DNA of 64,000 nucleotides, from NCBI GenBank assembly GCA_902630065.1, contig CACOTF010000001.1:1-64000 (forward strand), written 5' to 3'. This stretch comes from an uncultured Pelagibacteraceae bacterium (GTDB lineage: Bacteria; Pseudomonadota; Alphaproteobacteria; Pelagibacterales; Pelagibacteraceae). The notes under the pieces were generated by a model. The model was not told the origin of the DNA and did no database searches. It saw nothing but the letters and a program-made list of their open reading frames with translations. A program made the position numbers and the translations under genes. Below, piece after piece: positions 1 to 64,000 of the stretch (its first letter is position 1; each line of letters starts with the position of its first letter).

Positions 1-496
1 AGAACCAAATGAAAATGTTTTTTTTATTTTAATTTTTAATTCAGAGAAATTTTTAATAGATACAATAAAATCCCGATGTATAGAATTTAAATTAAGTCTA
101 TCTAATGAGAATACTAGATTGATTGTCAATAATTATTTTAATGAAAATCTTTATGAACAAATAAATTCAAATTTGATAAATTATTACTCAACACCTTTTT
201 TTTTAATATCCTTAATAAACTATATGAATGAATTTGAATTATCAGTATCCGAAACCACAGTTGATGATTTATTAGTTAATTTAATCAATAATAAGCACTA
301 TATTAAACAAGAGTTTATAAGAGATAATTTAAATATGATTATTGAATTATTTTTTTATAAACATATAAACACAACAAAAAAACTGTCATATAAAGTTAAA
401 GAATATTATTATTCAAAATTATCTAATGTAAAAAAATATAATCTTGATTATGAAACTTTTTTTTTAGAATTTAAGGATAAATTATTAAGTGAATAA
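1..496 (+). CDS. holB: DNA polymerase III delta' subunit, C-terminal part (5' truncated by window edge)
   Basis: Open frame continues upstream of the listed ORF to the window edge (EPNENVFFILIFNSEKFLIDTIKSRCIEFKL...); 'TIKSRC' clamp-loader motif; next to metG and tatD. Confidence 0.75.
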   Translation, partial: EPNENVFFILIFNSEKFLIDTIKSRCIEFKLSLSNENTRLIVNNYFNENLYEQINSNLINYYSTPFFLISLINYMNEFELSVSETTVDDLLVNLINNKHYIKQEFIRDNLNMIIELFFYKHINTTKKLSYKVKEYYYSKLSNVKKYNLDYETFFLEFKDKLLSE

Positions 497-2015
497 AAAT
501 TATTATATAACAACACCAATTTACTATCCTTCTGCTAAACCTCATATGGGACATGCATATTCAAGTATAATTGCTGATTTTTTTGCTCGTTTCAAAAAAA
601 TTGATGGTTTTAATGTTTATTTTTTAACAGGTACAGATGAGCATGGTTTAAAAATACAAAGATCTGCTGAAAAGTTAAATAAGGATCCAAAATCTTTTTG
701 TGATGAAATAAGTAAAACATTTGAGGATTTAACTAAAACATTAAATTTATCGAACACAGATTTTATAAGAACTACAGAAGATAGACATAAAATTTCTGTG
801 CAAAATTTATGGAATATACTTGAAAAAAATAAGCAAATTTATTTGTCTAAATATTCTGGTTGGTATTCTGTATCAGATGAAGCTTTTTACAATGAAGATG
901 AAGTTGAGCAAATAGATGGTTTAAAAGTTGCTAAACCATCTGGTTCACCAGTTGAATGGGTCGAAGAAGAGTCTTTTTTTTTTAAACTTTCAGAATGGGA
1001 AAAACCTTTATTAGAATTTTATGAAAAAAATAAAAGTTTTATATTACCTGAAAGTAGAAGGAATGAGGTAATTAGCTTTGTCAAAAGTGGGTTAAAAGAC
1101 TTATCTGTCAGTAGAAAGACTTTTTCCTGGGGTGTAAAAGTGCCAAGTGATGAAAATCATGTAGTATATGTATGGTTAGATGCATTAACAAATTATTTAA
1201 GTTCTTTAAAATATCCCGATGAAAATAATGAATTATATAAAAATTTTTGGCCAGCAGATTTACATATTATTGGTAAAGACATATTAAGATTTCATGCTAT
1301 TTATTGGCCAGCATTCTTGTTGGCTGCAAAAATAGAGCCACCAAAAAGGGTATACGGACATGGATGGATACTCTCTGGAGATGAAAAAATGTCAAAATCA
1401 AAAGGAAATATTTTAGATCCATTAGAAATAATAAATGTTTATGGTCTAGATCCATTAAGATATTATTTACTTAAAGAAGTTTCATTTGGTAATGATGGAA
1501 ATATTTCTGAGGAAAAACTAGAAAATTGTATTAATAGTGATTTGGCAAATAATTTTGGAAACCTATGTCAGAGAGTTTTATCTTTTGCTGAAAAAAATTG
1601 TTCATCTTTAATACCTGATCATAAATTTACTAATGAAGATTTAGAAATTTTGAAACCATTAAATAATCTCGCTAAAATAAGATTATTTATAGATAATCAA
1701 GACATAAACCAATATATGAGTTTTATTGTTGATAGGTTGTTTGCGGCAAACAAATATTTTAATGATCAGGAACCTTGGAAGAAGAAAGATGATAGATTAA
1801 GATTAAATACTATTGTTTATACTGCATTAGAATTAATTAGAAAAATATCTATTTTGCTTTATCCAGTAATTCCAGGAACATCTTTAAAAGTATTAAATGT
1901 TTTTAATGAAACTGAAAACTCCATTGATTTTATATCAATTGATAATAATGAAATTTTAAAAAAAAATTCAAAAATAAATAAATTAGATATTTTGTTTAAA
2001 AAAATTGAAAAATGA
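489..2015 (+). CDS. metG: methionyl-tRNA synthetase
   Basis: TTPIYYPSAKPHMGHAYS (HIGH-like) and KMSKSKGN motifs. Confidence 0.97.
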   Translation: MNKNYYITTPIYYPSAKPHMGHAYSSIIADFFARFKKIDGFNVYFLTGTDEHGLKIQRSAEKLNKDPKSFCDEISKTFEDLTKTLNLSNTDFIRTTEDRHKISVQNLWNILEKNKQIYLSKYSGWYSVSDEAFYNEDEVEQIDGLKVAKPSGSPVEWVEEESFFFKLSEWEKPLLEFYEKNKSFILPESRRNEVISFVKSGLKDLSVSRKTFSWGVKVPSDENHVVYVWLDALTNYLSSLKYPDENNELYKNFWPADLHIIGKDILRFHAIYWPAFLLAAKIEPPKRVYGHGWILSGDEKMSKSKGNILDPLEIINVYGLDPLRYYLLKEVSFGNDGNISEEKLENCINSDLANNFGNLCQRVLSFAEKNCSSLIPDHKFTNEDLEILKPLNNLAKIRLFIDNQDINQYMSFIVDRLFAANKYFNDQEPWKKKDDRLRLNTIVYTALELIRKISILLYPVIPGTSLKVLNVFNETENSIDFISIDNNEILKKNSKINKLDILFKKIEK

Positions 2016-2776
2016 TAGACTCACATTGTCATCTTGATCACGAACCTCTTTATTCAAATATCAATGATATTATTAAACGTTCTAAAGAAAATGGATTAAA
2101 GAAAATTTTAACTATTTCAACAAATTCGAAAAGTTTTGAGAATATTAAAAAGATTATAAATCTTGATGAAATAATTTATGGAAGTATTGGAATTCATCCT
2201 CATGAATCCAGCAGTGATAAGATGGATAAAGAATTCATTATTGAAAATGCTAATAAATTCAAAAAAATAATTGGAGTAGGAGAGACTGGATTAGATTTCT
2301 ATTATGAAAATAGTAAAAAAGATGATCAGATTGAAAGTTTTGAAAGACATATAGAAGCTTCTATTGAATTAAATTATCCTTTAATAGTTCATTCTAGAAG
2401 TGCAGAAAGAGAAACTTTTGATATTTTAAATGGATATAAAAACAGTGATATTAAAATACTTATGCACTGTTTTACTGGTTCAAAAGAATTTGCAAAAAAA
2501 ATGATGACATTAAATGCGTATTTTTCTGCTAGTGGAATAATAACTTTTAAAAATAGTATTGATCTACAAGAAACATTTAAAATAATTGAAAATGATAAAA
2601 TTTTAATTGAAACAGATAGTCCTTTTTTAGCACCAATACCAATGAGAGGTAAAAAGAATGAACCTTCTTTTATTAAATATACATTGGAAAAACTTTCAGA
2701 ATTAAGATCAATAAACTTTGATGAATTAGAAAATATTACAAACGATAATTTTGAAAGATTATTTTTTCAAAAATGA
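2012..2776 (+). CDS. TatD family hydrolase/DNase
   Basis: MIDSHCHLDH, GIHPHE, GETGLDFYY, ETDSPFLAP motifs. Confidence 0.95.
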   Translation: MIDSHCHLDHEPLYSNINDIIKRSKENGLKKILTISTNSKSFENIKKIINLDEIIYGSIGIHPHESSSDKMDKEFIIENANKFKKIIGVGETGLDFYYENSKKDDQIESFERHIEASIELNYPLIVHSRSAERETFDILNGYKNSDIKILMHCFTGSKEFAKKMMTLNAYFSASGIITFKNSIDLQETFKIIENDKILIETDSPFLAPIPMRGKKNEPSFIKYTLEKLSELRSINFDELENITNDNFERLFFQK

Positions 2777-3549
2777 GCATAAAATTTATAATATTAGGTT
2801 GTGGAAGCTCTATGGGTGTGCCAAGACCTGATGGATTTTTTGGAAATTGTGATCCCAAAAATAAGAAAAATTATAGAACAAGATGTTCTGCACTCATTAA
2901 AACAACAGATGAAAATATTTTAATTGATACATCTCCTGACTTAAGACAACAGTTATTGCGTCATAAAATTAAAAAAATTGATAAAGTATTCTACTCACAT
3001 ATGCATGCTGACCAAACACATGGTATAAATGATTTAAGGTCTTTTTTTATCAATAGCAAAAAACAGGTAAACGTTTTTGCTGATAGCCCTACATCTAAAC
3101 ATTTGAAAGAAAGCTTTTCTTATTGTTTTAAAAGTTTTTCAAGAGAATATCCTGCTACTTTAAAATTAAATAAATTGAAAAAAAATTCATTTATTACACA
3201 TAAGAATAAAAATATAAAATTTAAATCAATTGTTGTTGAGCATGGTTCGGTTAAATCTAATTGTTTTATAATTGATAAAAAGCTTGCATATATTACTGAT
3301 GTAAGCAATATTTACAAAAGAGATTATTCTTATTTTAAAAATCTAAAGTATCTTATAATTGATTGTCTTTGGTACAATTTTCATCCTTCACACTTTAATT
3401 TAGAAAAATCTTTGTATTTCATTAAAAAATTTAAACCAAAAAAGGCTATTCTTTCAAATCTATCACCAGTGTTAGATTATAATCAGTTAAAAAAAATTAT
3501 ACCTAAAAATGTAATACCAGCACATGATGGTTTAACTATAGAACTATAG
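2773..3549 (+). CDS. MBL-fold metallohydrolase (PhnP-like)
   Basis: LGCGSSMGVPRPDGFFGNC, SHMHADQTHGINDLR motifs. Confidence 0.85.
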   Translation: MSIKFIILGCGSSMGVPRPDGFFGNCDPKNKKNYRTRCSALIKTTDENILIDTSPDLRQQLLRHKIKKIDKVFYSHMHADQTHGINDLRSFFINSKKQVNVFADSPTSKHLKESFSYCFKSFSREYPATLKLNKLKKNSFITHKNKNIKFKSIVVEHGSVKSNCFIIDKKLAYITDVSNIYKRDYSYFKNLKYLIIDCLWYNFHPSHFNLEKSLYFIKKFKPKKAILSNLSPVLDYNQLKKIIPKNVIPAHDGLTIEL

Positions 3550-4086
3550 TATTTCTTCAATTTTATTTATAATTTTATTCGATGTAGGTTTTGTAAAAGA
3601 GGCATATGTATCTTCTACATTTCCCTGTTTATTGATTAATATTTTATGAAAATTCCACTTAGGTACTGCAGATTTGCCAAAATTATTTTCTGCCCACTTA
3701 AATATTTCATGAGCATCGCTTCCTTTTACCTCTGTAATAGCTGTTAATGGAAAGTTTATTTCAAAATTAACTTCACAAAATTTTTTAACTTCACTATTAG
3801 TTTTTTTTTCTTGATTAAAAGAGTCTGAGGGCACTCCAAGAACAATTAGACCCTTAGATTTATATTTATCCCATAAATCTTGGAGATCCTCATATTGTTT
3901 TGTGAACCCACAATAACTAGCAGTGTTTACTATAAGAATAACTTTATTTTGATAATCACTTAATTTGATATTTTGTCCATTAATACTCTCTATTTCTAGA
4001 TTATAAAAACTTTTTTGGTCATTGCTTATTGCTGAACTCTTAAAAAAAAACATTATTATTGTAAAACTTATTATTATTAACCTCAT
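3544..4086 (-). CDS. glutathione peroxidase family protein
   Basis: VNTASYCGFTKQYEDLQ ... GVPSDSFNQE ... WNFHKILINKQG. Confidence 0.92.
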   Translation of the reverse strand: MRLIIISFTIIMFFFKSSAISNDQKSFYNLEIESINGQNIKLSDYQNKVILIVNTASYCGFTKQYEDLQDLWDKYKSKGLIVLGVPSDSFNQEKKTNSEVKKFCEVNFEINFPLTAITEVKGSDAHEIFKWAENNFGKSAVPKWNFHKILINKQGNVEDTYASFTKPTSNKIINKIEEIL

Positions 4087-4096
4087 CCTAATCTGC

Positions 4097-5269
4097 TTAT
4101 TTATTTGGTGTAAGTAGTATTAAGAAGTACCCAAATAAAGTGGATAATAATGACCCAGTTAAAACTCCAATTTTTACTCCATCCATGTATTGTATATTTT
4201 CAACAAAAGCTAAATTTCCAACAAATAAGCTCATTGTAAAGCCAATACCTGTTAAAACTCCAACACCATAAAAATTAAACCAGTTAGAGTTGTTGGGCAT
4301 CTGGGCAATTTTCATTTTTATTGAAACATAAGAAAATACAAATACTCCTAATTGTTTACCAACAAATAGTCCTAATAAAATTCCTAATGGAACTTTATCA
4401 AGTAAAGATGCAAAAGATAAACCTTCTAACGAAACACCAGCATTTGCAAAAGCAAATAATGGCATAATACCAAATGCAACATAAGGGCTAATTGCATGTT
4501 CAATTTTTATCAACAGTGAAAAATCTTTATCTTTTTTTCTATGAGGTATAGTCATTGCCAATAATACACCAGCAATTGTTGCATGAATTCCAGAATTATG
4601 AGTGAAGTCCCAAAGAAATATTCCAACAATTAAATAAGGTAAAAATTTCTTTATATTGAATTTGTTAATTACTAGAAGAACAATAAAGGCTAGAAGCATT
4701 AAGCTTAAATATTTAATGCTTAAATCTCCTGAGTAAAATAATGCAATTATTACTATTGCTCCGAGGTCGTCTATAATCGCTAAAGCTGTTAAAAAAACTT
4801 TCAAAGATAATGGAACTCTTTTACCCAATAATGAAAGTACACCTAAAGAAAATGCAATATCAGTTGCTGATGGAATTGCCCAACCATTCATTGTTTCACT
4901 ATCTCCAAAATTAATAAAAACATAAAATAATGCAGGCACTAACATTCCACCGACTGCAGCAATTATTGGAAGAAGAGCTTGTTTTATATTTGAAAGTTCG
5001 CCTTGTAAAAATTCTCTTTTAATTTCTAATGTTACAAAGAAAAAAAATATTGCCATCAAAGCATCATTTATCCAATGTAAAACTGATAATTTTAAACCGA
5101 AATTATTTATTCCTAAAAATAAATATTTATCCAATGTGGAAAAATATAAATCAGATAAGTTAGAATTGCTTACTATCAATGCTATGATAGCGGCAAAAAG
5201 AAGTACTAGGCCGCTAGCAGCTTCAAGTTTGAAAAACCACCTAAATGGTTTTGTAATTATCTGAATCAT
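4097..5269 (-). CDS. nhaA: Na+/H+ antiporter NhaA
   Basis: ATDIAFSLGVLSLLGKRVP, ALAIIDDLGAIVIIA, TGIGFTMSLFVGNLAF motifs. Confidence 0.96.
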   Translation of the reverse strand: MIQIITKPFRWFFKLEAASGLVLLFAAIIALIVSNSNLSDLYFSTLDKYLFLGINNFGLKLSVLHWINDALMAIFFFFVTLEIKREFLQGELSNIKQALLPIIAAVGGMLVPALFYVFINFGDSETMNGWAIPSATDIAFSLGVLSLLGKRVPLSLKVFLTALAIIDDLGAIVIIALFYSGDLSIKYLSLMLLAFIVLLVINKFNIKKFLPYLIVGIFLWDFTHNSGIHATIAGVLLAMTIPHRKKDKDFSLLIKIEHAISPYVAFGIMPLFAFANAGVSLEGLSFASLLDKVPLGILLGLFVGKQLGVFVFSYVSIKMKIAQMPNNSNWFNFYGVGVLTGIGFTMSLFVGNLAFVENIQYMDGVKIGVLTGSLLSTLFGYFLILLTPNK

Positions 5270-5270
5270 T

Positions 5271-5765
5271 TTATCTGACTAAATCTTTAATAAATAATTT
5301 CAAGTCATTTATTACTAGATGCAAATTATCTGACATTTTTAATATGCCGGGAAATATTACAGATATCTGATTTTTAAACGTGTCCATAAGTAAGATAAAT
5401 GCAATAATCGAAATAATTATTAGAAATATTTTTTTAATAATTTTGTTTTCTCTTGAAACTGAACTTTTATCAATAGATACTAATTCTTTTGATAAACTTT
5501 CTTTTATTGGAGATTTCTTTGAGATTTTTTTTCTTATTTTTTTTGTTTGTTTTATTGGATCATCAACTGGTTCTATATTGATTTCTGATTTATTTTCTTC
5601 AATTTCATTTATTTTTATGTTTTCAGTTTTTAATTTTAAATTTTCTTCTTTTTTATAAAACCACGTATGATCGCAATTGCCGCACTTTAAAAGCCTGCCT
5701 TCATCTGGAATTAATTTTTCATCAATATTGAACTTCTTCGTACAAGCTGGACATTCAATGATCAT
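5271..5765 (-). CDS. MJ0042-type zinc-ribbon domain protein with C-terminal TM segment
   Basis: MIIECPACTKKFNIDEKLIPDEGRLLKCGNCDHTW. Confidence 0.8.
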   Translation of the reverse strand: MIIECPACTKKFNIDEKLIPDEGRLLKCGNCDHTWFYKKEENLKLKTENIKINEIEENKSEINIEPVDDPIKQTKKIRKKISKKSPIKESLSKELVSIDKSSVSRENKIIKKIFLIIISIIAFILLMDTFKNQISVIFPGILKMSDNLHLVINDLKLFIKDLVR

Positions 5766-5860
5766 AGATACTTATATATAGCAAATTTTATAAAATTTCC
5801 TTTTAAATAGTGATTAATATACTTTGAAATTTTTTTTATCTACTGTATTAGTACTGCATT

Positions 5861-5937
5861 CGGGGTGTAGCGCAGCCTGGTAGCGCACTTGGTTTGGGAC
5901 CAAGGGGCCGTAGGTTCAAATCCTACCACCCCGACCA
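5861..5937 (+). tRNA. tRNA-Pro (TGG)
   Basis: CGGGGTG...CACCCCG acceptor stem; CTTGG-TTTGGGA-CCAAG anticodon arm; GGTTCAAATCC T-arm; encoded CCA. Confidence 0.95.
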
Positions 5938-5941
5938 TTTT

Positions 5942-6223
5942 ATGAAAAAAGCTAAAATTTATAAACCATCTAAAACTGCAATGCAGTCAGGATTGAAGAA
6001 ATTTGATAAATGGATTATTGAATACATTACCGATGATCCGGGCATTAATCCTTTAATGGGGTGGGAGAGTTCCACAGATACTTATGGTGAATTAAAATTA
6101 GAATTTTCTACAAAAGAATTAGCTATTGAATATGCAAAAAAAAATAATATTGATTTTGAAGTAATTGAACCGAATAAAAGAAAAGTTACTTTAAAATCTT
6201 ACGCTGATAACTTTATAAAATAA
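5942..6223 (+). CDS. ETC complex I subunit (NDUFS4-like family)
   Basis: KIYKPSKTAMQSG ... WIIEY ... PLMGWESSTDTYGELKLEFSTKELAIEYAKKNNIDFEV; start moved to the ATG at 5942 because the listed ORF reads through the tRNA. Confidence 0.88.
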   Translation: MKKAKIYKPSKTAMQSGLKKFDKWIIEYITDDPGINPLMGWESSTDTYGELKLEFSTKELAIEYAKKNNIDFEVIEPNKRKVTLKSYADNFIK

Positions 6224-7221
6224 TGTTTAAATTTTTTACAGAAAGAAGATGGTATGGTTGGAGTATATTTGGATCAATCTTCATATTAGTTTCGACTTGG
6301 TATCAAGTACAATTAGACGTGAAAATTAATGAATGGTTCGGCGAATTTTATGATACTCTTCAAAAAGCTTTAACAGAACCTGGTTCAGTCACAGAAACTG
6401 AATTTATTGGATATTTGTTTACATTTGCAAAAGTTGCGGGTCTTTGGATTATAATTGCTATTGTAACAGGTTTTTTTGTATCTCATTGGGTATTTAGGTG
6501 GAGAACTTCAATGGCTGAATATTATCACTCTCAATGGTTAAAAGCTCGTTTAACCGAAGGGGCTTCGCAAAGAGTTCAAGAAGACACTTTAAAATTTGCA
6601 AGAATAATGGAGGGCCTTGGTGTTGGACTTTTAGATAGTATAATGACCTTAGTAGCTTTCTTGCCAATATTATGGGGATTATCTAAACAAGTCGATGTAC
6701 TTCCATGGATTGGTGAAGTTGATCATGCATTAGTTTGGGTTGCAATAATATCTGCACTTGGTGGAACAGTTTTATTAGCAGCAGTAGGTATTAAATTACC
6801 TGGGATTGAGTATGATATTCAAAAAGAAGAAGCTGGTTATAGAAAAGAATTAGTTCACGGAGAAGATGATCCTATAAGGGCTGCTCCACCGACTATAGGT
6901 CAATTATATGATAGAGTAAGAGGTATTCACTATAAATCATATTTTCATTATCTATATTTTAATGCGGTTAAGTGGAGTTATTTTCAAGGTATGGTAATTG
7001 TTCCATATTTAGCTTTAGCACCAACTATAGTATCAGGAGCAATTACATTAGGTTTTGTTCAACAAATAACTAGAGCTTTTGGAAGAGTTGAAAATTCATT
7101 ACAATATTTAGTTAGAAGCTGGTCTACAATTGTAGAATTGATTTCGGTTTGGAAAAGATTAAGTGAATTTGAAGCTAGATTGAAATATAACTTAGAAGAA
7201 TCCACTGCTGAAAATATTTAA
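6223..7221 (+). CDS. SbmA/BacA-like family transporter
   Basis: WYQVQLDVKINEWFGEFYDTLQKAL ... VFRWRTSMAEYYHSQWL ... RVQEDTLKFARIME. Confidence 0.85.
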   Translation: MFKFFTERRWYGWSIFGSIFILVSTWYQVQLDVKINEWFGEFYDTLQKALTEPGSVTETEFIGYLFTFAKVAGLWIIIAIVTGFFVSHWVFRWRTSMAEYYHSQWLKARLTEGASQRVQEDTLKFARIMEGLGVGLLDSIMTLVAFLPILWGLSKQVDVLPWIGEVDHALVWVAIISALGGTVLLAAVGIKLPGIEYDIQKEEAGYRKELVHGEDDPIRAAPPTIGQLYDRVRGIHYKSYFHYLYFNAVKWSYFQGMVIVPYLALAPTIVSGAITLGFVQQITRAFGRVENSLQYLVRSWSTIVELISVWKRLSEFEARLKYNLEESTAENI

Positions 7222-8165
7222 TGTCTTTAAATAAAGATCTGATTCATCAACTTGTAAAAGTTACTTCAAGAGCTGCAATTAATTGTTATCAATTTCTTGG
7301 CAAACAAAATAAAAAAATTGCTGATAAAGCTGCTACGGATTCTATGAGAAATGATTTAAATAATCTAAAAATTAACGGTGAAGTTGTGATAGGTGAGGGC
7401 GAACTCGATGAAGCGCCAATGTTATATATAGGTGAAAAACTAGGCAAGGGTAATGGTCCATATTTAGATATAGCCGTAGACCCACTTGAAGGAACAAACT
7501 TTGCTGCAAAAAATATGCCAGGCGCTATATCTGTATTAGCAATTTCAGAAAAAGGAAATTTATTGAATGCTCCAGAAACCTATATGAATAAAATTGCAGT
7601 GGGCAAAGATGTTCCATTTGATGCGACAGATTTAGATTATCCTATAAAAAAAAATATTTCCAATATTGCAGAAGCCAAAAACAAAAATATTCATGAACTT
7701 ACAGTATGTATTCTTGATAGACCAAGACATAAAGATATTATTGATGAATTAAAATCATTAAAAGTAAATTTAAAATTAATTTCAGATGGTGATATTTGTG
7801 GTTCTCTCTTAGTTACTGATAATAAGTATAATGTTGACTTATTTTTAGGTATTGGAGGAGGTCCTGAAGGAGTAATCTCCGCAGCAGCTTTGGACGCTTA
7901 TGGATGTAAATTTCAGGGTAAATTTTTATTTTCAACTGATCAAGATAGGGCTAGAGCAAAAAAAATGGGAATATCTGACCTAAATAAAAAATATGATTTA
8001 AATGAAATAGTTAAAGGAGATAGTATTTTTTGTGCGACAGGTATTACCAGTACTGAAATGGTTGCTGCTGTAAAAAAAGAAAATACAAAATTTGTTACTG
8101 AAACTCTTGTCACACACAAAGAATCTACAATAGAAATTATAAAAAGTGAGGAACCTATAGCTTGA
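7221..8165 (+). CDS. glpX: class II fructose-1,6-bisphosphatase
   Basis: AADKAATDSMR, GEGELDEAPMLYIGEKLG, DPLEGTNFAAKNMPGAISVLA, GIGGGPEGVISAAAL. Confidence 0.95.
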   Translation: MSLNKDLIHQLVKVTSRAAINCYQFLGKQNKKIADKAATDSMRNDLNNLKINGEVVIGEGELDEAPMLYIGEKLGKGNGPYLDIAVDPLEGTNFAAKNMPGAISVLAISEKGNLLNAPETYMNKIAVGKDVPFDATDLDYPIKKNISNIAEAKNKNIHELTVCILDRPRHKDIIDELKSLKVNLKLISDGDICGSLLVTDNKYNVDLFLGIGGGPEGVISAAALDAYGCKFQGKFLFSTDQDRARAKKMGISDLNKKYDLNEIVKGDSIFCATGITSTEMVAAVKKENTKFVTETLVTHKESTIEIIKSEEPIA

Positions 8166-8200
8166 TTATTTTTAATAATTGCAATAGAAACTCCATCTCT

Positions 8201-8275
8201 GGTCCCTTCGTCTATCGGTTAGGACACATGGTTTTCATCCATGAAAGAGGGGTTCGATTCCCCTAGGGACCGCCA
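8201..8275 (+). tRNA. tRNA-Glu (TTC)
   Basis: GGTCCCT...AGGGACC acceptor stem; ATGG-TTTTCAT-CCAT anticodon arm; GGTTCGATTCC T-arm; encoded CCA. Confidence 0.95.
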
Positions 8276-8277
8276 CA

Positions 8278-8532
8278 ATGAAATACTTTGTTTATTTAAT
8301 CATATCTAAAAATAAACACAAATATCTCAGTTACGTTGGATATACTAATAATTTAAAGAAAAGATTGGCTAGACACAATGCTTCGAAAGGAGCAAAATTT
8401 ACTAGAGGTAGAAAATGGATAATAGCCTATAGTATGTGTTATAATTCAAAATCCAAAGCTATGAGAGAAGAATATAAGCTTAAAAAAAACTATAAACTTA
8501 GAAACAATATAAAATCTCATTTTAATAAATGA
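8278..8532 (+). CDS. GIY-YIG nuclease family protein
   Basis: YFVYLIISKNKHKYLSYVGYTNNLKKRLARHN...GRKW domain signature. Confidence 0.92.
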   Translation: MKYFVYLIISKNKHKYLSYVGYTNNLKKRLARHNASKGAKFTRGRKWIIAYSMCYNSKSKAMREEYKLKKNYKLRNNIKSHFNK

Positions 8533-9566
8533 AAATTTCAATTCTACTCCCATATAAAGAAAATTTTACTCCAAATTATGCAGGAGCAGTTTCTCTTTTT
8601 TTAAATGATACTATCAAATTAAGTAAATATAAAAAAAATATTCAAGTTTACGGAAATACTTCTTTTAAAAAAAAGTTATTACCAAATTATACTAATTTAA
8701 ATTTCTCAAAATTAATCTTTAGAAGTACCAGTAAAACTTATGTAAAAAAATTTCTTGAGAACGAAAAAATAAAAAAGTCAACTTTAATAGAAGTTCATAA
8801 TAGGCCTGATTATATAAATTCTATTCATGAGATAAACGATAATATTGTTCTGTATTTTCATAATAATCCGCTAGATATGAAATCATCACAAACTGTAAAA
8901 GAGAGAATTGATGTATATAACAAAACAAAAAAAATAATCTTTAATAGTAATTGGACCTTAAAAAAATTTACAAAAGGTCTAAATAAAAAATATAATACTG
9001 ATAAACTTGAAGTTATTAATCAATCAACAAGTAAAAAAATTATTAATTTTAAAAATAAAAAAAAAATAATTTTATTTGTTGGTAGATTAAATGCTTCTAA
9101 AGGGTATGATTTATTCGGAAAAGCTATTATAAGTGTCTTAAATAATAATCCAGATTGGAGTGCGATAGTGATTGGTGATGAACCTAGAGAAAACTATATT
9201 TTTGAACATAAAAATTTGAAAAATTTAGGTTTTCAAAAATATAATGTTGTTACAAAATGGTTTGTGAAATCCGATATTTCAGTAGTTTGCTCTCGATGGG
9301 ACGAACCATTTGGTAGAACTGCTTTAGAAGCATCTAGTGCAGGATGTGCTGTAATTATTACAGACAAAGGTGGGCTAAGTGAGGCATCACCAAAAGCAAT
9401 GAAAATAAAGTCTCTAACTGTCAAAAATATTAAAAATTCAATAGAAAAACTTATTAAAAATGTGTCTCTAAAAAAGTCGTTACAAAAAAAAATTTATAAA
9501 CATTTTTTTTTAACAAACAATTATATTTCAAAAAAAATTGATAGTTACAGAGATAAGTTAATTTAA
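8529..9566 (+). CDS. glycosyltransferase family 4-type
   Basis: LFVGRLNASKGYDLF ... SRWDEPFGRTALEASSAGCAVIITDKGGLSEA. Confidence 0.88.
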   Translation: MKISILLPYKENFTPNYAGAVSLFLNDTIKLSKYKKNIQVYGNTSFKKKLLPNYTNLNFSKLIFRSTSKTYVKKFLENEKIKKSTLIEVHNRPDYINSIHEINDNIVLYFHNNPLDMKSSQTVKERIDVYNKTKKIIFNSNWTLKKFTKGLNKKYNTDKLEVINQSTSKKIINFKNKKKIILFVGRLNASKGYDLFGKAIISVLNNNPDWSAIVIGDEPRENYIFEHKNLKNLGFQKYNVVTKWFVKSDISVVCSRWDEPFGRTALEASSAGCAVIITDKGGLSEASPKAMKIKSLTVKNIKNSIEKLIKNVSLKKSLQKKIYKHFFLTNNYISKKIDSYRDKLI

Positions 9567-9572
9567 GATTTA

Positions 9573-10526
9573 TTATAATTTAATTTTATTTAATGCATTA
9601 TTTTTAAATATATTTGCTTCTCTAATATATCTTCTAACCATTTGTGTTGATTTATGACCAGTCATAGCCATTATACTTCTCTCATCCGCACCTGACTCGG
9701 CAGCAACTGTTGCAAAACCAGACCTTAAACTATGACCTGCAAAATTTTTGTTTTCGATATCTGCTAACTTTAAATACTCTTTCATTAATAAAACTACAGA
9801 TTGATCAGTCAATCTTTTGTCTGTTAACGATAAACCTTTAGAAAATCTTGTAAAAATAGGTCCAGACTTAATTTTAGAAATTTCTAACCATCTTTTAAGA
9901 TTTATAACAGGACAGTAAATTTCATTATTAAAGTAGGGTAGTCCTTTAGTCATTCCTTCCCCGTATTGGTCAGTTTTTGATCTTTTTATAGTAATTTTTA
10001 TACCCTCAGGAACAAATTCTAAATCCTCATGATCAATTGAAATGAGCTCGGTTCTTCTGAAGCCTCCTCCAAAGCCAATCAAGATTATTGATTTATCTCT
10101 CAGTTTTTTTATTTCCTCAGTTTTTTGTTCATTTATTACATTAATAATTGATTTTAAATGATTGATTAATATAGGTTTTTTACCCTTCTGAACACTTCCT
10201 TTGACCCTTCTTATTCCCATTAAATTTTCAACGATGATTGGATGTTTTGTGTCTAGATAATGCCCTTTAAGCTTATGAACCATGCTTATTGACACTATTC
10301 TTCGTCTCAAAGTGCTTATTTTTGAGTTTTTAGCTAGATGGGTTAAGTATAAGGAAACTATTTTTGGCTCTGTTGGTAATGGATTTAATCCATGCTTTGC
10401 ACAAAAAGCACAAAAGTCTTTAAAGTCAGATTTATAAGCTCTTAAAGTATTATTTGCCTTTGAGGTTTTAAGGTTATTTAAAGTTGCCTCATGAAGCAAT
10501 TTTAGGTCTGTTGTCAGTTCATTCAT
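9573..10526 (-). CDS. tyrosine recombinase / site-specific integrase
   Basis: Complete catalytic set: FGGGFRRTELISI (R), RSKTDQ (K), HSLRSGFA (HxxR), TGHKST (H), VRRYIREA (Y); SAM-like N-terminal domain. Confidence 0.92.
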   Translation of the reverse strand: MNELTTDLKLLHEATLNNLKTSKANNTLRAYKSDFKDFCAFCAKHGLNPLPTEPKIVSLYLTHLAKNSKISTLRRRIVSISMVHKLKGHYLDTKHPIIVENLMGIRRVKGSVQKGKKPILINHLKSIINVINEQKTEEIKKLRDKSIILIGFGGGFRRTELISIDHEDLEFVPEGIKITIKRSKTDQYGEGMTKGLPYFNNEIYCPVINLKRWLEISKIKSGPIFTRFSKGLSLTDKRLTDQSVVLLMKEYLKLADIENKNFAGHSLRSGFATVAAESGADERSIMAMTGHKSTQMVRRYIREANIFKNNALNKIKL

Positions 10527-10537
10527 ATAATTACTAT

Positions 10538-10556
10538 TGATAACATTTAATTATCA
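10538..10556. promoter_or_regulatory. 19-bp inverted repeat TGATAA-N7-TTATCA upstream of the integrase start
   Basis: Perfect 6-bp arms, 10538-10543 and 10551-10556. Confidence 0.4.
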
Positions 10557-10609
10557 TTAGTAATATATTAAGTGATTTTATATGTCAAATAAATTAATAC
10601 TAAAAATTC

Positions 10610-10789
10610 ATGACTATAGATGGTGAAATTCCTACAAGCTATTTTTTAATTATATCTTTAGGTTTAACTATATTGAGTTATTTAGTTTACAAAAAAAATG
10701 GAAAATCATTAGAAGTATATTTCTTGTCTGTTTTAACAATAATTTTCTATTTATCATATTTTATTCTAATTTTCGTTGGACCTAAATAA
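10610..10789 (+). CDS. small membrane protein, 59 aa, two predicted hydrophobic helices (below the ORF-track cutoff)
   Basis: Hand translation: MTIDGEIPTSYFLIISLGLTILSYLVYKKNGKSLEVYFLSVLTIIFYLSYFILIFVGPK*. Confidence 0.5.
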   Translation: MTIDGEIPTSYFLIISLGLTILSYLVYKKNGKSLEVYFLSVLTIIFYLSYFILIFVGPK

Positions 10790-10862
10790 TTTATTAACGC
10801 TATTCACAGCTGTTAAAAACCCTTAATAATCAACTATAAAGTGATACAAATCATATTTGCAC

Positions 10863-10868
10863 TATGAT
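10863..10868 (+). promoter_or_regulatory. candidate -10 box (TATGAT) for the downstream RNA
   Basis: TATGAT about 16 nt upstream of the first hairpin; -35 is weak (AGTGAT at 17-bp spacing). Confidence 0.3.
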
Positions 10869-10883
10869 AGTTTCATCAATGAA

Positions 10884-11066
10884 TTAAGAGGCAACTCTTA
10901 ACTGACCATCTGGGGAAAAATCGAGAGATTCAAGCCCAGAGGGCAGAAAACCACGCAGAGTAGCGCTAAAATTGCGGGGTGGAAGGCATGGCGGTAGCGC
11001 ATACAACGACGTGCCAAAAACTACTGATCTTTGTACCTGTAAAGGTGCAGAGATACAGGGTTTTTT
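10884..11066 (+). ncRNA. unclassified structured RNA candidate (independent ncRNA or cis-regulatory leader)
   Basis: GC-rich island (62 G/C in 120 nt at 10921-11040, counted by hand); hairpins TTAAGAG-GCAA-CTCTTAA, TCTGGG..AATC-GAGA-GATT..CCCAGA, CCAC..GTGG, GGCATG..CGTGCC, 12-bp ATCTTTGTACCT-GTAA-AGGTGCAGAGAT; T6 tract at 11061-11066. Confidence 0.7.
11036..11066 (+). terminator. candidate intrinsic terminator, mutually exclusive with the hairpin at 11027-11054
   Basis: CCTGTA (11036-11041) / TACAGG (11054-11059) followed by GTTTTTTC. Confidence 0.5.
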
Positions 11067-11072
11067 CTTTAT

Positions 11073-11348
11073 ATGATCCTCAAAGGTACAAAATTTCAAG
11101 TTAAAGTTTGGGAATACTTAAAAACAATTAAAAAAGGCAGTGTTTTAACCTATTCTGACGTCGCAAAGGGTATTAATAAGCCTAAAGCTGTTAGAGCTGT
11201 AGCTAATGCTATTGGAAAAAACCCATATGCTCCTAAAATACCTTGCCATAGAGTAATCAAGTCTGATGGATCTCTTGGAGGATATTCTGGAAAAGGTGGT
11301 ATAAAAACAAAGAAAAAACTACTTAAATCTGAAGGAATTTTGCTCTAA
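11073..11348 (+). CDS. MGMT (Ogt) DNA-binding-domain-only protein, 91 aa
   Basis: GTKFQVKVWEYLKTIKKGSVLTYSDVAKGI ... VANAIGKNPYAPKIPCHRVIKSDGSLGGYSGG-like motif. Confidence 0.9.
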   Translation: MILKGTKFQVKVWEYLKTIKKGSVLTYSDVAKGINKPKAVRAVANAIGKNPYAPKIPCHRVIKSDGSLGGYSGKGGIKTKKKLLKSEGILL

Positions 11349-11859
11349 AAGTTAGCAATACCAACGTTTTTTTCAAAATTTAACTATATTTAGTATTACA
11401 ATTTAAAATTCCCCCATTGGTTGAAGCTTATAAATTGAAATATTTAAATTAGCCCTATATTTGGGCCATTAAACGCTATATTCATAAATTGCATTACTTG
11501 TGTAATTATTATGAAAATTACTATTTTTTTGTATGATTATAAGAATTAATATTAAGAAATTTCCATATCAAAATAAAATTAAGTTTTTATTATTGAAATA
11601 TTTGATATAAAATTTCTCCATATTTGTTGATTTTACTGAATTATTGTCCCCTATCTCATAATCCAATTTAATTGACTATTTTTATAATTCAAATAAGTGC
11701 ATATTTATTGATTATTTTTAATTACGAGCTCTTATTTAATTGAACATTTTATAATTTTATTCCATACTTTTTTATTTTATATATATAATAAAATTCAATA
11801 AATACAATAGTTTACAACTATTAATTAAAGTAATATATTAATAAATAGTACATATATAT

Positions 11860-12708
11860 TTACTTATATTTATGATAATATTCTCTTTTAAAAACATATA
11901 AACCTGATGAAACGATTATAAAAAGTCCAATAAAAGTATATTTATCAGGAAAATCCGAAAACACATAATACCCTAGAATAAGGTTAGTAATTATCTCGAA
12001 ATAACCAAATGGTGCTAATTTTGAAGCATCAGCGTAACGAAGAGACAAAATTATTAATATATGGCCTAAACAAGCAAATATACCCATAAGAGACATCCAA
12101 GACCATTGAATTAGAGTAGGATTAATCCAAACAAAAGGAACAAAAAAAGATGCGATAATGGCCCCTACCACGCCCGTAATTAGCAATGTGAGTAAAGGAC
12201 TATCTGTTGAATGTAATTTTCGTGTTATTATTAGATAAAAGCCGTAAAAACAGCCTGTTCCAACAGCTGCTATACTAGCAAGATTAATCTCTATAATTCC
12301 AGGTCTTATGACAACTAAAATACCAAAAAAACCGACTAATACAGCAGTCCAACGTCTATATCCAACTTTTTCCTTAAGTAAAAAAGGAGAAAGAGCAGTT
12401 GTGACCAATGGAGCAACGAACGCCAATGTTAATGCTTTTGCCATTGATATTATAGAAATGGAGTAAAAAAAACATATATTTGCAAAAAATAAAGACAAAC
12501 CTCTTATTATTTGTAATTTGATATTTTGAGAAAACTTCAATTGTTCCCTAAAAAATAAAAACATAAAAAAAGTTGTGAATACAACTGTAAAAAAATATCT
12601 AGCCCATGTAATTTGAAAAAAAGATAAATCCGAAGATAAGTATTTTGCAATAGCATCCATAAAAGGCAAAACCATCCATGCGGATAAATTTAAAAATATT
12701 GCTTTCAT
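11860..12708 (-). CDS. EamA/DMT family transporter
   Basis: 10-TM DMT pattern; AKALTLAFVAPLVTTALSPFLLKEKVGYRRWTAVLVGFFGILVVIRPG. Confidence 0.9.
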   Translation of the reverse strand: MKAIFLNLSAWMVLPFMDAIAKYLSSDLSFFQITWARYFFTVVFTTFFMFLFFREQLKFSQNIKLQIIRGLSLFFANICFFYSISIISMAKALTLAFVAPLVTTALSPFLLKEKVGYRRWTAVLVGFFGILVVIRPGIIEINLASIAAVGTGCFYGFYLIITRKLHSTDSPLLTLLITGVVGAIIASFFVPFVWINPTLIQWSWMSLMGIFACLGHILIILSLRYADASKLAPFGYFEIITNLILGYYVFSDFPDKYTFIGLFIIVSSGLYVFKREYYHKYK

Positions 12709-13608
12709 TTAAGCAAAATATTTAAGAGCAATAAATACTGTAATTGGCACTGTAACCAATGACATTAAAGTAGAAACAACAATTGTGCTGGAAATATTAT
12801 CTACATTTTTTTTTGGTGAATACATTGAAGCAACCAAATAACATAATATTGCACTAGGCATAGAAGATTGAATTAGCAAAACACCAGCTGCAAAACCAGA
12901 TAAATTAAAAAATTTTATAATAAAAAAACCTACAATTGGACCAAGAATTACCCTACCAATTGATGTTATAATTGAGTCTCTCAAAGAAAATACTTTCATT
13001 TGGGTTAAAGCAATGCCTAAAGACATTAAAATCATTACAATCATTGCATAAGATAAAAGCATTGATGTATTAATCACAAAAACTGGCATTTCTTTGCCGT
13101 AGTATAAAAAGATAACGGTCAAAATAATTGTATAGAAGGAAGGACTTTTTGCAATTATTGAAAAATCAAATTTTCTTTTTGCAAGAAATATATTGGCAGT
13201 AAAATGTAAGAGTATTACCAAAGATGATATAGCTGCAGCTACACCCATTCCCAATTTACCATAAGCAAAAAGACATATTGGTATACCCATATTACCTGTA
13301 TTTGGTAAAAAAAAAGTAGGTAATTCTCTAATATAATCTTTTTTCATAAGAATTAAAAAAAAAAGTCCAATTAAAGCAAATGACGAAAGTAATATTAATG
13401 CGTAAATAAAATATTCTACAAATATATCAAAAGTAACACCTGTAGATGTAAGAGAGAAAATTACCAAAGCTGGAGTTCCAAAATTTCCAGCATAAGATGT
13501 TATAAACGAAGTATCAAAATTTGGATTTCTTTTCCCTAATAAAAAACCAATTCCAACAATAAAAAATACAGGGAATAGAACTTCAAAGAGCTTTAAATAA
13601 AGTTCCAT
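12709..13608 (-). CDS. AEC family transporter (auxin efflux carrier-like)
   Basis: LPNTGNMGIPICLFAYG ... LIQSSMPSAILCYLVASMY. Confidence 0.85.
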   Translation of the reverse strand: MELYLKLFEVLFPVFFIVGIGFLLGKRNPNFDTSFITSYAGNFGTPALVIFSLTSTGVTFDIFVEYFIYALILLSSFALIGLFFLILMKKDYIRELPTFFLPNTGNMGIPICLFAYGKLGMGVAAAISSLVILLHFTANIFLAKRKFDFSIIAKSPSFYTIILTVIFLYYGKEMPVFVINTSMLLSYAMIVMILMSLGIALTQMKVFSLRDSIITSIGRVILGPIVGFFIIKFFNLSGFAAGVLLIQSSMPSAILCYLVASMYSPKKNVDNISSTIVVSTLMSLVTVPITVFIALKYFA

Positions 13609-14897
13609 TAAAAAAGTCTTAATAATACAGGGTTTTTAATAATATTTAAATTTGATTTAAAAGATTTAATACATTTCTGGTAATCCTTTTCCAAAGATTT
13701 GTGAGTTATAATTACAATAGAAGCAGTTTTGTTTTTATTATTTGGTATTTGTATTAATCTTTGTACAGAAATTTTATGTTTAGCAAATTTATTAGTGATT
13801 TCAGATAGAACACCAGGTTTGTCTTTAACTTCAAGTCTAATATATAAAGCATTAGAATAATTATCTGTATTATATATTGAAGGAGATTTTCTTTTATTGT
13901 CAGAAATCCCAAAGGGATATTTGATATTTCCACGTAAAATAGATAAAAGATCAGACATTAAAGCAGATGATGTTGGACCAGGCCCAGCACCCTCCCCTTG
14001 CAAAACACTCTCCCCTACTGGATTACCTTCAATTATAACAGCATTCATAACACCATTAACATTTGCGATGTAAGTATTTCTTTTAATTAAACACGGATGA
14101 ACTCTTTCAAATAATTTATTATTAACAATTTCTGTTATTCCCAATAATTTAATTTTATAATTTAATTGATTTGCAATTTCTAAATCTTTGTATTCTATAT
14201 TTTCAATGCCCTCCATTAAACATTTTGAATTTGAAACTTTATTATTAAATGCTAAAGCAGAAAGAATTTTAACTTTAGCTAAAGCATCGTAACCATTTAA
14301 ATCTAATTTTGGATTACCTGGTTCAGCATAACCTAATAATTGAGCTTTTTTTAATACAGTTGAAAAGCCAGACTTAGTTTCTTCCATTTCAGATAATATA
14401 TAATTACAAGTACCATTTAATATTCCATATACTTTACTTATCTTATTAGTTGCTAGCCCTTCCTTGATAGTTCTTAATACAGGAATTCCACCTCCCACTG
14501 ACGCTTCAAATTCTAAATTGACTTTATTTTTTTCAGCAAGTTTAGAAAGATTATTACCGTGTTTAGAAATTAATGCCTTATTAGGAGTTACAACATGAAT
14601 TTTATTCTTAAGCGCAAATTCTACAATTTTTTTTGATATACCGTCAGATTGACCTATAGCTTCAATTAAAATATCAATTTTATTATTTTTAAAAATTTTA
14701 AAAGGATTTTTGTAAAAAATTTTTTTATTAATTTTAAATTTTCTTTTTTTATTAATATTCTTTGCTGAAATTGCCGAAACAGAGATAATTTTTCCAGTTT
14801 TTTTTAAAATATCTTTTTTCTTTGTATAGAGCTCATTATAAAGATAATTACCTATCTGCCCTAATCCAACAATTGCTATATTAAGTTTTTTTGTCAT
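13608..14897 (-). CDS. hom: homoserine dehydrogenase
   Basis: GLGQIGNYL, VTPNKALISKHG, FEASVGGGIPVLRTI, LNGTCNYILSEM, GEGAGPGPTSSALMSDLL, ACT domain. Confidence 0.96.
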   Translation of the reverse strand: MTKKLNIAIVGLGQIGNYLYNELYTKKKDILKKTGKIISVSAISAKNINKKRKFKINKKIFYKNPFKIFKNNKIDILIEAIGQSDGISKKIVEFALKNKIHVVTPNKALISKHGNNLSKLAEKNKVNLEFEASVGGGIPVLRTIKEGLATNKISKVYGILNGTCNYILSEMEETKSGFSTVLKKAQLLGYAEPGNPKLDLNGYDALAKVKILSALAFNNKVSNSKCLMEGIENIEYKDLEIANQLNYKIKLLGITEIVNNKLFERVHPCLIKRNTYIANVNGVMNAVIIEGNPVGESVLQGEGAGPGPTSSALMSDLLSILRGNIKYPFGISDNKRKSPSIYNTDNYSNALYIRLEVKDKPGVLSEITNKFAKHKISVQRLIQIPNNKNKTASIVIITHKSLEKDYQKCIKSFKSNLNIIKNPVLLRLF

Positions 14898-14898
14898 A

Positions 14899-15105
14899 TC
14901 AATTATCTAAACTTGGAAAACTACTTTTAACTCCATAATCAATTATTTTATTTTTGAATTCTTGAAATGAAAGATTGTTATTTATACCAAATATTGGCAT
15001 TTCAGATTTTTCATCATTTTTTTTCTTTAAAAAAGAATCAAAGTTTTGATTAGAACAATTATTTAAAAATAAAAAAATTAATAAAATTATTAACATTCTC
15101 ATCAA
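14899..15105 (-). CDS. small putative lipoprotein
   Basis: MMRMLIILLIFLFLNNCSNQ signal/lipobox-like; inside a hom-argC gene run. Confidence 0.5.
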   Translation of the reverse strand: MMRMLIILLIFLFLNNCSNQNFDSFLKKKNDEKSEMPIFGINNNLSFQEFKNKIIDYGVKSSFPSLDN

Positions 15106-16124
15106 TTTAATCCTTCATCAGACTTATATCCAAATAAAATATTCATATTTTGAACAGCTTGTCCACTACCACCCTTAATCAAATTATCTATTGCTGACAA
15201 TATAATAATTTTATTCTTATATTTGCTCTCACAAACGGAAATATAACAGTTATTTGTGTTTATTACTTCATTAGTTCCTAAAAAAGTGTTTGGTTTCAAA
15301 ATTTTAATGAATTTATTTTTTTTGTAATATTTTTTTAGAAAAGAATAAATTTTTTTAAGAGAATCATTTCTTTTTAGATCTAAATACATAGTAGTTAATA
15401 TTCCTCTAAACATTGGTGAAAGATGAGGTGTAAATTGAAATTTTACCTTTTTACCAGTTTTTATTTTTAGTTCCTGATCAATTTCTGAATTGTGTCTGTG
15501 AAACGCTAAACCATAAGCACTCAATGTCTCATTTAAAAATTTGTTGTTATATTTTTTATGAATATTTCTACCTGCACCTGAATAACCAGATTTAGAATCA
15601 ATTATGATATTGTTTGATTTAACAATATTTTTATTAATTAAAGGTACTAGGGGTAATAAAATTGATGTTGGATAACAGCCTGGACAAGAAATTATCTTAT
15701 ATTTTTTAATGTTCTTATTATTTAATTCAGGTATTGAGTAAATACTTTTTTTGATTAATTTAGGAGCATTGTGTTTGATTTTATACCATTTGAAGTAATC
15801 ACTGGCTGATTTAAGTCTAAAATCTGCAGCTAAATCAATTAAAATATTTTTATCATTTAAATTTTTTGAAATTTTTTGAGCTTCTCCATTAGGTAAAGCT
15901 GTAAATACAACATCAACGCTTTTTAATAACTCTTTATTAAATTTAACAATATTTGGTAGTTTGTATTTATTAAAATATTTATCATAAGAGCTAATTTTCT
16001 TACCTACAGAGGTATCACCACAAAGATATTTAATTTTAACTCTTTTATGTTTGGTTAATAATTTAACCAATTGAATACCTATGTATCCAGTAGCTCCAGC
16101 AACAAGTGCATTAATCTTAGACAT
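15102..16124 (-). CDS. argC: N-acetyl-gamma-glutamyl-phosphate reductase
   Basis: VAGATGYIGIQLVKLL, NPGCYPT-like CPGCYPTSILLPLVPL, HRHNSEIDQEL, FTPHLSPMFRGILTTMY. Confidence 0.95.
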   Translation of the reverse strand: MSKINALVAGATGYIGIQLVKLLTKHKRVKIKYLCGDTSVGKKISSYDKYFNKYKLPNIVKFNKELLKSVDVVFTALPNGEAQKISKNLNDKNILIDLAADFRLKSASDYFKWYKIKHNAPKLIKKSIYSIPELNNKNIKKYKIISCPGCYPTSILLPLVPLINKNIVKSNNIIIDSKSGYSGAGRNIHKKYNNKFLNETLSAYGLAFHRHNSEIDQELKIKTGKKVKFQFTPHLSPMFRGILTTMYLDLKRNDSLKKIYSFLKKYYKKNKFIKILKPNTFLGTNEVINTNNCYISVCESKYKNKIIILSAIDNLIKGGSGQAVQNMNILFGYKSDEGLN

Positions 16125-16157
16125 ATTGTAATATAACAGTTGTTAAATAAAATGATA

Positions 16158-16589
16158 TTATCTTTTAGAGAATTGATAACTTCTTCTAGCTTTTGCACGA
16201 CCAGGTTTTTTTCTCTCAACTGATCTAGGGTCTCTCGTGGTAAGTTTTTCTTTTCTAAGAGTTGGTTTTAGATTTTCATCAAATTGTAATAGTGCTCTTG
16301 ATATACCATGTACCAATGCTCCTGCTTGACCTGTGTGACCACCACCAACAACATGTGATCTAACATCATATTCAGTAGCTTGATTGATAATTTCAAAAGG
16401 TCTCAGTATTTGCATTTTATGTGTAGCTCTTGTGAAATAATCATCTAGATTTTTTCCATTAACATAAATTTTACCAGTACCTTTCTTTAACCAAACTTTT
16501 GCAATTGAAGTCTTTCTTCTTCCTGTTGCGTATTTAGCATCTTTGAAGTCTAATTTTATTTTTGAAGGTGTTGATTGATTTGCTTCCAT
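16158..16589 (-). CDS. rpsI: 30S ribosomal protein S9
   Basis: YATGRRKTSIAKVWLKKGTGKIYVNG ... GGGHTGQAGALVHGISRAL ... KKPGRAKARRSYQFSKR. Confidence 0.98.
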   Translation of the reverse strand: MEANQSTPSKIKLDFKDAKYATGRRKTSIAKVWLKKGTGKIYVNGKNLDDYFTRATHKMQILRPFEIINQATEYDVRSHVVGGGHTGQAGALVHGISRALLQFDENLKPTLRKEKLTTRDPRSVERKKPGRAKARRSYQFSKR

Positions 16590-16590
16590 T

Positions 16591-17049
16591 TTAATTTCTG
16601 ACTATATTTTTTGTATTTAGTTTTCCAATCTCTATTACTTCAGGATTTTGTGCTGAATGAGGATGATCTGATCCTGAATAAACCTTAAGTTTAGTCAATT
16701 GTTTTTTAGCTAAAGGACCACCAGGCAACATTCTTTTTACAGCCATCTTTAAAACCTCACCTGGTTTTGAAGATTGTAATATTTCAGGTGTTGTTTCTTT
16801 AATTCCCCCGGGATGGCCTGTGTGTCTATAATATTTTTTATTTGAATACTTGTTTCCTGTAAATTTTAATTGATCTACGTTTTTAACAACAACAAAATCT
16901 CCACTATCCATATGCGGAGTAAATGTTGCTTTATTTTTTCCTCTAAGAATTTTTGATACAACGGTTGCTAGTCTTCCTACCACAGCTCCAGTTGCGTCAA
17001 TTTCAAACCATTTACTATTTAGGTCATCTTTTTTAAGAAATTTAGTCAT
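16591..17049 (-). CDS. rplM: 50S ribosomal protein L13
   Basis: KWFEIDATGAVVGRLATVVSKILRGKNKATFTPHMDSGDFVVVKN; start set at internal MTKFL. Confidence 0.96.
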   Translation of the reverse strand: MTKFLKKDDLNSKWFEIDATGAVVGRLATVVSKILRGKNKATFTPHMDSGDFVVVKNVDQLKFTGNKYSNKKYYRHTGHPGGIKETTPEILQSSKPGEVLKMAVKRMLPGGPLAKKQLTKLKVYSGSDHPHSAQNPEVIEIGKLNTKNIVRN

Positions 17050-17205
17050 AATTGCGGGATTAATACTTATAAATCGATATATTGTCAAACGATATACAGT
17101 TAGAACTTAAGTCATTTTTAATAGTTTTAACTAATAAATAAGCTATAAATAAGCGATAATATTTGATTATAATAATATCTTAAAAATTTAAACAGGAGCA
17201 ACTAA

Positions 17206-18534
17206 ATGTCAGACAAAAAAGGAATGGATCCTAAAACATATAAATTCGATACCCTTAGTTTACATGCTGGTTATCAACCTCACAAAAATGCTGGTTCAAG
17301 ACAGGTACCAATATACCAAACAACCTCATATCTATTCGATGATGTAGATCATGCGGCAGCATTATTTAATTTAGAAAGAGGTGGACATATTTATAGTAGG
17401 ATATCAAATCCAACAGTTGCCGTTTTAGAAGAAAGAGTTGCTTCATTAGAAGGTGGAACGGCAGCACTTGCTACTTCGTCTGGCATGAGTGCAATATTTC
17501 TTGCAGTAATGACACTTTGCGAAGCAGGAGATCATTTGGTTGTATCATCCCAACTTTATGGTGGAACTGTAAATCTATTTAGACTAACACTTCCAAAATT
17601 TGGTATTAAAACAACTTTTGTAAAACCAAGAGATACAGAGGGATTTAAAAAAGCAATTCAAAAAAATACAAAAGGTATTTTTGGGGAACTTGTAGGTAAT
17701 CCAGGTAATGAAATAATGAATATGCCTGAGATTGCTAAAATAGCTCACGACGCTGGTATTCCTTTAATGGTAGACGCAACTTATCAAACACCTTATTTAT
17801 GTAAACCTATAGAGCACGGTGCTGATATTGTAGTTCATTCACTTACTAAATGGATGGCAGGTCATGGATCTTCAATGGCTGGTATAATTGTTGAAGGTGG
17901 TAAGTTTGACTGGATGCAAAGTGATAAATTCCCAACAATGACTCAACCTTATGAAGGTTATCATGGATTATCTTTTGCTGAAGAATTTGGACCAACAGCT
18001 TTTACAATGAAAGCAAGAGCAGAAGGTATGAGAGATTTTGGTCCTTGTCTAAGCCCTCAAAATGCGTGGAATGTATTACAAGGTATAGAGACACTTTCTG
18101 TCAGAATGAAAAAACATTGCGAGAATGCTGAAAAAATGGTCGAGTATTTATTAGGTCACGAAAGTGTTGCTTGGGTTTCACATCCGAGTGTTCCAGATCA
18201 TCCTGATCATGATTTAGCAAGCAAATTATTACCAAATGGCAAAGGATCAATGATAGCATTTGGAATTAAAGGAGGAAAAGCTGCAGGTGAAGCATTTATT
18301 AATAACGTTAAACTTGCTTCTCATTTAGCAAATGTTGGAGATACACGAACATTAGTAATTCATCCAGCATCAGCAACACATTCTCAAATGGATGAAGCTA
18401 CTTTAAAATTTGCGGGTTTATCTCATGATATGATCAGATTATCAGTCGGTATTGAAGATATAGATGATATTAAAAATGACTTTGAGAATGGATTTAGAGC
18501 TGCTAGGAAACCTAGACTCGTATCCAATCAATGA
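17206..18534 (+). CDS. O-acetylhomoserine sulfhydrylase / Cys-Met PLP enzyme
   Basis: TLSLHAGYQPHKNAGSRQVPIYQTTSYLF ... SLTKWMAGHGSSMAGIIVEGG ... RLSVGIEDIDD. Confidence 0.93.
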   Translation: MSDKKGMDPKTYKFDTLSLHAGYQPHKNAGSRQVPIYQTTSYLFDDVDHAAALFNLERGGHIYSRISNPTVAVLEERVASLEGGTAALATSSGMSAIFLAVMTLCEAGDHLVVSSQLYGGTVNLFRLTLPKFGIKTTFVKPRDTEGFKKAIQKNTKGIFGELVGNPGNEIMNMPEIAKIAHDAGIPLMVDATYQTPYLCKPIEHGADIVVHSLTKWMAGHGSSMAGIIVEGGKFDWMQSDKFPTMTQPYEGYHGLSFAEEFGPTAFTMKARAEGMRDFGPCLSPQNAWNVLQGIETLSVRMKKHCENAEKMVEYLLGHESVAWVSHPSVPDHPDHDLASKLLPNGKGSMIAFGIKGGKAAGEAFINNVKLASHLANVGDTRTLVIHPASATHSQMDEATLKFAGLSHDMIRLSVGIEDIDDIKNDFENGFRAARKPRLVSNQ

Positions 18535-19343
18535 AGTTTCAGGTAAATAATAATGAGGTTTATGCTTCTACGGGAGGTAGACCTTTCGATAAGAATAAGC
18601 CATTAATAATATTTGTGCATGGTAGTGGATTAACTCATATGACATGGGTTTTGCAAACAAGGTATTTTGCATTCCATGGATATAGTGTTTTAGCTTTAGA
18701 TATGCCAGGTCATGGATTATCAGGGGGCGAAAGTTTAAAATCAATTGAAGATATGGCTGATTGGGTAAGCGATGTTATTGACGCAGTTGGATATAAAGAA
18801 GCTTCGTTGGTCGGTCATTCACAAGGATGTTTGGTTACTGTTGAGTGTACAGCAAGGAATCCTGATAAAATAAAAACTTTAAGTTTAATGGGTGGTGCTG
18901 GTGCAATTCCAATGAACCCTGAATTATTATCTTTAGCAGAAAACAACGACCCCAAGGCTGTAGAATTAATGATGGACTGGGCTCATGGGCCAGCTGGACA
19001 CTTTGGTGGTCATCCTGTTCCAGGTTTATATCATATTAATACTGGCTCAATGTTAGCTAAAACTAGAACAATAAAAAATACCCTCGGTGTAGATTTTAGA
19101 GCATGTGATAATTACAAAAATGGTTTTGAAGCTGCAAAACAAATTAAGATACCTACCCTTTCTATACTTGCCACTGACGATAAAATGTGTCCTGTAAAAG
19201 AAGGTAAAAAACTAGCTAATTTGATTGAAGGAAGTCAAATAGATATAATAGATAATTGCGGACATATGATGTTATTAGAGGAAGCAGATAGAGTATTAAA
19301 TGTTTTGAAAAAATTCATAACAACAAATTATCCAGCAAATTAG
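18531..19343 (+). CDS. alpha/beta hydrolase
   Basis: IIFVHGSGLTHMTW, LVGHSQGCLVTVE (GxSxG nucleophile elbow), DNCGHMMLLEEAD. Confidence 0.9.
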   Translation: MKFQVNNNEVYASTGGRPFDKNKPLIIFVHGSGLTHMTWVLQTRYFAFHGYSVLALDMPGHGLSGGESLKSIEDMADWVSDVIDAVGYKEASLVGHSQGCLVTVECTARNPDKIKTLSLMGGAGAIPMNPELLSLAENNDPKAVELMMDWAHGPAGHFGGHPVPGLYHINTGSMLAKTRTIKNTLGVDFRACDNYKNGFEAAKQIKIPTLSILATDDKMCPVKEGKKLANLIEGSQIDIIDNCGHMMLLEEADRVLNVLKKFITTNYPAN

Positions 19344-19362
19344 TAATTGCAAATTTGCATTT

Positions 19363-20472
19363 ATGAAAAAAAATTTTAGATTTTTTGATAATAGACAAAA
19401 ATATTTACTTTTTGTTACCACAACCAACGAAAAGAACAAAATTGCTGATGCGTTAAAACCAATTGTTCAAAAATTAAAACCAAAATTTCCAGCATTAAAA
19501 ATATTTGACGCAGGTATGGGTGATGGATCATTATTGATGAGTGTAATGAGGCAATGTCATCAAAAAATGCCTCAAATTCCTCTACTAGTAAGTACAAAGG
19601 AAATAAGCATGGAAGATGTTAGATTAGGCCTTGAAAAACTTCCAGATCGATTTGTCGAACATAAAAACACAGTATTTGTTATTTCAAATCTAAATTATGT
19701 TGAATCAACCTCACTCAAGTCAAATGATAAAAAAAAACAAAAAAAAATGAATTGGAAAATAGTTAAATTAAAAGGAAATTCTTCATTAGATTTTTCAAAT
19801 CAACTAAGAAAACTTAATCAAGAATTTTTAAGTAAAAAATGGCAAATAGAGAGAAACCCTAAAAATGGTAATCCCACATACAAAGAGCCATCAGTAATTA
19901 TAATTTATAGAAAAGATCAGGAATTTTCATTGAAAAATGTTATACCAAAAAAAAATAATGGTAAAAATAGTTTTGACTTAATTATTGCATCTCAACCTTA
20001 TAGATCAAGAATATCTGCAGAGAAAAAGGTAAAGTATGTTATTGATCCAATGATAAAATCATTAAATAACAAAGGGAAATTGGTAGTGGTTCATGCATGC
20101 GGAAATGATCCAGGAAACAAAATTATTAAGAAAATTTGGCCAAAAGAAAAACCATTTCCTTCACTATACGGATCAATAATTAAATATATAAAAAGTAACA
20201 CAGATAATGAAATTTTGAAAAAATTAAAATTTAATAAAAAACAAACTATTAAATATGTTTTGCGGGCATTACCAAATGAAATTAGTGGTGGTATTGCCAC
20301 TTCATTAATATTTTCAGCATGGAACGCTGCGATATATGTCAACCAAATATCAGATGAGCAAATAATGAATGCAGAAAGAAAGAAATATTACCAAAAAGTT
20401 GTAAAAGATATTGTCAATAAAAATAAGGGATTATATTTTAACAACGAACTATTTGTAATTGAAAAAAAATAA
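19363..20472 (+). CDS. uncharacterised methyltransferase-like protein
   Basis: IFDAGMGDGSLL (motif-I-like DxGxGxG); 4 nt overlap/short spacing chain with metY-like and hydrolase genes. Confidence 0.55.
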   Translation: MKKNFRFFDNRQKYLLFVTTTNEKNKIADALKPIVQKLKPKFPALKIFDAGMGDGSLLMSVMRQCHQKMPQIPLLVSTKEISMEDVRLGLEKLPDRFVEHKNTVFVISNLNYVESTSLKSNDKKKQKKMNWKIVKLKGNSSLDFSNQLRKLNQEFLSKKWQIERNPKNGNPTYKEPSVIIIYRKDQEFSLKNVIPKKNNGKNSFDLIIASQPYRSRISAEKKVKYVIDPMIKSLNNKGKLVVVHACGNDPGNKIIKKIWPKEKPFPSLYGSIIKYIKSNTDNEILKKLKFNKKQTIKYVLRALPNEISGGIATSLIFSAWNAAIYVNQISDEQIMNAERKKYYQKVVKDIVNKNKGLYFNNELFVIEKK

Positions 20473-21489
20473 TCAACTAAATCTATTCTTGAACAAAAAG
20501 TATAATGATGATGTTATTAATAATATTGAACTAAATTGATGTAAAGAGGCCGTTAAAATACTGGCACCAGACAAAACAGTAAGAATTCCTAATATAATTT
20601 GTAATAAAATAATTAAACCTAAAATAGATACAGCTTTAAATAAATAAAAAATTTTATTCTTATAAGTTATATATGAAATCACTATGAAGGTAATGAATAT
20701 TAAATAAGCTAAATTTCGATGTAAATATTGAACTAGTGATGGATCACTAAAAGCAGATAATTTAAATAAACTTATAAATTTATTGTCATCTGGAAAATAT
20801 GAATTACCCATTAATGGCCAAGTGTTATATATTTTTCCTGCATCCATGCCTGAAACAAATGCACCAATAATAATTTGTATGAAAATTAATAATAAAAAAA
20901 ATTCAGGTATATAATTATTAATTTTTTTATCCTTTATATTTGAATTAACTAGACTTAAATAATTCCAATAAATTAACGATAAAATAATAAATGCAAAAAA
21001 AAGATGAATTGATAACCTAAAATGACTTACATCTATATTATTAACTAGACCACTCTGGACCATAAACCAACCTAAAAATCCCTGAAAACAAATCAAAAAA
21101 AAGATAAAATAAAAATTATAAAGTTTTTTAAAACCTAATTTGATAGAAAAGAAAATTAAAGGTATTATAAAAGCCAAGCCAATAACACGTCCAAAAAATC
21201 TATGTGCCCACTCCCACCAAAATATTACTTTGAATTCATTTAAAGTCATTGAATAATTTTGAAATTTAAATTCAGGTATTAGCTTATAAGCTTCAAAATA
21301 AGCTATCCATGCATCATTGTTCATTGGTGGAAAAAAGCCTTTAAAAAATTCCCATTCAGTGATTGATAGTCCAGAATCTGTAAGTCTTGTTAAACCTCCA
21401 ATGACTATCATTGCTGAAATCAAAATAAACATAATTAACAACCAATTGGATATGTATATTCTGTATTTTGTATTTATTTCGGTATACAT
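20473..21489 (-). CDS. ctaA: heme A synthase (COX15/CtaA)
   Basis: IGGLTRLTDSGLSITEW, WEWAHRFFGRVIG, QGFLGWFMVQSGL, GAFVSGMDAGKIYNTWPLM, HRNLAYL. Confidence 0.96.
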   Translation of the reverse strand: MYTEINTKYRIYISNWLLIMFILISAMIVIGGLTRLTDSGLSITEWEFFKGFFPPMNNDAWIAYFEAYKLIPEFKFQNYSMTLNEFKVIFWWEWAHRFFGRVIGLAFIIPLIFFSIKLGFKKLYNFYFIFFLICFQGFLGWFMVQSGLVNNIDVSHFRLSIHLFFAFIILSLIYWNYLSLVNSNIKDKKINNYIPEFFLLLIFIQIIIGAFVSGMDAGKIYNTWPLMGNSYFPDDNKFISLFKLSAFSDPSLVQYLHRNLAYLIFITFIVISYITYKNKIFYLFKAVSILGLIILLQIILGILTVLSGASILTASLHQFSSILLITSSLYFLFKNRFS

Positions 21490-21532
21490 AATTGTTTAAA
21501 TATAATATTTATTTATAAATCCAATTGATCAA

Positions 21533-21823
21533 ATGTCGCCTGATAAAAGAAAAAAATTAAACATACTAAGAAAAAAGTTAGATCTTCTTGATAACAAATT
21601 AATTAAATTGATAAAAATTAGGACTAATATAGTTAAAAAGGTCCTTAAACTTAAAACTCACAAAAATGAAATTGTTGACAAGAAAAGAATTTCAATAATT
21701 CTTAAAAATATAAAAAAAAAATCAATTAAAAATAAAATTGACCCAAAGATAACTAATCGAATATGGAAAAATATGATTATGTCTTATATTGATTTTGAAA
21801 GAAGAAACTTTAAAAATAAGTAG
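21533..21823 (+). CDS. chorismate mutase (AroQ type)
   Basis: LRKKLDLLDNKLIKLIKIRTNIVKKVLKLK ... IWKNMIMSYIDFE. Confidence 0.8.
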   Translation: MSPDKRKKLNILRKKLDLLDNKLIKLIKIRTNIVKKVLKLKTHKNEIVDKKRISIILKNIKKKSIKNKIDPKITNRIWKNMIMSYIDFERRNFKNK

Positions 21824-21824
21824 T

Positions 21825-22016
21825 TTACTTACTATGAGGTGGTAACTTTTTTTCTATAAAAACTTCGTGTTTTCTTGTATCAGGATTGTACTTTTTTGCT
21901 TTTAATTTTACTTTAGCCTTTTCACCACCTGCTGGTTTTTTTACATAGTAGAAAAATGGACTATCTGGTTTTGACTCTGGAACTAATCTTACTTTAACAT
22001 GAGTTTTTTTAGCCAT
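21825..22016 (-). CDS. rpmG: 50S ribosomal protein L33
   Basis: MAKKTHVKVRLVPE ... FYYVKKP ... KKYNPDTRKHEVFIEKKL. Confidence 0.9.
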   Translation of the reverse strand: MAKKTHVKVRLVPESKPDSPFFYYVKKPAGGEKAKVKLKAKKYNPDTRKHEVFIEKKLPPHSK

Positions 22017-22377
22017 TACTTTTAATACTCTTTATTATGTTTGCAATTTTACTAATTTTTTTTTTGATATTTTTTTTGTTTATAGTTTTATTATCTTTAA
22101 CGTCAAGGTCAGAATTTCCATCTCTAAGATATTTTTTTACACCTTTTATTGTCATTCCTTTATATTTTAACAAAAATTGAATCTTTTTTAAAATATCTAT
22201 TGAGTTCATATCAAAATATCTTCTCTTACCAGAAAAAATATGTGGCTTTACTTGACTGAATTCTTTTTCCCAAAATCTAATTGTATGTGTAGATAATTTA
22301 CCAGTTTTTTTGTCTATTAAATTTAATAATTTTGCAACTTCACCAATTGTTTTATATTTTTTACTTTTTTCATTCAT
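22009..22377 (-). CDS. MerR family transcriptional regulator
   Basis: KTIGEVAKLLNL...THTIRFWEKEFSQVKP ... RRYFD. Confidence 0.9.
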   Translation of the reverse strand: MNEKSKKYKTIGEVAKLLNLIDKKTGKLSTHTIRFWEKEFSQVKPHIFSGKRRYFDMNSIDILKKIQFLLKYKGMTIKGVKKYLRDGNSDLDVKDNKTINKKNIKKKISKIANIIKSIKSNG

Positions 22378-22663
22378 TTTTATTTATAAAATTTTTTAAA
22401 TCTTTAGATGGTTTAAAAAGAACAACATTTCTTTCAGAAATAGATTTATTTTCAAGTGTTTTTGGATTTCTACCTATTCTTGATTTTTTAAATCTTAAAA
22501 TAAATGTACCAAATTTAGTTATTTTTACTTTTTTATGTTTTAAAAGTTCATCAAGAAGAATTGTCAGAAAATCTTCAAGTAAATTTTCGCATACTTTTTT
22601 TGAAAAACCCAATTGCATATACATGGAATTAATAATATCTTTTTTAGTTAAATTGACTCTCAT
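22370..22663 (-). CDS. ihfA: integration host factor alpha / HU-family protein
   Basis: LTKKDIINSMYMQLGFSKKVCENLLEDFL ... FGTFILRFKKSRIGRNPKT. Confidence 0.92.
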   Translation of the reverse strand: MRVNLTKKDIINSMYMQLGFSKKVCENLLEDFLTILLDELLKHKKVKITKFGTFILRFKKSRIGRNPKTLENKSISERNVVLFKPSKDLKNFINKNE

Positions 22664-22665
22664 AT

Positions 22666-23673
22666 TTATATTATATTTTTTTTAATTTTATCAATTAAAC
22701 TTCCTTTTATTATTTTTTCACACACCTTTAATGAATTTGCAAAACCTATTTCATCAGTTGATCCATGACTTTTAATAACTGGTTTATCCAAACCTAATAA
22801 TATTGCACCATTGTATAATCTTGGATCTAATTTTTTTTTAAACTTCTTAAGATTACTTATATTAAGTAATCCAGATATCTTTCCAATAAATGATGAATTA
22901 AATGCATATTTTAATTCTGATGTAATAAAGTTTGCAGTGCCCTCAGCTGTCTTTAGCGCAATGTTACCAGTAAAACCATCTGTAACTATAACATTAACAT
23001 CTCCATCCATAATATGATTTCCCTCAATATATCCTTTAAATTCAAACAATGGATTCTTGTTTTCGTTAAGTTTTTGATAAGTATTTTTTATTATATTATT
23101 ACCCTTCATTTCTTCTGAACCAATATTTAACAATGCTACTTTTGAATCTTCATTTTCAAATAGTGATTTGTGTAAAGCGGCTCCCATTAAACTAAAATCT
23201 ATCAAATTTTTTTCACTACATTCAATGTTTGCTCCAAGGTCCAATACTATATTCATTCCAATCTTATTTGGCCATAATGCTGACAGTGCAGGTTTATCAA
23301 TTTTCTCAATCATATTTAAATTTAATTTAGCAATAACAAATAACGCTCCTGTATTTCCTGCAGATACAATTGCATCGGACTCCATTTTCTTTAAACTTTC
23401 GATTGATAGCCACATACTTGTATCTCTACCTTTTTTTGCTGCTGCTAAAGGACTGTCCTCATCTTTAATAAAATTTTCTGTATGTGTAATACTGTAAAAA
23501 TTTTTATTTATATTTGTTTCTCTTATTATTGGCGCTATAATATTCTTATTTCCAAATATATTGTAAAAGATGTTTTTTGAAATTGAACTGTGAATCTCAA
23601 TTCCTTTAATTATTTTTTTAGGAGAGTTTTCACCACCCATTGCATCAACCGCAATTTTAATTGGGTTGTCCAT
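22666..23673 (-). CDS. plsX: phosphate acyltransferase PlsX
   Basis: IAVDAMGGENSPKKIIKGIE ... SAGNTGALFV ... GDVNVIVTDGFTGNIALKTAEG. Confidence 0.97.
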   Translation of the reverse strand: MDNPIKIAVDAMGGENSPKKIIKGIEIHSSISKNIFYNIFGNKNIIAPIIRETNINKNFYSITHTENFIKDEDSPLAAAKKGRDTSMWLSIESLKKMESDAIVSAGNTGALFVIAKLNLNMIEKIDKPALSALWPNKIGMNIVLDLGANIECSEKNLIDFSLMGAALHKSLFENEDSKVALLNIGSEEMKGNNIIKNTYQKLNENKNPLFEFKGYIEGNHIMDGDVNVIVTDGFTGNIALKTAEGTANFITSELKYAFNSSFIGKISGLLNISNLKKFKKKLDPRLYNGAILLGLDKPVIKSHGSTDEIGFANSLKVCEKIIKGSLIDKIKKNII

Positions 23674-23679
23674 AAATTT

Positions 23680-23859
23680 TTATTCTTTTGGGTCTAGAAC
23701 TTGTCTACCTTTATAAAATCCTGTTTTAAGATCCATATGATGAGACAATCTATATTCACCAGATTTTTTATCCTCTATAATATTTTTTGTGCTTACACGA
23801 AGATGAGATCTTCTTTTACCCGCTCTTGATTTTGTTGTTTTTCGTTTTGGTACAGCCAT
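23680..23859 (-). CDS. rpmF: 50S ribosomal protein L32 (59 aa, missing from ORF track)
   Basis: Hand translation [59 protein letters not shown]. Confidence 0.95.
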
Positions 23860-23869
23860 AAGTATTAAT

Positions 23870-24334
23870 TTAAAGGGTTAATATATCTTTTGTTAGATTT
23901 TTGAAAGGATTTTTTCTTAAAAAATCGGTATATTTTTGGAAATAATTTACATAAACATCATAATTTGAAGCATCTTCTATATATATCTTAAATATATTAG
24001 ATTTTTCTTGATTGTTTATTTCGTCCCAGCCATCTATTTTGTCAATTATAGAGAAAAGAAGATTAACATATTCCTTCATTTTTTTATTAATTGTTGCATC
24101 ACCATATCCAACCTCTCGAACAGATAATTCAATTTGTCTAACTGAATAATCAAAAAAATTTTGTAAATTATCTTTTGTTTCTATATTTTTATACTCTCTA
24201 AGTAATATACCAAGATGAAAAAAAAGAATTATCATTCTGTCGTAAAATGTATCAATTTTATTATTTATATATAAATTTTTATTTCTGGTTAGTTTTATTA
24301 AATTGTTGTAAATATTTAAATAAATATCATTCAT
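23870..24334 (-). CDS. ubiquinol-cytochrome c chaperone family protein
   Basis: [22 protein letters not shown] ... [21 protein letters not shown]; next to bamE as in other alphaproteobacteria. Confidence 0.75.
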
Positions 24335-24785
24335 GAGAATATTATATATTTTATTACTTACTTTTATAATTAACTGTTCTGGAAATAAAGTATCAAATTA
24401 TCATGGTACAAAATTACTAGAAGAAAAATTTAGTGAAATTACAGTAAATATTTCAAATAAAAATGATTTGATTAAAATTATAGGACCTCCATCGTCTGTA
24501 AGTGATTTTGATAAAAACCGATGGTTTTATTTCGAAAGGTTAAAAAGTAATCAATCACTTTTAAAACTAGGAAATCAAGTAATAAAAAAAAATAATATTC
24601 TAATTGTAGATTTAGATAATAAGGGTATTTTAAAAAACAAAGTGCTTTTAGACATGAATAGTATGCAAGATGTAAAATATCTTAAGAAAATAACTTCCAA
24701 AGAATTTAAGAAAGAAAAAAATATTGTCTCAGGTGCTCTTAGCTCTTTTAGAGAAAAGATTAACGCTCCTATGAGAAATAGATAA
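24333..24785 (+). CDS. bamE: outer-membrane assembly lipoprotein BamE (SmpA/OmlA-like)
   Basis: LLTFIINCSGN lipobox; DLIKIIGPPSSVSDFDKNRWFYFER. Confidence 0.85.
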   Translation: MRILYILLLTFIINCSGNKVSNYHGTKLLEEKFSEITVNISNKNDLIKIIGPPSSVSDFDKNRWFYFERLKSNQSLLKLGNQVIKKNNILIVDLDNKGILKNKVLLDMNSMQDVKYLKKITSKEFKKEKNIVSGALSSFREKINAPMRNR

Positions 24786-24796
24786 TTATTAATTAA

Positions 24797-26896
24797 CTAT
24801 CCAGCAATAACTGCTAATAACAATAACGCAACAATATTAGTTATTTTTATCATTGGATTTACTGCTGGACCAGCTGTATCTTTGTATGGATCACCTACAG
24901 TATCACCGGTTACCGCAGCTTTATGTGCCTCAGAACCTTTCCCACCAAATTTTCCATCTTCAATATATTTCTTCGCATTATCCCAAGCACCGCCTCCGGC
25001 TGTCATTGAAACTGCTACAAACAATCCAGTTATAATAACACCAAGAAGCATAGCACCTACCGAAGATAATGCAGCAACTTGACCTCCAATTGGAAGTATT
25101 ATTAAGTATAGAACTATCGGTGATAATACTGGCAATAAAGATGGTATTACCATTTCTTTAATTGCAGCTTTTGTTAATAAATCAACTAATTTACCATAAT
25201 CTGGTTTTGCTTTTCTCTTCATGATACCTGGTATTTTTTTAAATTGTCTTCTTACTTCAATAACTACAGCTCCTCCTGCCCTACCAACTGCTTGCATGCC
25301 CATAGATCCAAAAAGGTATGGAAGCATACCTCCAATTAATAAACCAACAACAACAAATGGATTAGACAAATCAAATGTAACGACGATTCCCTCTAATTTT
25401 GATCCAGCTTCTTTTGAAAAATGTTTAATATCCTCAGTGTATGCCGCAAACAATACTAATGCTCCTAATCCAGCTGAACCAATTGCATAGCCTTTTGTGA
25501 CTGCTTTTGTTGTATTCCCAACAGCATCTAATGCATCTGTAGTTTTTCGAACATTTTTTGGTAAATTTGACATTTCAGCAATTCCACCAGCATTATCTGT
25601 TACAGGACCATATGCATCAAGCGCCACAACCATACCAGCCAATGCAAGCATAGTAGTTACTGCTATAGCAATACCAAATAATCCAGCAATAGAATTAGTT
25701 AATAGAATTCCTGCTACAATTATTATTGCAGGAATAGCTGTTGCTTCCATTGATATAGCTAAACCTTGAATTACATTAGTACCATGGCCTGTTGTTGAAG
25801 ATTCAGCAACACTTTTAACGGGTCTATAATCTGTACCAGTGTAATATTCTGTTATCCAAATTAACAATCCAGTAATAACTAATCCTATGACACCACAATA
25901 GTATAAGCTCATACCATTAAAAGAAACTCCGTTTGCTGAGTAAACTGCATCTAATCCTATAACGTAATCTGTTATTGGGTATAAAATAATTAATGATAAA
26001 ATAGCTGTAGCAACAAAACCTTTATATAATGCATTCATTATATTTTTTGATTGTCCAAGTTTTACAAAAAAAGTACCTACTATGGATGTTAAAATACAAG
26101 CCGCACCAATACTTAATGGATAAACCATCATATTTAAATCTGACACAAAGAATATTGATGAAAGAACCATAGTTGCAACAATCGTAACTGCATATGTTTC
26201 AAAAAGATCGGCTGCCATACCTGCACAATCCCCAACATTATCTCCAACATTATCTGCAATAACAGCAGGATTTCTAGGATCATCTTCTGGAATTCCAGCT
26301 TCTACTTTTCCTACTAAATCTGCACCTACGTCAGCACCTTTTGTAAAAATTCCACCACCTAATCTTGCAAAAATTGATATTAAAGAAGCACCAAAACCTA
26401 AAGCCACTAATGCATTTACAATTTCCCTTTCATCAACACCAGCTGATAATAAAATGTAATAATAAACTGCTATAGCTAATAAAGCTAAACCGGCAACAAG
26501 CATTCCTGTAATTGCTCCAGATTTAAACGCTATTGAAAGTCCTTGAGATAAACCTTTTCTTGATGCTTCTGCTGTACGTACATTTGCTTGAACAGACACC
26601 AACATTCCAACGTAACCAGCGATACCCGACAAAGCTGCACCAATTAAATATCCAATTCCAACTAATAATGAAAATGCAAAACTAATAATAACTAAAACAA
26701 CAACACCAACTATAGCAATTGTTTTATATTGTCTGTTTAAATATGCTTTTGCACCTATTTGAATAGCAGAAGCAATTTCCTGCATCCTTGCATTCCCTGC
26801 ACTGGCATTCAAAATTGAAGATCCTGTTACAAATCCATAAACAATGGATAAGATCCCAGCAAAAATTGTGTATAATAAGATTGTATCAACTGACAT
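24797..26896 (-). CDS. hppA: membrane-bound proton-pumping pyrophosphatase
   Basis: [91 protein letters not shown]. Confidence 0.98.
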
Positions 26897-26978
26897 ATAA
26901 TTCCTTAAATAAGTGTTTTAGTTATTTTTTAAAATGCGGACATTACAAAAAAGATTATAAAAGGCAATATTTAACTTC

Positions 26979-27938
26979 TTAGAATATGTGAGAATAACCT
27001 TGGTATTTGAGGTATTTTATTGGAATTCTCCTATTATCTAATAGGTAACTTTTTGATTTAGTATTAATTTGCCCAATAATAGAAATTTTTTGATTCATTT
27101 TAGAGGATAAAGTTTTTATATATTTTCTCTTTGACTTGGAAGCTGTAAATAAAATTTGATAATCATCACCATTAAATAAATAGTCTAATGTCTTCAATTT
27201 TTTATGTTTAATTAATTGTTTTAAATGATTTGATATAGGGATCTTATCTATATCAATTAAATAGCCAAGTTTTTGTTTATTTATTAATTTATTCAGATCA
27301 ATTACCAATCCATCAGATATATCCATAGAGCACTTTGCAATTTTAAAAAGATGTAAACTAAACTTTATAGGTAGATTAGGTGAATAATATTTATCAATAA
27401 AATATTTTTTTTGATTTGAATTTAATTTGATTTTGTTTTGTAAAGCTTTTAATCCAATATAACTATCACCTATATTGCCTGTTACATAAATATCATCTCC
27501 ATTTTTAGCTTTGTTTCTATAAACAATTTTATTTGAATATCCTAAAGACATAATTGTAAAACTTAAATTTTTTGAGGATGAAGTATCACCACCTGATAGT
27601 TTTATATTAAATCTATTTTGTTCATTTGATAAAGATTTGTTAATTAATGACATATTTTTTTTTGTAAAATGTTTTTTGTTACCTGAGCCAGCTAAAAAGA
27701 AATAATTCGGCTTTACCCCTTTAGCATAAATGTCTGATATAGATGATCTTATTATTTTTCTTATAACAAGATCAGGTTTATTAAAATTTAAAAAGTGTAT
27801 ACCCTCATTATAAGTATCAACAGAGATAACTAGTTTTTTATTTTTATCGAAAAAAACATCATCATTTAAATTAAGCGAAGATGGATTATTTTTAGATAAT
27901 TTTTTTAAATAACTATTTATTAAGAATTCTTCATTCAT
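26979..27938 (-). CDS. thiL: thiamine-monophosphate kinase
   Basis: LNDDVFFD, DTYNEGIHFL, ISDIYAKGVKPNYFFLAGS, GGDTSSS, MDISDGLVIDLNKL, NGDDYQILFT. Confidence 0.95.
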   Translation of the reverse strand: MNEEFLINSYLKKLSKNNPSSLNLNDDVFFDKNKKLVISVDTYNEGIHFLNFNKPDLVIRKIIRSSISDIYAKGVKPNYFFLAGSGNKKHFTKKNMSLINKSLSNEQNRFNIKLSGGDTSSSKNLSFTIMSLGYSNKIVYRNKAKNGDDIYVTGNIGDSYIGLKALQNKIKLNSNQKKYFIDKYYSPNLPIKFSLHLFKIAKCSMDISDGLVIDLNKLINKQKLGYLIDIDKIPISNHLKQLIKHKKLKTLDYLFNGDDYQILFTASKSKRKYIKTLSSKMNQKISIIGQINTKSKSYLLDNRRIPIKYLKYQGYSHIF

Positions 27939-28333
27939 CAGTTTCTTAATTTCTTTGAAATTTTATCAAGCAAAGCATTTAAGTATTTTGTTTGTGATAA
28001 ATCGATAAAAAAATTAGAAGCATTAAGGTATTCTTTAATAATTATCTTTGACGATATTTTTGGTTTATACATTAATTCAAAAATCGCACTTTTTATTATT
28101 ACTTGAAAAACTTTATCTAGATTTGATATTTTTAAATCTTCATTTAAATGATTTATAATTTCCTCATGAATTACATCATCTCTTTCAATTGTACCGTTTA
28201 CTACATCTTTTATAAATTTTTTGAAACGATGTTTTGGAAAATTTAATTCTACTTCATTGTTATAATACTTGCTGTAAAGCTTCTGAATTATAATAACTCT
28301 TGGATTATTTTTTTTACTAAAATGAAGTGGCAT
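27938..28333 (-). CDS. nusB: transcription antitermination factor NusB
   Basis: Size and C-terminal pattern: KSAIFELMYKPKISSKIIIKEYLNASNFF...KYLNALLDKIS; between ribH and thiL. Confidence 0.88.
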   Translation of the reverse strand: MPLHFSKKNNPRVIIIQKLYSKYYNNEVELNFPKHRFKKFIKDVVNGTIERDDVIHEEIINHLNEDLKISNLDKVFQVIIKSAIFELMYKPKISSKIIIKEYLNASNFFIDLSQTKYLNALLDKISKKLRN

Positions 28334-28334
28334 T

Positions 28335-28721
28335 CTATAAAGATAATATTGTTTTTACTGCGTTGGCTGCTTCTTTACCCTTTTTGCCACGTGCTATAGC
28401 TTGACTTTTATTTAAACAAGTAATTATTCCATTACCAACAGGTTTTTTTGACTCCACAGATATATTCATAATTGCATCAGTTGTTGATTTAGATATAAAA
28501 TCAAAATGAGGCGTTTGACCTTTAATTACACATCCAAGTGCTACAAAACCATCATATTTTTTTAAATTTCTAGAAATAACTACTGGTATCTCAAATACAC
28601 CTGGAACAGAGATTACATTAATCTTTGCAAAATTTTTTAGTTCATTCTTGGCACTTTTAAGAAGAGCTGTTGAAATATCTTTATAGTAGTTTGCTTGTAT
28701 AATTAATACTTTCTTTTTCAT
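28335..28721 (-). CDS. ribH: 6,7-dimethyl-8-ribityllumazine synthase
   Basis: VPGVFEIPVVISR, GFVALGCVIKGQTPHFDFI, PVGNGIITCLNKSQA. Confidence 0.96.
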   Translation of the reverse strand: MKKKVLIIQANYYKDISTALLKSAKNELKNFAKINVISVPGVFEIPVVISRNLKKYDGFVALGCVIKGQTPHFDFISKSTTDAIMNISVESKKPVGNGIITCLNKSQAIARGKKGKEAANAVKTILSL

Positions 28722-29821
28722 TTGATAATTTCTTGTTTAATAATCTTGATACCATAACCATCCAACCCAACAACCTTTTTTAGAGTTCTAGTAACTAATA
28801 TCATTTTCTTTATTTTTAAAGATTTAATTATTTGAGCTCCAATACCATAACTTTTTATTAATTGATCCTTTTCCTTGGTTTTAGACTTTTTATCTTTAAA
28901 TTCTTTAAGTGTTTGAGTAACGGATTTTAAATTTGGATCTCTTATAAAAATCATAACGCAATTGCTATATTTTTTAAAGTATTTTAAAGTTTTTTCAAAT
29001 GAGTTAGGAAGTTTTTGATTAATTAGATAATTTTGAACTACATTAGATGAAATAACTCTTACTCTTGGTGATTTACTTTTATTAACTTTACCCTTAACTA
29101 ATGCAAAATGTTCAGAACCATCAATTGAGTTCTCAAAAACATAAATTTTAAATTTTTGATTATTTAAAGTAATTGTAGATGTTTTTTTTAATTTAATAAG
29201 ATTTTCTTTTCTTAGTCTGTATGAAATTAAATCTTCAATTTTAGCAATATGGAGTTTATGTTTACTTGCAAATTTTAATAAGTCATCACCTTTTGCCATC
29301 GAACCATCTTCATTCATAATCTCACATATTACAGCGGCTGGAATTTTGTTGCCAAGTCTAGCTATGTCGACAGATGCTTCTGTATGACCGGCCCTAACTA
29401 GCACGCCTCCTTCTCGAGAAATAATTGGAAATACGTGACCAGGAGAAACTATTTCATTTTTTAATACATTTTTTTTTGTAGCAACTTTTATTGTTCGTGA
29501 TCGGTCTTTAGCTGAAATGCCAGTAGTTATACCCTTCTTGGCCTCTATTGAAATTGTAAATGCTGTTTGATTTCTCGATTGATTAACAGGAGCCATAAAT
29601 GTTAAGCCTAGTTTATTTGCTTGGTTTTTATTTAGTGTTAAGCAAATTAAACCTCTACCGTTTTTTGCCATAAAATTAATTTTTTTAGAATTAACATCAC
29701 TGGCATTAAATACTAAATCCCCTTCATTTTCTCGATTTTCATCATCAACAAGAATATACATTCCCCCTCTTTTTGAGATAGAAATAATCTTTTCTATAGG
29801 GCTAAATTTATTTTTTATCAT
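28718..29821 (-). CDS. 3,4-dihydroxy-2-butanone-4-phosphate synthase with degenerate RibA-like domain (RibBX type)
   Basis: DDENRENEGDLVF, REGGVLVRAGHTEASVDIARL, CEIMNEDGSMA intact; C-terminal domain lacks the GTP cyclohydrolase II Cys cluster. Confidence 0.9.
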   Translation of the reverse strand: MIKNKFSPIEKIISISKRGGMYILVDDENRENEGDLVFNASDVNSKKINFMAKNGRGLICLTLNKNQANKLGLTFMAPVNQSRNQTAFTISIEAKKGITTGISAKDRSRTIKVATKKNVLKNEIVSPGHVFPIISREGGVLVRAGHTEASVDIARLGNKIPAAVICEIMNEDGSMAKGDDLLKFASKHKLHIAKIEDLISYRLRKENLIKLKKTSTITLNNQKFKIYVFENSIDGSEHFALVKGKVNKSKSPRVRVISSNVVQNYLINQKLPNSFEKTLKYFKKYSNCVMIFIRDPNLKSVTQTLKEFKDKKSKTKEKDQLIKSYGIGAQIIKSLKIKKMILVTRTLKKVVGLDGYGIKIIKQEIIK

Positions 29822-30401
29822 TAATAAATTTTTTTACATATTTAGATAAAATATCTATTTCAATATTAACTAAATCATTTTTTTTTATGTTTGCTAAATT
29901 TGTGAGTTTTAATGTATGTGGAATAACCCAAATTTCAAATTTATTCTTCTTAATCTTGGCTATAGTTAAAGACACACCATTTATCAAGATTGATGCTTTC
30001 TCAACTAAATATTTATAAAATTTTTTATCAATACTAAATTCGTAAATTGTAGATTTATCTACATTTGTTAAATTTGTAACTTTGCTTACTGTATCAACGT
30101 GACCTTGACAAATATGACCTGAAATATTTTGTCCATACTTTAAAGGTAGTTCTAAATTAACATAATCACCAACATTAGATTTTTTAAATTTTGATTTTCT
30201 AATAGTTTCATTTGATAAATAAAATTCAGATATACCTTTTTTATATGATATTAAGGTTAGGCAGACACCATCACAGGAAATAGATATACCTAATTGTTTA
30301 TCAGTTAATTTTAATTTTGACTTGATAAAGACGTTTATTCCTTTAGCTCTTTTGGTAATATTTGTAATTTTACCTTTATTAAAAATTATTCCATTAAACA
30401 T
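29808..30401 (-). CDS. ribE: riboflavin synthase alpha chain
   Basis: MFNGII, LGISISCDGVCLTL, SGHICQGHVDTV, INGVSLTI repeats. Confidence 0.94.
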   Translation of the reverse strand: MFNGIIFNKGKITNITKRAKGINVFIKSKLKLTDKQLGISISCDGVCLTLISYKKGISEFYLSNETIRKSKFKKSNVGDYVNLELPLKYGQNISGHICQGHVDTVSKVTNLTNVDKSTIYEFSIDKKFYKYLVEKASILINGVSLTIAKIKKNKFEIWVIPHTLKLTNLANIKKNDLVNIEIDILSKYVKKFINDKK

Positions 30402-31496
30402 TTACTGATACCTAAAAAGTTTTTCTTTATCTAAAAAAGTATTAATTTGTGACCTTTTTTTAAATTTTTTAGATAATAAATCAATAAAAGAATTCAAAGC
30501 AACTGCATTTTTTAAATTAATTTTATAATCAGCTTTGAATAAATAAAAATCATTTATTAAATTATTGTTTAAAAAAGATTTTAAAAGATTTGGACCCGAC
30601 TCAAGTAATAAATTTGCATAACCTAATGAGTATATTTTTTTTAAAATTGTATTTAAATCAAAACAATTATTTTCTATTTTCATAAAAATAAGTTTTGCAT
30701 TTTTATTCTTAAATTTATTAATAATATTTTTATCTTTTTTATTATGAAAAATATAAGTTTTATTTGAGTTAGGTTTTAACACTTTAGAATTTATTTTAGT
30801 CTTTAAATCTTTATCAATAATAAATTTTACTGGTGAAAACTTTTCTAAACCTTGAATTCTACAATTTAAATTAGGATTGTCAGAGTTAATAGTTTTATAA
30901 GATGTTAAAATTGCTTGATTTCTATACCTTAATAAATGAGACACTTTATGAGAATGTTCATTAGTAATTTTTTTTTTAAATAAATAAATTCTATTATTCT
31001 TAGAAACAGCTAATTTTCCAGTAACGTATGGAATATCATTAAACTTTGAAAATTTATAATCTTTGTAAAATTGATTTGCCTCATTTTTAATTAAACCAAT
31101 TTTAGCCAAAATATTATTTTTTTTTAAAACACTTTTTGTTTTTTTTGCTGTTCGTTTATCAAAATCTTCAATGGAATAATTTACTAATTTAATCTTTTTT
31201 TTTATAATAATGTTTGTGCAAGGTGGTGTTTTTCCATAATGGATACAGGGTTCTAATGTTACATACATATTTGAATTTTTGAAATTTATTTTATTATTTT
31301 TTAAGGCTACTACTTCAGCATGAGGTCTGCCATTAATATCTGTCTTTCCGTAAGAAATGATTTCATCTTTATACGTTACTATACATCCAACCGATGGATT
31401 TAGTCCTGTTAACCCTTTATTTTGATTGGCAAGTTCTAGTGCCAATCTCATAAGTACTTTATTTTTTTTTGATGATTTATCTTTTCTTAAAGACAT
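30402..31496 (-). CDS. ribD: riboflavin biosynthesis deaminase/reductase
   Basis: [38 protein letters not shown]; start adjusted to internal ATG (listed ORF extends to 31559 over nrdR). Confidence 0.92.
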
Positions 31497-31935
31497 CGAT
31501 TTTATCAACAAATTGAACGAAGTCTTTTTCTTCTCTAAAATTTCTATATACTGATGCAAATCTTACATAAGCAACTGGGTCCAATTCTTTTAATCCTTCC
31601 ATTACCATTGTACCGATTGTGTTTGAAGAAATTTCACTCTGACCTAGTTCCTCTAAAGACCTTGATATTTTAGATATAAATTTTTCTGCTGTCTCTGTAT
31701 CTATTGGTCTTTTTTTGAGGGCTACATATATTGATTTTGATAATTTTTCTCTATCAAAAGTAGATTTTCTACCGTTTTTTTTTACTACAGTTAATTCTCT
31801 GAATTGTACTCTTTCAAAAGTAGTAAATCTTTGTCCACAAATACACAATCTTCTTCTTCTAATAGCTGTTCCATCTTCGGTGGGTCTAGAGTCTACAACT
31901 GAAGTTTCTCCCTTTTTACATATAGGACAAATCAT
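31477..31935 (-). CDS. nrdR: transcriptional repressor NrdR
   Basis: [41 protein letters not shown]. Confidence 0.97.
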
Positions 31936-31941
31936 AATTCA

Positions 31942-33252
31942 TTATCCCAAATTTTTATAAATTGGGAAATTTGAACATAAATCTACAACTTTTTTTCTTA
32001 CTTCGTTTTCTATTTTGGTATTATCATCAGGGTTGGATGACAAACCTTTAATTACTTTAGTAATTAAATCACCAACAATTTTAAATTCATTTAAACCAAA
32101 TCCTCGAGTAGTTGCTGCCTGAGAACCTAGTCTTATACCTGATGTTACCATTGGACTTTCTGTATCAAATGGAATTCCATTTTTATTACATGTAATATTG
32201 GCTCTTGATAAACTTTCAGCTGCAGCATTACCTTTAACACCAAAAGGTCTTAAATCTACCAACATTAAATGAGTATCAGTTCCTCCAGAATAAATCTTAA
32301 ATCCATTTGTTTTTAATGTTTCTGCTAGTATTTTTGCATTAGCTAAAACATTAGATATATATTCTTTGAAAGAAGGTTCTAATGCCTCTTTAAATCCAAC
32401 TGCTTTTGCTGCTATTATATGCATCAGAGGGCCGCCCTGATAACCAGGAAATACAGCTGTATTAATTTTTTTATAAATATCTTCGTGATTTGTTAAAATA
32501 ATTCCACCTCTGGCGCTTCTAAAAACTTTATGAGTTGTAGATGTAACTACATGAGCATGATCAACAGGATTTGGATAGCCTTTACCAGCAACAAGACCTG
32601 AAAAGTGAGCCATATCTACCATAAAGAATGCTCCAACCTTATCAGCAATTTCTCTAAATCTTTTAAAATCAATCACCCTAGAATATGCACTACCTCCAGC
32701 AATTATTAGTTTAGGTTTATTTTCAATTGCTAATCTTTCAACTTCGTCATAATCTATTAATTCAGATGTTTTGTCCACATCGTAACTTATTGCATTAAAC
32801 CATTTGCCTGACATTGCAATTTTAAGACCATGAGTAATATGGCCTCCAGAATTTAAACTCATTCCCATAAATGTGTCACCTGGCTTTAATAAAGCTAAAA
32901 AAACCGCTCCATTAGCCTGGGCACCAGAATGAGGTTGAGAATTCGCAAATTTACAACTAAAGAGTTTTTTTAACCTATCGTTAGCAAGTGACTCGGCAAC
33001 ATCAACATGTTCACAACCGTTATAATATCTTTTACCTGGGTAACCTTCTGCATACTTATTTGTTAGTACAGAACCTTGTGCTTCTAAAACAGCTTGTGAA
33101 ACTATGTTTTCAGATGCGATTAATTCGATATGGTTTTGTTGTCTGATTAATTCTTTATTTACTGCATCAAATATTTCTGGATCAGCTTCAGACAATTTTT
33201 TTTCAAAAAAGTTTTCATATTGTGTATTTAAATATTTTTTTTCACTAGACAT
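31942..33252 (-). CDS. glyA: serine hydroxymethyltransferase
   Basis: [55 protein letters not shown]. Confidence 0.98.
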
Positions 33253-33260
33253 TTATTTAC

Positions 33261-33686
33261 CTATATTTTTTTAATTCTTTTTATATGTCTACCGCCTTCA
33301 AACTCGGTTTTTAGAAAGCTCTCAACACATTTTAAGGCAACTGTTTTTTTAATAAGCCTTTCTCCTAATGTTATAACATTTGCATCATTATGCAATCGCG
33401 ATAATTTGGCATTTTTTACTGAATAGCATAAAGCTGCGCGTATTCCCTTATTTTTGTTTGCAGCAATAGACATTCCTACTCCTGAACCACAAACAAGTAT
33501 TCCTACATGATTCTTATTTTTCGCCACTTGTTTACAAAGTTTATGAGCAAAATCAGGGTAATCTACAGACTTCCTATTTTGTTTTGGTCCCAGATCTTTT
33601 ATTGGATAATTTTTATCTAAGTATTTTAAAATATTCTTTTTTAAATTAAAACCACCATGATCTGAAGCAATAAAAATTTTTTTCAA
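33261..33686 (-). CDS. rpiB: ribose-5-phosphate isomerase B
   Basis: IASDHGGFNLK, VDYPDFAHKL, GILVCGSGVGMSIAANK. Confidence 0.95.
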   Translation of the reverse strand: MKKIFIASDHGGFNLKKNILKYLDKNYPIKDLGPKQNRKSVDYPDFAHKLCKQVAKNKNHVGILVCGSGVGMSIAANKNKGIRAALCYSVKNAKLSRLHNDANVITLGERLIKKTVALKCVESFLKTEFEGGRHIKRIKKI

Positions 33687-33687
33687 T

Positions 33688-34278
33688 TTAATTAAATTTA
33701 TAATTTAAAACGCAAGCAACAAGGTGAACTCTATTTTCTTCACCCCCATTAAAAGCATTGTGATATTTAGTATTATTAGTAATCCAAACAGAGCCATCTG
33801 CTGGCATATGTTTTGCAACGTTATCAACGACCATTATTGCTCCAGGATTTGTGTATATAGGTATATGAAGCCTTGGCTCGGGATCTCTATGCCAACTCAA
33901 TGTTGATCTTGGCTCTTTAAGAAGAAGTCTCATCCTACCTAATTTATACTTTTTTGTTAATTGGTCATAAACTTCTTTGAAATAAGTATTTTTATAGTCG
34001 TCAACAAATTCTGTATATTTATGTTCATCAATTTTACTTTCCCTCTGCACCTCAACACCTGTACTATCTGGTTTAGTCCAATAAATACCTCTTACATTAT
34101 TTCCTTTAACAGAATCTGGATCACCTGGAATTTGATTTAGAGGTATACCGGCGAAGTGAGGTATTCCAAGACTTGTATCAAAACCTTTTATTTTTAATAC
34201 TTCGTCACAAGCTTGTTTTAATTTTATGATATCAAATTTTACATCTTGTTTTTGGAAATCATTGAATAATTGTGACAT
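33688..34278 (-). CDS. 2OG-Fe(II) oxygenase, aspartyl/asparaginyl beta-hydroxylase-like
   Basis: RSTLSWHRDPEPRLHIPI ... GSVWITNNTKYHNAFNGGEENRVHLV. Confidence 0.75.
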   Translation of the reverse strand: MSQLFNDFQKQDVKFDIIKLKQACDEVLKIKGFDTSLGIPHFAGIPLNQIPGDPDSVKGNNVRGIYWTKPDSTGVEVQRESKIDEHKYTEFVDDYKNTYFKEVYDQLTKKYKLGRMRLLLKEPRSTLSWHRDPEPRLHIPIYTNPGAIMVVDNVAKHMPADGSVWITNNTKYHNAFNGGEENRVHLVACVLNYKFN

Positions 34279-34343
34279 CGGTGCTCTACTATCTTATAGA
34301 CTATTATATTAAATATTACTATTGTCGCATCAAAAAAATTAAT

Positions 34344-34358
34344 TGATAATGATTATCA
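34344..34358. promoter_or_regulatory. Fur-box-like 7-1-7 palindrome TGATAAT-G-ATTATCA
   Basis: Perfect 7-bp inverted repeat with 1-nt centre over the hemB start codon. Confidence 0.5.
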
Positions 34359-35335
34359 CAGGTAGCTATCCTAATTTAAGATTGAGAAGATCAAGAAAAT
34401 TCAGTTGGTCTAGAAGATTAGTTCAAGATAATGATCTATCTTACAATGATTTTATTTTACCTATCTTTCTTACTGAAGGTAAAGCAAAAAAAGTTCCAAT
34501 TAATTCAATGCCAAATGTTTTTAGGTACTCTATTGATAAATTAAAAAGTGTAGTTGATAAAGCACTAAAACTGGGAATACCAATGGTAGCTTTGTTCCCT
34601 TATACAAATCCAAGAAAAAGAGATGAATATGGAAATGAAGCATTAAATGAAAATAATTTAGTTTGCCAAGCAATAAAATTCATAAAAAAAAATTATAAGA
34701 ACGAAATTGGAATAATGTGTGATGTTGCATTAGATCCATATACATCACATGGTCATGATGGAATTATTAAAAAAAATGAAATTTTAAATGATGAAACATT
34801 AGAAATCTTAATTAAACAATCAATATTGCAGGCAAAAATGGGTTGCGATGTGATTGCACCATCAGATATGATGGATGGTAGAGTTTTAAAAATTCGTAAA
34901 GCTTTAGATAAAAATAATCTTAAAGATGTTCAAATTTTATCTTATGCAGTTAAGTATGCATCAAGTTTTTATGGCCCATTCAGAAATGCTGTTGGATCAA
35001 GAAGTCTCTTAAAAGGAAACAAAAAAACTTATCAAATGGATTTTAAAAATAATTATGAATCATTAAGAGAAGTTGCATTAGATATAAAAGAAGGAGCAGA
35101 CATGATTATAGTAAAACCAGGAATGCCTTATCTTGATATAATTAGAGAAGTTAAGAATAATTTTAAAATTCCAGTTATTGCATACCAAGTATCAGGAGAA
35201 TATAGTCTCATACAAAATGCAATTTCAAAGAATATATTAGATAAAAAATCGATATATGAAAGTCTAGTTTCCTTTAAAAGAGCTGGAGCAAGTGCAATTA
35301 TAACCTATTTTGCTGATCAAATAAAACTAGATTAA
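34349..35335 (+). CDS. hemB: porphobilinogen synthase (delta-aminolevulinic acid dehydratase)
   Basis: RLRRSRKFSWSRRLVQDNDLSYNDFILPIFL, DVALDPYTSHGHDG, KPGMPYLDIIREVK, YQVSGEY; start set at ATG 34349. Confidence 0.96.
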   Translation: MIITGSYPNLRLRRSRKFSWSRRLVQDNDLSYNDFILPIFLTEGKAKKVPINSMPNVFRYSIDKLKSVVDKALKLGIPMVALFPYTNPRKRDEYGNEALNENNLVCQAIKFIKKNYKNEIGIMCDVALDPYTSHGHDGIIKKNEILNDETLEILIKQSILQAKMGCDVIAPSDMMDGRVLKIRKALDKNNLKDVQILSYAVKYASSFYGPFRNAVGSRSLLKGNKKTYQMDFKNNYESLREVALDIKEGADMIIVKPGMPYLDIIREVKNNFKIPVIAYQVSGEYSLIQNAISKNILDKKSIYESLVSFKRAGASAIITYFADQIKLD

Positions 35336-36007
35336 TTTTAAAGAATTTTGAAAATTAAATCTTGTTTTGGGGAAATTAAGATTGTTCGGTTTAACTATTG
35401 TTTTATCTAAAAAATCTCCTACAATTTTTAAAGCATCAAAAGTATCTTCAAAGCTTATATCTTCTTCATCTTTATTTACTAAAAAATTTGGTATGATTTT
35501 GTCTGAATTTTTTAATTTAAAATTAATTTTATTACCTTCAGAAACTTCTTCTACATAATCATTAAAGTCTATGTCATATCCAATTAATTTATAAAAGTTT
35601 AACTCCCAATTTACAAACTTTGAAAGCCACTCTTCATTTTTTAATATCTCAAAATAATTATCAATTAAGTAATAAATCTCTCTATTTTTTTCGTTCTCTA
35701 CTGTTAAAATTTTAATCAAATTCATTGTATAAATTATACAAAGAAGTTTTTGCTTATCTTCCAAAAAGTAAGGAGTTTTAAATTCATCAATTTCAACTTT
35801 TAAAGAACCAATTTTTGATTGAGACTTTGAATTATAATTGATATGCAATTTATTACCCTCAAATAGGTAGTTTTTTATTTTTTTTGAGGTTCCACCAAAA
35901 ATAATTCCTGAAATTTTTCCATGATTTTCAGTATAAAATTCAGATATTACAGAATTTTCATTATATTTATTTTTTGAAAGTAAGTAACCTTTATCTTGCC
36001 AATTCAT
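35327..36007 (-). CDS. recO: DNA repair protein RecO
   Basis: MNWQDKGYLLSKNKYNENSVISEFYTENHGKISGIIFGGTSKK. Confidence 0.9.
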   Translation of the reverse strand: MNWQDKGYLLSKNKYNENSVISEFYTENHGKISGIIFGGTSKKIKNYLFEGNKLHINYNSKSQSKIGSLKVEIDEFKTPYFLEDKQKLLCIIYTMNLIKILTVENEKNREIYYLIDNYFEILKNEEWLSKFVNWELNFYKLIGYDIDFNDYVEEVSEGNKINFKLKNSDKIIPNFLVNKDEEDISFEDTFDALKIVGDFLDKTIVKPNNLNFPKTRFNFQNSLKLI

Positions 36008-36669
36008 TATATTTTAATAGTTTCTAAAAGCTTCATAGCTGCGGCTTGTTCTGCATTTTTTTTTGAACTACCATCAGCGATAACTGTTTTGCTTTCCTTA
36101 ATTTTTACACTAATTTTAAAATTTGGTTTATGTCTAGGTCCCGTATTAGAAATAAGTTTATATATTGGCAATGCTTTAAATTTCTTTAATGAATACTCTT
36201 GTAATCTTGTTTTGGAGTCGATTACAGTAATATCTGATAAATTTAAATAATTTTTCCAATAATTTAATATAAATTTTGACGAAACCTCAAAACCTTTATC
36301 TATATAAATTGCTCCTATCAAAGACTCACAACAATCAGATATAATTTTTTTTTCAATATTGACTTTTTTTTTCTTTTCTGTGTTTCCTGTTAAAATATAA
36401 TTATCCAATTCTAATTCCTTGCCAATTTCAAAACACTTATTTTTATTAACTAAATTTGCAAGTTTTTTGTCGATCATGCCTACTTTTTCATTTGGGTATA
36501 ACTCTAAAAGTTTCTTTGATATAACAAACCCTAAAACTCTATCGCCTAAAAATTCTAGTTTTTCATAATTATTTTTTGTATCAAAACTTTTGTGTGTTAA
36601 GGCTTGTATCAATAATTTATCATCTTTAAAGCTAATACCTATTTTCTTTTGTAGTTTGTTTAACTTCAT
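36007..36669 (-). CDS. rnc: ribonuclease III
   Basis: NNYEKLEFLGDRVLGFVISK; C-terminal dsRBD. Confidence 0.96.
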   Translation of the reverse strand: MKLNKLQKKIGISFKDDKLLIQALTHKSFDTKNNYEKLEFLGDRVLGFVISKKLLELYPNEKVGMIDKKLANLVNKNKCFEIGKELELDNYILTGNTEKKKKVNIEKKIISDCCESLIGAIYIDKGFEVSSKFILNYWKNYLNLSDITVIDSKTRLQEYSLKKFKALPIYKLISNTGPRHKPNFKISVKIKESKTVIADGSSKKNAEQAAAMKLLETIKI

Positions 36670-36673
36670 TTAT

Positions 36674-37402
36674 TTAAATTATTTTATTAAAAAATCTTTC
36701 AAATCGAACTATTTCATTCCATTTGAAAATGTTAAAGATACTTCCTTTCCTTGGATTAGATGAAAAAAATAAAATTTGTGCTTTTCCAACTAAATTATTT
36801 TGATTAACATAACCAACTTCAGAGAGAAATCTGCTGTCTTTAGAACAATCCCTATTGTCACCTAAGAAAAAAAAGTGATTTTCAGGAACAATGTATTTAT
36901 CTGAATTAGAAAAAGTTATATCAGTTCTATATGCAGCTAAATAACTTTTTCCATTTGGAAGTTTTTCTTCAAATATATTGACATCAATTTGGGATGATCC
37001 ACAATATAACTTATCATTTTTGCTTTTAATTGTTTTTAGTACTTGATTAGAATTTATATATAAATCACCATCAATAAATTGTATTGTATCACCTGGTAAA
37101 CCAATCAATCTTTTAATATAATCTGTACGATTATCAGCAGGTGTTTTAAAAACTATAACATCTCCTCTTTTAGGGTTTGTATTTAATATACGTCCTTTAA
37201 AAATAGGAGGACTAAAAGGAAATGAATGTTTGCTATATCCGTAAGAAAATTTTGTGACAAATAATCTGTCACCCACAAGCAAGTTAGTTTCCATTGATGA
37301 TGATGGTATATAAAATGGCTGGATGAATATTGATCTTATAAATACTGCAATTATTAATGCATAAAATAATGTTTTAGTATTATCAATTATAAAATTTTTC
37401 AT
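36674..37402 (-). CDS. lepB: signal peptidase I
   Basis: FIQPFYIPSSSMETNLLVGDRLFVTKFSYG; DYIKRLIGLPGD; FFLGDNRDCSKDSRF. Confidence 0.97.
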   Translation of the reverse strand: MKNFIIDNTKTLFYALIIAVFIRSIFIQPFYIPSSSMETNLLVGDRLFVTKFSYGYSKHSFPFSPPIFKGRILNTNPKRGDVIVFKTPADNRTDYIKRLIGLPGDTIQFIDGDLYINSNQVLKTIKSKNDKLYCGSSQIDVNIFEEKLPNGKSYLAAYRTDITFSNSDKYIVPENHFFFLGDNRDCSKDSRFLSEVGYVNQNNLVGKAQILFFSSNPRKGSIFNIFKWNEIVRFERFFNKII

Positions 37403-37785
37403 TTTTTTCTATTCAGAATAACAAATGCAATTGAGTGGTTTTTTTCATCTGAAAGTGAAAGATGTATATCGTAATTCTTTAATTTAAATTTTTTTTTTAG
37501 TATATCTTGTATTTTCTGTGAAATTTTAATCTTAGGTGATCCTTTCTTATTATTGTATATTTCAATATCATTAAAATTAATATTATCTCTAAAGCCTGTG
37601 CCTATTGATTTAACAAAAGCTTCTTTAGCAGCAAATCTTTTTGCAAAGTAATTCGTTTTGTTTCTGTATTTTTTTGATTGTTTAATTTCATTAAATGTAA
37701 AGAGTCTTTTTTTAAAACCTTTAATTTTTAGGGATTTTTCTATTCTTTTATTATCAATAATATCAACACCGTTACCAATTATCAT
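37399..37785 (-). CDS. acpS: holo-[acyl-carrier-protein] synthase
   Basis: GNGVDIIDNKRIEKSL; FAKRFAAKEAFVKSIGTGF; HLSLSDEKNHSIAFVIL. Confidence 0.95.
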   Translation of the reverse strand: MIIGNGVDIIDNKRIEKSLKIKGFKKRLFTFNEIKQSKKYRNKTNYFAKRFAAKEAFVKSIGTGFRDNINFNDIEIYNNKKGSPKIKISQKIQDILKKKFKLKNYDIHLSLSDEKNHSIAFVILNRKK

Positions 37786-38504
37786 TAGTTTAATATTTTT
37801 CTAAAATTAGTGATTACTTTTTTCATACCAAACATGATGGCCTCTCCGATTATAAAATGTCCAATATTAAATTCCTCTATAGATTTAATCTTTCTTAAAA
37901 TTTTAGTTGATTTATAATCTAGGCCATGACCTGCATGAACTTCCATTCCCAGTTTTTTTGCTAAAGTGGCACAATTTTTTATTTTTTTGAGCTCGACTAA
38001 ATAATTTTTGTTATTTTTAACTTTTAAAGCAAATTTTCCTGTATGAAGTTCCACACATTTAGCATTTAATTCTTTTGATGCAAAAACATCTTTAATATTT
38101 GGATTGATGAAAAGACTTGTTCTAATTTTTTTTGAATTTAATTTACTAATTACTTTTTTAATTATTTTTTTATTTTTTGTGATATTTAAACCTCCTTCAG
38201 TGGTTATTTCATTCCTTTTTTCAGGAACTATACAAACAAAATTAGGTTTATATTTTAATGCAATATTAAGCATTTCATTGTTAGCAGCCATTTCTAAATT
38301 TATTGGAACTCTTTTAATTTTTGAAAATATAGCTACATCTTCATCTCGAATATGCCTACGATCCTCTCTTAAATGAATAGTAATAGAATTTGCACCGAAA
38401 TTCATAACTTGTCTTGCATATGAAATAGGATCAGGATGCCCCTCTCCTCTGGCATTTCTTAATGTTGCAATATGGTCTACGTTAACACCTAGTCTAGATT
38501 TCAT
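37785..38504 (-). CDS. pdxJ: pyridoxine 5'-phosphate synthase
   Basis: LGVNVDHIATLRNARGEGHPDPISYA; HLREDRRHI; VHAGHGLDY. Confidence 0.97.
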   Translation of the reverse strand: MKSRLGVNVDHIATLRNARGEGHPDPISYARQVMNFGANSITIHLREDRRHIRDEDVAIFSKIKRVPINLEMAANNEMLNIALKYKPNFVCIVPEKRNEITTEGGLNITKNKKIIKKVISKLNSKKIRTSLFINPNIKDVFASKELNAKCVELHTGKFALKVKNNKNYLVELKKIKNCATLAKKLGMEVHAGHGLDYKSTKILRKIKSIEEFNIGHFIIGEAIMFGMKKVITNFRKILN

Positions 38505-39091
38505 TTTAAATATCTACTTCCAGGTTTTGTAATTGGAATTTTTTTTAACTCAATTGGTAAATCATTTTTTTTATAAGTTGGTATTTCTAATTTAATTTGC
38601 GAAACAATATTTTTATCTTTAATTTTTAAACTTGGTTTACTAGATCTATTAATCAAACACGCATATCCAACTACTTTTGATTTGTATTTTTTTACAAGTC
38701 GAGTACATTCTAAACTTGACTTACCTGTAGTAATTACGTCTTCTACTATCAAAACTTTAGAATTTTTTTTAATTGAAAAACCTCTTCTTAAAATAAATTT
38801 CCCATTAACTCTCTCACAAAATATTGTCTCCTTATTCAATAAATTTCCAACAATATAACCTATTACAATACCGCCCATAGCTGGTGACAAAATTATATCA
38901 ATTTTTTTGAATTTTTTTTTTATTTTAGTGCTTAAAGATTTACAAAATTTTTCTGATTTTTTTGGATAACTTAATAATTTAGCACATTGAACATATTGAG
39001 GTGAATGTAAACCTGAAGATAAAACAAAATGTCCCTCTAAAAGTGCATTAGTTTTTTTTAAAACCGCTAAAGAATCTTTTAAAGAAAGCAT
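38501..39091 (-). CDS. pyrE: orotate phosphoribosyltransferase
   Basis: GHFVLSSGLHSPQYVQCAKLL; VLIVEDVITTGKSSLE. Confidence 0.95.
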   Translation of the reverse strand: MLSLKDSLAVLKKTNALLEGHFVLSSGLHSPQYVQCAKLLSYPKKSEKFCKSLSTKIKKKFKKIDIILSPAMGGIVIGYIVGNLLNKETIFCERVNGKFILRRGFSIKKNSKVLIVEDVITTGKSSLECTRLVKKYKSKVVGYACLINRSSKPSLKIKDKNIVSQIKLEIPTYKKNDLPIELKKIPITKPGSRYLK

Positions 39092-40793
39092 ATTTTTTGT
39101 TTTTATGTCTAATTATTTTGAAGTTATATTCTTTCTGTTTTAGCTCACTAATAAGTTTTGTAAAGTTTTTCAAATCTTGAATAATTAGGTTGAATCTAAA
39201 ATTAATGGTTCTTTTAGTCTTTTCCACCATTTCTACACTTGAGATATTTACATTATTCGTTCCAATCATTGTTGTAACGTCACCTAATATTCCAGGTCTA
39301 TCAGGTAAAGACATCCAAAGGGTAGTGTTATATTTTTTTTCAGTAGGCTTGCTGTCTTCTTTGTATTGCCAGTATCTTCTTATAGCAGCTCTAGCTTTAC
39401 CAGTTTTAGCACTTGTTATCCAATGCAAAGAAGGTGAATCTTTTTTTGAAGTTAATATTTTAACTACATCTCCATTTCGCAATATTGATTGTAGAGGACT
39501 TTCCTTTCCATTTATTTCGCATCCAATTGCAGTATCACCTACTTTAGTGTGAACAGCATAAGCAAAATCAATTGGGCTTGCTTCTTTGGGTAATTTTATG
39601 ACAGACCCTTTTGGTGTAAAACAAAAAACATTTTCTTGAAACATTTGAAGTTTTGTATACTCAAAATAATGTTCAGGATTTTCATTTTTATCTATAATTT
39701 CTACCAAATCTGCTAGCCAGTCATATTCCTTCCAAGTTAAAGAATTAAACTTTTCTGACGATTTATATTTCCAATGAGATGCTATACCTCTTTGCGCAAA
39801 TTCATGCATTTGTTGTGTTCTTAGTTGTATTTCAATGGGTCTTTTATTGGGACCGATCACTGCTGTATGAAGAGATTTATAATTATTTATTTTTGGAGAT
39901 GAAATGTAATCTTTAAATCTACCAGGTATGCAATTCCATTTATTATGAATTACGCCTAAGGTTTTGTAACAATTTTCAATATTATCTAAAATTATTCTAA
40001 AACCAATTATGTCTGTAATTTGCTCTAGTGAAGTTCTTTTTTTTTGTATTTTTCTCCAAATAGAAAAAGGTGTTTTTTCTCTAGAATAAATTTTAAAATC
40101 AATATTATTTTCATTTAATAGATTTTCAAATTCACTAAGAACTGAATTATAATTAATCAAATTATTATCTTTTATTGTGTCTAATCTATCTTTGATCATT
40201 TTTCTTGCTTCAGGATTTAAAATATCGAAAGAAAGATCTTCAAGTTCATCTCTTATTCTATTCATTCCCATTCTATCAGCTAGAGGAGCATAAATTTCCA
40301 TAGTTTCTTTAGCAATTCTTTTTCTTTTTTCCTCTTTATCAATAGCCTTCAAAGTTCGCATATTATGCAAACGATCTGCAAGTTTCACAAGAAGGACTCT
40401 AATATCTTTAGAAGTTGCCAGGATGAGTTTTCTAAAATTTTCAGCTTTTGAATTAGAAATAGCTTGGTTTTCAAAAACTGAAATTTTTGTAACTCCATCA
40501 ACCAAATCAGCAACTTCTTTTCCAAATTGTTCTTCTATAGTTTTATAAGTTGCATAAGTATCTTCTATGGTATCGTGAAGTAAACCAGTTGCTATCGTTG
40601 CACTATCCAACTTAAGTTCGGTTAAAATATTTGCAACAGCAACAGGATGGATGACATAGGGATCTCCTGATTGTCGTTTTTGATCTTTATGAACTTTCAC
40701 TGCAAAATCATATGCTTTGCTTAGAGTTTCTGGGTTAAGAAACTTATTGTATGATTTAACCTTATCTATTAATTCGTCAGAATTTAACATCAA
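39048..40793 (-). CDS. RelA/SpoT homologue (bifunctional-looking RSH)
   Basis: SGDPYVIHPVAVANIL, GLLHDTIEDT (HD); DIIGFRIILDNIENCYKTLGVIHNKW (synthetase); TGS and ACT segments. Confidence 0.95.
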   Translation of the reverse strand: MMLNSDELIDKVKSYNKFLNPETLSKAYDFAVKVHKDQKRQSGDPYVIHPVAVANILTELKLDSATIATGLLHDTIEDTYATYKTIEEQFGKEVADLVDGVTKISVFENQAISNSKAENFRKLILATSKDIRVLLVKLADRLHNMRTLKAIDKEEKRKRIAKETMEIYAPLADRMGMNRIRDELEDLSFDILNPEARKMIKDRLDTIKDNNLINYNSVLSEFENLLNENNIDFKIYSREKTPFSIWRKIQKKRTSLEQITDIIGFRIILDNIENCYKTLGVIHNKWNCIPGRFKDYISSPKINNYKSLHTAVIGPNKRPIEIQLRTQQMHEFAQRGIASHWKYKSSEKFNSLTWKEYDWLADLVEIIDKNENPEHYFEYTKLQMFQENVFCFTPKGSVIKLPKEASPIDFAYAVHTKVGDTAIGCEINGKESPLQSILRNGDVVKILTSKKDSPSLHWITSAKTGKARAAIRRYWQYKEDSKPTEKKYNTTLWMSLPDRPGILGDVTTMIGTNNVNISSVEMVEKTKRTINFRFNLIIQDLKNFTKLISELKQKEYNFKIIRHKNKKYAFFKRFFSGFKKN

Positions 40794-40810
40794 TTTATTA
40801 TATCACTTAT

Positions 40811-41338
40811 TTAGATAACTTTAATACTTCTTAAATTATTTTTTTTTAAAGAAGACAAGAGTTTTACTATATTTTTTTTTAATTTTGGGTGAGACCAATT
40901 TTTGCATATTTCAAATAGTGGCATAAGTACAAAGTTTCTATTATGCATTCTTGGATGTGGGATCTCTAAATTGATAAATTTTTTATTTGATTTAGTAATC
41001 TTTCCATTAAAATCTAATATATCAATATCACAATTTCTTGGATGATTTTTAGGAGCAATTTTTCTGCCTAATTTTTTTTCTATAGACTTAATTATTTTAA
41101 ACAGCTCATATTGATTTAATTTCGTTTTTATCAGTAATACAGCATTAATAAATTTTGGAAAACTAGGATCTGGCCATGACTCAGTCTCATAATAACTAGA
41201 TGTTTTGATAATTTTAATATCATGAGTTTCCAATAAATATTTAGATTTTTCTAAAAAATGTATTCTATTTCCTAAATTAGAACCTATTGATAGATATACA
41301 TTTTTAACTTGAGCGTCTGAAATATCTAGCTTTTTCAC
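40811..41338 (-). CDS. folK: 2-amino-4-hydroxy-6-hydroxymethyldihydropteridine pyrophosphokinase
   Basis: [48 protein letters not shown]; probable GTG start at 41338 (listed ORF starts 41398 inside smpB). Confidence 0.88.
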
Positions 41339-41777
41339 GGTTCCAATCTTTAGTTTTTTTGGTTTGTCGCTTATCGTATTGTTTTTTGCCCTTTGCAACA
41401 GCTATTTCAACTTTAGCTTTACCTTTTTTAAAATACATTTTAGTTGGAACTAAAGTTAGACCATCCTCGTTCATTTTACCAATTAGTTTGTCAATTTCCC
41501 TTTTGTTAAATAACAATTTTCTTTCTGAGTAAGGATTGTGATTTGAATAACTGGCTTGTTTATATATGGGTATATGTGAATTAATTAAAAAAATTTCTCC
41601 TTCTTTTTCTACTGCGTATGACTCTGCAATATTTATTTTTCCATCTCTTACAGATTTTATTTCAGAACCTTTTAGTACAATTCCAGCTTCTAAGATTTCC
41701 TTAAAGAAAAAATTAAAAGATGCTTTTCGATTTATTGTAATGATCTTGATGCCAGATGTAGATTTGTCACTCATCAA
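41304..41777 (-). CDS. smpB: SsrA-binding protein SmpB
   Basis: [61 protein letters not shown]. Confidence 0.96.
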
Positions 41778-42654
41778 TAAGTTTTGCTACTTTCAATGCT
41801 TTTTCGACTTCCTTTTTTGTATTTTCAGTTATTTTTACCAAAGGTAATCTTACAGTATCGTCGCATAGACCAAGTAATTTAGCAGCATACTTAACTGGTG
41901 AAGGATTGCTTTCTATAAATAAATTTTTATGCAACGGTTGCAACATATCATCAAGTTGTTGAGCTTTTTTTAAATCATCCTCATTTGAAGATTTTGATAA
42001 TTTTTGAAATTCAGAACATAATTTAGGAGCTACGTTTGCTGTAACACTAATTGTTCCAACGCCTCCTCGTTTATTAAATTCAAAAGCATTATCATCGTTT
42101 CCAGTAAGTTGAATAAAATCATTACCCATTTTTTCTTTTTGTTGATCAACACGATTTAGATCACCAGTTGCATCTTTAACTCCAACTATATTTTTTAGTT
42201 CATATAATCTAGCCATTGTTTCAACGCTCATATCGATTACTGAACGGCTTGGAATATTATAAATTATAATTGGAATTCCACAGTTATCATTGATTGATTT
42301 ATAATGTTGATATAATCCTTCTTGAGTGGGTTTATTATAATATGGTGTAACTACTAAAGCACCATCCGCACCAGCTTTTTCAGCGTGTTTAGTTAATGAT
42401 ACGGCTTCTTCTGTAGAATTAGATCCTGTGCCGGCTATTATGGGAAGTTTACCGGTAGCTTCTTTTATACACAATTCAATTGTTCTCTCATGTTCATCAT
42501 GTGATAATGTTGGTGACTCACCTGTTGTTCCAACTGGAACTAACCCATTTGTTCCATTTTCCAGATGATGATTTATTATTTTTATGTAACTTTCTTCGTC
42601 AAGCTTGTTGTCTTTAAACGGTGTAATTAATGCTACATTTGATCCTTTAAACAT
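41767..42654 (-). CDS. dapA: 4-hydroxy-tetrahydrodipicolinate synthase
   Basis: [57 protein letters not shown]. Confidence 0.97.
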
Positions 42655-42689
42655 AATTATTTATAACATAAGTTGTTTGATTTAATAAA

Positions 42690-44891
42690 ATGTATTTAAA
42701 ATTATTAACAACAATTATCCTTTTTTTCTTATCGTTTCAATCTGCTTTTTCAAATGAAACTATACTTCCTATTAAAAAACCAGATTTAAATGAAAAAAAT
42801 ACAACAAAAAAAATAGCTGAAATCATTCCTCTACCAAAACCATCTGAAAAAGAAGATGAAATTCAAAAGGAAATAAAAATTACCACCACTGAGATATTTA
42901 AGAAAATTGATGGTGTAATAATTCCAAAAAATAAGCCTCTAATAGTTAAAGAAAAATTAAGAAAGATAAAAAAACAAAAATTTTATAGCGATAGAGATTT
43001 GAGATATGCAAAACAAGCTATTTCATTTATGGAGAAAAGTAATTGGAAGGATGCAAAAAAAGCTGCAAGAAAAGCAAGAGCAAAATCTATTTATGATTTT
43101 ATTCAATGGAGACATCTACTTACAACTGGTAACAGGGCTACTTTTACAGAATATAAACAGTTTATCGAAAGAGTAAAAGATTATCCAAGGATAGATAGAG
43201 TTCGTTACTTAGGAGAGCATAAAATAAATTCTAAAAATCATACTAAAAATGAAATTATACAGTGGTTCGATAAACACCCACCCTTAAGTGGATTTGGAAA
43301 AATGATGCTAGGCGATGCTTTGTTATCAAAAAATAAAGAGACAGCTATAAATTTAATAAAAGAAGGATTTATTACAGCTGATTTAAGTAAAAATGATCTT
43401 ATTTTTTTTAGAAAGAAATTTAAAAAATATTTGAACAGTAGTGATTATATTAAAAGAGCTGATTATTTAGCTTGGGAGAATAAATATTGGGATCTTAAAA
43501 GAATGTTAAGATATCTACCTAAAGATTATCAACTTTTATATACAGCAAGGCAACTGTTAATGAGCAGATCTTATGGTGTTGATAGCGCTATATCGAATGT
43601 GCCTGCAAGTTTAAAAAAGGATGCAGGTTTAAATTATGATAGACTCAAATGGAGAAGGAAAAGAGGAAGAGTTGATAGTTCTTTAGAAATTTTACTAAGT
43701 ATAAAAAATAATAAAGACTATATGGTTCGCCCAGATAAATGGTGGGTTGAAAGATCAATAATTGCGAGATCACTTATTTATAAGAAAAGATATGAGCAAG
43801 CTTATAAAATTACAAGTAAACATGGTCTATCAGAGGGTGCCGAATTAGCTGAAGCTGAATGGATGAGTGGATGGATTGCTTTAAGTTTCTTAAAAGACCC
43901 AATTTTAGCAAAAAGTCATTTTACTAAATTTTATAATAATGTTGGATATCCAATTAGTTTATCAAGAGGTGCTTATTGGCTTGGAAAAGCGAATTTGGCA
44001 CTAAATAATAAGGAAGAAGCAGATAAGTGGTTTAAAGAAGGTTCAAAATATCTAACAACCTATTATGGTCAATTATCTCATATGAAAATATATCCAAATA
44101 AAACTTTTGAACTTAAAGAGAGTACTCAAGTTGATAAAAATTATGCTGAAAGTTTTTACAAAAATAAATTAGTGGCAATAGTACATTTATTAGATGAAGT
44201 AAAAAAAGATAAATATACAAAACATATTTTAAGATTTCTAGCAAATGACAATGTTTCAGCAGGGAGTGAGGTATTAGCAGCAAAACTAGCAACTGACATT
44301 TCTAGATTTGATTTTGCTATTCAGGTTTCTAAAATAGCATCTTATCAAAAAAGGTTTCATAACAAATATAATTATCCAGTAATAAGTACTCCAAATAAAG
44401 TTGGATCAAGAAAAATCCCAGAACAAGCTTTAATATTATCTATTATAAGACAAGAAAGTGAGTTTGATATATCTGCAAGAAGTAGAGTTGGAGCACAAGG
44501 CTTAATGCAATTGATGCCTTACACTGCAAAGACAGTTGCTAAGCAGGCAAAAGTTTCTTATTCAAAATCTCGTTTAACAACAAGTCCTGAGTATAATATA
44601 AATTTAGGATCTTTTTATATTGCAGGTTTAATTCTTGATTATGATGGATCCTACCCATTCGCTGTAGCAGCATATAATGCAGGACCAAAAAGAGTGAAGT
44701 ATTGGAAAAAAATAAATAAAGACCCTCAAAAGAAACAAATCAATTATGTTGATTGGGTAGAACTTATTAAGTTTAAAGAGACCAGAAACTATGTTCAGAG
44801 GGTTATGGAGAATTACAATGTTTATAGATACATTTTGTCTCAAAAACCAATATTTTTAAAAGATTTTTTTAGAAATAATCCACTCTATTAA
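42690..44891 (+). CDS. soluble lytic murein transglycosylase
   Basis: SIIRQESEFDISARSRVGAQGLMQLMPYTAKTVAKQ; AVAAYNAGPKRV (SLT domain). Confidence 0.95.
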   Translation: MYLKLLTTIILFFLSFQSAFSNETILPIKKPDLNEKNTTKKIAEIIPLPKPSEKEDEIQKEIKITTTEIFKKIDGVIIPKNKPLIVKEKLRKIKKQKFYSDRDLRYAKQAISFMEKSNWKDAKKAARKARAKSIYDFIQWRHLLTTGNRATFTEYKQFIERVKDYPRIDRVRYLGEHKINSKNHTKNEIIQWFDKHPPLSGFGKMMLGDALLSKNKETAINLIKEGFITADLSKNDLIFFRKKFKKYLNSSDYIKRADYLAWENKYWDLKRMLRYLPKDYQLLYTARQLLMSRSYGVDSAISNVPASLKKDAGLNYDRLKWRRKRGRVDSSLEILLSIKNNKDYMVRPDKWWVERSIIARSLIYKKRYEQAYKITSKHGLSEGAELAEAEWMSGWIALSFLKDPILAKSHFTKFYNNVGYPISLSRGAYWLGKANLALNNKEEADKWFKEGSKYLTTYYGQLSHMKIYPNKTFELKESTQVDKNYAESFYKNKLVAIVHLLDEVKKDKYTKHILRFLANDNVSAGSEVLAAKLATDISRFDFAIQVSKIASYQKRFHNKYNYPVISTPNKVGSRKIPEQALILSIIRQESEFDISARSRVGAQGLMQLMPYTAKTVAKQAKVSYSKSRLTTSPEYNINLGSFYIAGLILDYDGSYPFAVAAYNAGPKRVKYWKKINKDPQKKQINYVDWVELIKFKETRNYVQRVMENYNVYRYILSQKPIFLKDFFRNNPLY

Positions 44892-44986
44892 TGGCGGAAG
44901 GAGAGGGATTCGAACCCTCGGTACACCTTTTCAAGCGTACGGCGGTTTAGCAAACCGCTGGTTTAAACCAGCTCACCCATCCTTCC
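44892..44986 (-). tRNA. tRNA-Ser (GCT)
   Basis: Reverse strand GGAAGGA...TCCTTCC acceptor stem, GCGGT-TTGCTAA-ACCGC anticodon arm, long variable arm, encoded CCA. Confidence 0.94.
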
Positions 44987-45001
44987 ACGATAATATGTGT
45001 A

Positions 45002-45036
45002 ACTTGAAATCATTGAATATTCAATCATATTCAAGT
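45002..45036. promoter_or_regulatory. palindromic element ACTTGAA..ATTGAATATTCAAT..TTCAAGT in the soxB leader
   Basis: Perfect 14-bp core palindrome plus perfect 7-bp outer arms, 14 bp upstream of the soxB start. Confidence 0.5.
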
Positions 45037-45050
45037 AATTTCTCCAAAAT

Positions 45051-46304
45051 ATGAAAAACAAATATTCAGTATTCTCTCTAATCAAAAATGCTTTATCACA
45101 GCATGAGAATTGGCAACAAGCTTGGGGAAATCCAGAGCCAAAAAAAGAATACGATGCTATTATTGTGGGTGGTGGCGGACATGGTTTAGCTACTGCTTAT
45201 TATTTAGCAAAGAAACATAATTTAAAAAATATTGCAGTCTTAGAAAAAGGTTGGATTGGTGGTGGAAATACAGGGCGTAACACTACAATCATTAGATCAA
45301 ATTATTTATGGGATGCTAGTGCTGGTTTATATGATCATGCGCTTAAGCTATGGGAAAATTTATCTCAAGAGCTAAACTACAATGTGATGTTCAGTCAAAG
45401 AGGTGTAATGAATTTAGCTCACAACCTTCAAGATGTAAGAGATTTAAAAAGAAGAACACATGCTAATAGACTAAACGGAATTGACGCTGTTTGGTTAAAT
45501 ACTGAGGAAGTTAAAAAATTTTGCCCAATTATAAATACATCTCCTGATATCAGATACCCGGTTTTGGGAGGAACATTACAAAGAAGAGCAGGAACAGCAA
45601 GACATGATGCTGTTGCCTGGGGTTATGCAAGAGGCGCAAGCGATATGGGTGTTGATATAATTCAAAACTGTGAAGTTAAAGGAATAAAAAGAAATGGTGA
45701 TAAAGTTGAAGGATTAGAAACAACTAAAGGATTTATAAAAACTAATAAAATTGGAGTTGTTGCTGCGGGTCACTCAAGTGTAATTGCAAATATGGCTGGA
45801 TTAAAACTGCCTCTTGAAAGCAAACCATTACAAGCATTAGTTTCAGAACCAGTAAAACCAATTATTGATACTGTTGTAATGTCAAATGCAGTTCATGCTT
45901 ATGTAAGTCAATCGGATAAAGGCGAATTAGTTATAGGTGCGGGAACAGATTCATATGTTTCATATACTCAAAGAGGAAGTCATAATATTGTTGAAGGAAC
46001 TTTAAAGGCTATTTTAGAACTCTACCCTATTTTTAGTAGAATGAAGATGTTAAGACAGTGGGGAGGAATTGTTGATATATGTCCAGATGCAAGCCCTATT
46101 ATAAGTAAAACTAATATAAAAGGTTTATATTTTAATTGTGGTTGGGGCACCGGTGGTTTTAAAGCTACTCCAGGATCGGGAGATTTATTTGCTCACACAA
46201 TCGCAAATGATGAGCCACATAAATTAAATGCAGCATTTAATTTAAATAGATTTGTAAGCGGTGATCTTGTTGATGAACATGGTGCTGCAGCAGTTGCACA
46301 TTAA
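45051..46304 (+). CDS. soxB: sarcosine oxidase subunit beta
   Basis: [53 protein letters not shown]. Confidence 0.95.
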
Positions 46305-46306
46305 TA

Positions 46307-46588
46307 ATGTTTTTAATTAATTGTCCATTTTGTGGAGAGAGAGATCAAAGTGAATTTTCCTCAGGTGGCGAAGCTCATATAGTTAGACCAAAACAACCAA
46401 CTGAACTTAGCGATGATGAATGGGCGGAATATCTATTTATGAGAAAAAATATTAAAGGTATTCAATTTGAAAGATGGAATCATGTTCACGGATGTAGGAA
46501 ATGGTTCAACGTTGTTAGAGATACATCTAATGATAAAATATTATCTGTTTATAAAATGGGTGAAAAACCTCCTGTAAATTATAAGTAA
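46307..46588 (+). CDS. soxD: sarcosine oxidase subunit delta
   Basis: CPFCGERDQSEFSSGGEAHIVRP ... NHVHGCRKWFNVVRDT. Confidence 0.95.
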   Translation: MFLINCPFCGERDQSEFSSGGEAHIVRPKQPTELSDDEWAEYLFMRKNIKGIQFERWNHVHGCRKWFNVVRDTSNDKILSVYKMGEKPPVNYK

Positions 46589-49500
46589 TGCCCAATTATA
46601 GAATACATAAAACTGAATATATTGATGAAACTAAAAGAGTTTCATTCAAATATGATGGTAAGACTTATTTTGGATATGAGGGTGATACTTTAGCGTCAGC
46701 ACTTTTAGCAAATGGTATTCATTTAGTTGGCAGAAGTTTTAAATATCACAGACCAAGAGGCATAGTTTCTTGTGGAGCAGAAGAACCTAATGCAATTTGT
46801 CAAATTGGTAGTAAAAAAGACTTAACTGAACCAAATGTAAGAGCAACTGAGTTAGAATTGTATGAAGGATTAGAAGCAAGTTCTCAAAATTGCTGGCCTA
46901 ACGTAAAATTTGATATTGGGGGAATTAATAACTTTATATCACCGTTAATTCCTGCAGGCTTTTATTATAAAACATTTATGTGGCCAAAGAGTTTTTGGAA
47001 AAAAGTATATGAACCATTAATACGATTATCTGCGGGTTTGGGAAAATCTCCTACAGAACCTGATCCTGATATCTATGATCACAAATATGTTCACTACGAT
47101 GTATTGGTAATCGGTGGTGGAGTTTCAGGTATTATTGCTGCAAAAATGGCTGCAAAAAATAATTTAAAAACTTTATTAGTAGATGACAAAAAAATACTAG
47201 GTGGTTCTACAATTTATCAAAACAATGAGTCTATTAAGATTGATGATAAATTATCAAGTAAATGGTTAAAAAATGAAATTCAAGAAATTAAAAAATTAAG
47301 TAATTTAACAATTAAGACAAGAACAAGTATTGCAGCTTATCATGGATACAATTTTCTTTTAGCTAAAGAAAATTTAACAGATCATTTACCAGAGGAAAAA
47401 AAGAAAAATAAGATTAGACAAAGATTATGGAAAATAAGAGCAAAAAAAGTTGTAATTGCAACTGGATCAATTGAAAGACCACTTGTATTCAATAATAATG
47501 ATAGACCAGGAATATTATTATCTAATTCTATAAACAAATATTTAGATTATTACGGCGTTACCTGTGGAGAAAATATAATATTATTTACAAATAATGATAG
47601 TGCATACGAAACTTCAATTTCACTTCATAAAAAAGGTATAAAGAATATAATTGTTGATTTAAGAAAATCTGCTAGCTCTGAATTAATCAAACAAGCAGAA
47701 AGTCTAGGAATAAAAATCTACTTCAATCATGTTGTAACAAATACTTTTGGATACAGAAAAATAAATTCATTAGAAATAATGAAACTATCGGAAGATGGAA
47801 ATACAACTGTAGGCAATAAAATTAGATTAAGTTGTGACTGTTTAGGAATGAGTGGTGGATGGACACCTATGGTGCATATGCATACTCAATCTGGAGGTAA
47901 ATTAGATTTTAGAGATGAAGACCAAGTATTCTTACCAAAAGAAAATAGTGAAGATCAAATTTCTGTTGGTTCATGCAATGGAGATTTTGATTTAGAAAAT
48001 ATTATAGATAAAACAGTCAATAAAATTAATAAATTCTTAGATATAGATAATCAAGATTACCAGGATACAAATATAATTTGCTCTAAAGAAAATGATAAAA
48101 GAAATATATGGCTTTTACCAAATAAAATACCTTTAGGTAAAACAAAATGCTTTATAGATTTTCAAAATGACTCAACTGCAAAAGATATTAAATTAGCCTT
48201 AAAAGAAGGTTTTAGATCAATTGAACATGTAAAAAGATATACAACTACTGGTATGGCAACAGATCAGGGAAAGTTATCTAATATGCACGCACTTGGGATT
48301 ATAGCTGATACAGCTGGTGTAAAAATGGGTACATTGGGAACAACTACATTTAGGCCTCCATTCACACCATTAACTTTCGGAACACTAGTTGGGAGAAATG
48401 TTGGAAAATTTTTTGAAGTAGTAAGAAAAACATCCATGCATGAATGGCATTTGGAAAATAATGCAGAATTTGAAAATGTTGGTCAGTGGAAAAGACCCTG
48501 GTACTATCCAAAAAACGGTGAAAATATGCATGATGCTGTTCAAAGAGAAAGTAAAGCGGCACGTGACAGTGCGGGAATCTTAGATGCATCAACTCTAGGA
48601 AAAATTGATATCCAAGGAACAGATGCATCAGAATTTTTAAATCGAGTTTACACAAATGCTTGGTCAAAACTTGCAATCGGAAAATGTAGATACGGACTTA
48701 TGTTAAACGAGGATGGTATGGTTTATGACGACGGTGTTACTACAAGAATATCTGAAAATCATTATCTAATGACAACCACCACTGGGGGAGCCGCAAATGT
48801 ATTAAGCAAACTTGAGGATTATTTACAAACGGAGTGGCCAGAGTTAGATGTTTATTTAACATCAGTGACAGATCATTATTCTACAGCAAGTATTTGTGGT
48901 CCAAATTCAAAAAAAATCCTTAACAAACTTTTTCCAAATTTAGATTTAAGTGATGAAAACTTCCCTCATATGTCATTTAAAGAAGATAAACTTAAAAATA
49001 TAAATTGTAGAATAATGAGAATAAGTTTTACAGGTGAACTAAGCTATGAAATTAACATAGAGTCGAAATATGGACATTCATTATGGAAAATGTGTATAGA
49101 AGCTGGGAAAGAGTTTAATTTGACACCTTATGGTACCGAAACAATGCACCTACTCAGAGCTGAAAAAGGTTTCATTATTGTTGGACAAGATACAGACGGC
49201 ACAATGACTCCTTCAGACTTACAGATGGATTGGATTGTAAGTAAAAAGAAATATGACTTCATTGGTAAAAGATCTTTATATAGAAGTGATACTATTAGAG
49301 AAGATAGAAAGCAATTGGTAGGACTACTTACAGATGATCCAAAAGAAATTTTGGAAGAAGGTGCTCAAATTGTTTCAGACGTTAAATCAAAGCCTATAGA
49401 TATGCTAGGACATGTTACTTCCAGCTATTTTAGTCCAAACCTAAATAAATCAATTGCCTTAGCTGTAGTTAGGAGTGGAAAAACAATGAAAGGTCAAAAA

Positions 49501-49590
49501 TTAATTATTCCAATGGAAAACAAAAATATTAATGTGACCGTTTCTGACACAATTTTTTTAGATAAGGAGAATAAAAGACTAAATGCTTGA
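46588..49590 (+). CDS. soxA: sarcosine oxidase subunit alpha
   Basis: N-terminal VSFKYDGKTYFGYEGDTLASALLANGIHLVGRSFKYHRPRGI; FAD motif VIGGGVSGIIAAK; C-terminal GcvT-like domain. Confidence 0.96.
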   Translation: MPNYRIHKTEYIDETKRVSFKYDGKTYFGYEGDTLASALLANGIHLVGRSFKYHRPRGIVSCGAEEPNAICQIGSKKDLTEPNVRATELELYEGLEASSQNCWPNVKFDIGGINNFISPLIPAGFYYKTFMWPKSFWKKVYEPLIRLSAGLGKSPTEPDPDIYDHKYVHYDVLVIGGGVSGIIAAKMAAKNNLKTLLVDDKKILGGSTIYQNNESIKIDDKLSSKWLKNEIQEIKKLSNLTIKTRTSIAAYHGYNFLLAKENLTDHLPEEKKKNKIRQRLWKIRAKKVVIATGSIERPLVFNNNDRPGILLSNSINKYLDYYGVTCGENIILFTNNDSAYETSISLHKKGIKNIIVDLRKSASSELIKQAESLGIKIYFNHVVTNTFGYRKINSLEIMKLSEDGNTTVGNKIRLSCDCLGMSGGWTPMVHMHTQSGGKLDFRDEDQVFLPKENSEDQISVGSCNGDFDLENIIDKTVNKINKFLDIDNQDYQDTNIICSKENDKRNIWLLPNKIPLGKTKCFIDFQNDSTAKDIKLALKEGFRSIEHVKRYTTTGMATDQGKLSNMHALGIIADTAGVKMGTLGTTTFRPPFTPLTFGTLVGRNVGKFFEVVRKTSMHEWHLENNAEFENVGQWKRPWYYPKNGENMHDAVQRESKAARDSAGILDASTLGKIDIQGTDASEFLNRVYTNAWSKLAIGKCRYGLMLNEDGMVYDDGVTTRISENHYLMTTTTGGAANVLSKLEDYLQTEWPELDVYLTSVTDHYSTASICGPNSKKILNKLFPNLDLSDENFPHMSFKEDKLKNINCRIMRISFTGELSYEINIESKYGHSLWKMCIEAGKEFNLTPYGTETMHLLRAEKGFIIVGQDTDGTMTPSDLQMDWIVSKKKYDFIGKRSLYRSDTIREDRKQLVGLLTDDPKEILEEGAQIVSDVKSKPIDMLGHVTSSYFSPNLNKSIALAVVRSGKTMKGQKLIIPMENKNINVTVSDTIFLDKENKRLNA

Positions 49591-50131
49591 CATTTTACAT
49601 CCAAATATTTCGAATATTAATAAAAACAATATCGATATTAATTTATCTGAAGAAAAAATTAAAATTAATATCAGGGGAAAAAATAAAGAATTTTTTACCA
49701 AAGTGGGTAAAATTCTATCTATTATTTTACCTTCTGAGCCAAATACCAGTTCATCAAATGAAAGCTATGATGTTTTGTGGCTAAGTCCGGATGAATGGAT
49801 GATATATTTTGATGAAAATAAAAATTCAAATATTTTTGATCAACTTTATAAAGATATTTCGTCTTTAAATTTTGGATCAATTACTGATATCTCTTCACAA
49901 TTAATTTGCATAAATATAAAAGGAGAAAATATATTTGAATTATTATCATCTGGATCACCTTTTAATTTCGAAAAATTTAAAAATAATGTTGGTTCATCAA
50001 CACAAACAATAGTAAATCATATTGATGTAATTCTTCATCACAAGTCAAAGAATAATGTTAATTTATTTGTAAGAAGATCGTTTTCAGAGCACCTTTATGA
50101 ATGGTTAGTTGATAGCTCTAATTTTGTCTAA
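49583..50131 (+). CDS. soxG: sarcosine oxidase subunit gamma
   Basis: LWLSPDEWMIYFDE ... RRSFSEHLYEWL; position after soxA. Confidence 0.85.
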   Translation: MLDILHPNISNINKNNIDINLSEEKIKINIRGKNKEFFTKVGKILSIILPSEPNTSSSNESYDVLWLSPDEWMIYFDENKNSNIFDQLYKDISSLNFGSITDISSQLICINIKGENIFELLSSGSPFNFEKFKNNVGSSTQTIVNHIDVILHHKSKNNVNLFVRRSFSEHLYEWLVDSSNFV

Positions 50132-51454
50132 TTTATAATTCAAATAAAAATAAGTATAACCAAGATACATCAGAGAGAAAATCCAATTGAATATTACCCA
50201 TAACCAAAAAAATTCAGAAAAGTCAGAATTAAAATAAATTGCAGTATAAAATACGACAAATGGAAAAATTCCATTTCGGCAAATATTAGCAATTAATGCG
50301 TTTTCAGCTTTTTTTAAAGCCATAAAAAAACCATTTGATAAAAAAAATATTGGATAAGCTGGTAGCACAAAGGCTGAAATCTCTAAATATAATTTTCCAA
50401 ATTCAACGACCTCTAAATCTTTTGAAAATAATTTTGTTATCATTTCAGCACCAAAATAAATAATAAAAGAAGAAATAATCATTATAATGAAAGCATATTT
50501 TATAGCTTGGAAGTACGTTTCTTTAATTCTTAAAATATTTCGTGCACCAAAATTTTGAGCAATAATTGTGATAATTGCTGTATTTATTCCCAAAATTGGC
50601 AATAAAACCACTTGTTCTATTTTGGTGCCAGCTCCATAACCAGCTGCTGCATATTCTCCTGATAAACCTGCATATTTGAATACAATAGCAGAAGCAATAG
50701 AATAACCACAAATTGAAATTATTATTGGCATAGATTGAAAAAAAATATTTTTTAAAAAAAAAAATTTAGGAATAAAATAAGAAATAAGTATGTTTTTAAT
50801 TAATTTACTTTTTAAAACTTTTTCAAATATGATTAAAAAAGCGACCGTTTGAGCAATTAGAGTCGCTATTGCAATACCCTTCATACCCAAAGCTGGTATG
50901 AAATAAAATCCAAATATTAAAATTGGATTTAACAATATGTTTAAAAAAAAAGATAATATTAAAGCATTTCTATAAGTTTTCGTATCACCTTCTGCATGAA
51001 GTAATGAATTTAATGCAACAACTAAAATAAAAATAAACGAACCAAGGAAAATGATATCTGTATATTGTAAGCCAAGATTTATTACCTCGTTAGTTGAACC
51101 CATTATTGAAAAAAGGTCTGATGCATAATTTAAACCAATAAAAGTAATCAACAGAATTATCAAAAAAGAAAAGAAAATTAATTGGCAGAAATAAATTGAA
51201 GCATTTTTATTATTTTTTTCTCCAATGCTATTACCTATCAGTGATGTACCTGCAACTGTGATACCAATAGATGAGGCAATAATAATAAAATAAATTGGAA
51301 AAGATTTTGTTAAAGCTGACAAAGCTTCAGGTGATATTTTTCCTGCAAAATATGTATCAGCAATATTATATAACGTTTGAAAGAGTGTACCTACTGATGC
51401 AGGTATCGCTAATTTTTTAATTAATTCTTTGATGTCATCACTTAATAAATTCAT
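50105..51454 (-). CDS. MATE family efflux transporter
   Basis: LAIPASVGTLFQTLYNIADTYFAGKISPEALSAL; 12-TM pattern. Confidence 0.93.
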   Translation of the reverse strand: MNLLSDDIKELIKKLAIPASVGTLFQTLYNIADTYFAGKISPEALSALTKSFPIYFIIIASSIGITVAGTSLIGNSIGEKNNKNASIYFCQLIFFSFLIILLITFIGLNYASDLFSIMGSTNEVINLGLQYTDIIFLGSFIFILVVALNSLLHAEGDTKTYRNALILSFFLNILLNPILIFGFYFIPALGMKGIAIATLIAQTVAFLIIFEKVLKSKLIKNILISYFIPKFFFLKNIFFQSMPIIISICGYSIASAIVFKYAGLSGEYAAAGYGAGTKIEQVVLLPILGINTAIITIIAQNFGARNILRIKETYFQAIKYAFIIMIISSFIIYFGAEMITKLFSKDLEVVEFGKLYLEISAFVLPAYPIFFLSNGFFMALKKAENALIANICRNGIFPFVVFYTAIYFNSDFSEFFWLWVIFNWIFSLMYLGYTYFYLNYKLDKIRAIN

Positions 51455-51458
51455 GATA

Positions 51459-52343
51459 TTATTTTTTTGAATTTATCATTTGATTGTGTCTCATTGTGAA
51501 ACGTTTTATTTGGTCATTTGTCAATTTATCAAAACAATTTGGACATGATAGTCCTACTTTATACTTTTTTGATTTGGTTAGTTTTTTATGCAATGGCATT
51601 CTACAACCACCACAAACAGTATAATTTCCAATTTCTAGGTTTTTTTTAATAGTAACTCTTTTATCAAAAACAAAACATTCACCATTCCAATTACTTTTTT
51701 TTGGATCAGTTTTTTTAAGATAATTCAAGATACCACCCTTAAGCATATAAACATTTTTAAAACCTTTATTATTAAGATAATTAGACGCTTTTTCACACCT
51801 GATACCTCCGGTGCAAAACATCCCTATTGATTCATCTTTATTAAATTTTGATAAATAATTTTTAAAATCTCTAAAATTTTTAGTTTCTGGATTAAGAGCA
51901 TTTTTAAATGTACCAATCTTATATTCAAAAGGTTTTCTGGCATCAATCAGTTTAATATTTTTTTTAGATATAAATTCGTCCCATTTTTTAGGTGATAAAT
52001 ATTTCTTATTAAAAAAATTTTTAAAATTAATTTTTTCATTAATTGGAACTACTTCATCTTTTATTTTAACTTTATTTTTTGAGTATGGTAATATTTTTGA
52101 GTTAAATTTATTTTGAATATCAAATCTATCAATTGATAAGATATTCTTTATTTTTGTAATTGTAAGTTTAATTTTTTTATGACTACCTGATATTGTGCCA
52201 TTAATTCCTTCAGGAGATAATATTATAAGACCTTTAATATCAAGCTTATTAGTTTCTTTTAAAATATTTTTTTTAATAATTTTTAATTTATTAAGTTTTG
52301 ATATTTTATAAAAAGATAGGATTTCAAACATAATTACCAACAA
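51459..52343 (-). CDS. rhodanese-like tRNA uridine hydroxylase (TrhO/YceA type)
   Basis: GLIILSPEGINGTISG; LIDARKPFEYKIGTFKNALNP; MFCTGGIRCEKAS; C-terminal CGGC/CPNC. Confidence 0.9.
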   Translation of the reverse strand: MLVIMFEILSFYKISKLNKLKIIKKNILKETNKLDIKGLIILSPEGINGTISGSHKKIKLTITKIKNILSIDRFDIQNKFNSKILPYSKNKVKIKDEVVPINEKINFKNFFNKKYLSPKKWDEFISKKNIKLIDARKPFEYKIGTFKNALNPETKNFRDFKNYLSKFNKDESIGMFCTGGIRCEKASNYLNNKGFKNVYMLKGGILNYLKKTDPKKSNWNGECFVFDKRVTIKKNLEIGNYTVCGGCRMPLHKKLTKSKKYKVGLSCPNCFDKLTNDQIKRFTMRHNQMINSKK

Positions 52344-52981
52344 ACTGTAAAACCATCGCCAATTGGTAAAATATACTTATTAATAGGTGATTTTTTTATG
52401 TATTTATTAAATTCTCTTAATTTTATGGTTAATTTGTCTTTTATCTTTGGATTTGCAACATCTCCTTTCCAAAGTGTATTATCAATTAAAATTATACCCT
52501 TTTTGCTTTTTAATTTAAGAGACTGATTAAAATAATTTATATAATTTTCTTTATCTGCATCAATTAATATCACATCATATTTTTCCTTTTTCTTAATTAG
52601 ATTTTCAAGAGCAATTTTTCCATTTTCACAAAGAAGATTTATTTTTTTATCTTGCTTTGCTTCTTTAAAAAACTTAATTGCCTCATTGTTAGTTTTTAAA
52701 TTTTTATCTATACCAATTAATTTGCAATTCTTAGGTAAGGCAAGAGCAGCAGATAAAATGCTGTAACCTGTAAAAGTGCCAATTTCTAAATATGATTTAT
52801 AGTTATTAATTTTTATGATAAATTGTATGAAGTTAGCTTGTAGAATTGAAATTTGTAATTTTTTAATATGACCAAGTTTTTCGTTATATTTTAATAATTT
52901 TTTTTGTACTTTGTGAAGATTATTTGTATGTGAAAAAATATAATTGATCATATTTTGATCAATTATGAAATTTTTATCCAT
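52334..52981 (-). CDS. SAM-dependent O-methyltransferase
   Basis: [50 protein letters not shown]. Confidence 0.88.
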
Positions 52982-54440
52982 TCAACTTTTCTTTTAATAT
53001 TTTGTTTATTAATTGAGGATTGCCTTTTCCTTTACTTTCTTTCATGGCTTGACCAACAAAAAAACCAAATAATTTATCTTTACCAGATTTATATTCAGCA
53101 ACCTTATCTGAATTATTTTCAATAACTTTATTTATCAATTCCTCTATCGCTTTTGGATCGCTTTCTTGTTTTAAACTTTTTTCTTTTACTATTATTAATG
53201 GATCTTGATCTCCATCTATCATTTGTTCAAAAACCGTTTTAGCTATTTTTCCTGATATGGTTCCATCTTTTATAAGGTTTATAAGTTTTGATAGATTTTT
53301 AGCACTAACTGGGCTTTGAGATATTTCTAAATTTTTTTCATTTAAAACTGCAAATAATTCACCTGTAATCCAGTTTGTTGCTAATTTAACATCTGAATTT
53401 TTTATAACTTCTTCAAAGAAATTTGATGTTTCAATATCAGATACCAAAATTGTTGCTTCATATGGTGAAAGATTAAATTTATCTATAAATCTTTTTTTCT
53501 TTTCATCTGGTAATTCAGGTATATCTGATTTTATTTTTTCAATTAACTCCTGGCTTATTTCAAGCGGTAATAGATCTGGATCAGGAAAATATCTGTAATC
53601 ATGCGCGTCTTCTTTTGATCTCATAGATCTTGTCTCATTTCTTTTAGTGTCAAAAAGTCTTGTCTCTTGATCTATTTCTTTCCCCTCCTCTAACAAATCT
53701 ATTTGTCTATTTGCTTCGGATATTATTGCCATTTGCATAAATTTTATTGAATTAACATTTTTAATTTCACACCTGGTGCCGAATTCAGTCTCCCCTTTTA
53801 ATCTTACTGATACATTAACATCTGCCCTCAAAGAACCTTCTTGCATATTGCCATCACATGTTCCTAAATATCTCATTATTGATCTTAATTTTTTTATATA
53901 AACGTTGACTTCATCTGGAGATCTCAAATCAGGCTTACTTACTATTTCCATTAAAGCCACTCCAGATCTATTTAAATCAACTAATGTATTATTTGGATCA
54001 ATATCATGAATACTTTTACCTGCATCTTGCTCTAAGTGTAATCTTTCAATTCCAATTTCTTTTTGACCATTCGGCATATCCAAAATTACTTTTCCTTCAC
54101 CGACAATTGGATATTTGTATTGAGAGATTTGATAACCTTGGGGTAAATCTGCATAAAAATAATTTTTTCTATCAAAGACAGATTTTTTATTTATTTTGGC
54201 TTTAAGTCCTATTCCAGTTTTAATTGCTTGTTCAATACAAAATTCATTTATAACTGGTAACATTCCTGGAAATGCTGCATCTACAAGACTAACTTGTGTG
54301 TTTGGTTCTGCACCAAATTTTGTTGATGATTGAGAGAAAAGTTTTGACTCTGAAGTAACTTGAGCGTGCACTTCTAAACCAATTATCACTTCATATTGTT
54401 TATTTTCTCTTTCAATAAGATATTCACTATTTTTACTCAC
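52974..54440 (-). CDS. gatB: Asp/Glu-tRNA(Asn/Gln) amidotransferase subunit B
   Basis: [48 protein letters not shown]. Confidence 0.98.
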
Positions 54441-55893
54441 TTAACCACCAGTCTGAAATATCATTTTTAAAATTAATCCTATCTTCTAATGCATAAGAAA
54501 TATTAAGTATATTTTGCTCATCAAAAGGTTTTCCAATTACTTGAAGGCCTAAAGGATAATTATTTTTATCTTTACCAGCTGGTATAGAAATACCTGGTAA
54601 GCCTGCTAGATTTATTGGAACTGTAAATATATCATTTAAATACATTGATACTGGATCGTTTGTTTTTTCACCAATTTTAAATGCTGAACTTGGAGTAGAT
54701 GGAGTTAAAATTGCATCAACTTTAGAAAAGGCATCATCAAAATCTTTTTTTATTAATTGTCTTACTTTCTGCGCTTTTAGATAATAGGCATCATAGTAAC
54801 CAGAAGATAAAACATAAGTTCCAATCATAATTCTTCTTTTAACTTCATCACCAAAACCTTCAGATCTAGTTTTTTCGTACATTTCTATTAAATTTTGACC
54901 AGGAGATCTAAATCCATATTTAACACCATCATATCTTGCTAGATTTGAAGATGCTTCAGCTGGTGCAACAATATAATAAGTTGGTAATGCGTAATTAGTA
55001 TGTGGAAGCGAAATATCGATAATTTCTGCTCCGCAATCTTTTGCATATGAGATACCATTTTTCCATAGCTGTTCAATTTCGTCAGGCATATTGTCAACTC
55101 TATATTCTTTAGGAATACCAATTTTCTTTCCTTTAATATCTTTTGATAATTCTTTTGAATAACAATTTCTTTTGTAATCAATTGAAGTTGAATCTTTTTG
55201 ATCAAATGAAGAGATCACCTCTAAAAGCATAGAACAGTCTCTTACATTTTTCGTCATAGGTCCTGCTTGGTCTAAAGATGAAGCAAATGCTACAATTCCA
55301 TAACGAGAACAACTTCCATATGTAGGTTTAAGTCCAACAGTTCCTGTAAATGATGCTGGTTGACGAATAGATCCACCTGTATCTGTTCCAATGGTAACTG
55401 GAGTTAAATTTGCGGCGACAGCTGCAGAAGAACCTCCTGAAGATCCACCAGGGACTAAATTTTCTCCTACAGGATTTTGAACATTTCCAAAAAAACTAGT
55501 TTCATTTGAAGAGCCCATAGCAAATTCATCACAATTAAGTTTACCAAGAAGTATTGCTCCTTGACTCCACAAATTTTGAGTAACCGTAGACTCATATGTG
55601 GGAACAAAGTTATTTAATATTTTGCTACCTGCTGTTGTTCTAACTCCATTTGTACAAAATAAATCTTTAACAGCAATAGGAATACCTGGTAGTTTAAAAT
55701 CTAAATTAGGATTAGAGTCAAATTTCTTTGATTGATCTATTGCTTTTTCAAAATTATCTGTAACATAAACATTTAATTTTTTTGATTTTTCAGCGCGGTT
55801 TATAAATGCTTTTGTAATTTCCTCTGAAGATAGTTTTTTTTCTTTTATATTCGATGTTAATTCGAATAAACTTTGACTTGTTATATCTGACAT
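54433..55893 (-). CDS. gatA: Asp/Glu-tRNA(Asn/Gln) amidotransferase subunit A
   Basis: [65 protein letters not shown]. Confidence 0.98.
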
Positions 55894-56180
55894 TATTCAA
55901 CAACCTTTGGTACAACAAAAAAATCTTTATTTTCTTCAGGTGAGTTTTTTAAAATTTTTTCTCTGATATTTTCTGATTTAATTTCATCTTTTCTAAATCT
56001 TAGGGTGGTCTCAGCAATTGATGTTAAAGCTTGAACATTATCAGTATTTAATTCATTTAATTTTTCTATAAATTCAAATATATTATTCAAGTCGCCCTTT
56101 AATTTGTTAGCTTTTTCATCATCAACAGAAATTCTTGCTAATTTCGAAATGTGCTTTACTGTTTTAAGATCTATACTCAT
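55893..56180 (-). CDS. gatC: Asp/Glu-tRNA(Asn/Gln) amidotransferase subunit C
   Basis: [47 protein letters not shown]; start adjusted to internal ATG. Confidence 0.94.
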
Positions 56181-56229
56181 ATGGTAAAAATATTGCCGCA
56201 AACTATCACTTAAGTAAATAATATACAAT

Positions 56230-56685
56230 ATGATCACAATTGAGGAATTTAAAAAGAAACAGCTAAATACATCTAGATTAATTGGTCTTGATTTAGGTTC
56301 AAAGAGAATTGGTGTAGCTATATGTGATGAAAATCAAAAAATTGCCACACCGCTTAAAACAATAAACAAATCCAAATTTGAAGATCTTATCAATGAATTA
56401 GAGGATATTATTAAAGAAAATAATATTAAAGGAATAATTATTGGTAATCCAATTAATATGGATGGTAGCTTAGGTAAATCCTCTCAATCAGTAAATGATG
56501 TGTCAAAAGCAATATCAAAAGAAATTGATATTCCAATAAGTCTTTGGGATGAAAGATTATCAACAGTTGGAGCGTTTAAATTAACCGAAAATTTAGGTAT
56601 TAACGTAACTAAAAGAGAAAAAAATATAGATAAAAATGCTGCTGCATTTATCTTACAGGGTGCCATAGATTTTATTAATAATTAA
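56230..56685 (+). CDS. ruvX: Holliday junction resolvase-like RuvX/YqgF
   Basis: IGLDLGSKRIGVAICDENQKIATPL; IIIGNPINMDGSLGKSSQSV; DERLSTVGA. Confidence 0.94.
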   Translation: MITIEEFKKKQLNTSRLIGLDLGSKRIGVAICDENQKIATPLKTINKSKFEDLINELEDIIKENNIKGIIIGNPINMDGSLGKSSQSVNDVSKAISKEIDIPISLWDERLSTVGAFKLTENLGINVTKREKNIDKNAAAFILQGAIDFINN

Positions 56686-56727
56686 TACTTGCATTAATCA
56701 ACCTTTGTGGCTATAGAGTTGGTTTTA

Positions 56728-57666
56728 ATGGCAACTAAAACCAAAGCTATTAAAATTTCTCAAAAACATCTCCTAGGTATTCAAGATTTATCAATAAATG
56801 ATGTTAATTTAATCTTAAAAGAAGCTGAAAAATTTATTGAATTAAACAAAAGCAAAAATAAAAAATTAGATTTACTTAAGGGGAAAACTCAAATTAACCT
56901 CTTTTTTGAACCATCAACAAGAACACAAAGCTCATTTGAACTAGCAGGAAAAAGATTAGGTGCAGATGTTATGTCAATGAATATAACAAACTCAGCAATT
57001 AAAAAAGGTGAAACGCTAATAGACACTGCAATGACATTAAATGCAATGCATCCTGATATAATAGTTATTAGACATCAAGATTCAGGAGCTTGTAATCTTT
57101 TATCTCAAAAAGTTAATTGTGCTGTTTTAAATGCTGGTGATGGAAGGAGAGAGCACCCTACCCAAGCATTACTTGATGCATTAACTATATTGAATAGGAA
57201 AAAAAAAATTCAAGGATTAAAGGTTGCAATTTGTGGAGATATTCTACATTCAAGAGTAGCAAGATCTAATATTTACTTGCTAAACATGTTGGGTGCCGAA
57301 GTTAATATTGTAGCTCCTTCAAACCTTTTACCAAAAGATATAGAAAAATTTGGGGTTAATATTTTTTCAAATATGAAGAAAGGTGTAAAAGATTGCGACA
57401 TAGTAATGATGCTTAGACTTCAAAATGAAAGAATGAGTAGTTCATTCCTGTCATCTAATAGAGAGTATTATGAATACTATGGACTAACACAGGATAAATT
57501 AGAATATGCAAAATCAGATTCAATTATTATGCATCCTGGTCCAATGAACCGCGGTATTGAAATTGATACAAAACTAGCTGATGACACCAATATGAGTGTT
57601 GTAAAAGAGCAAGTTGAATTAGGTGTTGCGATAAGAATGGCATGTTTAAAAATTTTTTGTGAATGA
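56728..57666 (+). CDS. pyrB: aspartate carbamoyltransferase catalytic subunit
   Basis: [58 protein letters not shown]; start adjusted to MATKTK. Confidence 0.97.
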
Positions 57667-58952
57667 TGAAAAAAAAATACTTTATTAACGCAAATATAAT
57701 TGATCCTCATAACAACATGAGTGAGATAGGAGGATTAATAATAGGTGAAGATGGAAAAATTGAAGGTGTTGGAAAAAAGGTGAATAAAAACAACATTCCT
57801 AGTAGAGAAAAAGTTATTGATTTAAAAGAGAATTATATTTTCCCAGGTATAGTTGATATGAGAGTATTTGTGGGTGAACCAGGTTATGAATATAAAGAAA
57901 ATTTCAGAACTTTGAGCAATGCTGCATTATCTGGGGGAGTAACCTCAGTTGTAACAATGCCTAATACTGATCCAATAATCGACAACGTTTCAATAGTAGA
58001 TTTTTTAAAAAGACGAGGCAGAGATAAATCAAAAATAAATATATTTCCCACAGCATCTTTAACAAAGGGTACTGAAGGTACAAATATGACAGAGTTTGGT
58101 CTTCTGCAAAGTAAAGGGATAATAGCATTTACAGATGGAATTAGAACAATTCAGAATACAAGAGTTATGTCCAGAATAATGAATTCAGCAAAAGATTTGG
58201 GATCTTTAATAATGCAACATGCGGAAGATCAAGAATTAGCTGAAAATGGCATGATAAATGATGGAATAATTTCGACAAAACTTGGTTTACAAGGCATCCC
58301 AGAAATAGCTGAACTAATAATTATAGAGAGAGATTTAACATTATTAGAAGAATATAATTGCCGTTATCACATTTCTCAGATTTCATCAGGAAAAGCAGTT
58401 GAAATTATCAGAGATAGAAAAGATAAAGTAAGATTTTCCTGTGGGGTATCAATAAATAATTTATCTTTAAATGAAAATGATATTGGTGACTTTAGAACTT
58501 TTTTAAAATTGTCTCCGCCACTCAGGACTGAAGACGATAGATTAAGTTTAGTGCAAGGATTAAATGATGGTACAATCGATGTAATAGTTTCAGATCACAA
58601 ACCTGAAGATGAAGAGCAAAAAAGATTAACATTTGCTCAAGCCGCAACAGGAGCAACTGGTATTGAAACGTTATTATCCTTGTCATTAGAATTATATCAC
58701 AATGGGTCTGTAAAACTTGAAAAAATTATTGCTGCATTAACCTCCAATCCAGCAAAAATTTTGAAAATTAATAAAGGTAATTTATCTGTAGGTAATGATG
58801 CAGATTTCTGCATTGTGGATATAAATAAACCTTGGATCGTAAAGCAAGAAAATTTGGTTTCTAAATCAAAAAATACGTCAATTGAAAATAAGAGATTACA
58901 AGGAAAAGTAACCAATACATTCGTAAAAGGACAAGAGCTTTACAATATTTAA
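57663..58952 (+). CDS. pyrC: dihydroorotase
   Basis: [47 protein letters not shown]. Confidence 0.93.
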
Positions 58953-59525
58953 ATGGAAATATTTATTTTATCACTTTTATCATATTTATTAGGTTCTATT
59001 CCTTTTGGTTTTTTATTAACAAAAATTTTTTTAAAAAAAGACGTAAGAGAAATAGGATCGGGTAATATAGGCGCCACCAATGTTTTAAGAACTGGCAATA
59101 AATTTTTAGGTTACTCAACTTTATTACTAGACATTTTAAAAGCGGTTTTGCCAATAATTTATGTTAAGTTAAATTATCCAGAATTTATTTACATTTGTTC
59201 ATTATCTGTTTTTTTAGGACATGTTTTTCCAATATGGTTAAAATTTAAAGGTGGTAAGGGTGTTGCAACATATGTTGGAATGTTGATTATTTTAAATTAT
59301 TTTTTGGGTATTGTTTTTGGTATCGTTTGGGTAATTACATATTTAATTTCTAAATACTCATCATTAGGATCAATTCTTGGATCATTAAGTGTTCCTATTT
59401 TTATATTTTTTTTTAGCAATGATAACATTATGTTTTACTTCATAATGTTTATTTTAATTTTTTACACTCATAGAGAAAACGTTAAACGCTTGATAAATAA
59501 AGAGGAAACTAAGACAAAAATTTAA
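58953..59525 (+). CDS. plsY: glycerol-3-phosphate acyltransferase PlsY
   Basis: YLLGSIPFGFLLTKIF; IGSGNIGATNVLRTGNK; GHVFPIWLKFKGGKGVATYVG. Confidence 0.97.
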   Translation: MEIFILSLLSYLLGSIPFGFLLTKIFLKKDVREIGSGNIGATNVLRTGNKFLGYSTLLLDILKAVLPIIYVKLNYPEFIYICSLSVFLGHVFPIWLKFKGGKGVATYVGMLIILNYFLGIVFGIVWVITYLISKYSSLGSILGSLSVPIFIFFFSNDNIMFYFIMFILIFYTHRENVKRLINKEETKTKI

Positions 59526-59565
59526 TAATTTGACAGTTTAACTGTTTTAAGTACGTTCTCTAAAT

Positions 59566-62133
59566 ATGAATCTAGTAATTGTTGAAAGTCCAGCTAAAGC
59601 AAAAACAATTAATAAATATTTAGGATCAGATTATACAGTTCTTGCAAGCTATGGACATATAAGAGATCTGCCTTCGAAAAATGGTTCTGTTGATCCTGAA
59701 AATGATTTTAAAATGATTTGGGAAGTAGATAGTTTTTCAAAAAAATATTTAAAAGAAATTACAGATAGTGCTAAAGATTCAAAAAAAATTATTCTAGCTA
59801 CTGATCCTGACAGAGAAGGTGAAGCAATAGCTTGGCATGTAAAAGAGTTTCTTGAAGAAAAAAAATTATTAAAAGATAAAGAAGTTGAAAGAGTTGTTTT
59901 CAACGAAATAACAAAAAAAGCAGTTACAAATGGAATAGATAATCCAAGAAAAATAGAGCCACATTTAGTTGATGCTTATATGGCAAGAAGAGCTCTAGAT
60001 TATCTAGTAGGTTTTAATATCTCCCCCATTCTATGGACAAAATTACCAGGTTCTAAATCTGCTGGTCGAGTTCAGTCTGTAGCTCTAAGACTTTTAACCG
60101 AAAGAGAACAGGAAATAGAAGTTTTTCAACCAAAAGAATTTTGGACTTTAAATATAATTTTTAAAAATAACAAAAATGAAAAAATAAATACAACTATTTC
60201 ACAATTAGATGGAAATAAGGTTGAGAAATTTTCATTTAAAAACAAACAAGATATTAACGACGCTTTATCAAAAATAAAAAATAAAAAATATAACATAACA
60301 GATATAAGTTCAAAAACTTATAACAGAAATCCATCAGGACCTTTTACTACATCAACATTACAACAAACAGCATCGAGTAAACTTGGTTTTGGAGCATCAA
60401 GGACAATGCAAATTGCCCAAAGACTATATCAAGGAATTGATATTGAAGGTGAAACCGTAGGATTAATTACTTATATGAGAACAGATGGAACTAATATTTC
60501 AAAAGATGCGATAACATCTTTCAGAGATTTTATAATGCAGAATTATGGTGATAAATATTTACCAGAACAACCTCTAAATTATAGTGGGAAAAAAGCAAAG
60601 AATGCTCAAGAAGCTCACGAAGCTATACGTCCAACAGAAATTATTCGAAAACCAGAAGATATGAAAAAATACTTAAGCACTGATCAATATAAACTTTATA
60701 ATTTAATATGGTCTAGATCTTTATCATCACAAATGCAGTCAGCAAAATTTGATAGAAAAACTATTACCATCAACTCAGATGATGATAAAAATATATTCAA
60801 AGCTAGTGGTTCAACATTAAAATTTGATGGCTTCCTTAAACTATATAAGATTGATGAAAATGATGATGACAATGAAAATATTTTGCCAGATGTTGAAAAA
60901 GGTGATGTAAAGTTTGAAGATCATATTGATGAACAGCACTATACACAACCACCACCTAGATATTCAGAGGCAAGTCTAGTTAAAAAATTAGAGGAGCTAG
61001 GAATTGGAAGACCATCTACTTATGCAAGTATTATTTCAGTAATAGCTAATAGAGGTTATGCTGACATAAATAATAAAAGATTTTTCCCAACTGATAGAGG
61101 GAAATTACTTTCTGCTTTTTTAGAAAAATTATTTACCAAATATGTTGATTATGATTTTACTGCAAAACTAGAAGATCAATTAGATGATATAACATCAGGC
61201 AAAGAAAATTGGATAAAAGTTTTAGAGAACTTTTGGAAAGACTTTAATTCTAATGTTTCAGGTGTAAAAGAAAAAAGAACCAGAGAAGTATTAGACCTAT
61301 TGAATGAAAGTCTTGGATCGCTAATATTTGAGGTCGATAAAGATGGAAATATTGATAGAAAATGCAAGCTTTGTGAATCTGGGCAACTAAGTTTAAAAAA
61401 TAGTTTTAGAGGTGGTGCCTTTATTGGGTGTTCAAATTATCCAGAATGCAAATTTACAAGACCACTATCAAAATCTAAAGCAGCACAACAATTAACATTA
61501 GCAGAACCTAAATTCATTGGAAAAAATGATAAAGGTAAAGATATTTTTCTTAAAAATGGAAGATTTGGTCCATATTTGCAATTTGAGAAAGAAATCATAG
61601 AGGACGATGAAAAAACTAAAAAGAAAAAAAGAAAATTAAAGAAAGAAGAAAATAATTTAAAAAATGTTTCTATACCTAAAGGAATTGAGATTGAAAATAT
61701 TGATTTAGAAAAGGCAAAATACTTATGCTCGTTACCAGTAAGTTTAGGTAAAAATCCTGAAAATGATAAAGATATTACTGTGAATGTTGGAAGATTTGGT
61801 CCTTACCTTAAATGTGAAAATAAATCTGCTAGACTAGAAAATGTGGACGAATTATTCACAATTGGATTGAATAGAGCTGTTACATTAATTGCTGAAGCTA
61901 AACCAGGAAGGATTTCATCATCTATGATAAAAGATTTAGGAGAACACCCTGAGGATAAAAAGCCAGTTAGAGTCATGAAAGGTCAGTATGGTCCTTACAT
62001 TAAATACAAATCGCTAAATGCGACTATACCTGAAGAAAAAGATCCTGTTGAATTAACTATGGAAGAAGCATTAATTTTAATTGAGAAAAGAAAAGAATAC
62101 GATAAAAATAAAAAGAAAAAGAAAGGCAAATAA
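59566..62133 (+). CDS. topA: DNA topoisomerase I
   Basis: LVIVESPAKAKTINKYLGSDYTVLASYGHIRDLP; ATDPDREGEAIAWH; ITYMRTDGTNIS; C-terminal zinc ribbon. Confidence 0.98.
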   Translation: MNLVIVESPAKAKTINKYLGSDYTVLASYGHIRDLPSKNGSVDPENDFKMIWEVDSFSKKYLKEITDSAKDSKKIILATDPDREGEAIAWHVKEFLEEKKLLKDKEVERVVFNEITKKAVTNGIDNPRKIEPHLVDAYMARRALDYLVGFNISPILWTKLPGSKSAGRVQSVALRLLTEREQEIEVFQPKEFWTLNIIFKNNKNEKINTTISQLDGNKVEKFSFKNKQDINDALSKIKNKKYNITDISSKTYNRNPSGPFTTSTLQQTASSKLGFGASRTMQIAQRLYQGIDIEGETVGLITYMRTDGTNISKDAITSFRDFIMQNYGDKYLPEQPLNYSGKKAKNAQEAHEAIRPTEIIRKPEDMKKYLSTDQYKLYNLIWSRSLSSQMQSAKFDRKTITINSDDDKNIFKASGSTLKFDGFLKLYKIDENDDDNENILPDVEKGDVKFEDHIDEQHYTQPPPRYSEASLVKKLEELGIGRPSTYASIISVIANRGYADINNKRFFPTDRGKLLSAFLEKLFTKYVDYDFTAKLEDQLDDITSGKENWIKVLENFWKDFNSNVSGVKEKRTREVLDLLNESLGSLIFEVDKDGNIDRKCKLCESGQLSLKNSFRGGAFIGCSNYPECKFTRPLSKSKAAQQLTLAEPKFIGKNDKGKDIFLKNGRFGPYLQFEKEIIEDDEKTKKKKRKLKKEENNLKNVSIPKGIEIENIDLEKAKYLCSLPVSLGKNPENDKDITVNVGRFGPYLKCENKSARLENVDELFTIGLNRAVTLIAEAKPGRISSSMIKDLGEHPEDKKPVRVMKGQYGPYIKYKSLNATIPEEKDPVELTMEEALILIEKRKEYDKNKKKKKGK

Positions 62134-62594
62134 TGTCAGCAGATGAAAATTTAAAGAATTTAAATATTAAATTACCAAAAGCTAATGATCCTGTTGGCTC
62201 ATATGCTGCTACAAGATTATCTGGAAATTTACTATATATATCTGGTCAAATATCAATTGATGAGAATGGAAATTTAATTAAAGGAAAACTCGGAAAAGAT
62301 TATAATACTGAACAAGGTTATGAAGCAGCTAAAAGATGTGCATTAAGTATAATATCTCAAGCAAAAAAAGCATGTGGTGATGATTTATCTAAAATTAAAT
62401 CATGTTTGAAACTTACTGGATATGTTAATTCTACAGATGATTTTATTGAGCAACCAAAAGTCATAAATGGAGCCTCAGATCTGATAAAAAGCGTATTTGA
62501 TGAAGCTGGATCGCATGCAAGAGCTGCTGTCAGCACTAATAGCCTTCCATTGGGTGTTGCAGTTGAAGTTGATGCAATATTTGATCTTAATTAA
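62133..62594 (+). CDS. RidA family protein
   Basis: NLLYISGQISIDENGNLIKGKLGKD ... GSHARAAVSTNSLPLGVAVEVDAIF. Confidence 0.93.
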   Translation: MSADENLKNLNIKLPKANDPVGSYAATRLSGNLLYISGQISIDENGNLIKGKLGKDYNTEQGYEAAKRCALSIISQAKKACGDDLSKIKSCLKLTGYVNSTDDFIEQPKVINGASDLIKSVFDEAGSHARAAVSTNSLPLGVAVEVDAIFDLN

Positions 62595-63884
62595 TTATCT
62601 ACCAATACTAAAATAATTTATTTTATTTTTTTTCATTTCAGAAGTTGTGTAAAGATTTCTCATATCAAAAACTTTAAAATTTCTTTTTTTTGTAATTTTT
62701 CTAAAGTTGAGTTGCTTAAATTCATTCCACTCTGTATGAATAATTATTAGATCTGCGATTTTGCAGGCATCTTTTATATTTTCAAAAAAATTTATATTTT
62801 CGGATTTTAATTCCTCTTTCTTGCCAGTTGGTTCGTAATAATTAATATTTGCTCCTTTCCTTATTAAAGCTGGTATCATTTTTAATGAAGAGGATTCTCT
62901 CATATCGTCAGTACCTGGTTTAAAAGTAACACCCAAAAATGTAATATTTTTGTTTTTAATTTTGTTATTCAATATTTTACTAATTTTATTTAATAATAAA
63001 TTAGTTCTTTTATCATTTGAATTTATTACTGATTTTACAACTGAAAGATTTGTTTTAAACATTCGACCAGTTGAAACAAGTGCTCTTGTATCTTTTGGAA
63101 AGCATGATCCACCATATGCTGGACCAGCACGTAGAAATCTACTACCAATCCTTTCATCTAAACCCATGCCAATTGCAACTTCTTTAACGTCTATGTTTGA
63201 TTTTTCACATAAATTAGCTATTTCATTAATAAATGTAATTTTTGTCGCTAAAAAAGCGTTAGATGCATATTTAATTAATTCTGCCGATCTTCTAGAAGTA
63301 TGAAAATATCTTCCACCCTTCTTAATTAATGGAAGATATAATTTTTTCATAATTTTGTTTGCTTTATTGCTGCTAGTGCCTACAACAACTCTATCTGGAA
63401 ATTGAAAATCTCTAATAGCTTCACCTTCTCTTAAAAATTCAGGATTAGATACAACATCAAACTTATTTTTATTTTTATTTGATTTTAAAATTTTTGTAAT
63501 TTTATCACCAGTGGTAACTGGGACTGTGGATTTAGTAACAATTATTTTATACTTGTTTAGATTAGATTTTATACTTTTGGTAACATTAAATACATATTTC
63601 AAATCAGCTTTATTATTTTTTGTAGGAGTTCCAACGCAAATAAATATGATATCTGACTTTTTTATTGAGCTAGAAATATCTGTTGTAAATAAAAGTCTTT
63701 TTTTTTTTAAATTTCTTACAACCAATTCTTGAAGACCAGGTTCATAAATTGGCATTATTCCTTTATTTAATTTTTCTATAATTTGTCTATTAATATCAAC
63801 ACATGTAATTGTGTTACCTAAGTCAGAAAAACAAGCTCCCGTAACCAAGCCAACATAACCAGATCCTATAATGCAAATTTTCAT
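62595..63884 (-). CDS. ugd: UDP-glucose 6-dehydrogenase
   Basis: MKICIIGSGYVGLVTGACFSDLGNTITCVDIN; NPEFLREGEAIRDFQFPDRVVVG; GPAYGGSCFPKDTRAL. Confidence 0.97.
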   Translation of the reverse strand: MKICIIGSGYVGLVTGACFSDLGNTITCVDINRQIIEKLNKGIMPIYEPGLQELVVRNLKKKRLLFTTDISSSIKKSDIIFICVGTPTKNNKADLKYVFNVTKSIKSNLNKYKIIVTKSTVPVTTGDKITKILKSNKNKNKFDVVSNPEFLREGEAIRDFQFPDRVVVGTSSNKANKIMKKLYLPLIKKGGRYFHTSRRSAELIKYASNAFLATKITFINEIANLCEKSNIDVKEVAIGMGLDERIGSRFLRAGPAYGGSCFPKDTRALVSTGRMFKTNLSVVKSVINSNDKRTNLLLNKISKILNNKIKNKNITFLGVTFKPGTDDMRESSSLKMIPALIRKGANINYYEPTGKKEELKSENINFFENIKDACKIADLIIIHTEWNEFKQLNFRKITKKRNFKVFDMRNLYTTSEMKKNKINYFSIGR

Positions 63885-64000
63885 AGCTTAGAAATTTCAA
63901 TTCCAGATTTAATATAACCTTTCATAGATCCACAATCTAAATAATTACCTCTGAATTTATGTCCAATGAATAAATATTTATCTAATATCATTCGTCTAAT
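63881..64000 (-). CDS. galU: UTP-glucose-1-phosphate uridylyltransferase, C-terminus (truncated by window edge)
   Basis: Hand translation ...RMILDKYLFIGHKFRGNYLDCGSMKGYIKSGIEISKL*; 4-nt overlap with ugd start. Confidence 0.75.
   Translation of the reverse strand: MRRMILDKYLFIGHKFRGNYLDCGSMKGYIKSGIEISKL

Follow-up and report, generated by a model that had tools for sequence, protein, structure and literature searches.

Predicted kissing loops, a putative promoter and the patchy distribution of the IMES-2 RNA in SAR11 bacteria

Background

Few bacteria of the sea are as abundant as those of SAR11, and IMES RNAs occur in abundance in marine RNA samples. IMES-2 (Rfam RF02035) is an already catalogued marine RNA family, although in the open literature we found neither a function for it nor, the original 2009 publications aside, any paper that mentions RF02035 or uses the name IMES-2 for an RNA family. 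Meyer et al. (2009; PMC2704228) found their 'Cand. P. ubique' motifs by way of long intergenic regions that are rich in G+C within an AT-rich genome, the same clue that marks the RNA considered here; in the passages of that paper covered here, IMES-2 does not appear as one of the motifs.

The GC-rich element and its identity

The window, by which we mean the whole 64-kb stretch of Pelagibacteraceae DNA that was analysed, has a G+C content of 28.0%, and reaches 50% or more over 120 nt at two places, 10879-11062 and 44880-44999. The second is a tRNA-Ser gene. In the first, the count of 62 G/C among the 120 nt at 10921-11040, made by hand in the initial annotation, is correct. Folding of 10877-11066 gives a minimum free energy of -70.5 kcal/mol. 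In 200 dinucleotide shuffles the value is -43.3 +/- 3.7 kcal/mol (z = -7.3), and no shuffle is as low.

The initial annotation proposed a structured RNA on the + strand with no family assignment. The structured RNA is upheld by the fold, by the covariation described below and by the cmscan result; the lack of a family is not, as RF02035 matches 10877-11017 (+) over its full length, with all model helices and four hairpins, at 161.2 bits against a gathering score of 54.7. On this match we regard it as virtually certain that the element belongs to IMES-2. Since a strong Rfam match had been named in advance as what would remove novelty, the element is not a new class, and what we add to IMES-2 is a well-supported loop-loop contact, a putative promoter, and an account of how the gene was probably inherited and lost in SAR11. 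Exclusion by eye of tmRNA, SRP RNA, RNase P and 6S RNA was sound: the element matches none of the first three (Rfam models, ARAGORN), and the Rfam model of 6S RNA (RF00013) has no match in the window. The features discussed below are as follows.

10801-10808 (+): DnaA-box-like site (TATYCAC), here TATTCACA, upstream of the promoter; a site of this type in 50 of 80 distinct loci
10831-10847 (+): conserved putative promoter box CAACTATAAAGTGATAC at the -35 position; conservation over 80 loci
10865-10873 (+): putative extended -10 (TGNTAnnnT), here TGATAGTTT; column conservation in loci anchored on the box
10877-11017 (+): IMES-2 RNA, Rfam RF02035, model positions 1-141; 161.2 bits, E 1.9e-42
10884-10901 (+): hairpin 1, GCAA tetraloop; all cells (100%) paired, both-side changes in 4 of 7 pairs
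10902-10946 (+): hairpin 2, with an internal loop rich in A and an apical loop of GNRA type (GAGA); 9 of 15 pairs changed on both sides
10950-10980 (+): hairpin 3; 8 of 8 pairs changed on both sides
10963-10968 (+): GCGCUA in loop 3, half of the predicted kissing pair; pairing in 95.8% and 96.7% of the cells of two alignments, compensatory changes in 3 of 6 pairs
10985-11015 (+): hairpin 4; 5 of 9 pairs changed on both sides, a G-A mismatch shared by all
10995-11000 (+): UAGCGC in loop 4, partner half of the predicted kissing pair; complementarity in two alignments
11018-11069 (+): terminator-like hairpin and U-tract; fold, and a hairpin plus T-rich tail in 74 of 79 loci
11073-11348 (+): MGMT-type DNA methyltransferase domain gene (PF01035), a neighbour outside the RNA gene; 3' of IMES-2 in genus g1 only

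Nested hairpins and covariation

Every helix that had been picked out by eye can be read from the sequence at its assigned position. The three GNRA tetraloops proposed are kept to differing degrees (genera are given the anonymous labels g1 to g9, g1 being that of the window). Among homologues the GCAA loop of hairpin 1 is invariant, and hairpin 2 keeps a GNRA loop of varying letters (GAGA, GCGA, GCAA, GAAA) except in g5, which is not alignable there; the GUAA that caps the last stem fits GNRA in the window but is not preserved in all relatives.

Our first alignment comprised 67 distinct homologues and was tested at 45 pairs, 39 of them nested and 6 between loops. Standard pairs make up 93.5% of cells, and 29 of the 45 pairs show changes on both sides, which exceeds all 500 shuffles and every slid version; two g5 rows are misaligned at hairpin 2, with the sole effect of lowering these counts. 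The second alignment, of 100 matches from a DNA-pattern search, gave 94.2% standard pairs and both-side changes in 22 of 39 nested pairs, figures biased towards nested pairs because this alignment was fitted to the nested structure, and drawn from genomes that partly overlap the first set. Covariation had been suggested as a check on the helices, and it is strong in homologues from four Pelagibacteraceae genera and in both alignments. Stem lengths are nearly constant among homologues, as are the GCAA loop, the GNRA loop of hairpin 2, the A-rich internal loop and the kissing loops.

Some copies stand apart. A shortened IMES-2 of 119 nt in a single-cell genome (L167:263-381; 86 bits) apparently lacks the loop of hairpin 4, and is either a decaying copy or an assembly fault. 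Strongly diverged copies, at 62-73 bits, occur in the single-contig genomes G101 and G104 of genus g5 (L060:1560-1701 and L061:1536-1677). Their helices have changed while the kissing pair is retained as GCAC/GUGC, and they make a good test case for the structure.

The predicted contact between loops 3 and 4

GCGCUA in loop 3 is complementary over 6 bp to UAGCGC in loop 4. Variants of this pair among the homologues are GUACUA/UAGUAC, GCACU/AGUGC (in two genera), GUGCUA/UAGCA and UCGCUG/UAGCGA, so that the core GCGC/GCGC is replaced in a compensatory manner by GUAC/GUAC, GCAC/GUGC or UCGCU/AGCGA. The number of loop-loop cells changed on both sides is matched in none of 500 shuffles. The second alignment gives the kissing pair no advantage, because the nested model to which it was fitted does not contain this pair. 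From this pattern of substitution we consider it very probable that loops 3 and 4 form a kissing contact.

The same complementarity could join two IMES-2 molecules through loops 3 and 4, and the commonest loop cores are palindromic (UAGCGCUA, GCGC), like dimer-initiation sites. The GCAC/GUGC and UCGCU/AGCGA cores, however, are not self-complementary and loop 3 still matches loop 4 in them, while the similar stem lengths and the linker of 4-5 nt suit a kiss within one molecule; dimerisation is therefore improbable in our judgement. A reciprocal dimer, loop 3 with 4' and loop 4 with 3', is possible.

Promoter, terminator and gene boundaries

Upstream of IMES-2 we find the arrangement CAAC-N-A-N3-AGTGATAC, its core bases present in 78-80 of 80 distinct loci. 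Within the box, the GTGAT core (C or T at one base) keeps its G, G, A and T in all 80 loci and its remaining T in 78, and a C upstream is found in all 80. About 20 bp past the box lies the extended -10. The TATYCAC-type sites occur in varied gene contexts, for the most part at 39-41 bp from the AGTGATA box on its upstream side. They resemble a DnaA box, a statement of resemblance only. GC skew in G108, sampled in 20 stretches, has no clear switch by which to place the gene relative to the replication origin or terminus.

We considered, and rejected, a regulon that shares the promoter box. The pattern AACNANNNAGTGATA has a single occurrence in the window's own genome (G000), at IMES-2, and the single extra matches in G108 and G102 are within the control level.

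Downstream, the hairpin with a T-rich tail was counted by a loose criterion and its sequence differs between genera. Taken together, this looks like a stand-alone IMES-2 gene of about 185-190 nt: the promoter box is kept in every locus despite neighbours that differ between genera, and the terminator-like hairpin is retained as its sequence changes, although g8 and g9 have weak U-tracts.

Gene neighbourhood

In g1, IMES-2 lies between a tyrosine recombinase gene and the MGMT-type gene, the latter being downstream on the same strand in 69 of 70 loci and usually starting about 55 nt after the RNA. This, and the terminator-like hairpin between the two, is what would be expected if the RNA and its terminator were a cis-acting leader, an attenuator or riboswitch for the gene starting at 11073. 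Elsewhere in the family the same-strand downstream gene is not conserved: IMES-2 lies behind mnmA and faces a membrane-protein gene in g8 and g9, and in g5 its neighbours are a nuclease-like gene on one side and a gene of opposite orientation on the other. Moreover, a small ORF intervenes between RNA and MGMT gene in one locus (L007), and the MGMT gene persists in the IMES-2-negative genomes examined, so we hold a cis-acting leader to be quite improbable. Because contexts differ between genera, the conserved unit is the RNA with its promoter and not a gene linkage, and the RNA most likely acts in trans. On these comparisons IMES-2 is probably a stand-alone, trans-acting RNA, a reading in which we have considerable confidence.

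Three further elements were seen in the window. Directly upstream of the tyrosine recombinase gene (9573-10526, - strand), a near-perfect 35-bp palindrome at 10530-10564, ATTACTATTGATAA-CATTTAA-TTATCATTAGTAAT, recurs with few changes in about 90 loci of two genera and could serve the recombinase either as its own lox- or dif-like site or as its operator. Near the MGMT gene, at about 11400-11540 (- strand), there is a conserved non-coding block (GCAATGCA...GAATATAGCGTTTAA...CAAC) with 81 matches among the loci examined; it also adjoins the MGMT gene in genomes without IMES-2, and RNAalifold shows no consensus structure for it in the same run that recovers the IMES-2 helices. A small GIY-YIG domain protein (PF01541, 1.6e-16) is encoded at 8278-8532, directly behind tRNA-Glu and followed by a glycosyltransferase gene.

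Distribution, inheritance and loss

IMES-2 matches were found in 30 of 101 close relatives and in 140 of 297 genomes from the order; among the 150 genomes of good quality, 75 have one. They fall in 4 of 11 genera, with one copy per genome. Most of these genomes are incomplete single-cell assemblies, and single absences therefore mean little; the argument is carried by the single-contig genomes. Carriers among the latter are G108, in the window's genus, and G101 and G104 in another. In a scan of public contigs, all records among the matches listed are from SAR11 and nearly all are titled Pelagibacteraceae, which together with the counts in the order agrees with a family of marine bacteria. Carriage by phage was considered and rejected, the core pattern being found in 0 viral contigs.

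Six single-contig g1 genomes have no IMES-2 homologue detectable with the models used, including one built here, and so IMES-2 is not indispensable. In IMES-2-negative genomes the model built here gave weak matches only (E 5e-4 to 8). Those inspected sit in apparent open coding sequences, the strongest at what looks by eye like an rpoA/rplQ junction, and we do not regard them as hidden homologues.

On an rpoB tree, g5, g8, g9 and the early g1 branches carry IMES-2, and the g1 negatives are all in one sub-clade, mixed with positives, requiring at least four changes within g1. The simplest reading of this pattern is that IMES-2 was ancestral in the family and has been lost several times. It is also possible that it was regained by exchange.

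Possible mode of action

An Hfq-dependent sRNA presupposes Hfq in the genome, and a CsrA-sequestering sRNA presupposes CsrA. Neither protein was found in any of 12 SAR11 genomes (5 Hfq controls and 3 CsrA controls were positive), a set in which the window's own assembly is 68% complete and the others mostly more than 90%. Rfam 6S was likewise found in 0 of 101 relatives, with Caulobacter and other controls positive, although a 6S RNA could be present yet too divergent for the Rfam model. That no Hfq, CsrA or Rfam-detectable 6S was found in the SAR11 genomes searched weakens the standard sRNA mechanisms, and the lack of the two proteins narrows those available to IMES-2; Hfq-dependent antisense action and a CsrA sponge are specifically disfavoured.

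A stand-alone gene with promoter and terminator is the usual build of an sRNA, and IMES-2 might thus be a trans-acting antisense RNA that pairs with mRNA through its open A-rich stretches or loops. We think this unlikely, given the lack of Hfq in the 12 genomes, the small amount of unpaired sequence and the occupation of the conserved loops by GNRA loops and the kissing pair. The missing 6S in turn invites the idea that IMES-2 replaces it in sequestering RNA polymerase. This is very improbable, as IMES-2 has no long single hairpin bearing a central bubble, and 6S is missing also from the genomes that lack IMES-2, so that IMES-2 is not a simple 6S substitute.

Stem lengths and loops that hardly vary, together with genomes in which neither Hfq nor CsrA was found, point to a folded binding RNA more than to an Hfq-type antisense RNA or a CsrA sponge. 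The best explanation as a whole, to which we assign a probability of roughly 0.5, is a stand-alone IMES-2 gene whose folded RNA acts in trans. IMES-2 would have its own promoter and be transcribed by itself. The kissing loops would hold hairpin 3 alongside hairpin 4, and further contacts made by the GNRA loops and the A-rich internal loop would render the RNA rigid in three dimensions. Such an RNA might bind in trans a protein or core machine (RNA polymerase, the ribosome and a regulator are examples), a step to which we give about even odds, and would act neither by long antisense pairing nor by controlling the next gene. Against this explanation stand the six single-contig genomes of the same genus that lack the gene, and the MGMT gene that follows closely in nearly every g1 locus. 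More speculatively, and rather doubtfully, this tertiary-folded kissing-loop RNA could be a global core-machine regulator in a lineage without Hfq, CsrA or detectable 6S, repeatedly lost in one g1 sub-clade.

IMES-2 is a trait of the main SAR11 family, and its function is open to experiment: there is a kissing-loop constraint, the gene boundaries are clear, and there are both single-contig carriers and close relatives without the gene.

Comparison with known RNAs

The window RNA shares with IMES-2 as modelled in RF02035 the nested hairpins and a full-length match, and differs in the kissing pair of loops 3 and 4, which is missing from the nested model as run, the form of the family compared here. 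With 6S RNA (RF00013), IMES-2 has in common that it is a stand-alone structured RNA of similar length, but its architecture is unlike that of 6S. Two hairpins lying next to each other, alike in length and linked by a loop-loop kiss, are also seen in the purine and lysine riboswitches. In those, the kiss is formed within a ligand-binding junction ahead of the regulated gene, whereas the hairpins of IMES-2 are arranged in series, without a known ligand, and the adjoining gene is not conserved.
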